DNA from: Variovorax sp. RA8
Lineage (GTDB): Bacteria; Pseudomonadota; Gammaproteobacteria; Burkholderiales; Burkholderiaceae_C
DNA: 64,000 nt
Direction: 5' to 3'
Assembly (NCBI RefSeq): GCF_901827175.1
Contig: NZ_LR594662.1
Coordinates: 1,426,001-1,490,000, forward strand
A program made the position numbers and the translations under genes. Each line of letters begins with the position of its first letter. The stretch's first letter is position 1. A model generated the notes under the pieces. That model did no database searches and was not told the origin of the DNA. It saw only the letters and a program-made list of their open reading frames with translations. Below, in pieces: positions 1-64,000 of the stretch.

Positions 1-806
1 TGCTGACCAGCCACGTCTGGCGACAGGACCACAATGGCTTCAGCCATCAGGATCCGGGCTTCATCGATCACGTGGCCAGCAAGAAGGCCGAAGTGGTGCG
101 CATCTACCTGCCGCCCGATGCCAACACGCTGCTCTCGGTGACCGATCACTGCTTGCGAAGCCGCGGCTATGTCAACGTGATCGTGGCCGGCAAGCAACCG
201 GAGTTCCAGTGGCTGGACATGGAATCTGCCGTGCGGCACTGCAGCGTCGGGATGGGGATCTGGACCTGGGCCAGCAACGACGAAGGCCAGGCACCCGACG
301 TGGTCATGGCCTGTGCCGGCGACGTGGCGACGCTGGAGACGCTCGCTGCGGTCGATCTGCTTCGGCGCGAGTTGCCCGACCTGAAGGTGCGCGTGGTCAA
401 TGTGGTCGACCTGATGAGCCTGCAGTCTCCGTCGGAACACCCGCATGGGCTTGCGGACGCGGAGTTCGATTCGATCTTCACCGAGGACAAGCCGGTGATC
501 TTCGCCTTCCACGGCTACCCGTGGCTGATTCATCGGCTCACGTACAGGCGCACCAACCACGCCAACTTCCACGTGCACGGCTACCGGGAGGAAGGCACGA
601 CCACGACCCCGTTCGACATGACCGTGCTGAACCGGCTCGACCGCTTCCACCTCGCTGCGGATGCCATCGACCGCGTGCCGCGTGTCCGCGATGCCGCAGG
701 TCACGTCAAGCAGCACTTGCGCGATCGTCTGCTGTCGCACCGGGCATGGATCACTTCCCGCGGAGAAGACATGCCGGAGATCTTGAACTGGCGCTGGGCG
801 AGCTGA
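1..806 (+). CDS. xfp: Phosphoketolase, C-terminal part (gene starts before the window)
   Basis: This is the C-terminal third of a xylulose-5-phosphate/fructose-6-phosphate phosphoketolase, the TPP-dependent cytosolic enzyme that splits a ketose phosphate with inorganic phosphate into acetyl phosphate and a shorter aldose phosphate. The reading frame is open from base 3 with no start, so the 5' end lies outside. Visible family signatures are [19 protein letters not shown] at the very beginning, [13 protein letters not shown], and the late stretch [26 protein letters not shown] that closes the transketolase-like C-terminal domain. The end ILNWRW just before the TGA is the usual terminus of the family, so the 3' end is complete. 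A GTG at 72 could be mistaken for a start, but homology continues upstream of it. The next gene is convergent, 21 bases away. Confidence 0.93.
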
Positions 807-827
807 TCCGGGCCTTGTTCCTGGCGG

Positions 828-1541
828 CTACATCTGGCCACGCTTGAAGTTCTCGGGCCCCGCGACGACAGCAGCCAGAAACAGATCGATCGAGAACTCG
901 ATCATGCGCTGCGTGTCGAGGTTGCTGTCGGTGCGTGGAATGCGTCCACCCAGGATGAGCGCCGCGACGCCGTGCTCCATCGACCAGGCCGCATGCGAAA
1001 GGTAGTGGAGCTGCTCCTTGTCCCAGCCGCTCTCGAGCGCCAGCTCGAACACCGAGTCCGAGAAGTACGAGTATGAGATGTTGCTCGTCGCTTCGACATC
1101 GCCGCGCACGAATTCCTGCAGCAGCCGGGGGCCGGTCATCAGGTCGAACAGCCCGGCGTGCATCTGGGCATAGCGCACGTAGCTCAGCATCATCTCGCGA
1201 GCCTTCGGCAGGGCAGGCAGGTGCCGCGCGAAGATCTCCTTGCGCTGCTCCGCAAGCTGCTTGAATCCGCTGACGGCGATGGCTGCCAGCAACTCCTCCT
1301 TGCCCTTGAAGTGGCGCGACGGAGCCGCTTCGGAAACACCCAGCCGGCGTGCCAGGGCGCGCAAGCTCAGCTCGCTCGCCCCGTTTTCCTCGAACATCCT
1401 GCGGCCTTCCTCCACCAACGCATTGCGCAACCCGCCTCGCTCGTAGGCCGGCTCGCGCAGCTGCGGCGGCAATGCTCGCGGCCTCTTGGCAGCGGTTCGC
1501 GCAGCGCTGCGGTTTGGTGTCTGTGACGCCTTGCTGGTCAT
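828..1541 (-). CDS. TetR/AcrR-family transcriptional regulator
   Basis: 237-residue TetR-type repressor. A basic N-terminal tail (residues 1-35) precedes the helix-turn-helix at about 40-85, with the recognition segment LARRLGVSEAAPSRHFKGKE. The C-terminal ligand domain has the SHAAWSMEHGVAALILGGR stretch (about 180-200) typical of the WHG-type TetR C-terminal domain. It is transcribed away from the crotonase/CoA-transferase operon, and the 166-base gap between them holds a dense set of GTTATC/GTTAAC half-sites, so it very probably represses that operon and itself. The ligand is likely an acyl-CoA or aromatic intermediate of the pathway; that is inference. Start ATG at 1541. Confidence 0.9.
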   Translation of the reverse strand: MTSKASQTPNRSAARTAAKRPRALPPQLREPAYERGGLRNALVEEGRRMFEENGASELSLRALARRLGVSEAAPSRHFKGKEELLAAIAVSGFKQLAEQRKEIFARHLPALPKAREMMLSYVRYAQMHAGLFDLMTGPRLLQEFVRGDVEATSNISYSYFSDSVFELALESGWDKEQLHYLSHAAWSMEHGVAALILGGRIPRTDSNLDTQRMIEFSIDLFLAAVVAGPENFKRGQM

Positions 1542-1605
1542 CGCTGGAGGGCTCCTTGCAACTCGGCCGATCTTACAAGCGCGAGTCGCGGGAATCGGAT
1601 CTCAC

Positions 1606-1651
1606 GTTATCGGGTTAACACTGATAACTAGAGCTGTTAACACCGTTATCA
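1606..1651. promoter_or_regulatory. Clustered TetR-type operator in the divergent promoter
   Basis: Five 6-base half-sites lie in 46 bases: GTTATC (1606), GTTAAC (1614), GATAAC (1623), GTTAAC (1636) and GTTATC (1645). TGATAAC at 1622-1628 and GTTATCA at 1645-1651 form a perfect 7-base inverted repeat. The stretch is strikingly AT-rich compared with its surroundings and sits between the divergent TetR gene and the crotonase operon. That placement fits one or two overlapping TetR dimer sites over both promoters. Confidence 0.7.
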
Positions 1652-1707
1652 TTGGCCGCAAGGGTGCGATGGCCATCCCGGCGATGTCACCTCGAAGGAG
1701 AAGATCA

Positions 1708-2466
1708 ATGAGCTCGATTTCGTACGAAAAGGACGGTGCCGTCGGCATCGTCAGCATGGCCAAGCCACCGCACAACCTGATCGACAACACGATGCTCCAG
1801 GAGCTTGCGTCCACCTACGCGAGGGCAGTCGAGGAGGGGTGCCGCTCGATCCTGTTGCGAAGCTCGATGCGTCACTTCTGCGCCGGCGCCGACCTCAACG
1901 TCCTCGCGTCGGAGCGATGGGATCAGAAGGCGCTTGCGAGACTCTGGGCGTCGCTGGAAGACGTGCCGATCCCGACGGTCGCGGCTGTTCACGGCGCGGC
2001 ACTGGGCGGCGGCTTCGAGCTGGCGTTGATGTGCGACATGATCATCGCGGCAGACACCGCTTCCTTCGGCATGGCAGAGGCCTCGCTGGGGCTGCTGCCG
2101 CTCCTCGGAGGCGTCCAGCGCGTCGTGCAGCGCGCAGGCCTGGCGCGTGGCAAGGAAATGGCCATGTTCGGCCGCCGTCACGATCCTCGGGCGCTGGAGC
2201 GCTGGGGCGTGGTCAACCTGGTCGCAGCAGAAGCCGAGCTCTCCGGCGTCTCGATCTCGTGGGCCCGGCAACTCGCGGCCGGGGCGACGGTGGCGCTGCG
2301 TGGCATCAAGACCGTCGCGAACCTCTCGGCCCGCAGCGGCATCTCGGCCGCCGACGCGCGACAGGAAGAGGTCAACGCGTCGATGTGGAACAGCGCCGAT
2401 CAGGCACGCGGCCTCGCAGCCTTTGCGGCCACCGGCCCGGGCTCCGCCGTCTTCGAAGGAGATTGA
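1708..2466 (+). CDS. Enoyl-CoA hydratase/isomerase (crotonase) family protein
   Basis: 252-residue crotonase-fold enzyme acting on an acyl-CoA thioester. The oxyanion-hole segments are HFCAGADLN (about 56-64) and HGAALGGGFELAL (95-107). Both catalytic glutamates of enoyl-CoA hydratases appear to be present, Glu124 in MAEASLG and Glu150 in RGKEMAMFG, so hydratase activity is plausible. The start at 1708 is set by AAGGAG at 1695-1700, seven bases upstream; the frame is open further upstream but that part is non-coding. The CoA-transferase gene begins two bases after its stop, so the two are translationally linked. The exact substrate cannot be read from sequence. Confidence 0.9.
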   Translation: MSSISYEKDGAVGIVSMAKPPHNLIDNTMLQELASTYARAVEEGCRSILLRSSMRHFCAGADLNVLASERWDQKALARLWASLEDVPIPTVAAVHGAALGGGFELALMCDMIIAADTASFGMAEASLGLLPLLGGVQRVVQRAGLARGKEMAMFGRRHDPRALERWGVVNLVAAEAELSGVSISWARQLAAGATVALRGIKTVANLSARSGISAADARQEEVNASMWNSADQARGLAAFAATGPGSAVFEGD

Positions 2467-2468
2467 AC

Positions 2469-3698
2469 ATGAGCGCGCCACTGGAAGGTCTGAGGGTCGT
2501 CGATTTCACCCGCGTGCTGTCCGGTCCGGGCTGCACCAAGGCGCTGCGTGACCTGGGTGCCGACGTCACCAAGATCGAGCCGCCTGCAGGCGATGTGGGC
2601 CGGGCGGGCGTACCGCATATCGGCGCCATGTCGACCTACTACGCCCAGCAGAACGCCGGCAAGCGCAACATCAGCCTCGACCTGAACTGGCCCGAGGCGC
2701 GAGACATCGTGGCGAAGCTCTGTGCCGATGCCGACGTGATCGTCGAGAACTTCCGTCCCGGAACGCTCGCGCGTTTCGGCTTCGGCTACGACGATGTGGC
2801 GAAGTTCAATCCGAAGATCGTTTACGTGTCGATCAGCGGCTACGGTCAAACGGGGCCATGGCGCAATCGACCCGCTTTCGCGCCGACGGTTCATGCCGAG
2901 ACCGGCCTGACGGACATCCTTCAGAAGCACTACGAGGGCGCGATGGTCGAGATGCGCAACGACGCATGCAGCCATGCCGACGTCTATACGGGGCTCCATG
3001 GGGTCATCGCGGTGCTGGCCGCATTGCAGCATCGGTCACGCACCGGAGAGGGTCAATACGTCGACGTCTCGATGGCAGCGACGATGCTTTCGGCCAATGA
3101 ACGCGCCGGCGCGCAGTTGTCAGGGCTTGATGTGAACGACGAGCCGTACGCCCTGAGCGCCAACGAGTCGCCGATCTTCGAACTGCCGGATGGACGGCGC
3201 CTCACGATCGCGACGAGTCCGGTGTTCTCGCCGATGTTCATTCGGTACTGCTCGATGATGCGCCGCACGGATCTGCTCAAGGATCCGCGTTTTGCCACGG
3301 CAACCCTTCGAAAGCTCAATCTTTCGAGCTTGCTGGCCGAGGTCAAGGCCTGGATCCTGACCTTCACCGACCTGGACCAGCTCCAGGCGCAAGTCAGCGA
3401 AGCGGGCCTGGCGATCGGCGTCGTGCGCAGCACGCAGGATCTCGCGGATTCCGAGTGGGCGAAGGATTGGGGCGCGGTCGTCGAAGTCGAAGACCGTGAA
3501 GGCGGAACCGTGCGCATGCCCGGGCCTCCGTGGCGCTTCGGCCGCTCCCGGCTGCCGGCGCCGGGCTTGCCCTACTTCCAGGGGGAAAGCAACGCGGAAG
3601 TGCTTGGCGAGCTGGGGATTCCGGCCAAGCAAATCGAAGCACTGCGCAAGCAAGGGGTTCTGCGAAGCCGTCGCAGCCCGGCTGGTGCGTTCGACTGA
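2469..3698 (+). CDS. CaiB/BaiF-type (class III) CoA-transferase
   Basis: 409-residue family III CoA-transferase, which moves CoA between carboxylic acids through an aspartyl-CoA intermediate. The N-terminal signature is LEGLRVVDFTRVLSGPGCT with LRDLGADVTKIEPP following; the active-site aspartate is Asp171 in SHADVYTGLHG; the C-terminal half has the usual TGEGQYVDVSM and LLAEV segments. It follows the crotonase by two bases and precedes fumarylacetoacetase by 20, so it probably activates the operon's acid substrate as its CoA ester. Members of this family are not substrate-predictable, and the donor (often succinyl-CoA) is not known. Confidence 0.92.
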   Translation: MSAPLEGLRVVDFTRVLSGPGCTKALRDLGADVTKIEPPAGDVGRAGVPHIGAMSTYYAQQNAGKRNISLDLNWPEARDIVAKLCADADVIVENFRPGTLARFGFGYDDVAKFNPKIVYVSISGYGQTGPWRNRPAFAPTVHAETGLTDILQKHYEGAMVEMRNDACSHADVYTGLHGVIAVLAALQHRSRTGEGQYVDVSMAATMLSANERAGAQLSGLDVNDEPYALSANESPIFELPDGRRLTIATSPVFSPMFIRYCSMMRRTDLLKDPRFATATLRKLNLSSLLAEVKAWILTFTDLDQLQAQVSEAGLAIGVVRSTQDLADSEWAKDWGAVVEVEDREGGTVRMPGPPWRFGRSRLPAPGLPYFQGESNAEVLGELGIPAKQIEALRKQGVLRSRRSPAGAFD

Positions 3699-3718
3699 AC
3701 AGCGTCGAGGCGAATCCC

Positions 3719-5062
3719 ATGCGCACGATCGATCGAACCCACGATGCCGCGGCGAGCAGTTGGCTGGGGAGCGCGAACACGCCAGGCACCGACTTTCCGA
3801 TCCAGAATTTGCCGTTTGCCGTGTTCCGAAGGGCAGGGAGCCGCGAAATGCCACGCGGCGGCGTTGCCATCGGCGACGAGGTCCTGGACCTGGCTGCCTT
3901 GAGCAGGACCCAGTGCCTCGAAGGCTTGGCGCTGCGAGCCGCGCAGTCCTGCGCCGCACCGGTGCTCAACGACTTCCTCGCCATGGGGCCCGTGGCATGG
4001 CGCACATTGCGGGGCGCGCTCTTCGACCTCCTGCACACGGGCGAGGTCGCCACTGCGCCGTCGCACGTCGAGACGGTCCGAGGCTGCCTGGTTCCGCAAT
4101 CCGAGGTGGAGCACGCGCTTCCCGTCCGGATCGGCGACTACACGGACTTCTACACGTCGATCCACCACGCACGAACGATCAGCCGTCTGTTGGACCCGAA
4201 GGGCGAGGTACCCCGGAACTTCCAATGGGTGCCCACTGCGTACCACGGGCGGGTGTCTTCCATCGGGGTCGCGGGGCAGAAGTTCCGGCGGCCGCATGGC
4301 CAGGCGCTGCGGGACGGAAGCACCACGCCCGAATACGGACCTTCCAGGCGCCTCGACTACGAACTCGAGCTCGGCATCTATGTCGGCGCGGGCAATGCGC
4401 TGGGCGAGCGCATTGCGCTTTCGCGCGCCGAGGACCACGTCTTCGGCATTTCGCTGCTCAACGACTGGTCAGCGCGGGATATCCAGGCCTGGGAGATGGC
4501 GCCTCTCGGACCGTTCCATGCAAAGAACTTCACCACCACGGTCTCGCCCTGGATCATCACGATGGACGCACTAGCCCCCTACAGGATGCCGTGGACCCGG
4601 CCCGCGGCCGATCCGCAGCCATTGCCCTACCTGGAGAGCGCCTCTCACCGCGCAGGAGGAGCCATCGACATCCGGCTCCAAGTGTCCATCGAGACCCATC
4701 GCATGCGCGAAGCCGGCCTTGCAGCCGAGGCGTTGTCACGCACCAGCTTCTCTCATCACTATTGGTCCATCGCGCAGATGGTCACTCACCACGCCGCCGG
4801 CGGCTGCAATCTGCAGCCGGGCGACCTGCTGGGCAGCGGCACGATCTCCGGACCGGAGCCTGCCGAAGCGGGCGCACTGATGGAGCTCGCGCTTGCCGGC
4901 AAGAAACCGGTGCAACTCGGCAACGGCGAGCGTCGAAGCTTCCTGGAGGATGGGGACGCGATCATCTTCCACGGGTGGTGCGAGCGTGAAGGATTCAATC
5001 GCATCGGCTTCGGCTTCAACCATGGGCTGGTGCTTGCGGCACTGTCGCAGTCCGAGGAATAG
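3719..5062 (+). CDS. fahA: Fumarylacetoacetase
   Basis: 447 residues, the normal length of fumarylacetoacetate hydrolase (EC 3.7.1.2). It matches the full two-domain enzyme rather than the short FahA-like hydrolases. The N-terminal domain begins with SSWLGSANTPGTDFPIQNLP (13-32). The metal and active-site residues of the family are visible: Asp143 in DYTDFYTS, Glu215 and Glu217 in DYELELGIYV, and Asp249 in LLNDWSARD. The start at 3719 was chosen because homology starts at residue 13; the frame is open upstream but overlaps the CoA-transferase. It normally ends the homogentisate pathway, yet no homogentisate dioxygenase or maleylacetoacetate isomerase lies nearby. Its role here may be cleavage of a related beta-diketo acid. 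Confidence 0.93.
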   Translation: MRTIDRTHDAAASSWLGSANTPGTDFPIQNLPFAVFRRAGSREMPRGGVAIGDEVLDLAALSRTQCLEGLALRAAQSCAAPVLNDFLAMGPVAWRTLRGALFDLLHTGEVATAPSHVETVRGCLVPQSEVEHALPVRIGDYTDFYTSIHHARTISRLLDPKGEVPRNFQWVPTAYHGRVSSIGVAGQKFRRPHGQALRDGSTTPEYGPSRRLDYELELGIYVGAGNALGERIALSRAEDHVFGISLLNDWSARDIQAWEMAPLGPFHAKNFTTTVSPWIITMDALAPYRMPWTRPAADPQPLPYLESASHRAGGAIDIRLQVSIETHRMREAGLAAEALSRTSFSHHYWSIAQMVTHHAAGGCNLQPGDLLGSGTISGPEPAEAGALMELALAGKKPVQLGNGERRSFLEDGDAIIFHGWCEREGFNRIGFGFNHGLVLAALSQSEE

Positions 5063-5123
5063 TTTCGCTTCTGCCAATCGGCATTCCGGTCTTTCGTCAA
5101 CGACAACCACATCGGAGCTCATC

Positions 5124-6122
5124 ATGAAGACTAGCAATCAAGCGACCGGCCGCCTTGTCGGCTGGATCGTCGCAATGGCAGCGCTGCAGCCCTTCGGCGC
5201 CGCCGTAGCGCAGGCGCCTTCCTCGAAGCCCGTGGTGCTGCGCGTCGCCTATCCCGCAGGTGGCCCTGCCGACGTCGCGGCGCGCAAGATCCAGGTGCCG
5301 CTGCAGTCGACACTCGGGCAGACGGTCATCGTCGAGAACCTGCCCGGCGCAGGCGGATCGATCGCCGCGGCCAACGTGCTGAACGCTCCGCCGGACGGCC
5401 AGACGCTGCTGGTGACGACCGGCAACGACATGATCCTCTCGCCCCTCGCGATGTCGCAGGTGAAGTACAAGCCCGAGAACTACCGGCTGTTGGCGACCAT
5501 CCTGCCGACCGACTTCACGCTGGTGACGAGTGCCGAGCACGCCTTCGCCAATGTCGACGAGCTCATCGAGCATTCGAAGAAGGCGGGCGGCAAGGAGATG
5601 ACGGTCGGCAGCTGGGGCTACGGCTCGGCGCCCTACCTGGTGGCGGCGGACTTCGCCGCTGCCACGGGCGCGCGGCTGATGGATGTGCCCTACAAGGGGG
5701 CGGCGCCTGTCGTCCAGGCGCTGCTCAGCCGCGAGATCGACATGGCTTTCGTGCCGCTGGCGCCCAACGTGCTGGAGTTGGTGCGCACGGGCAAGATCAA
5801 GGCGATCGGCGTCGCGAACACGAAGCGCAACCCCTTCCTGGCCCAGGTGCCCACGCTGAGCGAGGGCAAGTACCTCAAGAACTTTGTCTATAGCGCGTGG
5901 GCAGCTGTCTTCATCCCGGCCTCCGCGCCCGAATCCACGGCCGCCAGGCTCGGCAAGGACTTGGCAGAGATCGTGAAGGGCGACGAGTTCCAGCGCTTTC
6001 TTCGCGACTCGGCCGCGTTGCCTGTCGAACCCATGACGCTCGCACAGGCCGATGCCTTCTATCGGCAGGAGATCGAGAAGTTCCGCCGCATCGCCAAGCT
6101 CGTCAAGCTCGAACCACAGTAG
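5124..6122 (+). CDS. Bug/TctC-family periplasmic substrate-binding protein
   Basis: 332 residues with a signal peptide ending near residue 31 (hydrophobic core GWIVAMAALQPFGAAVA, then AQA). The mature part shows the Bug signature: LRVAYPAGGPADVAAR, TVIVENLPGAGGSIAAANV and PPDGQTLLVTT early on, and DVPYKGAAPVVQALL with GKIKAIGVANTKR later. Bug proteins bind carboxylates or related small ligands in the periplasm, usually for tripartite tricarboxylate transporters. No TctA/TctB membrane genes are present here, as is common for orphan Bug proteins in Burkholderiales. It lies 61 bases after fumarylacetoacetase and is probably the extracytoplasmic receptor for the operon's substrate. Confidence 0.9.
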   Translation: MKTSNQATGRLVGWIVAMAALQPFGAAVAQAPSSKPVVLRVAYPAGGPADVAARKIQVPLQSTLGQTVIVENLPGAGGSIAAANVLNAPPDGQTLLVTTGNDMILSPLAMSQVKYKPENYRLLATILPTDFTLVTSAEHAFANVDELIEHSKKAGGKEMTVGSWGYGSAPYLVAADFAAATGARLMDVPYKGAAPVVQALLSREIDMAFVPLAPNVLELVRTGKIKAIGVANTKRNPFLAQVPTLSEGKYLKNFVYSAWAAVFIPASAPESTAARLGKDLAEIVKGDEFQRFLRDSAALPVEPMTLAQADAFYRQEIEKFRRIAKLVKLEPQ

Positions 6123-6133
6123 CAGGAGTTTCC

Positions 6134-6655
6134 ATGATCAACGCCCCCCGAACACCGGATGTCTCGGTGACGACCTCCGTCCTTCCCGTGGACCACGTGA
6201 AGATCACCACGCCGAAGCCCTATGCCGAAGTCAAGGCGGCGCTCGAATCCAGGCTCGGCCGGCTCGATGATTCCATTCGGAATCTGTTGAAGAAGAACGA
6301 GATCGAAGCCGTCCGCGCCGCCCTGCAGAAGGCGGCGGGTGAAGATGGACTGGCCATCCACTATGTCGGCCCGCATGGAGACTGGCTGGCGCTGAAGGGT
6401 GAGCGCAGGAATGCGACCGCGTACCTGATCGGCAACGTGCTGTACGCCGTGCAGATGACGAGCATCGATCTTGCGGCCGGTCTCTATGCGCCGCTGCGGG
6501 TCGTCCTCTATGAAAACGCGGAGGGCGGCTCGACCTTCGAGTACGACAAGCCGTCGACGCAATTCAGCCAGTTCCGGCAACCGGAGATCGACCGCGTGGC
6601 GGCGATCCTCGACGAGCGGCTTCATTCGGTCCTGATCAAGGTGGGTACGCCATGA
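6134..6655 (+). CDS. DUF302-domain protein
   Basis: 173 residues without signal peptide or membrane segment. Residues about 60-150 match the DUF302 pattern: the gly/asp-rich turn VGPHGDWLAL, then KGERRNATAYLIGN, then ASIDL-like and LRVVLYEN strands followed by FEYDKPSTQFSQF. DUF302 is a small alpha/beta fold of unknown function. It is sandwiched between two Bug genes, starting 11 bases after the first and overlapping the second by ATGA at 6652-6655, so it is co-translated with them. The AGGAG at 6122-6127 is its ribosome site. What it does for the pathway is not known. Confidence 0.75.
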   Translation: MINAPRTPDVSVTTSVLPVDHVKITTPKPYAEVKAALESRLGRLDDSIRNLLKKNEIEAVRAALQKAAGEDGLAIHYVGPHGDWLALKGERRNATAYLIGNVLYAVQMTSIDLAAGLYAPLRVVLYENAEGGSTFEYDKPSTQFSQFRQPEIDRVAAILDERLHSVLIKVGTP

Positions 6656-7635
6656 CAAGCGGCTGCCTCAAGCGCCTGGCCTGGATCGGCCTCGCGAGCG
6701 TGCTCGCGCTCGCCTCGTCGCTCTCGTTCGCAGAGAGTTATCCCTCGCGGCCCGTCAAGATCGTCGTGCCGTACACCGCAGGCGGCCCCGTGGATCAGCT
6801 GGCGCGGGGGCTCGCGGAGCGGCTCGGCAAATCGTCGGGACAGCCGTTCGTTGTCGAGAACAAGCCGGGCGGCAATACCATCGTGGCCGCCTCGATGGTC
6901 GCCAAGGCGCCGGCGGACGGCTACACGCTGTTCATGGCCTCGTCCGCCAGCCTGGCCGTGAATCCCCTGGTCTACCGCAAGCTCGCCTACGACCCCGATC
7001 GCGACTTCGCAGCCGTTTCCCTGGTCGCCACGGCACCGCTGGTGATGGTGGTCGGAAACTCCACGCCGGCCACCCGCCTGAAGGAGCTGATCCCCTACAT
7101 CCGCAGCCGCGAAGGCAACTTTGCCTATGCCTCGAACGGCAACGGCAATCCGCTGCACCTGGCCTGTGCGCTCTTCGGATCGATGGCCAACGTGGACATG
7201 CTGCACGTGCCCTACAACGGCACCGCGCCGGCCGTTGCGAGCGTGCTTGCCGGCGACACGCAGATGACCTGCGACATCGTGCTGAGCTCGATGCCCCAGA
7301 TCAAGGCGGGCAAGCTCCGCGCGATCGGCATCGTGGGCCCTCGGCGCGTCGAAGCGCTTCCCGATGTGCCGACGCTGGCGGAAGAAGGGCTGCTCGGCGT
7401 CGATGCTGCCGTCTGGTTCGCGTTGGTGGCGCCGGCGGCCACGCCGCCCGAGGTCGTGGCCAAACTGAACAAGGAAGTGGTCAAGGCCATCGACGATCCG
7501 GCCATGAAGGCGCGCTTCAGCGCCATGGCGATGGAGCTCGGCAGCAGCTCGCCGCAGGGCGTCGTCGACCTGACGAACCGCGAACGCAGCAAGTGGGCGG
7601 CTGTCGTGCGCAAGTACGACATCAAGGTCGAATGA
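6652..7635 (+). CDS. Bug/TctC-family periplasmic substrate-binding protein (second of the operon)
   Basis: 327 residues; signal peptide to about Ala27 (GLASVLALASSLSFA), mature start ESYPSRPVKIVVPYTAGGP. Bug motifs include FVVENKPGGNTIVAASMVAKAPADGYTLF split across residues 60-90, LHVPYNGTAPAVASVLAG, and KLRAIGIVGPRRVEALPDVPTL. Its start overlaps the DUF302 stop (ATGA), making it the last strongly coupled gene of the TetR-controlled operon. Two different Bug proteins in one operon suggest two ligands or two affinities; the sequence does not say which. Confidence 0.9.
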   Translation: MTSGCLKRLAWIGLASVLALASSLSFAESYPSRPVKIVVPYTAGGPVDQLARGLAERLGKSSGQPFVVENKPGGNTIVAASMVAKAPADGYTLFMASSASLAVNPLVYRKLAYDPDRDFAAVSLVATAPLVMVVGNSTPATRLKELIPYIRSREGNFAYASNGNGNPLHLACALFGSMANVDMLHVPYNGTAPAVASVLAGDTQMTCDIVLSSMPQIKAGKLRAIGIVGPRRVEALPDVPTLAEEGLLGVDAAVWFALVAPAATPPEVVAKLNKEVVKAIDDPAMKARFSAMAMELGSSSPQGVVDLTNRERSKWAAVVRKYDIKVE

Positions 7636-7646
7636 GGCTCGGGCCA

Positions 7647-7817
7647 ATGAACCCCACCGCATGCAAGATGCAAGCGCAGGACGAGTGCGTGATCGTCGGC
7701 GGATGCAACGGGCTGCACTGGATTCCGGTGGCGCAACAGGCCGACTACTATCGGGCGCAGAAACTCATGGCAATGCTCGGCCTCGTCTGCATGCCGGTGC
7801 TTCTGTTTCTCTTGTAA
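7647..7817 (+). CDS. Small hypothetical protein with a C-terminal membrane helix
   Basis: 56 codons from ATG 7647. The N-terminal half contains two CxxxxxxxGGCNG-like cysteine spacings (ECVIVGGCNGLHW), and the C-terminal 18 residues are hydrophobic (MAMLGLVCMPVLLFLL), which would make a tail-anchored membrane peptide. It begins 11 bases after the Bug gene and could be translated from the same message. No family is recognised. Codon use is compatible with coding, but the length gives little statistical support, so this may be spurious. Confidence 0.35.
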   Translation: MNPTACKMQAQDECVIVGGCNGLHWIPVAQQADYYRAQKLMAMLGLVCMPVLLFLL

Positions 7818-7932
7818 TCACAAGAAGCTCGAACTGGAGAAAGAGCTGGCGGTTCGGATGAGCAGGACCTGTGCAATCGATGAATCGCGATCGAGCTTCG
7901 GGCCATGAGCGCAATACGCCTACCATCGACGC

Positions 7933-8343
7933 ATGTCGCCTCGAACAAGAATCCGGCCAAGTTCCCGACCCGTGCCGCGGGCTCGAGTTGCCCAATTGCT
8001 CTGGCGTTTGCTGGCGATCCTGTTCATGGCCTTGGGCGTGCTGGGAGTCGTTCTTCCGGTTGTCCCGACAGTGCCCTTTCTGCTGGCGGCCGCGTGGGCC
8101 GGCGGCCGTGGCTGGCCGGCCCTGGAGCAGTGGCTCCTCGGTCATCCCCGCTACGGTGAATCCATCCGGCAATGGCGCAATGGCGGCGTGGTCTCGCGCC
8201 GCGGCAAGTGGGCCGCGACGCTGATGATGGCCTGCAGCGCCATCTTGTTGCAATTTGTGGAAGGACCCTGGGCGCTCAAGGTCGGCGTGCCGGTTCTCAT
8301 GGGCATGGTGACCCTCTGGCTGTGGAGCCGGCCCGAAAAATAA
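7933..8343 (+). CDS. DUF454 (YbaN-type) inner-membrane protein
   Basis: 136 residues with the DUF454 signature: a first hydrophobic block LLWRLLAILFMALGVLGVVL followed by PVVPTVPFLLAAAWA, then the conserved loop HPRYGESIRQW, and a second hydrophobic block around residues 90-130 (two helices). Members are small inner-membrane proteins of unknown function, E. coli YbaN being the reference. The basic N-terminus (PRTRIRPSSRPVPRAR) would remain in the cytoplasm. It is not clearly part of an operon; about 115 bases separate it from the upstream small gene. Confidence 0.85.
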   Translation: MSPRTRIRPSSRPVPRARVAQLLWRLLAILFMALGVLGVVLPVVPTVPFLLAAAWAGGRGWPALEQWLLGHPRYGESIRQWRNGGVVSRRGKWAATLMMACSAILLQFVEGPWALKVGVPVLMGMVTLWLWSRPEK

Positions 8344-8485
8344 CGCGTGGCGGACCATCGGAGGCCATCGAGGAGGTTCTGTCGCGGTGGGCCGAATTCA
8401 ACCGGGATCGCCCCTGGTCTTCAGGAAGGCGGAGTATTGGAATTGTGCAAAGCGCCTTTCGGCGCTCGATGCGGTACAAAGCCTC

Positions 8486-9637
8486 ATGACCGTCCCACTC
8501 GCGGCTTCCCTGCTCGATCTCGTGCTCGGCTTGCAACTCGGGCCTTCCGACAAGGCGGCTGCGAATCGCTGCTCGATCGAGGGCGCCACCTGGGCATCCA
8601 GGCAGGAGGGCGTGATCGACGTCCGGATCCGCGAACTCGAGGCGGCAGCGCTTCGGCTTGCCTCGGGCGCGATCGTTCTGGAGATCGGCCGCATTGCGGT
8701 GCACGAACTGGCGGGCGAGGTGCGCATCGAGTCCGGCGTACCGCGGCTGTCTGCCCTCGGGGCGGCACAGGCCGAGTTCTCCGGGGTGAAGCTGCACGGC
8801 CCCTTGCGCATGTCGCCGCAGCTCCAGGAAGTACGTGACGCCTTGCTGGGCCCGGGCAGGGCGGCCTCGTCATCGACCGACGGCACGGCGCGCCAAGCCG
8901 CAGCCGAGGCCTGGTGCCTCGGTCCGCTCGGCGAGGCCGACGGCACCATCCGCGGGGAGATCACCGACGCGCACTTGCTGTTCGACGCCGACGTGACGGT
9001 GCCGATACGGCACGGGCAGATCGACTTCAACGACGCGACCGTCGAGCACGTGGGGCCGGACTCGCGCATGGGCGTGAGCCGACTCGGCTTTTATGTCGAT
9101 GCGCCGAACGGGCGCAGTTATCTGTACCAGTTCGCGTCGGCACCGCTCGCGGGCGTGGAATTCGAGCGGCGCGGCGCCTTGCTGAGCCCGTGGGTCTCCG
9201 AGCGCGGCAAGCTGCGGCTGCAGGCTTTCGCCGAGTCGATGCTGCGCCAGGGGCGCGGCGGCCACGGCCAGGGACTGACGGAGCAGGCCCGCCTGCTGCT
9301 GGGCCGCACCGCGCTGTCGGGCGAAGTGCAACTCGGCGATGGGCGCCTTGCCGTGCCGGGCCTGCAAGCGCGCATGGAGGGACGCAGCGAAGGGCGCAAC
9401 GCGGTCGGCCTGCGTTCCGAGGCCGTGGGCCGCGGCTTGACCGTCGAGATGGCTTCATTGTCGGCCCGCGACGCAGCGGCGAAGTGGAAGGGCGCGCAAC
9501 TGGCGTGCGACGAGATCACGGCGCGGGTCAGGCTCCAGCTTTTTGCCGAAGGCCGGGAAATGCGTTTCGTCCTCGAACTCGAGAACGGCAAGATGGCAGG
9601 GCCACGTCTTGATCTTCGTCGACCCGAAAGCGCGTAA
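8486..9637 (+). CDS. Conserved hypothetical protein, beta-strand-rich, 383 residues
   Basis: I do not recognise a family. From ATG 8486 the protein has 383 residues, no signal peptide and no convincing membrane helix. It reads as repeated short amphipathic strands (for example AIVLEIGRIAVHELAGEVRIE and GQIDFNDATVEHVG), the sort of pattern seen in beta-helical or AsmA/DUF748-like lipid-handling proteins, but without a signature that would justify that name. The acidic/basic balance is normal and the GC pattern at third positions is strongly coding. The frame is open upstream to 8387, but the region before 8486 lacks the same pattern. A terminator follows about 100 bases downstream. Confidence 0.65.
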   Translation: MTVPLAASLLDLVLGLQLGPSDKAAANRCSIEGATWASRQEGVIDVRIRELEAAALRLASGAIVLEIGRIAVHELAGEVRIESGVPRLSALGAAQAEFSGVKLHGPLRMSPQLQEVRDALLGPGRAASSSTDGTARQAAAEAWCLGPLGEADGTIRGEITDAHLLFDADVTVPIRHGQIDFNDATVEHVGPDSRMGVSRLGFYVDAPNGRSYLYQFASAPLAGVEFERRGALLSPWVSERGKLRLQAFAESMLRQGRGGHGQGLTEQARLLLGRTALSGEVQLGDGRLAVPGLQARMEGRSEGRNAVGLRSEAVGRGLTVEMASLSARDAAAKWKGAQLACDEITARVRLQLFAEGREMRFVLELENGKMAGPRLDLRRPESA

Positions 9638-9735
9638 CAGGAAACGCGAACTTTCTACGGACTTGCCTTGTAGGAAGCATCCTACTAATCTTCGTTTCGG
9701 TTTCTCCCGGGTGGGCATCAAGGACCAACCCCTTC

Positions 9736-9761
9736 AGGCCCGCCTCGTGCGGGCCTTTTTT
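9736..9761 (+). terminator. Rho-independent terminator
   Basis: Perfect 8-base stem AGGCCCGC / GCGGGCCT with a 5-base CTCGT loop, followed directly by a run of T residues (9756-9761). It ends the transcript of the hypothetical gene 8486-9637, before the EamA transporter. Confidence 0.88.
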
Positions 9762-9868
9762 CGAGGTTGTTGGCCATGCCGGCTGCGCGGCAAGCGCGAA
9801 CGCGGAAGCTTGGCATGATCAGGGGCGGCGTGGTCCTCGCGCATGCCTCGATACGTCCCAGCCTTCTC

Positions 9869-10789
9869 ATGACCCCACAGCTCCTGTCCTCCCCGTCCTC
9901 CGCCCGCGTCAATGGTCGCGCCATCGCCATGATGATCGGTGCCATGGGCTGCTTCGTGCTCAACGACGCGCTGGTCAAGCACGTCAGCCAATTCATGCCC
10001 TCGGCGCAGCTGATCTTCGTGCGCGGAGTGATGGCCTCGGGGCTGGTGCTGCTGGTTGCCCACCGCCTGCGCGCGCTGCGCCACGCGGGCGCGGTGCTGA
10101 ATCCCCGGGTGGCGCTTCGCGGTGCTGTCGATGCCTGCGCGACCATGATGTACCTGCTGTCGCTGTTCCGGTTGCCGATCGGCAACGCCACGGCCATCAA
10201 TCTCGCCGCGCCGCTCTTCATGACCGTGTTCGCGGTGTTCTTCCTGGGCGAGCGCGCCGGCGTGGCGCGCTGGTCCGCCGTGGTGCTGGGCTTCGTGGGC
10301 GTGCTCTGCGTGGTGCAGCCCAGCGGAGAAGGCTTCAACGCATGGGCACTGCTGTGCCTGGCCGGCACGCTGTTCCACGCCATGCGCGACCTGATGACGC
10401 GGCGTATCGATCCGGCCATCCCGTCGGTCATCATCACCCTTGCCACGGCGCTGGCCGTCACCGTGCTGGCCGGCTGTCTCACCCTGCTGAGCGGCTGGCA
10501 GGCATTCGCGCTGCGCGACCTGGCCTTGCTGGGCGTCGCGGCGGCCTTCCTGGCATCCGGCTATTTTCTGCTGGTGCAATGCATGCGCACCGGCGAGGTG
10601 TCGCTCACGGCGCCCTTCCGCTACATGGCGGTTCTCTTCGCCATGCTGCTGGGCTACGCCATATGGGACGAGATTCCCAATGGATGGGCCTGGCTGGGCA
10701 TCGCGCTGCTCGTCGGATCGGGCCTCTACATGCTGCACAGCGAGCGGGGCCGGACCCGCGCGGCGGCGCTGGACGCGCAGCCGGAATGA
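9869..10789 (+). CDS. EamA/DMT-superfamily inner-membrane transporter
   Basis: 306 residues made of two EamA repeats with ten predicted membrane helices. The first repeat runs from AIAMMIGAMGCFVLNDALVK to about residue 145, with the characteristic LPIGNATAINLAAPLFMTVF near its end. The second starts at WALLCLAGTLFHAMRDLMTRR, and its last helix pair is FRYMAVLFAMLLGYAIWDEIP. Such proteins usually export metabolites such as amino acids or drugs. The start at 9869 leaves a 19-residue cytoplasmic head; the frame is open to 9767, but that part overlaps the terminator region. It is convergent with the next gene, six bases apart. Confidence 0.88.
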   Translation: MTPQLLSSPSSARVNGRAIAMMIGAMGCFVLNDALVKHVSQFMPSAQLIFVRGVMASGLVLLVAHRLRALRHAGAVLNPRVALRGAVDACATMMYLLSLFRLPIGNATAINLAAPLFMTVFAVFFLGERAGVARWSAVVLGFVGVLCVVQPSGEGFNAWALLCLAGTLFHAMRDLMTRRIDPAIPSVIITLATALAVTVLAGCLTLLSGWQAFALRDLALLGVAAAFLASGYFLLVQCMRTGEVSLTAPFRYMAVLFAMLLGYAIWDEIPNGWAWLGIALLVGSGLYMLHSERGRTRAAALDAQPE

Positions 10790-10795
10790 ATCGCG

Positions 10796-11698
10796 TCATC
10801 GCTTGGCCATGTGCGGGCACACGGCCGGCGAACGAAGCTGCGGATCGCCGATGAAGGTGCGAGCCGACCATAGCTCGGGGAACGGGATCTCGTCCATCGT
10901 GGGCGCCAGCCATGCGATGCCTTCGGTGCCGAAGTACGCAGGCCTGGCGCCGAAGGTCCGGCGCGTTGCCATCAGGTGGCGATACTTCCAGTGCGTAAAG
11001 CCCTCCGCGATGTCGGCAAGTGTCTCGCCGAGCTGCTGCAGTTCGGTGTGAGTGTCCGGGTCCGCATAGATGTTGCGCCAGACCTGCTCGACCTCCTTGC
11101 TGGGGCTGTAGCGAGCGCTCAGGTCACGCTCCAGCCAGGCACGCGGCACATCCATGCCGATGCGTGCGAAGCAGGCCAGCACGTCGTCGTAGAGGCTCGG
11201 TTCGGCCAGCGCCTTGGTGAGCTGTGCCAGGCGCTGAGGCTGGGGAGCGAAGTGCTGCAGATGTTCCGCCTGCTTGATGCCCAGCAGATAGGCCATGTGC
11301 CGATAGGTCCATCCCTGCAGCGCCGTGTCCTTGCCGTGCGTCGCGGCCGCGCGCGAGAGAATGGCCAGCAGGTCGTTGGGCGTCATCCACGCAATGGAAC
11401 GCCAGATCGCGTCCAGGGGTTCCTGATGGGCAACCACCCGCAGCAAGGTTCGGTGCGCCTGGGCGAGGTTGTCGGCGCGCAGGCAGGTCTGCGCCGTCTG
11501 GATCTCCTTGATGATGAGCATCCAGTAGAGCTCGGACACCTGCACGTGAACGATCCACGCGTGCTCGCCCGGATGATCGCTGACCGTGCGCTGCAGCGAG
11601 TGAAGCACGTCGGTCTGGATCCACGCGCTGTAGGGCGTCTGGCCGGCCGCGGTGGGCAGCGCGTCGGGCCTCTCGACGTTCTGGGGGCTATTGCTCAT
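10796..11698 (-). CDS. Tryptophan 2,3-dioxygenase-fold protein lacking the active-site histidine
   Basis: 300 residues, all-helical, recognisable as tryptophan 2,3-dioxygenase superfamily by the block HVQVSELYWMLIIKEI (51-66), the LLxxVxxxEPLDAIW segment (about 85-99), and the C-terminal haem region HWKYRHLMATRRTFGARP (236-253), where His241 matches the proximal haem ligand. In true enzymes the first block reads (T/Q)HQxxELW, with the histidine contacting the indole NH; here that position is Val52, and the preceding residue is His51. Haem binding is therefore likely, but ordinary tryptophan dioxygenase chemistry is doubtful. There is no kynurenine-pathway gene nearby; its neighbours are a LinD-like GST, an amidase and a maleylacetate-reductase-like enzyme, 38 bases or less apart in one direction. 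Confidence 0.75.
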   Translation of the reverse strand: MSNSPQNVERPDALPTAAGQTPYSAWIQTDVLHSLQRTVSDHPGEHAWIVHVQVSELYWMLIIKEIQTAQTCLRADNLAQAHRTLLRVVAHQEPLDAIWRSIAWMTPNDLLAILSRAAATHGKDTALQGWTYRHMAYLLGIKQAEHLQHFAPQPQRLAQLTKALAEPSLYDDVLACFARIGMDVPRAWLERDLSARYSPSKEVEQVWRNIYADPDTHTELQQLGETLADIAEGFTHWKYRHLMATRRTFGARPAYFGTEGIAWLAPTMDEIPFPELWSARTFIGDPQLRSPAVCPHMAKR

Positions 11699-11736
11699 TT
11701 CATGCTCCTGGTTGTATTCACGTGGTGCAGAGGACT

Positions 11737-12780
11737 TCAGGCCGCGGCCGTGGCGGCACAGTGCGCGACGCCATCCATGTACGCAGAGTGCGGCATCGAT
11801 CGGACGGATGCCTGGATCACCTCCTTGCAGAGGGAAGGCCGCTTGGCGAGCGTCTCGAAATAGCGCTCGACATGGGGAAGGCCTGCCCACATCGAGGACA
11901 GTCCCAGATAGTTCAGGCGGACAAGATTGACGCCCCACAGCACGTCGGCGAGCGAGAAGGCGTTGCCGAACAGGCAGGAGAACGACTTCGCCTCGAGGTC
12001 TCGCTCCAGGCCCTTCAGGAGATCGCCCGCCGTCTGGCGAGCCGCACGTTGAAAGGCGGGGTCGCGGCACACCTTCTTGCCGCCGCTCTCCTTCGCGATC
12101 TTGGCGCGGCAGGCGGCAACCAGTTCGGCGTCGTCGGCGTGGGTGGCAATCAAGCGCTCCAGCACCATGATCTTGTAGTCATAGACCGTCTCCATGGACG
12201 ACTTGAGCGGATCAGGCCGCCGGTCGGCGTCGGGATGAAAGCCGTAGAGCAGCGCCCCATTCGGAATCCTGTCGACGATGCCGACCTGGCGCATCACCTC
12301 TGTGCGTGCCTCGGGATCGTCCGGCACGAGCTGGACCGGCGCGCTCGAGACCGCGTCGAGGTAGCAGCAGATCTGCCGCGAATCCACCACCACGCGACCT
12401 GCCTGGTAGTCCACCAGCAACGGCACCACGCACGGGTCGAAGCCTTCCGTTTCGACCGAGGTGCGGCCGCTGTAGCCGCTCACGAAATCCAGATCCAGCC
12501 CGCGCGCTGCGAGCAGCCGCAGGCGGATGTAGGCCGGGCTGTAGTGCTCTGCCGGCACCAGGCCGTCCGGTCCCATCGAACTGAGGATGAGCATGTCGTT
12601 GGAACGATAGGGCAGTGCCTTCTCGTGCATCACCGTGCGCACCTTCTGCGAGCAGAGGGAGCTCGCGGCGTGGAACAGTTCGAAGCGCGGATTCGCGCTG
12701 TCACCCACGACCGTGGTGCGGCCTGGGTCCTGGATGGCGGCGCGGGCGGAAGCGGCCATCGTCATCAACGGGGGCGTCAT
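11737..12780 (-). CDS. LinD-like glutathione S-transferase (reductive-dehalogenase type)
   Basis: 347 residues, about 140 longer than ordinary GSTs and equal in length to LinD, the glutathione-dependent 2,5-dichlorohydroquinone reductive dechlorinase. The thioredoxin-like half starts with PRFELFHAASSLCSQKVRT (33-51), carrying the N-terminal cysteine/serine of this group. It contains a long insertion with SVETEGFDPCVVPLLVD and then the cis-Pro VVPLL and DSRQICCYLDA glutathione-site stretch. The C-terminal helical domain ends with FSLADVLWGVNLVRLNYLGL. I remember this insertion pattern from LinD, so the assignment rests on recalled similarity. ATG 12780 overlaps the amidase stop, and an AAGGAGA lies upstream. 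Dehalogenation of a halo-hydroquinone, or glutathione-dependent isomerisation, are the likely roles. Confidence 0.7.
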   Translation of the reverse strand: MTPPLMTMAASARAAIQDPGRTTVVGDSANPRFELFHAASSLCSQKVRTVMHEKALPYRSNDMLILSSMGPDGLVPAEHYSPAYIRLRLLAARGLDLDFVSGYSGRTSVETEGFDPCVVPLLVDYQAGRVVVDSRQICCYLDAVSSAPVQLVPDDPEARTEVMRQVGIVDRIPNGALLYGFHPDADRRPDPLKSSMETVYDYKIMVLERLIATHADDAELVAACRAKIAKESGGKKVCRDPAFQRAARQTAGDLLKGLERDLEAKSFSCLFGNAFSLADVLWGVNLVRLNYLGLSSMWAGLPHVERYFETLAKRPSLCKEVIQASVRSMPHSAYMDGVAHCAATAAA

Positions 12781-14213
12781 CACATCTCTCCTTCTCTGTG
12801 TGGCGGGCAGGTCGACAATTCACGTTCGGTCTGGCATGGCAGGCAGGCAGACCGATGTGTTGGATGCAGCAACCGTTCCATCCGCCGTGCGATCCGCAGC
12901 AGTGCGGCGTCCTCGCCGGGGCGGCCCACGACCTGCAGCCCGACCGGGAGCGCGCCGGTACGCCGGCGCAGCGGGATCGAAACGGCGGGGCAGCCTGCAA
13001 GGTTGAAGGGCGCCGTGTAGGTCATCAGGGCTTCGCGCACGCTGCCGGTCCAGCCGCCGATCGCCAGCCTTGTCTCGCCGACGAGCGGTGCGGTGCATGG
13101 CGTGGCGGGCAGCACGAGGAAGCGGTGCCTGGCCATGAGACGCTCGAGGCCCGAGGCGAACGTTCGCCGCGCCTGTTGCGCCAACGCGTAATCTTCCACT
13201 CGCGTCGCCCTGGCATGAGTGAGCCGCTCGACCGTTTCCGCGCCGTAGTGCGCGGCAATCCAATCCGGGTCTCTTCTCGCGAAGTGGACGAAACCGCCTT
13301 CGGCCAGCACGATGCGCGCGAAGGCGTCGAAGCTGCCGCCGAAGAGATCCCCCGCGTTCAACTCCTCCAAAGGGAGGGCCGAAGCCAGCGCATCGGCCGC
13401 GACGGCGAATGCGCATGCGACGTCCGAGGCCGGGGGCAGCGAAGCGATGCCGCAGATGACGCCGATCCGTGCATCATCGAATTCATCCGCTGCGTCGCTG
13501 CCGCCGACGATGCCCAGCGCATCGGCAAGAACGCTCACGTCGCCGACGCTCGCCCCCAGAAGGCCGGGATGATCGAGGCTGGCCGCCAGTGGAAACACGC
13601 CCTGCGTCGGCAGCGCACCATGGGTCGGCTTGAATCCGGTCACGCCGCAGAGCGCGGCGGGAATGCGCACCGAGCCGCCGGTGTCCGTGCCAAGCCCGGC
13701 AGCCATCACGCCGTCGGCGATGGCCACGGCCGCGCCGCCGCTCGAGCCGCCCGGAATGCGGCGCGCGTCCAGCGGGTGGAGGGTATCGCCGAACGCAGCG
13801 CTCGCCGTAGTGACACCCCAGGCGAATTCGTGCGTGGTCGTCTTGCCGACCACGATCGCGCCCTGTTCCACGAGCGTGCGCACGACGGCGGCGTCGGCGG
13901 AAGGGATGTTGCCGATGAAGGCGGGCGATCCGTAGCGCGTCTCGATCCCTTGGGTGTCGATCAGGTCCTTGACGCCGATGGGCAGGCCTTCGAGCGGGCG
14001 CTGCGTGCCTTCGGCGTAGCGGCGATCGCTTGCGAGCGCCGCCGCCATCGCCTGCTCGCGCGGAATGGTGGCAAAGGCATTCAGCCTGCGCTGCGTGTCG
14101 TCGGCCCGCCGCAGCGTGTCCCGCACGAGCTCGCTTGCGCTCATCCGGCCAGCGGCGAGATCGTCCAGCGATTGCCGCAGCGGTGGCGCGGCGCGCGGCG
14201 CGTGCAGGCTCAC
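12780..14213 (-). CDS. Amidase (amidase-signature family)
   Basis: 477 residues with the Ser-cisSer-Lys triad of amidase-signature hydrolases: Lys82 in PIGVKDLIDT, the glycine/serine loop RIPGGSSGGAAVA (Ser157/158), and the nucleophile Ser181 in GTDTGGSVRIPAALCG. The start is GTG 14213, whose GTGA overlaps the stop of the upstream dehydrogenase; a second GTG one codon earlier is also possible. Homology begins within the first 25 residues. It is the second gene of the four-gene minus-strand operon and could hydrolyse an amide formed during breakdown of an amino- or nitro-aromatic compound; that is inference. Confidence 0.88.
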   Translation of the reverse strand: MSLHAPRAAPPLRQSLDDLAAGRMSASELVRDTLRRADDTQRRLNAFATIPREQAMAAALASDRRYAEGTQRPLEGLPIGVKDLIDTQGIETRYGSPAFIGNIPSADAAVVRTLVEQGAIVVGKTTTHEFAWGVTTASAAFGDTLHPLDARRIPGGSSGGAAVAIADGVMAAGLGTDTGGSVRIPAALCGVTGFKPTHGALPTQGVFPLAASLDHPGLLGASVGDVSVLADALGIVGGSDAADEFDDARIGVICGIASLPPASDVACAFAVAADALASALPLEELNAGDLFGGSFDAFARIVLAEGGFVHFARRDPDWIAAHYGAETVERLTHARATRVEDYALAQQARRTFASGLERLMARHRFLVLPATPCTAPLVGETRLAIGGWTGSVREALMTYTAPFNLAGCPAVSIPLRRRTGALPVGLQVVGRPGEDAALLRIARRMERLLHPTHRSACLPCQTERELSTCPPHREGEM

Positions 14214-15322
14214 CACAGGCTCTCCAGCAGCGCATCGAGGCGCGCGGGTGCGTCGTCGCCGAGATCCGCGACCTCTTGGGGATAGTTGGCCTTGAGCAGC
14301 GCGGCCACCTCCGGCAGCTTTGCATGGTCGAGGTCGAAGTCCGACACGCGGCTCGGCAGACCGAGCGCCGCGACGACGGCGGCGATGCGCCCGGCCAGCC
14401 GCGCCGCCGCTCCGGGCCCACCGGGAGACAGGGCTTCGAGCTTGTCGCCGTAGAAGTCTGCGCATGCCTGGATGACGGGGGCGAGCGTGATGCATGAAGT
14501 TGCGCTGTGCGGCAGACCGAAGCTGCCGCCCAGGATGTGGCCGATGCGGTGGCTCAGTCCGTAGATCACCGAGGCCGGAGAGAAATAGCACTGCCAGGCG
14601 CCGAGCTGGAGTTGCAGCAGGTCGTCCCCGGTCACGAGCCCCGCCTCCATGGCCGCGCGGGTCTCGAGCTTGGCGGGCCACTTCTCGAGCACCCGGAGGA
14701 AGCGATCCACGCCGCTGGCGGCCATGATCGCGTGCGGATGGCTGCGCATCACCTTGCGCATTCCCTCGACGGCATGGTCGATGCCCTTGATGGCGGACGA
14801 CAGCAGCAACGCCCGCGGTGTGCCGCGTACCAGCAGCGGATCGATGAGCACGACCTTCGGCGTGGTCTCGCGCACCGCGTAGCTACGCTTGAACTTCTGC
14901 GGCCTGTCGGTCTCGGTGATACCGAAGTAGTGCGAGAACTCCGAGCCCGAGAGGGTCGTCGGCAGCGCGACGATCGGCAGATGCCTGCCGGTCCGGCCGT
15001 GATGCAGGTGGGAGACCGCCTTGGCGGCGTCGAGCACCGAGCCGCCGCCGAGTCCCACGATGGCGCCTGCATTCGAGCGCAGGCAGGCCTCGAGCGCTGC
15101 GTGCACCGCCACGTCGGGAACGTGTGCGGGGAGGTCGACGAAGTAGCCGGCAGTGTCTTTCAGGTGCGGCTCGACATGGTCGCGAGCCAGCGCTTCGAGC
15201 GGTTCGACCGTGAAGACGATCGGCCGCTCGATGCCGTAGTCCCCGATGCGCGGGAGCGCAGCGGCCAGCGTGTTCTCGCCCCAGAACACCGCGTCTTGCG
15301 GCAGGCAGTTCAGATGGTTCAT
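14210..15322 (-). CDS. Iron-containing alcohol dehydrogenase, maleylacetate-reductase-like
   Basis: 370 residues, group III iron-dependent dehydrogenase fold. The NAD(P) site is VGLGGGSVLDAAKAV (89-103), followed by the maleylacetate-reductase-type segment LPTTLSGSEFSHYFGITE (120-137). Metal-site histidines are carried by AIKGIDHAVEGM and YGLSHRIGHILGGSFGLPH. The pattern 'SGSE...GIT' and 'H..GH.LGG.F.LPH' is that of maleylacetate reductases (LinF, PcpE, TfdF), which reduce maleylacetate to 3-oxoadipate, but other members act on gamma-hydroxybutyrate-like alcohols. As first gene of the minus arm, next to a PcpA/LinE-like dioxygenase whose products are (halo)maleylacetates, the reductase role is likely. 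Confidence 0.8.
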   Translation of the reverse strand: MNHLNCLPQDAVFWGENTLAAALPRIGDYGIERPIVFTVEPLEALARDHVEPHLKDTAGYFVDLPAHVPDVAVHAALEACLRSNAGAIVGLGGGSVLDAAKAVSHLHHGRTGRHLPIVALPTTLSGSEFSHYFGITETDRPQKFKRSYAVRETTPKVVLIDPLLVRGTPRALLLSSAIKGIDHAVEGMRKVMRSHPHAIMAASGVDRFLRVLEKWPAKLETRAAMEAGLVTGDDLLQLQLGAWQCYFSPASVIYGLSHRIGHILGGSFGLPHSATSCITLAPVIQACADFYGDKLEALSPGGPGAAARLAGRIAAVVAALGLPSRVSDFDLDHAKLPEVAALLKANYPQEVADLGDDAPARLDALLESLW

Positions 15323-15440
15323 GTCGGCAGTCCTGATCCGATGGAGTCGGTGGACCGCGACGATAAGGCCGATGCGACCTTGCTGGAGCCACCCAGGCAA
15401 GGACTCTGCGTCCAAGCTTCTGGACGATCGCCGCGCTGCC

Positions 15441-16352
15441 TCAGTGGCCTGCGAAGCTGGTGACCTTCGGTATCTCGACCGCCAGGAAGTCCACCAGCGA
15501 TCGCACCGCAGGCAGCAGTCCGGTGCGATAGGGAATGAGTGCGGCAATGCGTGCGTCGGCCGCGATCCAGCCGGACAGGATCTGCCTAAGCGATCCGGCC
15601 TCGAGCTCACTGCGGCAGATATAGCCCGGCAATGCCGCGATGCCGAGGCCGGCGCAGGCGGCTTCCTTGAGGGACACCATGCTGTTGCTCTGGAAGCGCG
15701 GGGCCATGGCAACCACGAATTCCTTGCCGCCGGGGCCTTTCAATTGCCACTGCACCGGGCCGTTCCGCACGATGGAGATGCTCGCGTGGTGCAGAAGGTC
15801 TTCCGGGCTTTGCGGCTCCTTCATCTTCGCAAGATAGGCCGGGCTGGCGAACAGGTACCACGGCACGCTCGCGATGGCGCGCTGCACGAGTGTCGAGTTC
15901 TGCAGCGGCGTCGTATGCCCGCGAATGGCGAGGTCGAAGCCCTCGCCCACGATGTCGACCAGCCTGTCGGTTGCGATCTCGACGATCTGGACCTTGGGGT
16001 GTCGGTTGAGGAAGACCGGCAGGAGGTCCCGCAACGCAAACTGCGCGATCTCGACCGCGGTCGTGATGCGGATGACCCCGCTGGGTTCGCCGAGGCGCTG
16101 TCGAATGGCCTCTTCGGCGATCTCGGAACTGCGCAGCATCGCCACGGCGTACTGGTAGAACTCCTTGCCGACGTCGGTCGTTCCGAACTGGCGCGAGGTC
16201 CGGTTGAGCAGCCGCACGCCCAGCGATGCCTCGAGTTCCTGCACGCGATGGCTCAGTGTCGATTTGGGCAGGCGCAGCGCCTGGCCGGCCGAGGTAAAGC
16301 CGCCGCGGTCGACGACCTGCACGAAGTAGTAGACGTCCTTGAGATCGAGCAT
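15441..16352 (-). CDS. LysR-family regulator of the aromatic island
   Basis: 303 residues. Winged helix-turn-helix in the first 60 (YFVQVVDRGGFTSAGQALRL, then LSHRVQELEASLGVRLLNR), followed by the two-lobed co-inducer domain. The start at 16352 (MLDLKDVYYF) is the usual family start; an upstream in-frame codon would only add an arginine-rich tail. It lies between the two arms of the island: 118 bases upstream of the maleylacetate-reductase-like gene on the same strand, and divergent from the nitroreductase operon with 192 bases between. It is the natural activator of both. No T-N11-A motif was pinned down. Confidence 0.9.
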   Translation of the reverse strand: MLDLKDVYYFVQVVDRGGFTSAGQALRLPKSTLSHRVQELEASLGVRLLNRTSRQFGTTDVGKEFYQYAVAMLRSSEIAEEAIRQRLGEPSGVIRITTAVEIAQFALRDLLPVFLNRHPKVQIVEIATDRLVDIVGEGFDLAIRGHTTPLQNSTLVQRAIASVPWYLFASPAYLAKMKEPQSPEDLLHHASISIVRNGPVQWQLKGPGGKEFVVAMAPRFQSNSMVSLKEAACAGLGIAALPGYICRSELEAGSLRQILSGWIAADARIAALIPYRTGLLPAVRSLVDFLAVEIPKVTSFAGH

Positions 16353-16544
16353 CGGTGTGGCGTGTCGGGGGGAATCGCGGCGAGCATAACGCCGCGGCGC
16401 CACGAATCACCCATCGTCCAGGAATCCGCAACCTTGCGTGCAAGCCGCGCCGGCTTCTCAAGCGTCCTCGCGGTTCATACGATTTGGTCGCCTGGTCGAA
16501 GCAGCCGCTCACGACCGCCACCACCCACGGATGGAGACACTTCA

Positions 16545-17222
16545 ATGAACTCGCTCATCGACGAACTCATTTGCGAGCGCCGCACCAAGCGCGGCTTCCT
16601 CGATCGCCCCGTACCTCTCGAGACAGTGAGGGACATCCTCTCGGTCGCCAAGTACGCCCCAAGTTCGAGCAATACGCAACCGTGGCGCTGCTACGTGGTC
16701 ACGGGCGAGGCACGCGAACGCGTGACCCGGGCCGCCGTCGAGGCGTTCCGCGCCGGGCCCGAGAAGCTCGCCCCCGAGTACCCCTTCTTCCCGCAGCCGC
16801 TGCACGATCCCTACTCGTCGCGCTTCAACACCTTCCGCGGCCAACTCGGCGACGCGCAGGGCGTGCACCGCAGCGACAAGGCCGGCCGCATGCGGGACGT
16901 GGAGCGGCAGTTTCTCTTCTTCGACGCGCCGGTCGGGATCATCTTCACGATGGACCGGCGCCTGGAGTGGGCCAGCTTCATCTGCTACGGCTGCTTCCTG
17001 CAGAACATCATGCTCGCAGCCAAGGGGCGGGACCTGGACACCTGTCCGCAGCAGATCTGGTCGCTGCAGTACCCCGTGCTTCGCGCCGAGCTCGGAATTC
17101 CCGAGGGCGAGATGGTCGTCGCGGGAATGTCGCTCGGCTATGCGGACAACAGCATGCCGGAGAACCGCATGGCCCTGCACAAGCTGGAGGTCGAGGAGTT
17201 CGCCACCTTCATCGCCGCCTGA
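16545..17222 (+). CDS. Nitroreductase (nitroarene-reductase type)
   Basis: 225-residue FMN-dependent nitroreductase. The FMN-phosphate/ribityl segment is RRTKRGFLDRPVP, followed by AKYAPSSSNTQPWRCYV (about 37-53). A Pro/Tyr-rich insertion, YPFFPQPLHDPYSSRFNTFR, and RQFLFFDAPVGIIFTMDRRL follow; the C-terminal half has GYGCFLQNIMLAAKGRDLDT and GMSLGYAD. This architecture resembles the nitrobenzene and 4-nitrobenzoate reductases, which stop at the hydroxylamine, more than the housekeeping NfsA/NfsB. It is the first gene of the plus arm, with GGAG at 16533-16536. An oxygen-insensitive reduction of a nitrophenol-type substrate to the hydroxylamino compound is plausible. Confidence 0.85.
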   Translation: MNSLIDELICERRTKRGFLDRPVPLETVRDILSVAKYAPSSSNTQPWRCYVVTGEARERVTRAAVEAFRAGPEKLAPEYPFFPQPLHDPYSSRFNTFRGQLGDAQGVHRSDKAGRMRDVERQFLFFDAPVGIIFTMDRRLEWASFICYGCFLQNIMLAAKGRDLDTCPQQIWSLQYPVLRAELGIPEGEMVVAGMSLGYADNSMPENRMALHKLEVEEFATFIAA

Positions 17223-17270
17223 ATGGCGCTCAGCGCTTCACCCCACCCAACCACTCAACAAGGAACCCGG

Positions 17271-18221
17271 ATGTCGATCATCAAAGGCTTTCATCACCTG
17301 ACCGCCTGCGTCAGCGGTGCCCAGGAGGACGTGGATTTCTACGTCAAGCTGCTCGGCCAGAGCCTGGTCAAGAAGACCGTGCTGCTGGACGGGGAAGACC
17401 CGATCTACCACCTCTACTACGGCAATGCGAAGGGCGATGCCGGAACGCTCGTCACGTCCTTCCCCTTCAGGCAGAAGGGCGTGAAGGGACGGCGCGGCTC
17501 CGGCCAGATCCGGGTCATCAACTACTCCGTGCCCAGGGGGGCGCTGGATTTCTGGCGCGAGCGCTTCGCGGCCCATGGGGTCGCCTTCGACAAGGACGTG
17601 GTCGAGCGCTTCGGCGAGCAGCGCCAGCGCTTCCATCACCCCTGCGGCATCGAGTTCGACCTGGTCGCTTCCGACCGCGACCAGCGTTTGCCGTGCCTGG
17701 CCGATGACATTCCCGAGGCCTTCGCCATCCGTGGTGTGCACAGCATCACGCTGTCGCTGCGCGAGGTTGCCGAGTCGATCACCTTCATGCAGGAGGCCAT
17801 CGACTTCCGCTATGCGGGGGAGTCGGGTCCGTACCACCGTTTCGAGACCCACAGCGGCGCCCCCGGCACCATCGTCGAGTTCCTTCACGAGCCCGACCGC
17901 CTGCAGGGATCGTCGATCTACGGCGAAGGCACCATCCACCATGTCGCCTTTGCGGTCGACAGCCAGGAGCAGCAGATGCAGATCAAGGACAAGTTGATGG
18001 GCATGGGCTACATCGACACCTCCGAGTCGGTCAACCGCAACTACTTCCGCTCGATGTATTTCAAGATGCCCGGGGGCGTGATCTTCGAGGCGGCCACCAC
18101 CGACATCGGGTTTGCCATCGACGAGGAGCCGGGTCATTTCGGCGAGGAGTTCCAATTGCCGCCGTGGCTGCGGGACCGCAAGCAGGAACTGCTCGGCCGC
18201 CTGGAGCCCATCTCGGCATGA
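17271..18221 (+). CDS. PcpA/LinE-type hydroquinone ring-cleavage dioxygenase (VOC fold)
   Basis: 316 residues built of two vicinal-oxygen-chelate modules, matching PcpA (2,6-dichlorohydroquinone 1,2-dioxygenase) and LinE over the whole length. Conserved landmarks are IKGFHHLTACVSG, VDFYVKLLGQSLVKKTV, PIYHLYYGNAKGDAGT and LHEPDRLQGS. The Fe(II) ligands of PcpA correspond to His9, His224 (GTIHHVAFAV) and Glu273 (GGVIFEAA); all are present. The start at 17271 follows AAGGA by seven bases. The reaction is extradiol-like cleavage between the hydroxylated carbon and its neighbour of a (halo- or amino-)hydroquinone to a maleylacetate or its acyl halide/imine. Its stop overlaps the quinone-reductase start (ATGA). 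Confidence 0.87.
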   Translation: MSIIKGFHHLTACVSGAQEDVDFYVKLLGQSLVKKTVLLDGEDPIYHLYYGNAKGDAGTLVTSFPFRQKGVKGRRGSGQIRVINYSVPRGALDFWRERFAAHGVAFDKDVVERFGEQRQRFHHPCGIEFDLVASDRDQRLPCLADDIPEAFAIRGVHSITLSLREVAESITFMQEAIDFRYAGESGPYHRFETHSGAPGTIVEFLHEPDRLQGSSIYGEGTIHHVAFAVDSQEQQMQIKDKLMGMGYIDTSESVNRNYFRSMYFKMPGGVIFEAATTDIGFAIDEEPGHFGEEFQLPPWLRDRKQELLGRLEPISA

Positions 18222-18856
18222 ACGCGATCTTCAAACCCAAGGTCCTGGTCGCCTTCTACTCGCGCAACAGCTCGACGGAGCTGCTGGCCAAGGCGATTGC
18301 CGAAGGCGCGGCAGGCGAGGGCGCCGACGTGCGGCTGCGCCGGGCGCGCGAGCTGGTCAGTCCCGCTGTCATGCAGCAGTCGCCCGGGTGGGTCGAGCGA
18401 GCGGAAAAGATGAACGCACGCTACGAGGCTCCCACGGAGGCAGATGCCGAATGGGCCGATGCGATCGTCCTGGGTACGCCGACGCGCTTCGGTTCCATCT
18501 CCTCGGAGCTCAAGGCCTACATCGACGGGCTCGGGGGTCTGTGGTTCCAGGGCAAGCTCAACGGCAAGGTGGGCTCGGCCTTCGGCGCGACCTCGTCGCT
18601 GCACGGCGGCAACGAGTCGACGCTGTTGTCGATGTACACGCCGATGGCGCACCTGGGCCTGATCATTGTTCCGCTCGGCTACGCCGACGCCGCGATGTTC
18701 AAGGCCGGTACGCCCTATGGTGCAACGCATGTCTCGAAGCTCGACACCGTCGAGCCCGATGCCGAGCACCTCGACGTGGCGCGCTTCCAGGGGCGGCGCG
18801 TGGCCACGGTCGCAAGGGCGCTGCGGGGCGGGTCGAACGTCGACGCTGCCGCCTGA
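18218..18856 (+). CDS. wrbA: WrbA-family NAD(P)H:quinone oxidoreductase
   Basis: 212-residue flavodoxin-like quinone reductase. The FMN loops are FYSRNSSTELLAKAI near the start, GTPTRFGSISSELKAYIDGLG in the middle, and FGATSSLHGGNESTLLSMYTP later, all as in WrbA and in the p-benzoquinone reductases of nitrophenol operons (PnpB). It overlaps the ring-cleavage dioxygenase gene by four bases, so a dedicated role in keeping the benzoquinone/hydroquinone substrate reduced for the dioxygenase is likely. A 60 bp repeat begins six bases after its stop. Confidence 0.9.
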   Translation: MNAIFKPKVLVAFYSRNSSTELLAKAIAEGAAGEGADVRLRRARELVSPAVMQQSPGWVERAEKMNARYEAPTEADAEWADAIVLGTPTRFGSISSELKAYIDGLGGLWFQGKLNGKVGSAFGATSSLHGGNESTLLSMYTPMAHLGLIIVPLGYADAAMFKAGTPYGATHVSKLDTVEPDAEHLDVARFQGRRVATVARALRGGSNVDAAA

Positions 18857-18861
18857 GAAGC

Positions 18862-18930
18862 GCGGCTCATTGGAGTACCTTCGCCTTCGGCTGCGGTGCT
18901 ATTCGCCTTCCGGGCGGCCGTGCGGCTCAT
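18862..18930. repeat. 60 bp dispersed repeat, copy 1
   Basis: One 60-base unit bounded on both sides by GCGGCTCAT (18862-18870 and 18922-18930). It contains GGAGTACCTTCGCC and GGCTGCGGTGC, as do the copies at 37374 and 43233. On the minus strand it begins exactly at the TGA stop of the GST gene (18927-18929). It fills the gap between two convergent genes. Confidence 0.85.
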
Positions 18931-19532
18931 TCGCCGTTCAGCAGCGCAACCCAGCCGGGCTGCTCGCTCACGCGGCTCGTCCACGCCTGGATGGCCGGGT
19001 ACCGGGCCATGTCGTAGCCGCCTTGCCCGGCCAGCGACACATAGCATGAGACCGCCAGGTCGGCGAGCGTGTACCGCTCGCCGACCAGCCAGGTGTGCTC
19101 GCCGAGCCATTGCTCGAGTTTCCCGAGTGCAGCGTTGCCGTCTTTCTGGAAGCGGGCGATGTCTTCCGCCTTGTCGGCAGCCACCCCCCTCAGGTGAAAG
19201 ACGCGCGGTGTCGCGATCGGCTTCTGAAGATCCGCCTGCTCGAAGAACAGCCAGCTCAGCACTTCCGCGCGCAGGAACGGGTCCTCAGGGATGAATCGGG
19301 TGCCCTCCGCCAGGTAGAGCAGGATGGCTGCCGATTCGACCAGGGTCCGGCCGTCCTCGAGCTCGAGCGCCGGAACGCGCGCAAAGCGGCTCTTCTGCTG
19401 GAACGCGGCGTCCGCGGCTTCCCCTTTGGCGAGATCGAGCGTGACCCGCTCGAACGGGATACCGAGCTGGTTCAGCAGGATGCGGACTTTCCAGCAATTG
19501 CCGGAAAAACGGCTGTCATAGAGGCGCAGCAT
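18927..19532 (-). CDS. Glutathione S-transferase
   Basis: 201-residue canonical GST. The N-terminal thioredoxin-fold domain starts MLRLYDSRFSGNCWKVRILL with a Ser/Cys active-site region, followed by RVPALELEDGRTLVESAAIL, where Val-Pro is the cis-proline and Glu-Ser the glutathione gamma-glutamate contact. The C-terminal domain carries the N-capping box ERYTLADLAV. It is convergent with the quinone reductase and sits on the island's right flank; it may serve in isomerisation of maleyl compounds or detoxification of quinones, but the sequence alone does not decide. Its TGA stop is also the first three bases of the 60 bp repeat. Confidence 0.9.
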   Translation of the reverse strand: MLRLYDSRFSGNCWKVRILLNQLGIPFERVTLDLAKGEAADAAFQQKSRFARVPALELEDGRTLVESAAILLYLAEGTRFIPEDPFLRAEVLSWLFFEQADLQKPIATPRVFHLRGVAADKAEDIARFQKDGNAALGKLEQWLGEHTWLVGERYTLADLAVSCYVSLAGQGGYDMARYPAIQAWTSRVSEQPGWVALLNGE

Positions 19533-19649
19533 GTGTGGACTCGCAGGATGCAGGGTACGAAGGGAGAGGCCCGATGCGGATGATCCCGTTCCCGCCCGCT
19601 GCTGGCAAGCCTTGTGCGTTCTGCCGGGCGGCCATCAGCAGAACGCCCC

Positions 19650-20576
19650 TCATCGCCTCTTCGCGGGCGGACTCATCACTGCTGGAGGCATCAAGCCCGC
19701 GACGACCTGCCGGAGCCAAGCGTTGCCCGCGTCCCTGTGAAAGCGCGCGTGCCAGTGCTGCTTGACCGTGTAGCGCGGCAGCTCGCAGGGAACGGACAGC
19801 TGGCGGATGGGCTCCCGCGCCAGCATCACGCGCGCATAGTGGCGCGGCACGGTGGCCACCAGGTCCGTCTCTCCGACGATCTGCGCGACGGCAAGAAAGC
19901 TCGGCACCCGCAAGGCGATGCTGCGCTGGACGCCGGCCGCGACGAGCGCTTTTTCCACCATCGCGGCGTGGCCGGTGCCCGGGGTACTCACTTCGACGTG
20001 GCGCTCGGCGCCGTAGGCCTGCTTGCCCAGCCGCTTGCCGATGCGTGGATGGGAGACGCTCGCGATGCACAGGAAGTCCTGCTCGAAGAGCGACTGCTGG
20101 TAGAAGCCGGCGTCGAGCTGCGGCATGTAGCCCACGGCGAGGTCAACCGCGCCATCTTCAAGGCGCCTGGGTGTGTCGGCGGAAATCTTCTCGGCCTCGA
20201 TGTCGATGCCGGGCGCGAGGGACTGCAGGTGGTTCAACAGCCGGGGGAGCAGGGAGATCTCGCCCAGGTCCGTCATGCACAGCCGGAACGAGCGTCGGGC
20301 ACTGGCCGGGTCGAAGACAGGTGCGCCGGTCCTCGCGTTCTCGAGGCTCTCGCGCACCTGGCGCAGCACAGGGTGCAGCGCGTCCGCCCGTGGTGTCGGC
20401 CGCATGCCGCGTGACGTGCGGGTGAAGAGCGGATCGCCGTAGTAGCTTCGCAGGCGCCCGAGTGCCGTGCTGGCCGCACCCTGGCTGATGCCGAGCTTTT
20501 CTGCGGCGCGCGAAACGTTCAGGGCCTTGTAGATCTCGTCGAAGACCGAGATCCATTCCAGATCGAGCGACGCCAT
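19650..20576 (-). CDS. LysR-family regulator (NodD-like arrangement)
   Basis: 308 residues. The DNA-binding start is WISVFDEIYKALNVSRAAEK with ISQGAASTALGRLR and DPLFTRTSRGMRPTPRA, the subclass that includes NodD and DntR/NahR-like aromatic sensors. Start ATG 20576 (MASLDLEW) was preferred to an upstream in-frame codon that adds a hydrophobic, unconserved 16 residues. It is divergent from the Bug-amidase pair with 113 bases between, so it most likely controls them. DntR/NahR relatives sense nitro- or hydroxy-benzoates, in keeping with the island, though no ligand is proven. Confidence 0.9.
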   Translation of the reverse strand: MASLDLEWISVFDEIYKALNVSRAAEKLGISQGAASTALGRLRSYYGDPLFTRTSRGMRPTPRADALHPVLRQVRESLENARTGAPVFDPASARRSFRLCMTDLGEISLLPRLLNHLQSLAPGIDIEAEKISADTPRRLEDGAVDLAVGYMPQLDAGFYQQSLFEQDFLCIASVSHPRIGKRLGKQAYGAERHVEVSTPGTGHAAMVEKALVAAGVQRSIALRVPSFLAVAQIVGETDLVATVPRHYARVMLAREPIRQLSVPCELPRYTVKQHWHARFHRDAGNAWLRQVVAGLMPPAVMSPPAKRR

Positions 20577-20689
20577 CGGGTTGACTCCTCTGATATCGAA
20601 AATGACGATGCACAGTATCCACATACACGGTTGATCCGGATAGCAGGCCGGCTCAAGAATGCGTGCATCCCACCTACCGAGGAGCCGAT

Positions 20690-21694
20690 GTGATTTCAGG
20701 ATTCATGCGCAAAGTCCTTGGTACCCGCGGCATGGCCGCATTGCTTCTTGCGGCGCAGGCGTGCTTGCACGCGCCGGCCCAGGCACAGCCGGCCTTCCCG
20801 TCCAAGTCGGTGACGATCATCACCACGTTCTCCGCCGGTAGCGGGCCGGACGCGATGATGCGTGCTGTCGGCGAGAAGCTCGCTGTCCAGTGGAAGACGC
20901 CCGTCGTCATCGACAACCGGCCCGGCGGTGCAGGCTTCATCGCCATCAATGCCGCGCGTGCCGCAGCGCCGGACGGCCATACGCTGCTGATGCACGAAGG
21001 CGATGCGATCAGTGCCTTGCCGCATCTCTTCAAGAGCCGCAGGTTCCGCGTGTTCGATGCCTTCGAGCCGGTCGGCGTGCTCTACGACACGCCCTTCTTC
21101 GTGGTGGTCTCGTCGAGCTCGCCGTGGAAGAACGTCGGCGACCTGCTGGCCGCGGCCAAGGCGAAGCCGGGCGCACTGAGCTACGGCACCTGGGGCGTCG
21201 GCAGCACGGCGCACCTGCAATCCGCATTGTTCGAGAGCAAGGCGGACGTGCGGATGCTGCACGTGCCCTACAAGGAGATGGGCCAGCTCTACACCGGGGT
21301 GAGCACGAGCGAGACCGACTGGGCGCTGGGCGCCATGGCGTCGACGCAGTTCGCCTATCAGGCCGGCCGGGTGAAGTACCTGGCGGTCACGCGCGCGCGA
21401 CGCCTGCCGGACCTGCCGGATGTTCCGACACTGGCCGAGGCCGGAGGACCTGCGAACTTCGAGGCGAGCGGCTTCGTCGCCCTGCTGGCGCCCAAGGGAA
21501 CCCCGGAGTCCATCTGCGACAGGATCAACAAAGACCTGCTCGCCGCAGTCGGCAGTCCCGAGGTGCAGGCCCGCTTCAAGACCTTCAACTTCGAAGCCGC
21601 GCCGTGGTCACCGGCACAGACGCGTCGCGCGATCGAGGCGCGCACTGCGACTTATGAGCAGGTCATCACGAGCAACAACATCAGGCTGGACTGA
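20690..21694 (+). CDS. Bug/TctC-family periplasmic substrate-binding protein
   Basis: 334 residues from GTG 20690, chosen because CGAGGAG lies five bases upstream; ATG 20705 five codons later is the alternative. The signal peptide ends near Ala32 (MAALLLAAQACLHAPAQA). Bug motifs follow: SVTIITTFSAGSGPDAMMRA, PVVIDNRPGGAGFIAINAAR, APDGHTLLMH, MLHVPYKEMGQLYTGV and VKYLAVTRARRLPDLPDVPT. It is divergent from the LysR gene and 11 bases ahead of the amidase, suggesting capture of an amide or carboxylate that the amidase then processes. No membrane transporter genes are adjacent. Confidence 0.9.
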   Translation: MISGFMRKVLGTRGMAALLLAAQACLHAPAQAQPAFPSKSVTIITTFSAGSGPDAMMRAVGEKLAVQWKTPVVIDNRPGGAGFIAINAARAAAPDGHTLLMHEGDAISALPHLFKSRRFRVFDAFEPVGVLYDTPFFVVVSSSSPWKNVGDLLAAAKAKPGALSYGTWGVGSTAHLQSALFESKADVRMLHVPYKEMGQLYTGVSTSETDWALGAMASTQFAYQAGRVKYLAVTRARRLPDLPDVPTLAEAGGPANFEASGFVALLAPKGTPESICDRINKDLLAAVGSPEVQARFKTFNFEAAPWSPAQTRRAIEARTATYEQVITSNNIRLD

Positions 21695-21705
21695 GCGGGG
21701 CACGC

Positions 21706-23241
21706 ATGAGCGGAACCAGCAATCCCAGTGCACGCGCAACGGCGGCGGGCGCACTGCCCAGCGAGCTATGGCGGTGGGGAGCCGCGGACATTGCTGCCCG
21801 GATCCGCGAGGGCGCCATTTCCAGCGTGGAAGTGATGCAGGCCTTCCACGAACGCATCGATGCCGTGAATCCCAGGCTCAACGCCATCGTCCACGCGGAC
21901 CGCGAGCGCGCCTTCCAGATGGCGCGCGAGGCCGATGCGCTGCGGGCCCGCGCACCGCAGGAGATGGGGTGCCTTCACGGCGTGCCCATCACGATCAAGC
22001 TCAACGTCGACGTGGCGGGGGAGGCGACGACGAACGGCGTTCCCGCTTTCGCCGACCGCATCGCGCCCGCAGACAGCGCCGTGGTGGCCAACCTGCGGCG
22101 CGCCGGTGCGGTGATCCTGGGCCGCACGAACGTGCCGCCTTTCTCCTTCCGGTGGTTCACCGAGAACCCGCTGCATGGAAGGACCTTGAATCCCTGGAGC
22201 GCGGACATCACCTCTGGCGGCTCGAGCGGTGGCGCGGCGGTCGCCGCTGCTTCGGGCATGTGCGCCTTGTCCCATGGCACCGACATTGCGGGCTCCATCC
22301 GCTATCCCGCCTACGTCAACGGGGTGGTGGGCCTGCGTCCGACCCCCGGTCGGATCCCGGCCTATCAGCCCACGGCCGCGACGCGCTTTCTCGGGTTGCA
22401 GCTGTTCTCGGCGCAGGGAGTGCTGGCGCGCCGCGTGCAGGATGTCGAGCTGGGCCTGCGCGCCATGGCGGCCGAAGGCGCCAGCGATCCGACCTGGATC
22501 GCTGCGCCGCTGGACTTCCCGGACGATGCCGCGCCCGTGCGCGTGGCCTGGGTGGATGAAATCCCCGGCACGCGGCTGGCGCCCGAAGTCAAGGCCGCGA
22601 TATCGCAGGCTGCGCGCTCCCTCGAGGCAGCGGGCTATCGGGTCGAGCGGGTGGTGCCGCCCGGCATCGACGAGGCCCTGGAGATCTGGCTGGCCGTGGT
22701 GATGAACGAGGTGCGACTGGGCATGCTGCCGGCCGTCGAGGCGATGCGTGACGCGAGCATCCTGAGCTCGGTTCGCTCGATGACGGCCTGCGCCCCGGCC
22801 CCGGAATTCCACACCTACGCCACGGCCCTGGCGCGGCGCGACGTGCTGCGCCGCGAGTGGAACGAGTTCTTCGAGCGGTATCCCCTGCTTCTCATGCCGA
22901 CGTCCTGCCGGGCTCCGATGCCATGGGACGAGGACTTGCAGGGGCCTGAAAAGATGCGTGCGCTCCTCACGGATCAATCTCCGTTGATCGCGGTCGCGGC
23001 GCTCAGCTTGCCGGGACTCCATGTTCCGACCGGGCTGCAGGCCGGCCTGCCGACCGGCGTGCAGCTGGTCGCTGGAAGCTTCCGCGAACTGCGGCTGCTC
23101 GAAGCGGCCCGGATCATCGAACGCGACCCGGTTCGTCAGGCCTGCATTTCCTCGAGCGTCTTCCCCGCGTCCAGCGCCTCTTTCAACCAGCGAGGCTTCG
23201 GGCCCATGCCGGACCACGTATGCCCGGCATCGTCCTTGTAG
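21706..23241 (+). CDS. Amidase (amidase-signature family) with an antisense-derived C-terminal tail
   Basis: 511 residues. The catalytic residues are Lys98 in VPITIKLNVD, Ser173/174 in TSGGSSGGAAVA and Ser197 in GTDIAGSIRYP. Homology to the family ends near residue 480 (VQLVAGSFRELRLLEAARII). The last 30 or so codons, rich in Ser/Pro/Cys, are read antisense through the 3' end of the H-NS gene: the two genes overlap tail-to-tail by 106 bases (23136-23241). The native stop has apparently been lost. Activity should survive because the core is complete. Substrate unknown; paired with the Bug protein upstream. Confidence 0.87.
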   Translation: MSGTSNPSARATAAGALPSELWRWGAADIAARIREGAISSVEVMQAFHERIDAVNPRLNAIVHADRERAFQMAREADALRARAPQEMGCLHGVPITIKLNVDVAGEATTNGVPAFADRIAPADSAVVANLRRAGAVILGRTNVPPFSFRWFTENPLHGRTLNPWSADITSGGSSGGAAVAAASGMCALSHGTDIAGSIRYPAYVNGVVGLRPTPGRIPAYQPTAATRFLGLQLFSAQGVLARRVQDVELGLRAMAAEGASDPTWIAAPLDFPDDAAPVRVAWVDEIPGTRLAPEVKAAISQAARSLEAAGYRVERVVPPGIDEALEIWLAVVMNEVRLGMLPAVEAMRDASILSSVRSMTACAPAPEFHTYATALARRDVLRREWNEFFERYPLLLMPTSCRAPMPWDEDLQGPEKMRALLTDQSPLIAVAALSLPGLHVPTGLQAGLPTGVQLVAGSFRELRLLEAARIIERDPVRQACISSSVFPASSASFNQRGFGPMPDHVCPASSL

Positions 23242-23627
23242 GCAATCTTCGCCTTGCGCTTCTTTGCCGCCTTGCGCTTGCCGCCACCTGTTTCCAGGGA
23301 GGGCGCTTGCGTTGCGAATTCCTCGAGTGTCCTGCCGGCGTCGAGTGCATTGCGCAGCCAGCCGGGCCGCTTGCCCATGCCTGACCACGAATTGCCCTGG
23401 CCATCGCTGTATTTCGCTACGCGGATGGAGGCTGCTGGCTTCGTCGCCTTTCTCTTCGCACCGTCGGGTGCAGCACCAAAGCCCAGTTGCGCGGCGGAGA
23501 GCCCATAGTGCTTGATGGCGACCTTGATACGGGCGACGACTTCATCGATTTCTCGCACGCGAAGCTTTTCAGCCTGGCGCTGGAGAGTCTCGATCTGCTT
23601 CTGAATCTGCTCGTAACTCTGAGTCAT
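23136..23627 (-). CDS. H-NS-family nucleoid protein with two DNA-binding domains
   Basis: 163 residues, compared with about 100 for single-headed betaproteobacterial H-NS (Bv3F/HvrA type). Residues 1-50 form the oligomerisation coiled coil (YEQIQKQIETLQRQAEKLR). Then come two tandem copies of the C-terminal DNA-binding domain: 70-105 with GNSWSGMGKRPGWLRNALDAG, interrupted here at twenty residues, and 128-161 with GHTWSGMGPKPRWLKEALD. They are separated by a lysine-rich linker (GGGKRKAAKKRKAK). Each copy has the W-S/T-G-x-G-x-x-P-x-W loop that contacts the minor groove. The upstream region (23640-23690) is AT-rich. Such proteins silence AT-rich acquired DNA; two heads in one chain should raise avidity. 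Confidence 0.9.
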   Translation of the reverse strand: MTQSYEQIQKQIETLQRQAEKLRVREIDEVVARIKVAIKHYGLSAAQLGFGAAPDGAKRKATKPAASIRVAKYSDGQGNSWSGMGKRPGWLRNALDAGRTLEEFATQAPSLETGGGKRKAAKKRKAKIAYKDDAGHTWSGMGPKPRWLKEALDAGKTLEEMQA

Positions 23628-23787
23628 TCGATTTGAATTCCAGGATGTGAAGAAGACTCGACTTTAATCTTATTGGCGAGCCCTGCAAAACTGGATACCC
23701 GGGAAGCGGCAATTCTTCGAGCGAATGTGCTTCGCAATGGGCACGTTGCGAGAACCGATCAATGACCGCTGTGGGGGCGGTCCGCCG

Positions 23788-24384
23788 TCACAGGCTGTCG
23801 ATCATGCGCTGCAGGGCCACCATGCCGGGGTCGTCGAGCCCGATGGTCTTCTCGGCGAACATGCGCGCGCGTCCGATGCGGTTCGGCTTGTCTCGAAGCG
23901 CGTCCAGTGCGGCACGCGATGCGGCGCTGGCCACGCGGTGTGCATCGGCATCGTCAGGCGAGGACGCGAGGGCAGTTGCGACGGCATGCAGGCCGTCGAG
24001 CACGGTCTTGTCGCCCAGGCTTGCGCCGCCGCGTGCGGCGAGCGCCGCAACGACCTCCGTCAACAAGGCGGCGAGGTCCGCGCGGCTGAGCGAATCGACG
24101 CCTGCGCAGCGCTTGGCGCAGGTCATGAGGGCCACGGTCAGCAGCGTGCCGAAGCTCGAGCCGGAGGCCTTGGCGCACGCCTGCGCGCAGCGCCTGAAGA
24201 TGCCCTCGAGGCTGTCGGGCAACTCCGGCAGCGCCGCTTCCACCTGGAAGGCGCACTTGTCGAGCGTGGCTCCGAGGTCCGCGTCGCCGAGGCGGCCGTC
24301 GAGCGCATTGAGTTCGGGCGCGGCCGCATGCACGCCGGCGCACCAGCGGGGCAGGGTGGCCGCGAGCCGCGCCGCGTCGAGCAT
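23788..24384 (-). CDS. dhaL: Dihydroxyacetone kinase, ADP/ATP-binding subunit DhaL
   Basis: 198 residues. The nucleotide-binding helical-barrel motifs of DhaL are present: ALDGRLGDADLGATLDK (about 26-42, Mg/ADP-binding aspartates), the SGSSFGTLLTVAL segment and GGASLGDKTVLDGLH in the middle, and RARMFAEKTIGLDDPG near the end. ATG 24384 shares one base with the DhaK stop (TGATG); an ATG 24 bases earlier would also read. No DhaM phosphotransferase subunit is nearby, so the nucleotide is probably exchanged as free ATP rather than rephosphorylated by the PTS. Confidence 0.9.
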   Translation of the reverse strand: MLDAARLAATLPRWCAGVHAAAPELNALDGRLGDADLGATLDKCAFQVEAALPELPDSLEGIFRRCAQACAKASGSSFGTLLTVALMTCAKRCAGVDSLSRADLAALLTEVVAALAARGGASLGDKTVLDGLHAVATALASSPDDADAHRVASAASRAALDALRDKPNRIGRARMFAEKTIGLDDPGMVALQRMIDSL

Positions 24385-25382
24385 CAACGCACCCTCCAGA
24401 AAGGACATTCGGCCGGGGCGGTCCACAGCGCCTCCAGCTCGGCATCGAGTTTCATCACGCTGAGCGAGGCGCCGGCCATTTCCATCGAGGTGGCATAGCG
24501 GCCCACCAGCGGCCGGACGATCGCGACCCCGCGTTCGGCAAGTACGGCCGCGACGCGGGGGTACACGATGTAGAGCTCTTCCGCCGGCGTCGCACCCAGG
24601 CTGTTCACCAGCACCGCGACGCGATCGCCTGTCGCGAGATCGAGCTCGGGCAGCAGGTGCGAGAGCATCTCGTCCGCGAGCGCATCCGCCCGCTTGAGCG
24701 GGCCGCGCCAGATCCCGGGCTCGCCATGGATGCCCATGCCGAATTCGATCTCCTCTTCGCCGATGGCGAAGGAAGCCCGGCCCGACTCGGGCACGACGCA
24801 GGGTGTGAGCGCCACGCCGATGGAGCGGCATGCCTCGTTGGCCTTGCGCGCCAGCGCGGCGACCTGGTCGAGCGTTGCGCGCGTGGCTGCCTTGGCGCCC
24901 GTCACCTTGTAGACGAGCACCAGCCCGGCCACGCCGCGGCGCTTGTCGCGCTGCGCAACAGGCGCGCTCGCCACGTCGTCCGTGACGCGCACCGAAGCCA
25001 CCTCCATGCCCTCGAGTTCCAGCATCTCGGCCGCCATGTCGAAGTTCATGCGGTCGCCGCCGTAGTTCCCGTAGAGCTGCAGCACGCCGGCGCCGCCGTC
25101 GGCCGCGCGCATCGCCTCGATGCAATCGTCCATGCGCGGGCCGGCGAACACGTTGCCGACGGCGCAGCTGTCCAGCAGGCCCTCGCCGACGTAGCCGAGA
25201 AAGACCGGCAGATGGCCCGAGCCGCCGCCCGTCACGACGCCGACCTTGCCGCCGATCGGTCCCCCGCTGCGCACGACCACGCGTGCGCCCTCGCCGCGGC
25301 GCCGCAGCTCGGGGTGGGCCAGGCACAGGCCGTCGAGCATCTCGTCGACATAGGCGTCGGGGTCGTTGAGGATCTTTTTCAC
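24384..25382 (-). CDS. dhaK: Dihydroxyacetone kinase, substrate-binding subunit DhaK
   Basis: 332 residues. The glycine loop VTGGGSGHLPVFLGYVGEG (50-68), NVFAGPRMD and YGNYGGDRMNFDMAAEM are classic DhaK segments. The histidine that binds the ketose covalently as a hemiaminal corresponds to His219 in FGMGIHGEPG, and the acid/base histidine is His57. The protein thus has all residues needed to hold dihydroxyacetone or a related short ketose (such as erythrulose). It sits three bases after the Bug gene and one base into DhaL, within the aldolase-Bug-DhaK-DhaL operon. Confidence 0.93.
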   Translation of the reverse strand: MKKILNDPDAYVDEMLDGLCLAHPELRRRGEGARVVVRSGGPIGGKVGVVTGGGSGHLPVFLGYVGEGLLDSCAVGNVFAGPRMDDCIEAMRAADGGAGVLQLYGNYGGDRMNFDMAAEMLELEGMEVASVRVTDDVASAPVAQRDKRRGVAGLVLVYKVTGAKAATRATLDQVAALARKANEACRSIGVALTPCVVPESGRASFAIGEEEIEFGMGIHGEPGIWRGPLKRADALADEMLSHLLPELDLATGDRVAVLVNSLGATPAEELYIVYPRVAAVLAERGVAIVRPLVGRYATSMEMAGASLSVMKLDAELEALWTAPAECPFWRVR

Positions 25383-25385
25383 GGG

Positions 25386-26366
25386 TCAGTCCGCCTTGAG
25401 CCGGCCGTCCTTGGTGGCCTGCGTGGCCAGCGCGTATTCGGTGTCCAGGATGCGCGCGAATTCCTGCGGCGTGCCGGAGAAGGCGACGCTGCCGAGCTCC
25501 CGGGCGCTGTTGACAGTCTGCGGGTCCTTGACGGCCTGGGCGAGCGCGGCGGCGAGCTTGTCCTGCACGTCCTTCGGCGTTGCGCTGGGCGCCAGCACGC
25601 CGACGTAGGTGGTGCCGTCGAGCTCGCCGAAGCCCTGTTCCGCCACTGTCTGCACGCCCGGCAGCGACGGGTCCTGCGTCGGGCCGAGGACCGCCAGCGG
25701 CTGCAGCGTGCCGGCCTTCACATGCTGGAGCGAACTCGTCACCTGGTCGAAGTGCACGTCGACCTGGCCGCCGATCAGGTCGACCAGCGCCGGGCCGGAC
25801 CCCTTGTAGCTGACGACGGTGAACTTGGTCTTGAGCAGGCTCTCCAGCTGCAGCAGCGCAAGATGGTTCGGCGTGCCCGGCCCGGAGTGGGCCGCAGTCA
25901 GCTTGCCGTCGCCCGAGCGTGCATAGGCGGCGAGCTCCCTGAAGTTCTTGAAGCGGGTCTCGTTCTTGCGCGACAGCAGCACCATCGAGCTCTTGTTCAC
26001 CAGCCCGATCGGCGCGAAGCTCGATCGGCTGTAGCTGGTCTTGACCATCTCCGGCACGGTGACGATGACGCCGGCCCCGCATAGCAGCAGTGTGTAGCCG
26101 TCGGGCGCGGCGCGTGCGACCTGCATCGCGCCGATGGAGCCGCCCGCGCCGGCGCGGTTGTCCACGATCACCGACTGGCCCAGCACCTTGCCCAGCGCGA
26201 CGGCCACCGTGCGCGCGACGATGTCGGTGTTGCCCCCGGGCGCGAACGGCACGACGAGCGTGAGTGGCTTGCTGGGGAAGGCCTGTGCCCAGGCGCTCGT
26301 GCCCAGGAGGCTACCGGCGGCAGCGGCCGCCCCGAGGTTCAGCAGTTTGCGACGTTGAATGTTCAT
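25386..26366 (-). CDS. Bug/TctC-family periplasmic substrate-binding protein
   Basis: 326 residues. The N-terminus has a twin-arginine look (NIQRRKLLNLGAAAAAG) with cleavage near SAWA-QA, so export by Tat is possible. The Bug fold is shown by LTLVVPFAPGGNTDIVART, SVIVDNRAGAGGSIGAMQV, APDGYTLLLC, VVSYKGSGPALVDLIGGQVD and the terminal TPQEFARIL. It lies between an aldolase-family gene and dhaK and is the likely receptor for the sugar acid processed by this operon. A 200-base gap with two hairpins separates it from the aldolase gene. Confidence 0.9.
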   Translation of the reverse strand: MNIQRRKLLNLGAAAAAGSLLGTSAWAQAFPSKPLTLVVPFAPGGNTDIVARTVAVALGKVLGQSVIVDNRAGAGGSIGAMQVARAAPDGYTLLLCGAGVIVTVPEMVKTSYSRSSFAPIGLVNKSSMVLLSRKNETRFKNFRELAAYARSGDGKLTAAHSGPGTPNHLALLQLESLLKTKFTVVSYKGSGPALVDLIGGQVDVHFDQVTSSLQHVKAGTLQPLAVLGPTQDPSLPGVQTVAEQGFGELDGTTYVGVLAPSATPKDVQDKLAAALAQAVKDPQTVNSARELGSVAFSGTPQEFARILDTEYALATQATKDGRLKAD

Positions 26367-26486
26367 GGTTGCTTGTCTCCGATAGCTGTGTCGAGGGAAA
26401 TTGGGATGCGTATGTCAATGCTCCACCGCGCTTGGCCCGACGCGCGATGCATAACCCGCGCACGCCAGTCGGGGAACACCGCGGAA

Positions 26487-26527
26487 CCGGCTTTGCCGGG
26501 CCGCTGGTGTTGCCCCCGGTGAGGGGG
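26487..26527. repeat. Double-hairpin intergenic element
   Basis: Two adjacent small hairpins: CCGGC-TTT-GCCGG (26487-26499) and CCCCC-GGTGA-GGGGG (26513-26527). They lie in the 200-base gap between two genes of one operon and have no T-run, so they resemble a REP-like or mRNA-stabilising element rather than a terminator. Only this copy is in the window. Confidence 0.45.
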
Positions 26528-26566
26528 TTGGCGGACCACACGAAGTGGGCGAGCCTGGGGGTGAGC

Positions 26567-27457
26567 CTAGTTCTGGAAGCGCAGGACGTCGTCCAGTGCG
26601 CTCTTGATCCTTGCGAGCTGCGCCTCGCTCGTCGGCGGCATCGGGGCGCGCGGCAGGCCCGCGTTGCAGCCTTGCAGCGTGAGGGAGGTCTTCAGGTTCG
26701 CGGGCAGGTTGTCGGCCACGATCGCGTTCCAGAACGCCAGCATCGACTTGTGCATCTCCAGGGCCTTGGCATGGTCGCCCGCCTGCACGGCATTCCAGAG
26801 CGCGACGCACACGCCCGGCAGCGCGGCCGGGGTCGCGGCGATCGTGCCGTGCGCGCCCAGCGCGAACGACGAGTACAGCAGCGCATCCACCGCCGAGAAG
26901 ACCTTGCAGCCCTCGGGCACGCCCAGGAGCAGGTCGGCCATGAGCTTGAGGTCGCCCTGGCTCTGCTTGATGCCCTGCACGCCGGGCAGCTCCTTCATGA
27001 GCCGGATCATCTGCGCCGGGTTCAGGTAGTTCCACGGCACGACGTTGTAGATGATGACCGGGATGTCGACGGCCTCCGTCAGCGCCTTGAAGTGGCGCAA
27101 GGTCGCGTCCTCGTCGGGCTTGAAGAGGTAATGCACCGGCGTGACCTGCAGCGCCGCGATGGGCAGGTGCGAAATCGCCTTGGCGCGGTTGATCGCGTCG
27201 CGCGTGCTGTTGGAAATGATGCCGGCAACGATCGGCACGGCGCCCGCGACTTCTTCCGCGGTGATTTCCAGGAGGCGCTTGAACTCGTCGATCGTGAGCG
27301 TATGGCCTTCGCCGCTGCTGCCGCCGGGGCACAGTCCGTGCACCTTCTTGTCCAGGTTGAAGCGGATGACCTTGCGGAAGGCGGCTTCGTCGATGTCGCC
27401 GCCGGCGGTGAAAGGCGTGACGAGCGGCGGAATGACGCCCGAGAGATCAAGACCCAT
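26567..27457 (-). CDS. Dihydrodipicolinate-synthase-family aldolase/dehydratase
   Basis: 296 residues, class I pyruvate-type TIM-barrel enzyme. The Schiff-base lysine is Lys164 in GVQGIKQSQGD and the barrel tyrosine Tyr137 in VIIYNVVPWN; the pyruvate-carboxylate loop reads GGSSGEGHT (45-53) where true dihydrodipicolinate synthases have GTTGE. Such variants are catabolic aldolases or dehydratases of 2-keto-3-deoxy acids. The start is ATG 27457; the frame upstream is arginine-rich and unconserved. It heads the operon opposite the GntR regulator. Pairing with a ketose kinase suggests that the aldolase releases pyruvate and a short ketose/aldose from a sugar acid. Confidence 0.88.
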   Translation of the reverse strand: MGLDLSGVIPPLVTPFTAGGDIDEAAFRKVIRFNLDKKVHGLCPGGSSGEGHTLTIDEFKRLLEITAEEVAGAVPIVAGIISNSTRDAINRAKAISHLPIAALQVTPVHYLFKPDEDATLRHFKALTEAVDIPVIIYNVVPWNYLNPAQMIRLMKELPGVQGIKQSQGDLKLMADLLLGVPEGCKVFSAVDALLYSSFALGAHGTIAATPAALPGVCVALWNAVQAGDHAKALEMHKSMLAFWNAIVADNLPANLKTSLTLQGCNAGLPRAPMPPTSEAQLARIKSALDDVLRFQN

Positions 27458-27556
27458 GAAGAGGCTCCAGGTTTGCGGTGGTGAAAAGGGGTTGGGTGGC
27501 GCCGCACGCGATGCGCGGCGCGGTGAGGCCCGTTGCTTGCACCGCACTATAACCCG

Positions 27557-27576
27557 ACTAACATGTCAGATGTAGT
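27557..27576. promoter_or_regulatory. Candidate GntR operator
   Basis: Imperfect inverted repeat ACTAACAT-GTCAG-ATGTAGT in the AT-rich divergent gap between the aldolase operon and the GntR/FCD regulator. Position and symmetry fit an FCD-type GntR site. It was found by eye only. Confidence 0.4.
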
Positions 27577-27640
27577 ATGGTAGTAACCCTAGTGTGTTCA
27601 TCAGTCGTCGCGGAGTGATGTTTGCCCGTACCATCCGGGC

Positions 27641-28372
27641 ATGAACACCTCCGCCATCGCGCCGCCCGAGTTGCAGAACGCGTCTTCGCGCCGGGGCGCC
27701 GAGTCCGAGCCGGTCACGCAGCGAAACCGGGCCTACCAGGGGTTTCGCCAGCAGATCATCGATGCGCGGATCCGGCCCGGGCAATTCGTCTCGCAGCGCG
27801 AATTGATGCAGCTACTCCAGATGCCGCTGGCCGCCGTGCGCGAGCTGGTGCCCAGGCTCGAGGCCGCCGGGCTCATCAAGGCGGTCCCGAAGCGGGGCCT
27901 GCAGATCGCCACGGTCGACATGAAGCTGATCCGCAACGCGTGGCAGGTCCGTGCCATGGTGGAGCGTGAAGCCGTCCTGCACTTTGCGCGCGTGGCCAGT
28001 CCCGAGACCATCGCCCGGCTCATTGCGGACCACGAGGCCATCCTCGAGCGTGCTCTGCAACCTCGGCCCGACGATGCACTCGAGAAAGACGCCCAGGCGG
28101 TCGACTGGGGACTGCACGACACCATGGTCGACGCCATCGGCAACGAGATCCTGTCGGAGATCTATCGCGTCAACAGTCTGCACGTCCGCTTGATCCGCTA
28201 CGACGCGGATTCGATGCGCCCCGTGCAGGTCGTGCCGGCCATGCGCGAACACCTCGAGTTCCTTCGCGCCCTGGCCGACCACGACGCCGAGGGGGCGTTG
28301 AAGCACATGATGGCGCACATCGAACAGTCCAAGCACCGGGTGCTCGGCGGCATGCTGCGGGTGGGGCAGTAG
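27641..28372 (+). CDS. GntR-family regulator, FCD subfamily
   Basis: 243 residues. The winged helix is at about 30-90 (YQGFRQQIIDARIRPGQFVS, then LMQLLQMPLAAVRELVPRL and AGLIKAVPKRGLQIA). The FCD effector domain follows, with the metal-binding pattern spread over the D/H positions in DWGLHDTMVDAIGN, REHLEFLRALADHD and MMAHIEQSKHRV. It is divergent from the aldolase-Bug-dhaK-dhaL operon across 183 bases that contain an inverted repeat, and is almost certainly its repressor. FCD regulators usually bind the pathway's carboxylic acid. Confidence 0.9.
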   Translation: MNTSAIAPPELQNASSRRGAESEPVTQRNRAYQGFRQQIIDARIRPGQFVSQRELMQLLQMPLAAVRELVPRLEAAGLIKAVPKRGLQIATVDMKLIRNAWQVRAMVEREAVLHFARVASPETIARLIADHEAILERALQPRPDDALEKDAQAVDWGLHDTMVDAIGNEILSEIYRVNSLHVRLIRYDADSMRPVQVVPAMREHLEFLRALADHDAEGALKHMMAHIEQSKHRVLGGMLRVGQ

Positions 28373-28391
28373 CGCACGGGCCCGACGCGGC

Positions 28392-28428
28392 TTGCAGGAT
28401 CGTTGCGCATGTTTGCACGATCCTGCAA
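28392..28428. promoter_or_regulatory. Perfect 12-base inverted repeat upstream of the AraC gene
   Basis: TTGCAGGATCGT (28392-28403) and ACGATCCTGCAA (28417-28428) are exact complements 13 bases apart. Each arm resembles the TTGCA-N6-TGCAA site type, and the right half itself reads TTGCACGATCCTGCAA. It lies 52 bases before the AraC start and has no T-run, so an operator is likelier than a terminator. Confidence 0.6.
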
Positions 28429-28479
28429 CGCGCAAGCCTCGTTCGAGACAAACGGCGACGAGCTGCTTAAGCTCGGCGC

Positions 28480-29448
28480 ATGCTGACATCCATCCAGAAA
28501 GCCCCGCACGAGGACCGCTCCTCCGAGCAACTGCAGGTCACCGTGATGCGGGCCGAGCTTGCCGCGCAGATCGACCGGCTCACCGGCGGTGTCGACGGCC
28601 TCTATGAGACGGCGGTTCCGCGATTTCTGCTCGCGCGGGTCTCGCACATGCAGCATCCGGCGCATGTGGTGCACGAGCCGGCCTTCTGCGTGCTCGCGCA
28701 GGGCAGCAAGCGCGTGCTGCTGGCCGACGAGGTCTACATCTACGACAGCGGCCAGTACCTCGTGGTGGCGCAGAACCTGCCCGTGTCCGGCCAGGTGATC
28801 GACGCCTCGCCGGACGCGCCGTACCTGGGCCTGAAGCTGAGCTTCGACGTCAAGGACATCGCCGCCGCGGCGCTCGAGTTCAGGTTCGGCGAGGCCGTTC
28901 CCGCGCGCGCCTCGCCGCGCGGGATCTACACCGGCGAGCTGTCCACGGCAGTGCTCGACCCGGTGCTGCGCCTGGTCAAGCTGCTGGCCTCGCCCGAGGA
29001 CGTCGCGGCGCTGGCGCCGCTGGTCATTCGCGAGATCCTGTACCGGCTGCTGAGGTCGCCCGACGGTTGGCGGCTGGCGCAGATGGCGATGGTGGACAGC
29101 CACAGCCAGCGCATCACCCAGGCCATCAGCGTACTCTCGCGGCGCTTCCAGGAGCCGCTGCGCGTGGAGGCCCTCGCCGAAGAGGTCCACATGAGCGTGT
29201 CTTCTCTGCACCACCACTTCAAGGCGGTCACAGCAATGAGCCCGCTGCAGTTCCAGAAGCAGCTGCGACTGCAGGAGGCACGGCGCATCATGATCGGCGA
29301 GAACGTGGATGCCGCCACCGCCGGCCATCGCGTGGGCTATGAAAGCCAGTCGCAGTTCAACCGCGAGTACAGCCGCTTCTTCGGCTCGCCGCCGGCACGG
29401 GACGTGAAGCGGCTGCGGGAGCTGCAGCTCGGGCGCGTGACCAGTTGA
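28480..29448 (+). CDS. AraC-family transcriptional regulator with AraC_N cupin-like domain
   Basis: 322 residues. The N-terminal ligand domain (about 45-190) matches the AraC_N family: FCVLAQGSKRVLLADEVYIY, the QYLVVAQNLPVSGQV strand pair, and LVIREILYRLLRSPDG at its end. The C-terminal double helix-turn-helix (about 215-310) has RVEALAEEVHMSVSSLHHHF, MSPLQFQKQLRLQEARRIM and VGYESQSQFNREYSRFFGSP, the last being the AraC signature. It stands alone between the GntR and LuxR genes; its target is probably itself, through the 12-base inverted repeat, or a distant alcohol/aldehyde stress gene. Confidence 0.9.
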   Translation: MLTSIQKAPHEDRSSEQLQVTVMRAELAAQIDRLTGGVDGLYETAVPRFLLARVSHMQHPAHVVHEPAFCVLAQGSKRVLLADEVYIYDSGQYLVVAQNLPVSGQVIDASPDAPYLGLKLSFDVKDIAAAALEFRFGEAVPARASPRGIYTGELSTAVLDPVLRLVKLLASPEDVAALAPLVIREILYRLLRSPDGWRLAQMAMVDSHSQRITQAISVLSRRFQEPLRVEALAEEVHMSVSSLHHHFKAVTAMSPLQFQKQLRLQEARRIMIGENVDAATAGHRVGYESQSQFNREYSRFFGSPPARDVKRLRELQLGRVTS

Positions 29449-29494
29449 CGGGCTGCGCTGCCTTAAGATGCCTCCATAAAGCAAGGAGGCCCGA

Positions 29495-30238
29495 ATGGGG
29501 AAGTGGCAGTTCGATTTTCCGCAGCCTGACCATGGAGCGTGGAGCGAGGCGGAAATCCTGAAATGGCTCTCGGGCGCCGCGAGGGCCTTTGAATTCGAAT
29601 GCTGCTCTATCGGCATCCGATTTCCGCTTCCCTTGACGAGCCCTCGCATCAGCGTCCTCAACAACTATCCGCGCGCATGGTGGGAGAGATACCTGGAGAA
29701 GAGCTACCACGCCATCGACCCTTCCGTCGTTCACTGCACCGCATCGCAACGGCCCGTGGTCTGGAGTGACTCCTTGTTTCGGCCAGCGAAAGAGTTCTGG
29801 GATGAAGCCCAATCGTTCGGCTTGAGGGTGGGGCGGGCCCAGTCGTGTCGTGATGGATTGGGCATCGTCAGCATGCTCACGTTCTCCCGTTCCAGTGAGC
29901 CCTTGAGTGCTGTCGAGCTGGCGTCGAAGGAGCGGGAACTGCGCATGCTCACCGAATGCGCTCATCGGCTGATGCTGCATGCATTCCGCTCCAGGCTGAT
30001 GGGGGCGATGCGGTCTGCCTTGACGGAGCGAGAGGTCGAGATCCTGCGATGGGCTGCCGACGGCAAGACCGGAAAAGACATCGCGCTGATCCTCGATATC
30101 TCGCTTTCAACCGTCAGGTTCCATCTGAAGAATGCCACGAGCAAACTGGACGCGGGCAACATTTCGGGGGCGATCGCTCGTGCCATGGTGCTGGATCTGT
30201 TGCAGGGCCCGAGTCCATCCTTGTGCAAGGGCAACTGA
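29495..30238 (+). CDS. LuxR-type quorum-sensing regulator (solo, autoinducer-binding domain)
   Basis: 247 residues. Residues 20-160 form an acyl-homoserine-lactone-type binding domain in which the conserved set can be matched: Trp62/63 and Tyr66 in YPRAWWERYLEKSYHAIDP, Asp75-Pro76 in the same stretch, and Trp90 in RPVVWSD. The C-terminal GerE helix-turn-helix follows (SALTEREVEILRWAADGKTG, then ISLSTVRFHLKNATSKL). No luxI-type synthase lies within the window, so this is a LuxR solo that would respond to foreign or distantly encoded signals. It is convergent with the ATP-grasp/MFS operon, the likely target. Confidence 0.88.
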   Translation: MGKWQFDFPQPDHGAWSEAEILKWLSGAARAFEFECCSIGIRFPLPLTSPRISVLNNYPRAWWERYLEKSYHAIDPSVVHCTASQRPVVWSDSLFRPAKEFWDEAQSFGLRVGRAQSCRDGLGIVSMLTFSRSSEPLSAVELASKERELRMLTECAHRLMLHAFRSRLMGAMRSALTEREVEILRWAADGKTGKDIALILDISLSTVRFHLKNATSKLDAGNISGAIARAMVLDLLQGPSPSLCKGN

Positions 30239-30271
30239 GAAGGCCCCTGCTGAGAAGGCTCCAGCGGGCGA

Positions 30272-31612
30272 CTAAGACGCGCGGAGGGCCTGCATGGGAG
30301 GCTTCGATGTCTCTTCGATGTACTTGGCCAACTCCACGCCGAGCACGGCGTCCAGCTCTCGCAGAAATTCATCACCTTTCAGCGCTGACGAATGTGGATT
30401 GGCGCCATGCACGATCACATGCCCGAGCGCTGAAAGATTGCTTTCGAAGCGTGGCAGCGGCATCCCGGGAGTCAATCTGAGTGTGCAGAACGAGATGCCG
30501 TAGCGATGCAAGAGGGCATCGAGTTCTTCCTGCATGAAGTCCTCGGACACAAAGCCTTCACTCTTCGCGCCAATCAGCACCACGGTCGCCGAGCCGCGCA
30601 GGGCGTCCTGGTCGACCGCAACATCTTCGGCGAGGTAGAGGCGGAGCAGCATCTCGAACGCATCACGGTCGGAAAGCGCCTGATACACCTGAGGGCCGAC
30701 GCCACCCATCATGCGGCCATTGATCTCCACCAGGCACGGGCCGTCGTCCGCATACAGGATCTCGACATGGTATAGCCCGAAGTCCAGGGCCAGGCATTTG
30801 AATACATCGCTGACATACTGCTCGAGCTTCGCGAGCTTGTGTCCCTCCAGACCCGACGGCATGGAGTAGCCCATCTCAAGCAGATCATTGTGCTGCGAGC
30901 GGTAGCGAGTGGTGGTGGCAAAGCACAGCACTTCCCCGTCCTTCACGATCACCTCGGACGAATGCAAGGAGCCCGTGACGTACTCTTCGAGGATGTAGTT
31001 GTTGTTGACGATCAGGTTGATCATCGGGTCTGATTGCTTGCGGGCAGCGTCCAGCGTGGCGACGAAAGCAGCAAGTTCCGCATCGGTCTTGCATACCGCG
31101 GAGAACTGTTTCCCGAATCCTCGGGTCGGCTTGACGACCAATGGCGCGTGGATGACACGCCCCCGGTCGACCAGCAAATCTGCCTCTGGCAACACCTGGT
31201 GACGCGGAGAGCGCAGTCCCGCCTCGGCGAGCTTTTGGCGACAGCGGTCTTTGAAGACGGCGTTCTGCAGCGCCTCTGCATCGGGCGCAGGGAGGCCCAG
31301 CGTCTGCGCCGCCTGCGCGACCGGCAGGATGGCGGCTTCCGAGGTCGTGATCAGTGCGTCGATGGCATGTGCCTCGGCAATCTGCCTCAGCTCGTTCACC
31401 AGGCGACCGTCCGTGACAGTCGGCACGACCACATGCCGGTCTACGTGGACAAGATGAGGCGTGATGCGATCCCGATCCTTGGTCGAGATTGCCAGGAACG
31501 AGGAGTCCTGCGGCTCGACAAAAGTGACTCGGCAGCCAATATCCTTGGCAGTCTTGAACGCCAACAGGCCCGCCAGCGTGCTGTCCACGACAACGACGTG
31601 TCGTTCGATCAT
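30272..31612 (-). CDS. ATP-grasp carboxylate-amine ligase
   Basis: 446 residues. Pre-ATP-grasp Rossmann-like part (RHVVVVDSTLAGLLAFKTAK), then the ATP-grasp core: PLVVKPTRGFGKQFSAV (lysine and P-loop-like glycines), ILEEYVTGSLHSSEVIV, FGLYHVEILY and LVEINGRMMGG with the Mg-binding Glu/Asn. The architecture resembles the BacD/L-amino-acid-ligase group that joins a carboxylate to an amine through an acyl phosphate. It overlaps the MFS stop by one base (TGATG) and is the last gene of the operon. It probably makes a dipeptide or an amino-acid conjugate; the substrates cannot be named. Confidence 0.85.
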   Translation of the reverse strand: MIERHVVVVDSTLAGLLAFKTAKDIGCRVTFVEPQDSSFLAISTKDRDRITPHLVHVDRHVVVPTVTDGRLVNELRQIAEAHAIDALITTSEAAILPVAQAAQTLGLPAPDAEALQNAVFKDRCRQKLAEAGLRSPRHQVLPEADLLVDRGRVIHAPLVVKPTRGFGKQFSAVCKTDAELAAFVATLDAARKQSDPMINLIVNNNYILEEYVTGSLHSSEVIVKDGEVLCFATTTRYRSQHNDLLEMGYSMPSGLEGHKLAKLEQYVSDVFKCLALDFGLYHVEILYADDGPCLVEINGRMMGGVGPQVYQALSDRDAFEMLLRLYLAEDVAVDQDALRGSATVVLIGAKSEGFVSEDFMQEELDALLHRYGISFCTLRLTPGMPLPRFESNLSALGHVIVHGANPHSSALKGDEFLRELDAVLGVELAKYIEETSKPPMQALRAS

Positions 31613-32847
31613 CAGTTTCTTTCAGGAGATGCGGCGTACAGCGAAGCGCGACTGGCGGCCCGCCACCGGACGAATTGAGCCGCGCCGAAGCCGGTCGCAA
31701 AGAGGGCCGCCGTTGCCGCCAACCCGAACCACTTGACCGTGAAGGCGCCAACGAATATGGCCAGCATCATGCCGGCGTAGACCAGTGCGTACTGAAGCGC
31801 GGCCACCATCGGCATCTGGTGTTTCGGTGTTGCTGCCATGATGTCCGCCTGCAGCCGAAAGAACGCCAGCTCGAACAGAAAGAAGTAGGCGAAGTACAGC
31901 GGATAGCTTTCAGGCCAGCTTCGTCCGATGCAGGCTGCAAACATGGCAGTCGCGCAAGCCGGGTAGATGTAGCGCAGGTCGAACGCCGTGCCTCTCCTGC
32001 TCATGAAATAGAAGTACAACGCACCCGCCACCGCGGCCAGGCTGGCGACGATTTGAAGAAGGCCCACGTATTGCTGGGAGAGGCCGAGATGGTAAGCAGG
32101 CAACGCCACCCGGGAGATGTTGTAGAAGCCCTGGAAGAAGGAGCCCAGCAAGACAAAACTCACCAGACTTCGGCGCAGCGCGGGCAACTCCCGCACGAGC
32201 TGGAGGCCGTTGGCCAGCCGGAAGGAGGCGGCTTGCCCGGGCGGCGTTTTGCCTGCCGAGGGGGGCAGCAGGAAGGTGCAGAGTGCGGCACATGCGAACA
32301 GGGAAATGGTGGCGATTGCCGTGGCGCCTGCAGTCATCTGGCTCGGGAAGAATGCCATGATGGCGCCAGCCACTGCGCCCGCAATGAACTGTGCCGTCAA
32401 TGTCAGAGGCACGGTGAACTTGATCTCGTCGGTCGAGAAGTACTGCTTGATGACGACGATGCGGGCCACCCGCTGGATCGCGTCCAGTGCTCCGATCACG
32501 GTGGCCCCGATCAGGATGACCCAGGTGTTCAAGGTGGAGAACTGAAAGAGCACGAGGCATGCCGCCGCGCCCAGCGCGTTGGTGAGTCGCAGCAGCATGC
32601 GCACCTCGAATCGGCCAGCCAGGCTGCTCAACTGGAGCGCCAGGATCACCGGAACCACCATGGGCGCAAACAGCACGAACTCGGAAACCAGCAGACTGTC
32701 GAGTTCGCGCAATGCGTGGTGCGCAAGGAAAATGTAGACCAGCACGCTGGCCGAGATGGACGACAGGTTGATCACCCACAGCAAGGCCGTGAGCGACCGC
32801 TTGCCGATGACGGTGCCGGGTTTCGCATCTGCCGACGGCATGGTCAT
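31612..32847 (-). CDS. MFS transporter (probable exporter)
   Basis: 411 residues with about twelve hydrophobic segments, starting at LTALLWVINLSSISASVLVY and ending near LAATAALFATGFGAAQFV. The family is weakly matched: there is no textbook GxLaDrxGrR loop between helices 2 and 3, and instead LAGRFEVRMLLRLTNALG. It is coupled to both neighbours, overlapping the dioxygenase remnant by ATGA (32844-32847) and the ATP-grasp gene by one base. It most likely exports the ATP-grasp product and so gives self-protection. Confidence 0.82.
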   Translation of the reverse strand: MTMPSADAKPGTVIGKRSLTALLWVINLSSISASVLVYIFLAHHALRELDSLLVSEFVLFAPMVVPVILALQLSSLAGRFEVRMLLRLTNALGAAACLVLFQFSTLNTWVILIGATVIGALDAIQRVARIVVIKQYFSTDEIKFTVPLTLTAQFIAGAVAGAIMAFFPSQMTAGATAIATISLFACAALCTFLLPPSAGKTPPGQAASFRLANGLQLVRELPALRRSLVSFVLLGSFFQGFYNISRVALPAYHLGLSQQYVGLLQIVASLAAVAGALYFYFMSRRGTAFDLRYIYPACATAMFAACIGRSWPESYPLYFAYFFLFELAFFRLQADIMAATPKHQMPMVAALQYALVYAGMMLAIFVGAFTVKWFGLAATAALFATGFGAAQFVRWRAASRASLYAASPERN

Positions 32848-33113
32848 GCAGGGACTGGATCGTCAATGTGGATCGCGCCCTGGTTTCGCTCGAATTCCTC
32901 GCCATAGCGGCGACGCTCCCAGGCATTGAACGCAATGATCATGATGTCGCGATGCCCGCCCTCATCGCTCGCCGGCAGAATATGGGATGCGTTGTGCCAC
33001 ATCTTGTCGTCGGCCATGATGATGGCTTCGTTCTCGCCCAGAATGTCCTCGAAGAAGCAGGGGCCTCCGCCCGTAGGCATGAGCTGGCTCACACCCCCGG
33101 TGATGTTGTGCCG
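32844..33113 (-). pseudogene. 2-oxoglutarate/Fe(II) dioxygenase, C-terminal remnant
   Basis: Only the last 90 or so codons of a 2OG-Fe(II) oxygenase of the amino-acid hydroxylase type (like L-isoleucine 4-hydroxylase) remain. The reading frame is recognisable from RHNITGGVSQLMPTGGGP, through KMWHNASHILPASDEGGHRD with the distal iron histidine and the 2OG-binding arginine, to AFNAWERRR. The N-terminal two-thirds, including the HxD motif, are missing, and no start codon of its own is evident (a GTG at 33092 is in frame). Upstream it runs directly into the aminotransferase fragment in another frame. Its stop still overlaps the MFS start. Confidence 0.75.
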
Positions 33114-33598
33114 CGCGAAAACGCTCCGGAAGTCATGCCATGGTAGGCGCCGTGGAATGCGATGACACTTTGCCGGCCCGTCGCGATTCTGAAAAGCTTC
33201 AGCGCTGCCGCCACGGCATCTGAGCCGGTGGGTCCGCAGAACTGGATTCGTGCGTCTTCCGAGAAGGCGGCGGGCAGGGTCTGGAACAGCTGGTCGACGA
33301 AGCTCAGCTTCGCTGGTGTGGCGATGTCCAGTCCTTGCAGAATGTGCCCCGAACTCAGAAACGAATGCACCCTGTCCATCACTTCAGGATGGTTGTGGCC
33401 CAGTGGGAGCGCACCGGCGCAGGCGAGCAGATCGATGTATGCCCGGCCTTCGATGTCCCAAACCCTGGACAACGAGCCGCGGGCGATCATGCAGTCGAAG
33501 GTACGTGCGTATGTTCTTGCGCTGGACTCTTTCCGTGCAATGAATTGGATCGCCTCTTCATGCTCGGCAGTGGTCGCCAGCATCTCTGTCTTGTTCAT
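33089..33598 (-). pseudogene. Class III aminotransferase (diaminobutyrate type), N-terminal fragment
   Basis: 169 codons, about a third of a normal class III aminotransferase (about 430-460). The N-terminus fits the 2,4-diaminobutyrate/EctB group: SARTYARTFDCMIARGSLSR, YIDLLACAGALPLGHNHPEV, HILQGLDIATPAKLSFVDQL and CGPTGSDAVAAALKL, ending at AFHGAYHGMTSGAFS. The PLP lysine region and everything after it are absent. After GAFS the frame reads a few random residues and stops, because the sequence has been joined to the dioxygenase remnant. It was the first gene of the operon; a 16-base palindrome lies 66 bases upstream. Confidence 0.82.
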
Positions 33599-33663
33599 GT
33601 GGAAATCCTGCCCCGGAACTCCGGGAGGAGCGGGATTTCATCACCGATCGCGTTCTGCCGAAA

Positions 33664-33679
33664 CTATCGAAAAAGATAG
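33664..33679. promoter_or_regulatory. Palindrome upstream of the aminotransferase operon
   Basis: Perfect inverted repeat CTATC-GAAAAA-GATAG, AT-rich in a GC-rich setting, 66 bases upstream of the first operon gene (minus strand). It could be the binding site of the neighbouring LuxR solo or a structure at the 3' end of the SpoIIE-phosphatase message. Confidence 0.4.
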
Positions 33680-33721
33680 GATGCGACGGCCACTGCACGT
33701 TCCAGCAGCCTGCACCGGCGC

Positions 33722-34936
33722 TCACAACACCATCTCGATGACGGTGAAGTCGTCCTCGAGCGCACCGGGCCCGTGCATCTCCCGTGCGAAATCCAGCAGC
33801 GTGTCGAGCTCGGACTGTCCATCACGCACCGGCCGCGCGAGCACGTCGGTGAAGTCGGAGAACGTGAGCATGGACCCGTCCGGCCGCGTGATCTCGTAGG
33901 TCCCGTCGCTGAACACGAACAGCCGCGCCGGCGACCGCAGGATGCACTGTTCGTCGCCATAGAGCGCGGCCGGCGAGAGGCCGATGCAGGGACCGCTTGC
34001 CTTCAGCGGCCGGCATTCACCGGGAGCCTCGCGCGTGCCGGGCACCAGCATCGCCGGTGGGTGGCCGGCCGAGGCGTAGCGCAGCCGGCCGGTGCCGCGG
34101 TGATAGACGCCGTACCAGACGGTGCAGAACAGCTCGTTGTGGCGTTCCATCTGGTAGGCGAGGTTGAGCGCGGCGAGCACCTCCGCGGGCCGGCGGAAGT
34201 TGGTCCGCGGCAGGGCCTCCGAGCGCAGCGTGTCGGCGACCGCCACCGACAGCAGGGCGGCGCCCACGCCGTGGCCGCAGACGTCGATCAGGTACAGCGC
34301 GAAGTGATTGGCGTCGATCCAGTGGTAGCCGAAGGAATCGCCACCCAGCTCGGTGGAGGGCACGAAGCGCCAGTCGACCGTCATCGGCTCGGACAGCGGT
34401 GCCGGCAGGATGGCGAGGACGTAGCGCTCGGCGTCGCGCAGTTCCTGCTGCAGCCGGTCGTGGGCGCGTTGCAGGGCTTCGCGCGACGCGGCGAGCTCGC
34501 GATGGGCACGGGTGAGTTCCTGGTTGGTTGCCTCGAGCTGCTCGATCAGCCTGGCTTCGCGCTGGCTGAGCAGGGTCATGTCGTAGGCCTTCTGCTGGAC
34601 CCGCTGCGCTTCCTCGTGTTCCGTCGTCACATCGAGCAGAACGATCCAGACCGTGGCGTCATCCGCGAAGAAGTGGACGTCGGCCACCCGGCCGCTGGGC
34701 ATTTCCATGGAACGAAGGAGAAAGGGGTTCTCCGCCAGCGGCAGCAGGCCTTCGAGGAAGGGGATCTGGTCGCAGGCGGAATCGCCGGGCTGGATACCGG
34801 CCAGGCCGTAGTGCGCCAGCTCGCCCCCGGCATGCACCAGCTTCTGCGCCTCATCGACGGCCAGGTGCGCAAGCACGCGCTGCCCATGGACCAGCACCAT
34901 GAGCGAGTCGGAAATCCGCTCCGGCAGGTCCAGCAT
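33722..34936 (-). CDS. PAS/coiled-coil SpoIIE-type (RsbU-like) serine phosphatase
   Basis: 404 residues from ATG 34936. Residues 1-105 form a PAS-like sensor (SLMVLVHGQRVLAHLAVDEA to VHFFADDATVWIVLLDVT). A coiled coil follows at about 110-165 (REARLIEQLEATNQELTRAH), then the PP2C-like SpoIIE domain. The metal and catalytic motifs are complete: STELGGDSFGYHWID, LYLIDVCGHGVGAALLS, RYASAGHPPAML, LFVFSDGTYEI and EDDFTVIEMV. RsbU/SpoIIE phosphatases remove the phosphate from the STAS antagonist. It is the last gene of the six-gene operon, whose first genes encode exactly that antagonist and its kinase. Confidence 0.92.
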   Translation of the reverse strand: MLDLPERISDSLMVLVHGQRVLAHLAVDEAQKLVHAGGELAHYGLAGIQPGDSACDQIPFLEGLLPLAENPFLLRSMEMPSGRVADVHFFADDATVWIVLLDVTTEHEEAQRVQQKAYDMTLLSQREARLIEQLEATNQELTRAHRELAASREALQRAHDRLQQELRDAERYVLAILPAPLSEPMTVDWRFVPSTELGGDSFGYHWIDANHFALYLIDVCGHGVGAALLSVAVADTLRSEALPRTNFRRPAEVLAALNLAYQMERHNELFCTVWYGVYHRGTGRLRYASAGHPPAMLVPGTREAPGECRPLKASGPCIGLSPAALYGDEQCILRSPARLFVFSDGTYEITRPDGSMLTFSDFTDVLARPVRDGQSELDTLLDFAREMHGPGALEDDFTVIEMVL

Positions 34937-34955
34937 GGCCAAGGCCTGACAGGCT

Positions 34956-35450
34956 CTAGCGCGCCAGGAGCGCCGCCAGGTCCTGGAAGCTCGCCTCGAC
35001 CCCGTCGCCGGTCTTGGCGCTGGTGCGGCGGAAGGTCCACCCCGCGGCCTGCAGGGTCTCGATCCGTTCCGGCGGCAGCGCCCAGTCCTGCACGAGGTCC
35101 GCCTTGTTGAGCAGGGCGAGGAAGGGAATGCGGCCGACCTCCGCGTTGACGCGTGACTGGATCGAAGCCGCGGTCTCCAGGGTTTCGGGCCGCGTGCCGT
35201 CCACCACCAGCAGATAGCCGGCCGCGCCGCGCAGGTAGCTCAGCCGCACCGCCGCCATGTCGTCCTCGCCGGCGATGTCCCAGAGGATCAGTGCGAGGGG
35301 CTCGGTGCCGAGGGTCATCACCTTCTTGTCGATCTTCACGCCGACCGTGGTGAGGTAGGCGTCGGAGAAGATGGTGTCGACAAAGCGGCGTACCAGGCTC
35401 GTCTTTCCGACGCCGAATGCACCGAGCAGGCAGATCTTTTTTTGCAGCAT
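34956..35450 (-). CDS. Ras-like small GTPase
   Basis: 164 residues, a stand-alone small GTPase with all five G motifs: G1 GAFGVGKT (10-17), G2 around Thr34/Thr35 in YLTTVGVKI, G3 WDIAGED (57-63), G4 NKAD (115-118) and G5 TSAK (143-146). The residue matching Ras Gln61 is Glu62, so intrinsic GTP hydrolysis may be slow and need a partner. No lipidation motif or membrane helix is seen. It starts 11 bases after the OmpA-domain gene and stops 19 before the phosphatase. Small bacterial GTPases of this kind (MglA, and Rab-like proteins) usually switch protein positioning or signalling; here the likely targets are the flanking membrane and phosphatase proteins. Confidence 0.92.
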   Translation of the reverse strand: MLQKKICLLGAFGVGKTSLVRRFVDTIFSDAYLTTVGVKIDKKVMTLGTEPLALILWDIAGEDDMAAVRLSYLRGAAGYLLVVDGTRPETLETAASIQSRVNAEVGRIPFLALLNKADLVQDWALPPERIETLQAAGWTFRRTSAKTGDGVEASFQDLAALLAR

Positions 35451-35461
35451 GGGGAGATGTC

Positions 35462-37324
35462 CTAGTCGCTGGTCCCGACCACGAAGGACACGCGCCGGTT
35501 CATCGACAACTCGTCGGCGCTGGCGCCGGGCCGAAGCGGCTCCAGCGGGCCCGCGCCGCGCACGGAGAGCAGGTTGGGGTCGATGCCCCGCGCCCGCAGC
35601 ATGGAGCGCACGACCTCGGCGCGCCCGAGGCTGAGCGCCAGGTTGGCCGTGTCCTTGCCGGTGGCATCGGCGTGGCCGACGATCGTCACGCGCACCGAGA
35701 AGCCGAGGCCACGGGCCACGCGCACCAGCTCGCGCAGTTCGGCCGCCACGGTGTCGAGCTCGATGCCCTGCTCGGCCGTGGGCCGCGGGGCGTTGTTCTC
35801 GAAGGGGATGACGTGGGCCTGGATGGCGTCGCGCAGGCGGATGTAGTTCGGGTCCTGCACGTCCTTGAGGGCGCTCAGGTCCACCGGCGGAGCGCCCGCG
35901 GGCAGGCTCTGCACGAAGGCCCGCGCCTTGTCCATCCAGTGCTGCGGGGCACTGCCGTCGGCGCGAATGCCGCCCGCGTCCTGCGACAGGCTCACGGTCG
36001 GGGGCGGATTCAGGGTCGCCTGCAGGCGCTTCAGCATGATGGCCGGATGGAGCGCCTGGTAGGGTTCCCAGCGTCCGACGATGAGCGCCGGGTCCAGCTT
36101 CGCGGGTTCCAGCAGGGCTTCCGGCGGCATGGCCAGCGGGTCGCGCAGTCCGGACACCCACCACTTGCCGTCATGGCGATCGGCGCCCATCACGACGATG
36201 CCGGGTTGGTCGCGCAGCGCCGCGACGTAGTCGTCGACGCGCTGGCTCTCGATCACCCGCTGCCCGATCCACCAGCCCAGTGCCAGGAGCAGTGCCAGGG
36301 GAATGACCCAGAGCAGCGGCGACAGCCTTTTCTTCGACTCGGCCGACTGGGACCACAGGGTGGGCCGCAGCCGCTGCTGTGCACCCTCTTCGAAGGGGGT
36401 GGTATCGCCTTCGAATTCATCGAGTTCGGTGCGCCATTGGTCGTGGATGGCGGCCAGCGTCTCCACCAGGCATTCACGCAGTGCCGGGGGCGGGTTGCCG
36501 TGGATCACCGCGGCGAGGAAGGCCGATGGTCCTTCCTCGCACCACAGCAGCAGGTCGCCCAGGCGCAGGCTGTCGATGCTGCGGCCCTTGGCGCCGCCCT
36601 CGGCGGATTCGTCGAAGGAATCGCGCACGAAGTCCTGGATCGCCGAGAGCATGGCAGACACGAGCTGGGGGTCGCGTGTCGTCGCGTCTTCCGCCGCCTC
36701 GTGCGCCAGCAGCAGGCCGGTCTTGCGATGGACCAGGAACAGGTGCTCGACGCGGAACACGGCGGTGTGCCTGAGCACCACGTCGGCAAAGGCGCTGCCG
36801 CTTCGCCAGGCTTCGAGGCGCCACTTGAGGCCACGCCACGAGAGGCTGTGCTTGAGCGCCTGGTTGAGCGACTGCAGCTTGCCTTCCAGGGTCTCGGCGA
36901 TGGCCTTGCGGATCGCCGGCCCCATGACGGGGTACAGGATGTCGACCATGGTGTCCGGATTTTTCCGGATCGACGCCTGGGTGGCGCGTTCGACGGTGGG
37001 GGCGAGCACCTGGCCGAGGCGCGCGTCCTGCGCCGCCAGCTCGAAGGCGGCGGGCAGCACGGCGCCCACCGCATCGGCGAACTCCTGCGGATCGTCGAAC
37101 TTGCGTTGCAGCCTCGCCAGCGCTGCCTGCTCGCGTTCGAGCAGCACGTCGCGCAGCGCCTCCAGGCGCGGGTCGACCGCCGGGCGGGGAGGCAGCGTCG
37201 CGACCACCGTCGGGTCGACGCATCGCGCCAGCTCCAGCAACAGCCCGGCCAGCCGCTGGTTCGGACTTTCTTCGGAAGCACCGCCGGGCGCGCTGGTCGC
37301 GGCCAGCGGCAGGCGCGCTGTCAC
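35462..37324 (-). CDS. Inner-membrane OmpA/MotB-domain protein with large cytoplasmic part
   Basis: 620 residues. There is no signal peptide; a single membrane helix at about 337-354 (LLWVIPLALLLALGWWIG) leaves residues 1-335 in the cytoplasm and 355-620 in the periplasm. The periplasmic end is an OmpA-like peptidoglycan-binding domain (about 490-615) with TIVGHADATGKDTANLALS and NRRVSFVVG. In the cytoplasmic part, residues about 188-300 (RVEHLFLVHRKTGLLLAHEA, then a helix, then DLLLWCEEGPSAFLAAVIHG) have the strand-helix order of a longin/roadblock-type fold, which in other systems binds small GTPases; this is inference. It is flanked by the coiled-coil and GTPase genes. Confidence 0.85.
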   Translation of the reverse strand: MTARLPLAATSAPGGASEESPNQRLAGLLLELARCVDPTVVATLPPRPAVDPRLEALRDVLLEREQAALARLQRKFDDPQEFADAVGAVLPAAFELAAQDARLGQVLAPTVERATQASIRKNPDTMVDILYPVMGPAIRKAIAETLEGKLQSLNQALKHSLSWRGLKWRLEAWRSGSAFADVVLRHTAVFRVEHLFLVHRKTGLLLAHEAAEDATTRDPQLVSAMLSAIQDFVRDSFDESAEGGAKGRSIDSLRLGDLLLWCEEGPSAFLAAVIHGNPPPALRECLVETLAAIHDQWRTELDEFEGDTTPFEEGAQQRLRPTLWSQSAESKKRLSPLLWVIPLALLLALGWWIGQRVIESQRVDDYVAALRDQPGIVVMGADRHDGKWWVSGLRDPLAMPPEALLEPAKLDPALIVGRWEPYQALHPAIMLKRLQATLNPPPTVSLSQDAGGIRADGSAPQHWMDKARAFVQSLPAGAPPVDLSALKDVQDPNYIRLRDAIQAHVIPFENNAPRPTAEQGIELDTVAAELRELVRVARGLGFSVRVTIVGHADATGKDTANLALSLGRAEVVRSMLRARGIDPNLLSVRGAGPLEPLRPGASADELSMNRRVSFVVGTSD

Positions 37325-37373
37325 GTGGCCTCCTCGGCCCCAGGCTCCCGCTGCGGCCGCGCACGGCGCCCTG

Positions 37374-37430
37374 GCGCACCTTCGCCCTCGGCTGCGGTGC
37401 CATTCGCCCTCGGAGCGGCCGCGCGGCTCA
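37374..37430. repeat. 60 bp dispersed repeat, copy 2
   Basis: About 57 bases matching the units at 18862 and 43233 (CACCTTCGCC, GGCTGCGGTGCCATTCGCC, CGGAGCGGCC and GCGGCTCA in the same order). On the minus strand it begins at the TGA of the coiled-coil gene (37428-37430). It separates this gene from the OmpA-domain gene inside the operon. Confidence 0.8.
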
Positions 37431-38051
37431 AACGCGCTCGCCGTTGCCGCCCTTCGGCGACGTGTCCTGGTTCAGGCATTTGGCAATCTCGACGAACAGC
37501 CCCGCGAGCAGGTTGCGGTCGGTCTTGACGTTGCTGAGCTCGGAGAACATCCGCTCGATGGTGGCGCGGGTGTCTTCCTGGCGCTTGCGCATGTCGTCGC
37601 GCAGGCCCTGGACCTCATGGCCGAGGCTGTCGGTGAACTCGCGCCCCTGGCGCGCGAGCTGGTCGGACAGCTGGGCAAGACGCTTTTCCAGCGCCTGCGT
37701 CTGCTCCCGCAGGTTGCGCTCCAGCTCCTTGTCGGCGTCGGCGCGCAGGTCCTTTTCCTCGCGGAACTGGCCCGCGACCGATTCGAGCTGCTTCTTGATC
37801 GTCCCCTCGAGGTTGGTCAGGCTTCGGGACGACTCCGCCTCGAGGTCGCGCAGCCTGTGCTGGAAACGATCCTCGAGGACCGAGAAGCGCTTGTCGTAGT
37901 CCTGCATCTGGTTGCCGAACAGCAACTCGCGCATCTTGTCGACCCCCGAGGCCTCGCCCTGCCCGTTGGGCTGGGTGGCGAGGGCCGCCTGCGCGGCCAG
38001 TGCGCTCTGGGCGTCGATGGTGGGGAGGGGGGATTTGGCTGCGGTTCCCAT
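37428..38051 (-). CDS. Cytoplasmic coiled-coil protein of the partner-switch operon
   Basis: 207 residues, no signal or membrane segment. Residues about 40-185 form a long, charged heptad coiled coil (for example RFSVLEDRFQHRLRDLEAE and LREQTQALEKRLAQLSDQLA). A short conserved-looking N-terminal segment KMRELLFGNQMQDYDKRF and a C-terminal helical cap NLLAGLFVEIAKCL flank it. I do not recognise a named family. The position between the RsbW-like kinase and the OmpA-domain protein suggests a scaffold or a link between the signalling module and the envelope protein. Confidence 0.8.
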   Translation of the reverse strand: MGTAAKSPLPTIDAQSALAAQAALATQPNGQGEASGVDKMRELLFGNQMQDYDKRFSVLEDRFQHRLRDLEAESSRSLTNLEGTIKKQLESVAGQFREEKDLRADADKELERNLREQTQALEKRLAQLSDQLARQGREFTDSLGHEVQGLRDDMRKRQEDTRATIERMFSELSNVKTDRNLLAGLFVEIAKCLNQDTSPKGGNGERV

Positions 38052-38137
38052 GGCTTGTTTCCTCGTAGTGGTTGCTATGTGAAGAGTGGGGCCGTGGGGG
38101 CGGCGCCCGCGGGATGGTGGATGTCGGGGTGCCTCGG

Positions 38138-38581
38138 TCAGGGCGGCGCCGTCGGCCGGAAGAGGAGCGTCAGGTGATTGCGGCCGTCTTCGCGGCGGTA
38201 GTGCATGCCGTCGGAGAACCGGCGAACGATGGGGATGCCCCAGCCACCGACGTGCGCGTCATCGAGGCTGCTCGCGCGCCCCGGTTCCGGGGGCTGCAGC
38301 GGGTCGAAGGGGCGGCCCTCGTCCTCGACTTCCAGGGCCACGTCCTCGCCTTGCCACCGAAGCCGCAGGAAGATGCTGCAATGCGCCGCCTCGTCGCCGC
38401 TGCCGTGGGTCATGATGTTGGTCACCGCCTCGGTCGAGCACAGGTCGAGCTGCTGCGCGACCCGGCTCGGAAGCCGCTGGCGCTGCGCCCAGTCCTGCAC
38501 CCACGCGCTCACGCGCGAGAGCTCGCGCAACTCGGAACCGACGATCAGGGAGGCCTGGGACTCCCTGTCGCTGGAGGACAT
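38138..38581 (-). CDS. RsbW-like anti-sigma-factor kinase (GHKL ATPase)
   Basis: 147 residues, a minimal GHKL ATP-binding domain. The N-box is DLCSTEAVTNIMTHG with Glu51 and Asn55, the G1 box is VEDEGRPFDPL with Asp87 and Gly89, and the G2 region is GGWGIPIVRRFSD. RsbW/SpoIIAB-type proteins phosphorylate a STAS antagonist on serine and hold a partner, often a sigma factor, when the antagonist is phosphorylated. It is seven bases downstream of the STAS gene. No sigma-factor gene is next to it, so the third partner is unknown and could be encoded in this operon. Confidence 0.9.
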   Translation of the reverse strand: MSSSDRESQASLIVGSELRELSRVSAWVQDWAQRQRLPSRVAQQLDLCSTEAVTNIMTHGSGDEAAHCSIFLRLRWQGEDVALEVEDEGRPFDPLQPPEPGRASSLDDAHVGGWGIPIVRRFSDGMHYRREDGRNHLTLLFRPTAPP

Positions 38582-38588
38582 CAGGGCC

Positions 38589-38939
38589 TCACTCGGCTCC
38601 CGCCTTCAGCGCGCTGAAGGCGGTGTCGACATCGGGGTACAGGGGAATGATCGTGTCGACCCCTGCAACCTTGAGCACATCCGCCACCAGCGGCGGGGGG
38701 CCGGCCAAGGCCATCTCGCCGCCGCGCTGCTTCTGGGCTCTCGCGTTGGTGATCAGGGCCCGAATGCCGATGGACGCCAGGAACGACACCTCGGACATGT
38801 CGACCACGGCGAGGAGTTTCCGGGTCGCGACGAGCGCTGCGAAGCGCATGTCGATCTCTTGTGTGCCGGCGCTGTCCAGGCGCCCGATCAGGCTGATTTT
38901 CTCGATGCCCTCAGCCAGTTGCTCCGTCCTTAGCTCCAT
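38589..38939 (-). CDS. STAS-domain anti-sigma-factor antagonist
   Basis: 116 residues, a single STAS domain. The start at 38939 is supported by a strong GGAGG just upstream (in CGGAGGTGGC on the minus strand). The core reads ISLIGRLDSAGTQEID, then LLAVVDMSEVSFLASIGIRA, where Ser56 occupies the position phosphorylated in SpoIIAA/RsbV. The C-terminal part MALAGPPPLVADVLKVAG is typical. It is the first gene of the operon. When dephosphorylated by the SpoIIE-type phosphatase (last gene), it should bind the RsbW-like kinase and free the kinase's partner. Confidence 0.92.
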   Translation of the reverse strand: MELRTEQLAEGIEKISLIGRLDSAGTQEIDMRFAALVATRKLLAVVDMSEVSFLASIGIRALITNARAQKQRGGEMALAGPPPLVADVLKVAGVDTIIPLYPDVDTAFSALKAGAE

Positions 38940-39132
38940 GCCACCTCCGTATTGGATGTATCGATGAGCGCTGAACCGGCAGTCGTCCTCCCCCGCTAGG
39001 ATCGCTCCACCCGCGCAGTTCTCTGGACCGAAGCACGGGGTGGTGAGCGTCCTGCGATCAACAAGCAGGAACTTTTGTAGGATACGCGCAAAGGTTGGCA
39101 GCGTCGACAGCCATTGGTCGTAAGCACAAGCC

Positions 39133-40125
39133 CTAGCTGCCCTCGCGCCAGGCCTGCGGCGTGAGGCCATGCTGCCGCGCGAAGGCACGCTGCAGCGCGT
39201 CCACCGAGTTGAAGCCGCTGTGGCTCGCGATCCGGTCCTGCGTCCAGCGCGTGCGCCGCAGCAGCTGCGCGGCTGCGGCCACGCGGGTCTGCTCGACGAA
39301 GCGAGCCGGGGTGCAGCCGGTCTCTGCCACGAAGGCGCGCGCGAAATGCCGCGGACTCATCTGCACGCGAGCGGCCAATGCCTCGACCGACAGCGCCTCC
39401 TGCGGGTGCGTGCCGATCCACGCGACCAGCTCGCGCAGGCGGTGGCTGGCCGCGGCCTGGGCCTGCAGCGTCGGGCTCAGTTGCGACTCGCCGGCGCCGC
39501 GCAGCATCGGCAGCGCCAGCGTGCGGGCGATCTCCATCGCCACCGCATGGCCCAGGTCGTCCTCGACCAGCGCGAGCGCGAGCTCGATGCCGGTGGTGAC
39601 GCCGGCCGAGGTCCACACCGGGCCGTCGTGCACGTAGATGCGCTCGCGCCGCACGCGCACCTGCGGCCGCAGCGCCTGCAACTGGTCGCAGGCGCGCCAG
39701 TGCGTGGTGGCCTCGCGGCCGTCGAGCAGGCCGGCTGCGGCGAGGGCGAAGGCGCCGCTGCACACGCTCGCGATGCGGCGGACCCGGGGCGCGATCTCCG
39801 CGAGCCAGTCCGAGATGCGCTGCTCGACGATCGCCGCGCGCACGCCGGGCTCGTCGCCGCCGGCCACGATCAGCGTGTCGATCGCGGCAGGCAGTTGCCG
39901 CAGAGGGCGCGTGCCCGCGAAGCTCAGCCCTCCGTTCGTCGACACGGTGCCGCCGGCAGGCGAGGCGATGTGCAGCCGGTAGTGGCCGGGGCGCATCTGC
40001 TCGGCCTTGCTGAAGACGCTGGCCGGGCCGGCGACGTCGATCGCCTCGACGCCGTCGAACGCGACCAGCACGATGTCGCTGGCAGAAAGCGCGGCTTCTT
40101 CGTCCTTGTGGGGCAGGGCGGGCAT
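39133..40125 (-). CDS. GlxA-type regulator (DJ-1/PfpI domain plus AraC helix-turn-helix)
   Basis: 330 residues. The DJ-1-like half (about 17-190) has SDIVLVAFDGVEAIDVAGPA, IDTLIVAGGDEPG and the nucleophile-elbow ASVCSGAFALAAAGLLDGR with Cys in place, followed by TTHWRACDQL and SAGVTTGIELALAL. The AraC-type DNA-binding domain (about 235-325) has SVEALAARVQMSPRHFARAF and SGFNSVDALQRAFARQHGLT. Such GlxA/ArgR-like proteins use the degenerate DJ-1 fold as ligand sensor. It is divergent, with 47 bases between, from a DJ-1-fold lipoprotein, an unusual pairing. Start chosen at ATG 40125. Confidence 0.9.
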   Translation of the reverse strand: MPALPHKDEEAALSASDIVLVAFDGVEAIDVAGPASVFSKAEQMRPGHYRLHIASPAGGTVSTNGGLSFAGTRPLRQLPAAIDTLIVAGGDEPGVRAAIVEQRISDWLAEIAPRVRRIASVCSGAFALAAAGLLDGREATTHWRACDQLQALRPQVRVRRERIYVHDGPVWTSAGVTTGIELALALVEDDLGHAVAMEIARTLALPMLRGAGESQLSPTLQAQAAASHRLRELVAWIGTHPQEALSVEALAARVQMSPRHFARAFVAETGCTPARFVEQTRVAAAAQLLRRTRWTQDRIASHSGFNSVDALQRAFARQHGLTPQAWREGS

Positions 40126-40172
40126 ACGTAGGCTCAGCTTCTCAGGGACATCGCAGTGACGGAAGGGCGGCC

Positions 40173-41336
40173 ATGTGGAAGCGGGTGCGGGTGCTGATCG
40201 GGGCAAGTATTGCAGCCTTGGGGCTGGCGGGCTGCGGGGCGGGCGCACCGGAGGCGCCCGCGCAGGATGACGCGGCCACGATCGGGCGCGACAAACAAGC
40301 CTTCGTCGAGGCCTTGAAGCCGCGCGCGCCGGGCCGGCCGGTGGTCGCGTTGCTCGCCTTGAATGAAGGAACCGAGATGACCGACCTCCTGCTGCCGCAT
40401 GCGGTGCTCCAGCGCGCCGGCGTGGCCGAGGTGCGGATCGTGGCGCCGCGTGCCGGCCGGGTGAGCCTGTATCCCGCTGCGCTCGAAGTCGAGGGCGCGC
40501 AGGACCTGACCGGCTTCGACCGGGTGCATCCATCCGGCGCCGACTATGTGATCGTCCCCGCGATGCGCACCGACGACGATCCCGCCGTGACGGCCTGGCT
40601 GCAGCGGCAGGCGCGGCAGGGCGCGCGCGTGATCGGTGTCTGCTCCGGCGCGCGCGTGGTGGGCCAGGCCGGCCTGCTCGATGGCCGGCGATTCGCGGGC
40701 CACTGGTACGACCGCAGCACGCTGCTGCGGCGCCATGCGGGCGCCACCTACGTGCCGAACCGGCGCTACGTGGTCGACCGCGGCGTCGCCACCACCACCG
40801 GCATCACCGCCTCCGTGCCGGCCATGCTGGCGCTGGTGGAGGCGATCGGCGGGCGGGACAAGGCCCGGGCCCTCGCGGCCGAACTCGGCGTCGCCGCCTG
40901 GGGCCCGGCGCACGACAGCGCGCCCTTCAGGCTCGATGCAGGGCGGGCGTGGACCTATGTGGTCGACAAGGCCGCGTTCTGGCGCGATGAGCGCTGGCGC
41001 GTCGAGGTGCAGGGCGGCAGCGACGACATCGCCCTGGCGCTCGCCGCGGACGCCTGGTCGCGCACCGGCCGCGTGAGCGTGGAAGCCGCGTCGGCATCGG
41101 GCCCGGTGCGGCTGAAGAGCGGGCTGGTGCTCGTCGCGCAGCCGGCGGCCGGCGGGTCGCCGCGCGTGCCGCTTTCGCCGGCGCTCCGGCCGGTGCAGCA
41201 GCTGGACCGCACGCTGTGCGAGATCGCCGAGCGCTATGGCGCGGTGCGGCGCGACCGGGTCATGCAGGAGATGGAGTACCCGCGGCCGGAGAGCGCCTGC
41301 CCGCGCGGAGCATCGTCCCCAGCCCCGGCCGCGTAG
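40173..41336 (+). CDS. DJ-1/PfpI-fold lipoprotein
   Basis: 387 residues. Lipobox LGLAGC puts the lipidated cysteine at Cys21, so the protein is anchored in the cell envelope. Residues about 55-240 form a DJ-1/PfpI domain: VVALLALNEGTEMTDLLLP, GADYVIVPAMRTDDD, the nucleophile elbow IGVCSGARVVGQAGLLDG, and GHWYDRSTLLRRH with VATTTGITASVPAMLALV. The C-terminal 140 residues, with an Arg-Trp/Val-rich strand pattern, are not recognised. It is the probable target of the divergent GlxA-type regulator. A periplasmic sugar/amide hydrolase or a ligand-binding role are both possible. Confidence 0.82.
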   Translation: MWKRVRVLIGASIAALGLAGCGAGAPEAPAQDDAATIGRDKQAFVEALKPRAPGRPVVALLALNEGTEMTDLLLPHAVLQRAGVAEVRIVAPRAGRVSLYPAALEVEGAQDLTGFDRVHPSGADYVIVPAMRTDDDPAVTAWLQRQARQGARVIGVCSGARVVGQAGLLDGRRFAGHWYDRSTLLRRHAGATYVPNRRYVVDRGVATTTGITASVPAMLALVEAIGGRDKARALAAELGVAAWGPAHDSAPFRLDAGRAWTYVVDKAAFWRDERWRVEVQGGSDDIALALAADAWSRTGRVSVEAASASGPVRLKSGLVLVAQPAAGGSPRVPLSPALRPVQQLDRTLCEIAERYGAVRRDRVMQEMEYPRPESACPRGASSPAPAA

Positions 41337-41357
41337 CTCGGTGCTTCGACGCGTGCC

Positions 41358-41945
41358 TCAGCGCGCCTTGCCGCGGACCGACGCGTCGCGGCGCACGATC
41401 TCCTGCACCAGCGCGCGGAACTGCCGGTCCATCGTGCTGCGCACGGCCATCCGGCTGACGAAGGCCGGCACCTGGAAGCCGGGCACCAGCCGGCCCGAGT
41501 AGCTCAGGCGCACCTGGTTGCCGGGCAGGCTTTCCACGGCGTAGTGTCCCTCCATCGACTGGAGATTGCCGCCGACGGCGTGCGCCACGATGCGCCGCGG
41601 CGGCGACTCGCGCACCGACAGCCGGACCTCGACCGGCTGCCGAAAGAACAGGAATGCGAACTCGCCGGTCTGCTCGATCAGCACCTGGTCGCCGTCGCGG
41701 CGGATCACGCGCGAGCTGCTCATGTCGGGAATGAAGTCGGCCAGGCGGTCGTAGTCGGAGATCACGGCCCATACCGTGCGCGGGTCGACCTGCATGTCGG
41801 CAGAGGCGGTCACGGTGATGAGCTCGCCCTGGCCGTCGGTCTCGACGCTGACCCGGTCCGCGCTCGCGGCCGACGCGCCGCGCAGCGCGCCGGTGAGCTG
41901 CAGGAGGAAGAGGGCGCCGGCACGCCGTCTCACTGCATCGACCAT
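41358..41945 (-). CDS. SRPBCC (START/polyketide-cyclase-like) exported protein
   Basis: 195 residues. The N-terminal 27 residues (RRRAGALFLLQLTGALRGASA) could be a weak signal peptide. Residues about 40-185 form a helix-grip fold: DMQVDPRTVWAVISDYDRLA, FIPDMSSSRVIRRDGDQVLI, FRQPVEVRLSVRESPPRRI, and the closing helix STMDRQFRALVQEIVRR. These domains bind hydrophobic ligands. It overlaps the preceding YceI-lipoprotein gene by 16 bases, which makes it the last gene of the cytochrome b561/YceI operon. Confidence 0.82.
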   Translation of the reverse strand: MVDAVRRRAGALFLLQLTGALRGASAASADRVSVETDGQGELITVTASADMQVDPRTVWAVISDYDRLADFIPDMSSSRVIRRDGDQVLIEQTGEFAFLFFRQPVEVRLSVRESPPRRIVAHAVGGNLQSMEGHYAVESLPGNQVRLSYSGRLVPGFQVPAFVSRMAVRSTMDRQFRALVQEIVRRDASVRGKAR

Positions 41946-42676
41946 GGGCTCGCCGCGTCCCGGGCGCCGGCCGGGCGGGCCTGGAGGCTGAAGCGCAGGC
42001 TCAGGCGATCCTGCACCTGGATCGCGCCGCCCAGGACCGAGAAGGGCACGATGCCGAACTCGGACTGGTCGAACTCGAGCGTGCCGGCGACGTTCAGCTC
42101 GCCGTTGGCCATCGCGATGCGCACCGGGAGGTCGAAGCTGCGGGTCGTTCCGTGCAGGGTGATCGTGATGCCGAGCCGCGCGTCGGCCGTCATCGTCGCC
42201 GGGCCGCTCACCCGGATCAGCGCGAAGGGGAAGTGCTGCACCTCGAGCACCTTGTCGAGCATGTTGGCGCGCGTCGCGGCGACGTCGGCGTCGCTCGGCT
42301 GCGTGTCCAGCCCCGCTTCCGCACGCAGTGCCGGCTCGTCGACCGAGAGTTCGGCCAGGGGCAGGTACAGGTCCGCGCGGCCGTCACCGGGTGCGATCAG
42401 GCCCTGCACGTGGCGGCTGGCGATGACGTGGTCGTGCCCCAGGCGTGCCAGCGACCCGCCGCGGCGCACGGTGATCACGGCCAGCGACCGTGCGGGTTCG
42501 ATGCGATAGACCGGCTGGCCCCGGGACAGCGCCTGCTCGTAGAAGGCGCGCGGGAAGTCGGCCGGGGCCGCGCGGACCGACGACCCTTCGCCGGGCGGCG
42601 CCTCGCGCCGTAGCGACGTGCAGGCTGCCAGCAGCGCGGCCAGCAGAGCCAGGGCGAGGAAAGGTCGCCGCAGCAT
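41930..42676 (-). CDS. YceI-domain lipoprotein
   Basis: 248 residues. Lipobox LLAAC gives lipidated Cys19. The YceI lipocalin-like barrel covers about 55-235: VYRIEPARSLAVITVRRGGS, LARLGHDHVIASRHVQG, then LADLDVDEP-like and ANMLDKVLEVQHFPFALIRV, and GTLEFDQSEFGIVPFSVLGG near the end. YceI proteins bind polyisoprenoid or lipid-like molecules in the periplasm. It follows a second, unlipidated YceI gene by ten bases and overlaps the SRPBCC gene by 16. Confidence 0.87.
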   Translation of the reverse strand: MLRRPFLALALLAALLAACTSLRREAPPGEGSSVRAAPADFPRAFYEQALSRGQPVYRIEPARSLAVITVRRGGSLARLGHDHVIASRHVQGLIAPGDGRADLYLPLAELSVDEPALRAEAGLDTQPSDADVAATRANMLDKVLEVQHFPFALIRVSGPATMTADARLGITITLHGTTRSFDLPVRIAMANGELNVAGTLEFDQSEFGIVPFSVLGGAIQVQDRLSLRFSLQARPAGARDAASPWSMQ

Positions 42677-42686
42677 GGGCCCTGCT

Positions 42687-43247
42687 TCAGGAAGCCTTGC
42701 GCAGTCGCACGCGGAACCTGATCGTCACGTCGGGGCCGATGACGTCCGTCGCCGCCCACTCGCCGGTGCCGATGCCGAAGGGCAGCCGCTTGACGGTGAA
42801 CTCGCCCTGCATGCTCGCCGTGTCCGCCGCGCCGTTCCAGGTGAAGGGCACCTCGATGGCTTGCTGCACCCCCTTCAGCCTCAGCGTGCCGCGGGCGAGA
42901 TAGCTGTTGGCCTGCGCGCGGCGGATTTCGGTGGCGCGGAACTCGGCCTGCGGATGGCGGGCGAAGTCGAACCACTCGGGGCCGGCGATGGCCTTGTTGA
43001 TGTCCGCATTCGCCATGTCGGCGCTCGCGACGCCGATGCGGACCTCGAGGCGGCCATCGGCGGGGCGCTCGGGGTCGAAGTCCAGCCGCACCTCGAAGTC
43101 CTTGAACACACCCGGTGCCGGCGTCTTCTCGAAGGTCGCGGCGAAATCGAGCCGGCTCGCGGCCGGATCCATCTTCCATTCGGCGGCAAAGGCGGGCGGC
43201 AGCGCGGCGCAGGCGAGCAGCAGGGCGAGGCAGGCCGTGCGGCTCAT
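42687..43247 (-). CDS. YceI-family periplasmic protein, with a repeat-derived alternative N-terminus
   Basis: 186 residues from ATG 43247, where a clean signal peptide starts (TACLALLLACAALPPAFA, cleaved before AEW). The YceI barrel follows: WKMDPAASRLDFAATFEKTP, FDFERP-like, ANMADINKAIAGPEWFDFAR, and the terminal DVTIRFRVRLRK. Upstream, three 60-base repeat units are in frame and each adds 20 residues starting with an ATG, so a 246-residue form from 43427 is also possible. That first ATG overlaps the cytochrome b561 stop (ATGA). GAAGG seven bases before 43247 lies in the repeat and is a good ribosome site for the short form. The long form would bury the signal peptide. Confidence 0.85.
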   Translation of the reverse strand: MSRTACLALLLACAALPPAFAAEWKMDPAASRLDFAATFEKTPAPGVFKDFEVRLDFDPERPADGRLEVRIGVASADMANADINKAIAGPEWFDFARHPQAEFRATEIRRAQANSYLARGTLRLKGVQQAIEVPFTWNGAADTASMQGEFTVKRLPFGIGTGEWAATDVIGPDVTIRFRVRLRKAS

Positions 43248-43427
43248 CGGAGTACCTTCGCCTGCGGCTGCGGTGCCATGAGCCTTCGGAGCGGCCGTGC
43301 GGCTCATCGGAGTACCTTCGCCTGCGGCTGCGGTGCCATGAGCCTTCGGAGCGGCCGTGCGGCTCATCGGAGTACCTTCGCCTGCGGCTGCGGTGCCATG
43401 AGCCTTCGGAGCGGCCGTGCGGCTCAT
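43233..43427. repeat. 60 bp dispersed repeat, copy 3 (tandem, 3.25 units)
   Basis: 195 bases with an exact 60-base period; the units are identical. Each contains GCGGCTCAT, GGAGTACCTTCGCC, GGCTGCGGTGCCATGAGCC and TTCGGAGCGGCCGT. On the minus strand the array begins at the TGA stop of the cytochrome b561 gene and ends at the start codon of the YceI gene. Each unit carries GAAGG-N7-ATG. Confidence 0.95.
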
Positions 43428-44026
43428 GAGGGGTGTCTCCGGGCCGGCAGCATCCGCGTGAGCACCTCGTCGCGCTGAATGAAGTGGTGCCGCAGCGCCG
43501 CGCCGATGTGCACGGCCAGCAGGGCGGCCAAGGCGATGCCCAGCGAGAGATGGACGGTCGCCGCGAGATCGGACGCGGCCTTGTCGGCCGCCGCGATCGC
43601 CGGCAGCGGCCATTGCCGGAAGATGCGGAAGGGCATGCCCGAAGTGGACTGGATGACCCAGCCGCTGAGCGGCAGCGCAAGCATCAGCCCATAGAGCAGC
43701 ACATGGCTGGCGCGTGCCGCGATGCGCTCCCAGCCCGGCATGTGCGCGGGCAGGGCCGGCGCCGCAGGTGCGGCGAGTCGCCACGCCAGGCGCAGCAGCA
43801 CCAGCGCGAGCACCAGCACCCCGATCGACTTGTGCCAGACGAAGAGGTCCAGCTTGGCCGGCGAGAGCCGCCAGGAGACCGCCAGCCAGCCGAGCGCGAA
43901 CTGGACAAGGATCAGCAGCGCGACCAGCCAATGGAAGAACTTGACGCCGCCGTTCCATGCGGCGGGCGCCGGCCCTGCCTGCCGGCCGGTGTCGACGGAT
44001 CTGGCGGATCTGGCTTTAGGCCGCAT
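43424..44026 (-). CDS. Cytochrome b561 family protein
   Basis: 200 residues, four membrane helices. Haem-ligand histidines are at His32 (KFFHWLVALL), His65 (FVWHKSIGV), His108 (ARASHVLLYGL) and His173 (AVHIGAALRHH), the set seen in CybB-type cytochromes that oxidise ubiquinol or pass electrons to periplasmic partners. Cytochrome b561 and YceI genes commonly sit together, and here the next two genes downstream are YceI proteins. The stop TGA overlaps the first ATG of the repeat array. A hairpin lies just upstream of its start. Confidence 0.92.
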   Translation of the reverse strand: MRPKARSARSVDTGRQAGPAPAAWNGGVKFFHWLVALLILVQFALGWLAVSWRLSPAKLDLFVWHKSIGVLVLALVLLRLAWRLAAPAAPALPAHMPGWERIAARASHVLLYGLMLALPLSGWVIQSTSGMPFRIFRQWPLPAIAAADKAASDLAATVHLSLGIALAALLAVHIGAALRHHFIQRDEVLTRMLPARRHPS

Positions 44027-44032
44027 CCTGCG

Positions 44033-44062
44033 CTTGTACCGGCTGCGCCGGTTGCGTACAAG
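44033..44062. promoter_or_regulatory. Inverted repeat before the cytochrome b561 start
   Basis: CTTGTAC (44033-44039) and GTACAAG (44056-44062) are exact complements; an inner CCGG-CTGCG-CCGG can also pair. It is seven bases upstream of the cytochrome b561 start codon and 21 after the MFS stop. It has no T-run, so it may be an operator or a weak structure at the gene border. Confidence 0.4.
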
Positions 44063-44083
44063 GGGCTGTGGGCGCCTTCGCCC

Positions 44084-45340
<1,257 letters not shown>

Positions 45341-45437
45341 GGAGTAAACCCTAGGGATTGCGTTGGAAGAGGAGTTTGAGGGCTAAGCTTCATAGGCGGT
45401 AGCCGGAAGGCCCGCACAACGGATATACGTCGACCGC

Positions 45438-46415
45438 ATGAAAGAACACGTCGCGCCTACGGGCACCACCGATCGCATCGCGCTGATGCAGACCTTCGTC
45501 CGGATCGTGGAGGCCGGCAGCCTGTCGGCCGCCGCGGCGCAGTTGGGTTCGACCCAGCCCACGGTGAGCCGGCGCCTCCAGGCGCTGGAGCGCTCGCTGG
45601 GCGTGCGCTTGCTGCGGCGCTCGACCCATGCGATGAAGCTCACCGAAGACGGCGAGCGCTGCTTCGAGCGCGCCAAGGAACTGCTGGCGAACTGGGAGGC
45701 CTTCGAGGCCGACTTGCGCGGCACCGGCGACGAGCCAGAGGGCAGCCTGCGCGTGATCGCGCCGCATGCCTTCGGCCAGCAGCAGCTGGTCGAGCCGCTG
45801 GCGCGCTTCCTGCGCCGCCACCCGCGCGTCACCGTCGAATGGCTGCTGCACGACGACATGCAGGACTTCGTGGCCCATGGCGTCGATTGCGCGATCCAGG
45901 TCGGCGAGGTCCGCGACCCGTCGGTGGTGGCGGTCAAGCTGGCGGAGGTGCCGCGCATCGCGATCGCAGCGCCTTCGGTGCTCGAGGGCCGGCCGGTACC
46001 CAGCCATCCCTCCGAACTGGCAAGCCTGCCCTGGCTGGCGCTGCGCACCTTCTACCGCAACGAGATGACGCTCACGCACGCGGCGAGCGGCGAAACCCTG
46101 CGCTTCGCGATCCGCCCGCGCCTGAGCACCGACAGCCTGCTGGCCATGCACAACGCTGCGCTCGCGGGACTGGGGGCGTGCGTGGTCTCGGCCTGGCTGC
46201 CGATCGAGGACCTGGCCCAGGGGCGCCTGGTCCACCTGGCGCCCGAGTGGCGCGCGGCGCCACTGCCCGTCCACCTGATCTACCCTCACGCGCGCTTTCA
46301 GCCGGCCCGGTTGCGCCGCTTCATCGAGGCGATGCGGGAGGCCTTGCCCGCGATTTTCGGGATGGACGTGCCGGCGCCGGTTGGCAAGGAGGCACGGTTG
46401 CGCCGGCCGCTATAG
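45438..46415 (+). CDS. LysR-family regulator of the adjacent MFS gene
   Basis: 325 residues. Winged helix at 11-75 (MQTFVRIVEAGSLSAAAAQL, then STQPTVSRRLQALERSLGVR), followed by the effector-binding part with GSLRVIAPHAFGQQQLVEPL, DCAIQVGEVRDPSVVAVKL and LAGLGACVVSAWLPIEDLAQ. The last 50 residues (HLIYPHARFQPARLRRFIEA) are the usual end. It is divergent from the MFS exporter gene, the standard arrangement for a LysR-controlled efflux pump. No ligand can be read. Confidence 0.92.
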   Translation: MKEHVAPTGTTDRIALMQTFVRIVEAGSLSAAAAQLGSTQPTVSRRLQALERSLGVRLLRRSTHAMKLTEDGERCFERAKELLANWEAFEADLRGTGDEPEGSLRVIAPHAFGQQQLVEPLARFLRRHPRVTVEWLLHDDMQDFVAHGVDCAIQVGEVRDPSVVAVKLAEVPRIAIAAPSVLEGRPVPSHPSELASLPWLALRTFYRNEMTLTHAASGETLRFAIRPRLSTDSLLAMHNAALAGLGACVVSAWLPIEDLAQGRLVHLAPEWRAAPLPVHLIYPHARFQPARLRRFIEAMREALPAIFGMDVPAPVGKEARLRRPL

Positions 46416-46505
46416 CCGAATCGGGGCTTCCTGACAAGAGCACTTCTGAAGGAGGCGCCGCGCAGGGCTGCGCGCCACACTCCCGCCCCGAGGACCCCAG
46501 CAGCC

Positions 46506-46703
46506 ATGACGAAGAAGATCCAGCTCAATGATGAACAGTGGCGAACGCTCGAAGCGTTGCGCGACGCTCTCGTCAAGCGGCGTCCCACCCACACCATCAA
46601 GGTCTCCAGCCGCCTGCGTTCCAACGGGCTGGTCACCACCGACCACCAGGGCGCCTGCGTGCTCACCGACCAGGGGCTCAGCCGGTTGAACCAGGGGCGC
46701 TGA
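46506..46703 (+). CDS. Small conserved-looking protein, winged-helix-like
   Basis: 65 residues, basic, no membrane segment. The order helix (LNDEQWRTLEALRDALVKR), turn, strand pair (LVTTDHQGACVLTDQGLSRL) looks like a small winged-helix fragment of the kind seen in stand-alone DNA-binding or toxin-antitoxin partners. No family is recognised. It stands alone, 90 bases after the LysR gene and 278 before the autotransporter remnant, and its codon use is normal for the window. Confidence 0.55.
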   Translation: MTKKIQLNDEQWRTLEALRDALVKRRPTHTIKVSSRLRSNGLVTTDHQGACVLTDQGLSRLNQGR

Positions 46704-46981
46704 GCGCTCGACCGCTTCCTCCTTTCGACTTACGTCGATGAGCGCCGGGTCGAGCCCCTGAAGCTTTCCTTCGGTCCTGAACAGAGACCGAAATCTCTCT
46801 TTTTGTCGCGTCCGTCTAAATGCGCCGCTCGAGGTTTCTAGGATTCGACGGTCGCCGATCCACCACGGGCTCACCCCTGCGGCCTGAGCATCCGGCCAGT
46901 GCGCTGGCGAGGGCCACCGCCCCGGCGGCATTGCGCTGCGCGCGCATCGCGCGCAGTCCGATCCCGAATGGCGAGGTCTTC

Positions 46982-48469
46982 ATGAACTTCACCGTCACCG
47001 GTCCTTATGCGGGCAACAACGGCCTCCTGCGCCTGGGCGCCTTCCTCGGAGACAGCGCCAGCGCGAGCGATCGGCTGATCCTCAGCGGTCCGAGTGCCGT
47101 CGCCGGCGGGCGCACCACCGTTCAAGTCGTCAACCTCGGCGGCCTGGGGGCGCTCACCACCGGCAACGGCATCGAACTGGTGAGTGCGCTCAACGGCGCC
47201 ACCACCACCGCGCAAAGCACCAAGGACGCCTTCGCCCTGCAAGGCGGCCACGTGGACGCCGGAGCGTACGAATACCGCCTGCAGCCCGGCGATGCCGCGG
47301 GCGCCGGAGAGAACTGGTACCTGCGCTCCACCAGCACCATCATCCCGCCGCCGGCGCCTCCGGCTCCTCCGGCCCCACCAGCCCCACCGGCTCCTCCGGC
47401 TCCTCCGCCGGCATCCCCGGCACCTGTTGATCCGTCACCGCTGCTGCCGCCGCCGACTCCATCGGCCGCCCCCATCCAGGTGCCGACCTACCGCGCCGAA
47501 GTGCCCCTGTTCGCAGCGCTTCCCGAGCAGCTGCGCCAGGGCAACCTGGCCATGCTCGGCAACCTGCACCAGCGCATCGGCGACGACGACGTGCGCACAG
47601 CGGCCGGCGCCCAAGGCACCGCTACAGCATCCGCCACCGGCGAGCGTCGCGCCTGGGGCCGTGTGCTCAGCACCGGCCGCAATATCCAGCAAGGCGGCAC
47701 CGTCAGCCCGCACAGCGAGGGCCGCCTGAGCGGCCTGCAGGCCGGCACCGATCTCTGGACCAACGCCCACTGGCGCGCCGGCGTCTATGCCGGCCAGCTC
47801 GACGGCGACATGCAGGTCAAGGGCTTCGCCCGCGGCATCGCCAACCTCGCCGTCGGCAGCAACGACCTGCGCAGCCAGTACCTGGGCGGCTATGCGACCT
47901 ATACCGACACCAGCGGCTTCTATGTCGATGGCGTGCTGCAGGCCGGGCGCCATCGCTACGAGGTCAAGCCGCAGGCCAGCCTGCGCACCAAGGGCAAGGC
48001 CAGCAGCCTGAGCGCCTCGCTGGAGCTCGGGCAGTCCTTCGCGCTCGGCGAGGGCTGGCAGATCCAGCCGCAGGCGCAACTGGTGCACCAGCGCCTGGAC
48101 CTCGACGACGTGGACATCGCCGGCGCGCGCGTGCATCAGGCGCGCGACAGCAGCTGGCTCGCCCGCGTGGGCGTGCGCGTCAAGGGCGACATCGCCACCC
48201 CCGCAGGCCGGCTGCAGCCCTATGCGCGGGTGAACCTGTACCGCGCCTCGGGCGGCAACGATGTCACCCGCTTCACCAACCCGGCGGCCAGCACGGCCAT
48301 CGCGAGCAGCAGGGGCGGCAGCTCCACCGAACTGGCAACGGGCTTCACCTTGGGGCTGAGCGAATCGACCAGCCTCTACGGCGAAGTGGGCAAGCTGTGG
48401 GCATCCGGCGGAGATACCCGCGTGAAGTCGCAACTCAATGCCTCCGCGGGGCTGCGGGTGCGGTGGTAG
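46982..48469 (+). pseudogene. Autotransporter beta-domain with linker, passenger and signal peptide missing
   Basis: 495 codons from ATG 46982. The first 110 residues are the end of a passenger, the pertactin-type junction that folds last: FTVTGPYAGNNGLLRLGAFL, GGLGALTTGNGIELVSALNG, and DAFALQGGHVDAGAYEYRL to ENWYLRS. Then comes a Pro/Ala linker (about 122-155) and a complete 12-strand outer-membrane barrel, from RAWGRVLSTGRNIQQGG to a terminal LNASAGLRVRW with aromatic end. There is no signal peptide: upstream in-frame sequence to 46820 is arginine/alanine-rich and unlike a passenger. A normal gene would be 1,000 residues or more, so this is probably the 3' remnant of a deleted adhesin or protease. 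Confidence 0.8.
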
Positions 48470-48517
48470 CGCCCCGTCGAAGCGCGCGATGTACAACCCG
48501 GTGAAGCGCCGATGCCG

Positions 48518-51500
48518 TCAGGGCTTGGCCCACAAGGCCGCACCGGGGAAATGGGCGAAGGCGGCCGCCATCCGGATCACGCCGCCATGCACCACGAGGG
48601 TCTCGCCGGTGAGCACGTTCTCGAAGCGCGTGCCCTCGGGCACCTCCGGCAGGCGCACTGTCGTGTCCTCCCACACTTCGCCGAGCGGCGGTTCGCTGAT
48701 GGCAGCGAGCGAGCTGAACAGGCGTGCCGCGATCAGCACCAGCACCCGATCCTCATGCCGGCGCATGAAGGCCACCACGTGCGCGGCCTTCGCCCCGTCG
48801 ACCTGTAGTCCCCGGTAATCGCCTTCGCGGAACAGCGCGGGCTGCTCGCGGCGCAGCGACAGCATGCGCCAGGCAACCCAGAGCTTGGCGCGTCCATCGC
48901 CGGCGGCAGCAGACACCAGCGCGGCGACGTGGGCCGGCAGGTCGCCGGCCCGGACCATCGCCTCGAGCTCGTCCAGGCAGCGCACGCGCAGTGCGTAGTC
49001 CACCGGGCGCCGGTTGTCCGGATCGACCAGGCTCAGGTCCATCAGCTCGTTGCCCTGGTACACGTCCGGCACGCCGGGCGAACCGAACTTCAGCAGCGTG
49101 AGCGAGAGGCTGTTGAGCGCCCCGAACCAGGCCAGCGTGCGGGCCAGCGTCTGCAGGTCGTCGACGAAGCGCGGGTCGGCCTCGCGACTCAGCACTGCGC
49201 GCACGAAGCCTTCCAGCGCCTGCTCGTAGGCCTCGTCGGGGTTCGTCCATCGGGTGTGGAGCTTCGCCTCGCGCGCCGCCTTCTGCATGTAGCCCACGAT
49301 GCGCTCGGTGTAGGGCTCGCGGGTGCTGTCGTCCAGGCCGCCGGCGGGCAGGGTGCCGAGCAAGGTCTGGTAGAGCAGGTATTCGTCCGTGGACGAAGGA
49401 GCACCGGAGGGCGCACCACCGGCTTCCAGCTTCCGGCGGATCCCGCGCGTCAGCGCGCGCCAGCGCCGCAGCGCCAGGCGCCAGGTCCCCGGCATCTCCG
49501 ACAGCACGTCGATGCGGCAGCGCACGTCCTCGGAGCGCTTGTTGTCGTGGGTGGAACTGGCCAGCATGGTGTGCGGCCAGTGCCGCGCGCGGTCGGCGCT
49601 GGCTTCGTGGAACTGGTCCACCGTCATGCCGAAATGCGCCGGCTCGCCGCCCACCTCGTTGAGCGCGCTCAGCGGAAAGTAGCGGTAGAAAGCCGTGTCC
49701 TCCACGCCCTTCGCCGTGACCGGCGCGCTGAACTGCTGGAAGCGGATCGCCAGGTGCAGCACGCGCCGCTGCAACGCTTCTTCGGCGCCGGGCACGGCGC
49801 GCCCGAGCAGGGTCTGCTGCACGAAGTCGTAGATCGAGACGTCCGCCTCCCGGCTGCCGCGCCGTGCCTCGCGCGCGGCCCAGGAGATGAAGCGCTCGTC
49901 CTGCTGCGAGGGCGCCTCGATGATGTAGGTGCGGTAGACCGGCAGGCAGGCCGCGATTTCGCCCAGCGCGCGCTGCAGCGCATTGAAGGTGTAGTCGCGC
50001 GTGCGCCGGTCGGCGCGCGCGATGCGCAGCAGCTCGGTGGACAGCACCGCCAGCTCCGAGGCCAGCGCGCTGCGCATGATGTCGCGCTTGCCGGCGCGCG
50101 CCAGGGCCTGGAAGCTGTCGCGCACGCCGGTGAAGTTGCGCCAGATCTTCTCGAACTTCTCTGCCGCAGCGGTGTCGATGAGCACCCCGTTCGCGACGTT
50201 GGCGAAGCGATAGCCGGTGGTGCCGTGCACGTGCCAGTCCTCGGGCACTTCCTCGTCCTCGGCCTTGATCTTCTCCGCCACCACGTAGAGCGGCCGCGCC
50301 GGCCGCCCCTCGGCATCGCGCTCGGCCAGCACCAGGCCGGCGCGGCGGGCATAGCCTTCCTGCAGCTGCCGGAAATAGCGCGCGGGGTCGTAGAGGCCAT
50401 CCGGGTGGTCGATGCGAAGCCCGTCGACCTGGCCGGAGGCGGCGAGGTCGAGTGCGAAGGATTGGGTCGCTTCGAACACCTCCTCGCGCTCCATGCGCAG
50501 CCCGGCCAGCGAGTTGATGTCGAAGAAGCGCCGGTAGTTGATGTCGTCCGCCGCCACGCGCCAGTAGGCGAGCCGCCAGGCCTGGACCTCGATCAGCGCG
50601 TGCAGCTCGTCGCGCGCGCTCGGCAGGTTGAGCTCGGCCGCGCGCGCGGTGATGGCGCGCACAACGGCCGGCTGGCGGGCCGCCAGCTGGGCCAGCTGGG
50701 TCTTGAGCAGCTCCTTGTCGCGTGCCCGCTCGGCGCGCGCCGGGTCGTCGCTCGCGTCGTGGCCCAGCAGCCGGCCGAAGGCGGAGGAGATGCCCGCCAG
50801 CTGAGCCGCGAGCGCCGCCTCGTCGAGCTGCGCGGCGGCGCCGCCGAGCACCCGCGGATAGCTCTCGGGGGCCAACGGAAAGCGGTGCTCGAAGTAGTAC
50901 ACCGCCAGGCTGCCGCTGCCTTCCTCGAAGCGCAGCACCAGGTCGCCGCTCATCAGCACGTCGCCGTAGTGGTCGCCCAGCACCGGCACCAGCACCTTGC
51001 CCGCGAGCTCGGGATTGAGCGGCTGCCAGTCGATGTCGAAGTGCTGGGCGTAGAGCGAGGCGGGGCCGTTCTCCAGCACGTCCATCCACCACGCATTGTC
51101 GGCCCCCATCACGCCCATGTGGTTGGGCACCAGGTCCACCAGTTGGCCCATGCCGTGTACGCGCAGCGCGGCGACGAAGCGCTCGAAGCCTGCGCGCCCG
51201 CCGAGCTCGGGGTTGACCTGGTCGTGCGCCACCACGTCGTAGCCGTGCATGCTGCCGGCGCGGGCGCGCTGGATCGGCGAGCAGTACACATGGCTGATGC
51301 CCAGGCGGGCGAGGTAGGGCAGCACGCGGATCGCGTCGTCGAAGCGGAAGCCCTTGTGGAACTGGAGCCGGTAGGTGGCGCGCGGGATGCGCGCCTGCAT
51401 CGAGCCGCGCTGCGAGGCGTCGGCTACGCGCGCCTGCGGGCGCAGCCGGGCCAGCGTGCGGCCGAGCGCATCCAGCGCCTCGCTCGCGGCCAGGGCATGC

Positions 51501-53639
51501 AGGTCGGCCGGCAGCTTGCGCTGCCAGTTGGGCTGCTCGTGGGTCGTGCCGGGCATGTTGGCCTGCTCGACCACGCCGAGCACGTCTTCGAGCTGGACCA
51601 TCATGAGCAAGGCAGGCGCCTCGGCCAGGAAGGCGTGCACGGCCTCGACCGTGCGCGGCGCGAGCCGAGACTCGCTGCTGGCCTGCGCGATCTCCTCGGC
51701 ACTCAGAAGGCCGGCATGCCGCACCGCCAGCAGCAGCTGCACGCGCTGGCGTGCGCGATCGAGCAGCTGCTGCTCGAGCTGCGCCTCGTCGGGAATCAGG
51801 CCGAGCTGCAGGCGCAGGCGCAGGTCCTCCCCGCACCACCAGCCGGCCAGCGTGGGCAGGTCGTGCGTGCCCACCGCGGCCAGAGCCTGCGCGGGGTAGG
51901 CGGCGGCCGGCTTGAAGGCGCCGTCCGCCTCGCGCTCGAAGAAGAGCAGCCGGTAGGACAGGATGTCGAAGCGCGCGAGCGCCTCGCGCATCTCGGGCTG
52001 GACGGTGCCGAGGTCTTCGCCGATCACCAGGCAGCGGTGGCGCTGGCTTTCGAGCGCGACGATGGCCAGCATCTCGTCCAGCGGGTAGCGCACATAGCCG
52101 CCCTCGCGCGCGGTGCCGCCAGCGGGAATCCAGAACAGGCGCATGAGGCCCATCACATGGTCGATGCGCAGGGCGCCGGCGTGGCGCATGTTGGCGCGCA
52201 GGGTGTCGATGAAGAAGCGGTAGCCCTCGGCGCGCAGGCGATCGGGCCGCAGCGGCGGCAGGCCCCAGCCCTGGCCGGAGGGGTTGAACTCGTCCGGCGG
52301 CGCGCCCACGCTCGCCTCGGCGGCGAACAGGGCGCCTTCGCTCCAGACATCCGAGCCGCCGCGGTCGCTCGACACCGCGAGGTCGAGGTACAGGCCGATG
52401 CCCAGGCCGAGCGCCTTGCAGTGCGCGTTGGCGCGCGCCAGCTGGCCCGCGGCCAGCCACTGCAGGTACTGGTGGAACTGCACGCGCTGCGCGTGCTGCC
52501 GCGCGAAGGCCTCCACCGCGGGACTCTCCGGGTCGCGATAGTCCTCGGGCCAGAGCGGCCAGCCCCAGACCGCCGCATCGGCCGCGTGGAAGTGCGCCTG
52601 CAGCGCTTCGAACAGCGCATGCCGCCGCAATGACTCGCCGCCTTCGGCAACGAAGGCCAGGAAGGCGAAGCCCGTGTCGTCCTGCGCGTCGCGGCCGTCC
52701 TGCGTCAGGCGGCAGGCGCGGAAGTGCGCGAACAGCAGCTCGAGCACCTCGAACTTCGCCTGCGCGACACCGGCGTAGTCCACCAGCGGCAGCTCGCGCA
52801 GCGCCGCGAGCCGGGTCTGGAATTCGAGCGAGCCCACCAGCCGGCGCGCGGCTTCGCAATGGGCGAAGTCGGGCACTGCCTCGACATCGATGCAGAGCAC
52901 GTTGAGCCAGCGCCGCGAGGACGGACTGTACGGGCTCGCATGCGCCGGGTTGTGCGGAAAGAGCGCGTGCAGCGGATTGAGTCCCACGATGTCGGCGCCG
53001 CGCGGCGCCATCTGCGTGATGAGCTGCGCGAGGTCGGTGAAGTCGCCGATGCCCCAGTTGCGGCGCGAGCGCAGCGCATACAGCTGCAGCGCCGGGCCCC
53101 AGACCCGACCGCCGTCGCGCAGCGCGGCCGGGCGCCAGCAGCGCTCGGGCGCGCTGATGAGGAGGGTCTCGCCCTCCAGCCCTTCGATGCGCAGGCGGTG
53201 GTAGCCCATCGGCAGGCCGCGGGCGAACGGGACCTGGCGCTCGCACCAGCGCGTGCCGTCGATCTCGACGGCGGCCGTCTCCGGCAGTGCGGCGGTGTCG
53301 ATCTCGCCCTGCTGCTTCCCGCCGTCTTCCTCCCACAGCTGCCAGCGCAGGCGCCCCATCGACGCCGGCATGCGCAGGGGCAGTGCCCAATCGGCGCTGG
53401 ACGCGCGGATCACCCGCACCGGCGGCAGGCCGCACGACCAACTCGCGCGACGCTCGGCTTCCAGCAGCGCGCCGGCTTGCGCGCCGTCGTGCAGCCGCAC
53501 GCCGAACTCGGCCAGGAGCGCGAGCAGGGTCTCGCGCGGCACCGGCTGGTGCGCGCCCCAGATGTCGTGGTAGTCGAGTGCGATGCCGAAGTGGGCGCAG
53601 AGCAGGGCGATCGCTTCCGATGCACCGTCGTGCGCCGCT

Positions 53640-53647
<8 letters not shown>
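48518..53647 (-). CDS. treY: MalQ-TreY fusion: 4-alpha-glucanotransferase and maltooligosyltrehalose synthase
   Basis: 1,709 residues from a TTG start at 53647, in one uninterrupted frame. Residues 1-749 are a MalQ amylomaltase: RNWGIGDFTDLAQLI, ALRIDHVMGLMRLFWIP with the nucleophile Asp, CLVIGEDLGTVQPEM with the acid/base Glu, and VGTHDLPTLAGWW. Residues 750-1709, starting MQARIPRATYRLQFHKGF, are a full TreY (GH13_26): VDLVPNHMGVMG, GQVDGLRIDHPDGLYDP, VAEKIKAEDEEVPEDW and SSTHDNKRSEDVR. TreY isomerises the reducing-end glucose of maltodextrin into trehalose linkage; MalQ shuffles glucan lengths and would supply chains. The start overlaps the treZ stop by eight bases. No ATG start is available near the beginning. 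Confidence 0.93.
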
Positions 53648-57672
<4,025 letters not shown>

Positions 57673-57676
<4 letters not shown>

Positions 57677-58383
57677 CGGCGAAATTTGCGCTCTTCGAGT
57701 CGTTCTGCGGGGTCTTTGCTCTCGCGTGGCCACCATTGTTCGATGCGTTCGGCTGCCCAGTCCTTGCCGCCCAGGCCGAATGCCAGGGCCAGCGCGAAGA
57801 CCACCCCGGCCAGGATGACCAGGAAGCTCTCGCGCACGATGTCGCCGCCGACCTTGATCTGGTCGAGCGCGATGAGCACCACGAAGACCAGGATCGCGTA
57901 CTGCGCCAGCTTGCCGAGGAAGACGGCGTCCTGCAGCTTGACGTTGCGGCAGTAGGCAGTCACCGTGTCTCCGACGAAGCGCGCGAAGTACGAGCCGAAG
58001 GCCAGCACCAGCACCGCGACGAAGACATTGGGGACGAACCACATCACCTTGCCGATCAGGTCGCTGATGTAGGTAAGCCCCAGGCCGTTGAACGCAATCA
58101 GCAGCGAGGCGAGGATCACCAGCCAGTACACCAGCACGCCGAACACGCTGGTGGTGTCGCCGCGCATGCCGCCCTGGCGCAGGAAGCCGTCGAGGCCGGC
58201 GCGCTCGGTGAGCACGTTGAAGTTGATGGCGTGCAAGGCCTTCACCACGGTGAAGCGCGCCAGCTTGGCGAGGAGCCAGCCGGCGACCACGACCACCACC
58301 GCGATGAGCAGGCGCGGCAGGAAGGCGCCGATCTGGAACAGGATGGCCCGCAAGGGCTCCAGGTGGATTCCGAAGCTTTCCAT
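57673..58383 (-). CDS. Membrane protein with conserved TM-helix (mechanosensitive-channel-related) repeats
   Basis: 236 residues with four or five membrane helices. Three related segments (LLIAVVVVVAGWLLAKLARF; FVPNVFVAVLVLAFGSYFAR; FLVILAGVVFALALAFGLGG) are repeats of the conserved TM-helix unit found in some MscS-like proteins. The last one ends in a glycine-rich GLGGKDWA like the pore-lining helix start. No MscS beta-domain follows, so channel activity is not assured. It sits inside the trehalose/glucan operon, overlapping glgX by four bases and 43 after treS. A link between turgor sensing and trehalose metabolism is a natural guess. Confidence 0.82.
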
Positions 58384-58426
58384 GATGCTTTTCTCCGTTG
58401 ACCCGTGCGTGCTCGGCGGGCGTTCG

Positions 58427-61762
<3,336 letters not shown>

Positions 61763-61774
61763 GTCAACAGGCCC

Positions 61775-63829
61775 CTAGAGGAAGTAGTCGAAGTCGCGTT
61801 CGTCGCGTACCCGCCGCCGCACCACGAACACATGCGCCGGCACGCTGTGCGGATCGAGCCGGATGAAATGGCGGCTGCCCTGCCAGAGGTAGCGCTGGTT
61901 GCTCAGCAGGTCGTGCATCTGGAAGGGATGCGCGGGCTCGCAGTCGACGAAGTCCAGGTCCAGCTCGAGCCAGCCGGACTGTACGTTGTGCGGGTCGAGG
62001 TTGACGACTGTCACGATCACGTTGCTGCCGTCGGCCGAGCGCTTGGCATAGGCGAGCAGCTCGCCGTTGTCGATCTGGAAGAAGCGCAGGCTGCGGTCTG
62101 CATGCAGGGCCGGGTTCTCGCGCCGGATGTGGTTGACGCGCGCGATGAAGGGCGCGAGGCTTTGCGGATCGTCGTGGTTCCAGCGGCGCAACTGGTATTT
62201 CTCGGAGTTCAGGTATTCCTCGCTGCCCTGCTCACGCGGCAGGTGCTCACGCAGCTCGAAGGCGGGGCCGTAGATGCCGTAGCTCGCCGACAGCGTGGCC
62301 GCCAGCACCAGGCGGGCCATGAAGACGGGGGTTTCGCCGCCCTGCAGCCGCTCGTGCAGGATGTCGGGCGTGTTGGGCCACACGTTGGGCCGGAAGTACT
62401 CGCTGCCGAGGCCCTGCGAGAGCTCTGTGAAGTACTCTGTGAGCTCCTGCTTGGTGTTGCGCCAGGTGAAGTAGGTGTAGGACTGCGAGAAGCCCAGCTT
62501 GGCGAGCCGGTGCATCACCTTCGGTCGGGTGAAGGCCTCGGCCAGGAACAGCACGTCGGGGTGCGCGCGCTTGAGCTCGGTGATCGCCCATTCCCAGAAG
62601 GGGAAGGCCTTGGTGTGCGGGTTGTCGACGCGGAAGATCTTCACGCCCTCGGCGATCCAATGCTCGAACACGCTCTTGAGCTCGGTCCAGAGCCCTTGCC
62701 AATCCTCGGTCTCGAAGTTGAAGGGGTAGATGTCCTGGTACTTCTTCGGCGGGTTCTCGGCGTACTGCACGGTGCCGTCGGGGCGCCAGCGGAACCAGGC
62801 GGGATGGGCCTTGACGTAGGGGTGGTCGGGCGCGCACTGGAAGGCGATGTCGAGGGCGATCTCCAGGCCGTGGCGCTGTGCCTCGGCCCGCAGGTGCTGG
62901 AAGTCCTCGCGGGTGCCCAGCTCGGGCAGGATGGACTTGTGGCCGCCTTCCTCTGCGCCGATGGCCCAGGGGCTGCCCACATCGCCGGGCTGCGCCGCGA
63001 GCGCGTTGTTCTTTCCCTTGCGCTGGATGCGCCCGATCGGATGGATCGGCGGGAAGTAGAGCACGTCGAAGCCCATGGCGGCGATCGCCGGCAGGCGCGC
63101 CTCCACGTCCTTGAAGGTGCCGTGCCGGTCGCCTTCGGGCGCGGTGGAGCGAGGGAAGAGCTCGTACCAGGTGCTGAAGCGTGCGCGCTCGCGGTCGGCC
63201 ACGAGCGGCAGCTCCACCGGGTGGTGCGTGGCCAGGCGGCGGTCGGGATAGCGCTCGGCCAGGACGCAGAGCGCCTCGTCCAGTGCGAAGGCCTTGAGGG
63301 CTGTCGCGTCCATGCTGTTCTCGACCGCCGCGGCCTCCAGCTCACGGCTCCAGCGCGCCAGCGCCTGGGCATCGGCAGCTTTCGCGCGCCCGGCCCGCTC
63401 GGCTGCGGCGGCGATTTCATGCGCGCCCACCTGCGAGGCGATGCGGATGTCTTCCGGATCGACGCGGCGCGCCATGTCGTGGCGCCAGGATTCGAAGGCG
63501 TCGACCCAGGCGGTGACGGTGTAGCGGTAGCGGCCGATCGCGGGCGGCGCGAATTCGGCCTCCCAGACGTCGTTGCCCAATGCCTTCATCGGAAGCTCGG
63601 CCCAGTCCGCGTCGGCCTCGGCGCGCCAGCGCAACATCACGCGCAGCACGTCGTGGCCGTCGGCGAAGCAGTGGGCCTGCACGCGCAAGGCCTCGCCGGC
63701 CACGCGCTTCACCGCGAAGCGGCCGCCGTCGACGTTCGGCAGCACCGCATCGATGACGGCACGCACGCGGCCGTCCTCGCCGTCCGTGCGTTCGATCTTC
63801 GGGGCGGGCGATGCGGCGGCCTTAGGCAT
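61775..63829 (-). CDS. glgE: Alpha-1,4-glucan:maltose-1-phosphate maltosyltransferase GlgE
   Basis: 684 residues. N-terminal beta-domain with the typical [19 protein letters not shown], then a helical insert, then the GH13_3 barrel: [54 protein letters not shown] with the nucleophile Asp, and [19 protein letters not shown] with the acid/base Glu. GlgE adds maltosyl units from maltose-1-phosphate to alpha-glucan with retention of configuration. The start ATG 63829 overlaps the glgB stop by eight bases. It is followed by treS/maltokinase, which makes its substrate. Confidence 0.95.
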
Positions 63830-64000
63830 GGGGGTCGTGCTCCAGGATCAATGTCGACAACGGTGGCAGCGTGAGACAGAGCGAATGCATGCGGCCGTGC
63901 GAACGGACGGGCGAGGCCTCGACGCCGCCGAAGTTGCCCCAGCCCGCGCCGCCGAATTCGCTGGCGTCGCTGTTGAGGCGCTCGCGCCAAAAGCCGCCCC
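63822..64000 (-). CDS. glgB: 1,4-alpha-glucan branching enzyme, C-terminal end (gene continues past the window)
   Basis: Only the last 59 codons are in the window. They read [18 protein letters not shown] followed by [15 protein letters not shown] and a TAA, the characteristic C-terminal all-beta domain of GlgB. The stop lies inside the glgE start, so the two are translated together and glgB heads the known part of the operon. GlgB introduces the alpha-1,6 branches that GlgX later removes. Confidence 0.85.

Follow-up and report, generated by a model that had tools for sequence, protein, structure and literature searches.

The operon at positions 33,722–38,939 of the window, the 64,000-nucleotide stretch of the Variovorax sp. 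RA8 genome that we analysed, is probably a Group 1 Rup GTPase cassette with a SpoIIE phosphatase as its effector, the phosphatase's kinase and STAS substrate being encoded in the same operon. The partner switch formed by these last three proteins is most likely an exchangeable output of the cassette, and the coiled-coil protein, the OmpA-domain protein and the GTPase are most likely its fixed part, not a missing third partner. Beyond the outputs typical of it, the Group 1 Rup cassette was found here joined to adenylate cyclase, to HD-GYP and, in this operon, to a SpoIIE phosphatase. The output part therefore appears to be interchangeable, which suggests a bacterial Ras-like GTPase fitted with different outputs via the swap of one catalytic domain.

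A Group 1 Rup neighbourhood consists of a coiled coil, an OmpA-domain membrane protein, the GTPase and an output protein, the output typically being GGDEF/EAL or a histidine kinase (PMC4316618). Four of the six genes are this neighbourhood, so the original prediction that the set corresponds to no named system does not hold. No Rup protein had been characterised at the time of the 2014 survey by Wuichet and Sogaard-Andersen (PMC4316618), and no later experimental study was found among the matches listed in the open-access literature.

A conserved six-gene operon

ORF listing and Pfam matches gave six intact minus-strand genes, encoding in order a STAS protein, a kinase, a coiled-coil protein, an OmpA-domain protein, a GTPase and a SpoIIE phosphatase, with intergenic gaps of 7, 86, 103, 11 and 13 bases. 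Both this order and the spacing, with its 86-base gap and its repeat-holding gap, were as originally predicted. The six had also been taken as a single conserved unit, to be checked in related genomes, and this was borne out: the order of all six was kept in 10/10 fetched Variovorax loci, at 64–100% identity over matched stretches. The arrangement is thus more than chance. The GTPase gene was found in 11 of the 37 Variovorax genomes sampled, the cassette being absent from 26. Across 19 Variovorax loci, pairwise distances of the six proteins correlated at 0.61–0.88 (calculated without a control gene).

The GTPase and its conserved neighbours

The GTPase (34,956–35,450, minus strand, 164 aa) matches PF00071 at 7.8e-26 (157/164 residues scanned), and among solved chains a profile search ranks Rab-23 and Rab-6 best. 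Its start is the ATG at 35,450, not that of the longer listed ORF. Like Group 1 Rup proteins, it is a single-domain Ras-superfamily GTPase with G1–G5; G1, G4 and G5 are intact, their residues invariant in an alignment of 20. The place of the usual catalytic glutamine after DxxG is occupied by Glu62 (codon 35,265–35,267), and glutamine was found there in 0/20 aligned GTPases and, by pattern match, in 0/120 readable sequences of 121 distinct relatives. In the usual sense, then, the claim that all catalytic motifs are intact is not true of the GTPase. Absence of this glutamine is a Group 1 Rup trait. So is the absence of coupling to MglB, and the only PF03259 (roadblock, MglB) match of genome G000 lies ~640 kb away.

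The putative coiled-coil protein of the cassette (37,428–38,051, minus strand, 207 aa) has relatives in Rup loci and is predicted to be cytoplasmic; a hydropathy scan found no hydrophobic segment, and no Pfam family exceeded its cut-off among the 25 listed. The OmpA-domain protein (35,462–37,324, minus strand, 620 aa) matches PF00691 at residues 529–609 (8.1e-10). It has a conserved N-terminal cytoplasmic domain at ~1–330, aligned across 78 sequences, and a single hydrophobic segment at 336–358, which hydropathy also places in 97 of 108 relatives longer than 500 aa. A domain of no known family, a transmembrane helix and an OmpA domain in one neighbour, with a coiled coil beside it, are what Group 1 Rup systems have: among 121 distinct Rup loci an OmpA-type protein lies within 6.5 kb in 113, and a coiled coil also in 98. 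These features support the membrane-anchored signalling link that had been proposed.

Neither single-protein Pfam scans nor a PDB profile search gave anything convincing for the cytoplasmic domain of the OmpA-domain protein, and no resemblance to any GTPase regulator already known emerged from these or from profile comparisons. A roadblock/longin fold was considered and rejected; the order of strands and helices is similar by eye, but the profile comparison was not significant, either with the first alignment, which scored 20.5 (E 0.048; up to 17.4 in eight shuffles), or with the trimmed one, at 15.1 (E 0.069; up to 18.0 in 60 shuffles).

The partner-switching proteins

All three members of the predicted partner-switch triad are present with their key residues invariant. 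The STAS protein (38,589–38,939, minus strand, 116 aa; PF01740, 1.4e-14, 107/116 residues scanned) carries Ser56 in the motif FLASIGIR (codon 38,772–38,774), kept in 24/24 aligned rows, 20 of them different. Ser56 is expected to be the phospho-acceptor site, and we take it to be equivalent to SpoIIAA Ser58 and RsbV Ser56. The kinase (38,138–38,581, minus strand, 147 aa) is an RsbW/SpoIIAB-like HATPase_c_2 protein (PF13581, 8.5e-25) in which E51, N55, D87, G89 and G112-G113-W114-G115, presumably the ATP-site motif residues, are invariant in 24/24 rows (20 different).

The effector (33,722–34,942, minus strand; PF07228, 8.6e-38) starts at the TTG at 34,942 or, more likely, at the ATG at 34,936. 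With borders set by eye, it comprises an N-terminal Rup-effector domain (1 to ~125), a helical linker (~110–190) and a SpoIIE/PPM domain (211–402); residues 143–352 align with RssB (3eq2, 3.4e-13). D202, D220, D346 and D397, which we assume to be the metal-binding aspartates of a PPM phosphatase, are invariant in 24/24 rows. A conserved phospho-acceptor in the STAS protein, an intact ATP site in the kinase and these aspartates are the features of an RsbU/V/W-type switch. The hydropathy scan also marks residues 218–236, within the SpoIIE domain, which we take as buried core.

The N-terminal domain had been called PAS. It matches no Pfam family, and PAS was absent from the 25 families listed, of 29, for 66 aligned N-terminal domains, so this label lacks support. 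Weak HNOBA matches occurred in 6/66 (best 0.0017), that of L055 lying over the linker. Sequences of the same kind, here type A, share a glutamine corresponding to Q117 of the window's protein (codon 34,592–34,594, minus strand, from the domain alignment; numbered from the TTG, and Q115 from the ATG). All 93 type A domains have it (89 non-identical rows in the tree), including 18 that stand alone, and in type B domains the corresponding motif has glutamine in 43/45. Sixteen of the 18 stand-alone domains end 11–19 residues past Q117, and its retention in all 18 favours a role for Q117 outside the linker. Group 1 Rup output proteins have an invariant glutamine in their N-terminal region, and we infer that Q117 is the one described in PMC4316618.

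Outputs across Rup loci

The type A domain precedes a cyclase, SpoIIE, histidine kinase or HD-GYP domain, or stands alone. Pfam assigned 12 effectors to Guanylate_cyc (5), GGDEF+EAL (3), HisKA/HATPase with or without REC (3) and HD-GYP (1), and SpoIIE outputs to the window, L105, L127 and L157; effectors of the remaining loci were classed by phmmer against these Pfam-named ones. The effector was not recognised in 16 of the 121 loci, and in one of them, L083, the downstream gene encodes a radical SAM protein.

STAS and RsbW-like kinase genes were present in 18/18 distinct loci with type A fused to SpoIIE, whereas neither was recognised within 6.5 kb of the GTPase in any of 85 distinct loci with other effectors, 58 of which have 5 kb on both sides (phmmer, 1e-4, with the window's proteins as the only queries). 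Seventeen of the 18 are Variovorax; the other, L105, is from an uncultured Rhodopila, so that two lineages are represented. L105 has its STAS and kinase genes ~1.2 kb past that of the phosphatase but in the opposite orientation, and therefore not in one operon with it. L127 and L157, in which SpoIIE is fused to the other N-terminal type, had no STAS or kinase recognised nearby, L157 being a 5.1-kb contig.

On a tree of the N-terminal domains (140 columns, many open forks) the SpoIIE label needs two changes, and the starred branches force at least two. L105 falls beside two cyclases on this tree. The N-terminal domain of L105 shares 63% identity with that of a cyclase and 46% with the window's, and the SpoIIE domains of L105 and the window are only 31% identical. 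By another alignment method, those phosphatases of the class of G198 whose match begins past the N-terminal domain reach up to 43% over L105 residues 151–402. Two gains of SpoIIE would explain the tree most simply, with losses in place of the second gain possible. The link of STAS and kinase to the type A–SpoIIE output, together with at least two label changes, is the reason we regard the partner switch as most likely an exchangeable output.

Type A–SpoIIE proteins also exist in other lineages in the protein database, seen there outside their gene context. Among the best 120 of 924 database relatives of the L105 N-terminal domain, by a hand count 58 carry SpoIIE (that of L105 among them), 59 carry a cyclase and 3 carry no domain. 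In samples of 385 and 355 genomes the only type A–SpoIIE fusion was that of the window's own genome; the type A matches there, outside the 121-locus count, carry cyclase, histidine kinase or HD-GYP.

A possible signalling route

The direction of signalling and every binding step in this route are inferred. The OmpA domain would anchor the membrane protein to peptidoglycan, and a change in the envelope would alter the cytoplasmic domain of that protein and, through it, whether Rup is in the GTP or the GDP state. Rup may then act on the effector's N-terminal domain, where Q117 stands at the start of the helical linker, and so change dimerisation and activity of the phosphatase; a linker mechanism of comparable kind has been demonstrated for RsbU (PMC12143880). 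From the function of the families, the kinase would phosphorylate Ser56 of the STAS protein and the phosphatase reverse this. Free STAS would take the kinase from an unlinked target, or would itself act on one.

Tentatively, and at somewhat less than even confidence, we suggest that Group 1 Rup is a general envelope-tethered GTPase front end, with the effector's N-terminal domain as direct partner supplying Q117 in trans as the missing catalytic glutamine. The glutamine was proposed as the missing GAP residue in 2014 (PMC4316618). If so, one GTPase cycle would drive adenylate cyclases, diguanylate cyclases, HD-GYP proteins, histidine kinases or a partner switch, and a Ras-like GTPase would directly command an RsbU-type phosphatase. 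The partner-switch variant lends itself to a clean assay in which phosphate released from phospho-STAS is followed while GTPase, nucleotide and Q117 are varied. Such an assay would reveal if the effector is under the control of Rup and with what sign, and also if the glutamine is the missing GAP residue.

The end of the chain

The chain may end on transcription, with an unlinked sigma factor, or some other regulator, held by the kinase in the way of an anti-sigma factor. This is possible, since STAS and kinase belong to the families known from sigma control and each of 11 Variovorax genomes has at least 13–20 sigma70_r2 matches. Against it, none of the sigma matches listed falls inside the stretches read in these genomes, as had been predicted for the locus, and the nearest listed in genome G000 is ~319 kb from the operon. 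A neighbouring sigma factor was rejected on these matches, and the four flanking genes tested are shared, among the 10 Variovorax loci, only with L015.

It is likewise possible that the STAS protein itself is the output, its dephosphorylated form binding and controlling an enzyme coded elsewhere in the manner of SiaC. The SiaC/SiaD precedent is discussed in PMC7647112, where the SiaABC proteins of Pseudomonas are proposed to target a diguanylate cyclase, SiaD, and a partner switch ending on something other than a sigma factor is accordingly not unheard of. Kinase and STAS genes also lie side by side in 8/9 sampled loci of other genomes, four of them with SpoIIE as well (L203, L204, L206 and L207), and no Rup gene was found in ~3.4 kb around the nine kinase loci. 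However, the six genes include no diguanylate cyclase, and the window's protein falls below the cut-off of the SiaA model (28.7 of 700 bits).

That STAS and kinase are instead an input, tuning the GTPase cassette in the manner of RsbT with RsbU, is improbable. Their genes head the run, and RsbT is a case of a phosphatase being activated by a partner protein (PMC12143880). Among the loci searched, however, STAS and kinase accompanied no output other than type A SpoIIE, a better fit to phosphatase substrate and antagonist, and the STAS phospho-site is kept in 24/24 rows. Least likely of all is the original suggestion of the coiled coil, the OmpA-domain protein or the GTPase as the third partner of the kinase, by which the switch would target the envelope module: the six genes do stay together in one run in Variovorax with no sigma factor near among the matches listed, but 71 of the 85 other-effector loci hold the GTPase with both neighbours within 6.5 kb, and none of the 85 a recognised STAS or kinase gene.

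Relation to known systems

The operon resembles Group 1 Rup (PMC4316618) in its GTPase without a G3 glutamine, its coiled coil, its unknown domain–TM–OmpA protein and its output protein with an invariant glutamine in the N-terminal region. Unlike the typical outputs, which do not define the group, it has a SpoIIE phosphatase with STAS and kinase genes, and section 16 of that survey lists no beta-proteobacteria, whereas this operon is from Variovorax. With RsbU-RsbV-RsbW and SpoIIE-SpoIIAA-SpoIIAB it shares a PPM phosphatase, a STAS protein with a conserved serine and a HATPase_c_2 kinase, and with RsbU the helical linker. Unlike those switches, it has no sigma match at the locus, among the matches listed, and its phosphatase bears the Rup-effector domain instead of other input domains.

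In Pseudomonas aeruginosa, SiaABCD likewise combines a phosphatase, a kinase and a STAS-like protein, and the output proposed for it is not a sigma factor (PMC7647112); unlike SiaABCD, our operon has a GTPase module as input. The coiled-coil-linker toolkit, as far as the consulted text of PMC12143880 extends, covers sensor domains common to phosphatases, histidine kinases and GGDEF proteins via helical linkers; the Rup-effector domain and a small GTPase were not met in that text, and adenylate cyclase and HD-GYP outputs are added here. Actinobacterial conservons (CvnA-D) and MglA/MglB also couple a small GTPase to a signalling output but, unlike them, the operon has no roadblock (MglB) protein beside the GTPase.

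Flanking and intergenic features

A hybrid histidine kinase gene adjoins the STAS gene in 14/17 distinct Variovorax loci, at 47–224 bases in 16/18 rows and at 969 and 1606 in the other two. It is absent in the window's own clade (L014, L015/L090, L091), and was therefore rejected as a fixed part; it is at most accessory.

The 60-bp repeat predicted for an intergenic gap is real, and is a direct repeat. One diverged copy (37,357–37,431, 76% to the reference), before the OmpA-domain gene, spans part of the 103-base gap and reaches 4 bases into the end of the coiled-coil gene. As a lone diverged copy for which no role was found in the operon, it was rejected as a signal. An exact 30-mer of this copy occurs once in the genome, and further copies of the repeat stand in tandem at 43,233–43,427.

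Group 1 Rup cassette carrying an atypical output protein

The operon at 33722-38939 (minus strand) contains the six genes originally predicted, encoding a STAS protein, an RsbW-like kinase, a coiled-coil protein, an OmpA-domain protein, a Ras-like GTPase and a SpoIIE phosphatase, as confirmed by ORF and Pfam analysis; the predicted spacing also held, with intergenic gaps of 7, 86, 103, 11 and 13 bases. Translation of the GTPase begins at ATG 35450 (minus strand, 164 residues; a longer listed ORF was not adopted) and that of the phosphatase at TTG 34942 or ATG 34936 (minus strand), the latter suggested by many relatives of 404 residues. The OmpA protein has a single hydrophobic stretch (336-358, by hydropathy) and an OmpA domain at 529-609 (Pfam). 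The predicted 60-bp repeat lies within the operon as one diverged single copy (37357-37431), an exact 30-mer of which occurs once in the genome; the same unit is found in tandem copies at 43233-43427.

Residues presumed to be functional were invariant in 24 compared rows that included L105, a Rup locus of an uncultured Rhodopila. These were S56 of STAS, which we take to be the phospho-acceptor, and E51, N55, D87, G89 and GGWG of the kinase, presumably ATP-site residues (20 different sequences each), together with D202, D220, D346 and D397 of the phosphatase, which we assume bind metal.

A 2014 survey of prokaryotic small GTPases (PMC4316618) defines Group 1 Rup as having a G3 without glutamine. 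Its conserved neighbours are a coiled-coil protein, a protein comprising an unknown domain, TM and OmpA, and an output protein whose N-terminal glutamine is invariant and is tied by the authors to the one missing from the GTPase; this output is typically a GGDEF/EAL protein or a histidine kinase. The window matches every listed trait except output type, which here is SpoIIE. The operon therefore belongs to Group 1 Rup, its output being the unusual part, and the original view that no named system has this gene set is not supported, since the core is the neighbourhood described in the survey. Among the matches listed in open-access literature and judged by title and abstract, where subscription journals are mostly absent, only PMC4316618 treats the cassette, and none links it to a partner switch.

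Distribution and conservation

The names of the window's nearest relatives suggest a Variovorax genome. A search of 61 related genomes recovered the GTPase from 11 of the 37 in the same genus (own genome counted) and from none of the 24 outside it; two further rows at 5.5e-4 were taken as unrelated. A family-wide sample of 200 genomes returned it only from the window's own genome. Conservation of the gene set, on which the original prediction depended, was borne out: the six genes stood in the same order in all 10 fetched Variovorax loci and in the 12 from Variovorax in a second, overlapping set (17 distinct GTPases in all). Four flanking genes tested were common only to the window and L015, one of the 10 loci. 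Pairwise distances of the six operon proteins, compared without a control gene, correlated at 0.61 to 0.88 (19 loci), the pattern that joint inheritance of the genes would give.

Outputs of Rup cassettes elsewhere

GTPase matches occurred in 50 of 398 genomes sampled across the phylum (36 stretches read, from 34 of the 50), and a named-genome scan gave 80 further loci, the best 80 of at least 447. With the 10 Variovorax stretches this made 126 loci, 121 with distinct GTPases; one locus, L086, held an unrelated long protein. An OmpA-type protein lay within 6.5 kb of the GTPase in 113 of the 121, accompanied by a coiled coil in 98.

Pfam assigned 12 effectors (Guanylate_cyc 5, GGDEF+EAL 3, HisKA/HATPase 3, HD-GYP 1) and found SpoIIE outputs in the window, L105, L127 and L157; remaining effectors were assigned by phmmer comparison with those. 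Profiles were built for two N-terminal domain types, A and B, which cover most effectors and match each other only weakly (E 7e-4, probability 26%). Per distinct locus, type A was fused to cyclase (40), SpoIIE (18), histidine kinase (3) or HD-GYP (2), and type B to HD-GYP (6), histidine kinase (5) or GGDEF/EAL (4). Mixed sets paired a B-histidine kinase with A alone (15) or an A-cyclase (3); there were nine single cases, and 16 loci had no recognised effector of these types. In cyanobacterial loci (L108, L110, L114 and others) the effector is split, a lone N-terminal domain of ~130 residues adjoining a histidine kinase that carries the other domain type. L132 and L169 carry types A and B in tandem in one HD-GYP effector, and L106 has a tandem pair of Rup GTPase genes within one cassette (L106:8001-9133).

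Partner switch and SpoIIE output

STAS and kinase genes adjoined all 18 distinct A-SpoIIE loci (17 Variovorax plus L105). Of 85 loci carrying a different effector, none had them; 58 of the 85 extend at least 5 kb to either side, and 71 contain both the coiled coil and the OmpA protein. This pattern points to the partner switch as the probable output of the cassette. L105 has Pfam matches to SpoIIE (5e-38), HATPase_c_2 (1.1e-17) and STAS (6.5e-15). On a tree of 93 A domains the SpoIIE label needs two changes, forced by the starred branches. The L105 A domain is identical to that of L102, a cyclase locus, at 85/135 positions and to the window's at 59/127, and the L105 and window SpoIIE domains at 62/202. 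Thus the cassette seems to have acquired SpoIIE on no fewer than two occasions, in each case with genes for STAS and kinase close by. Two gains are the shortest reading of a 140-column tree with many open forks, in which losses may have occurred instead. Counting against the link, the L105 STAS and kinase genes lie on the opposite strand, and no STAS or kinase gene was recognised near L127 or L157, where SpoIIE is fused to type B. Of nine sampled kinase loci with no Rup gene in the stretch covered, eight had STAS and four also SpoIIE, so ready-made sets were available.

In line with the original observation, no sigma factor was seen nearby: among the sigma70_r2 matches listed for 11 genomes, all but the weakest, none fell in the stretches read. 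For the SiaABCD partner switch, action on an enzyme has been proposed (PMC7647112). Here the last partner may be an enzyme, a sigma factor or some other regulator.

The invariant glutamine

Q117 (counted from TTG 34942) was present in all 93 type A rows (89 different), comprising 45 cyclases, 24 SpoIIE proteins including the window's, 18 stand-alone domains, three histidine kinases, two HD-GYP proteins and one unclassified; G40 and L124 were also invariant. In type B, the domain of GGDEF-EAL effectors, 43 of 45 sequences show a glutamine within a comparable motif. When 16 effectors of both types were aligned together, with type B placed uncertainly, the glutamine column alone was invariant.

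Q117 lies where the domain passes into a helical linker. According to PMC12143880, RsbT makes the RsbU linker form a coiled coil, whereupon the phosphatase dimerises and becomes active; changing linker glutamine Q94 to leucine also activates RsbU, and it is proposed there that phosphatases, histidine kinases and diguanylate cyclases can swap sensor domains. Given this position and the RsbU findings, Q117 may serve the linker, or the GTPase as proposed in 2014. Of the 18 stand-alone type A domains, 16 end 11-19 residues past Q117, and its retention there leans towards a role for the GTPase rather than the linker.

Neighbouring genes

In 14 of 17 distinct Variovorax loci a hybrid histidine kinase adjoins STAS (divergently in three), but the window's own clade lacks it there. 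It was seen in L016, a Variovorax locus (L016:419-4723), and in 17 further rows; the L016 copy has five GAF stretches, HisKA, HATPase and two receivers. The kinase is possibly an extra input. A diaminobutyrate aminotransferase-like gene (33089-33598, 169 residues) looks truncated in the window, because less than 0.3 kb separates its matched part from the next gene, against ~1.6 kb in L015. Trehalose/alpha-glucan genes occupy 48518-61762: treZ, a treS that includes a maltokinase part, and a 1709-residue malQ-treY fusion.
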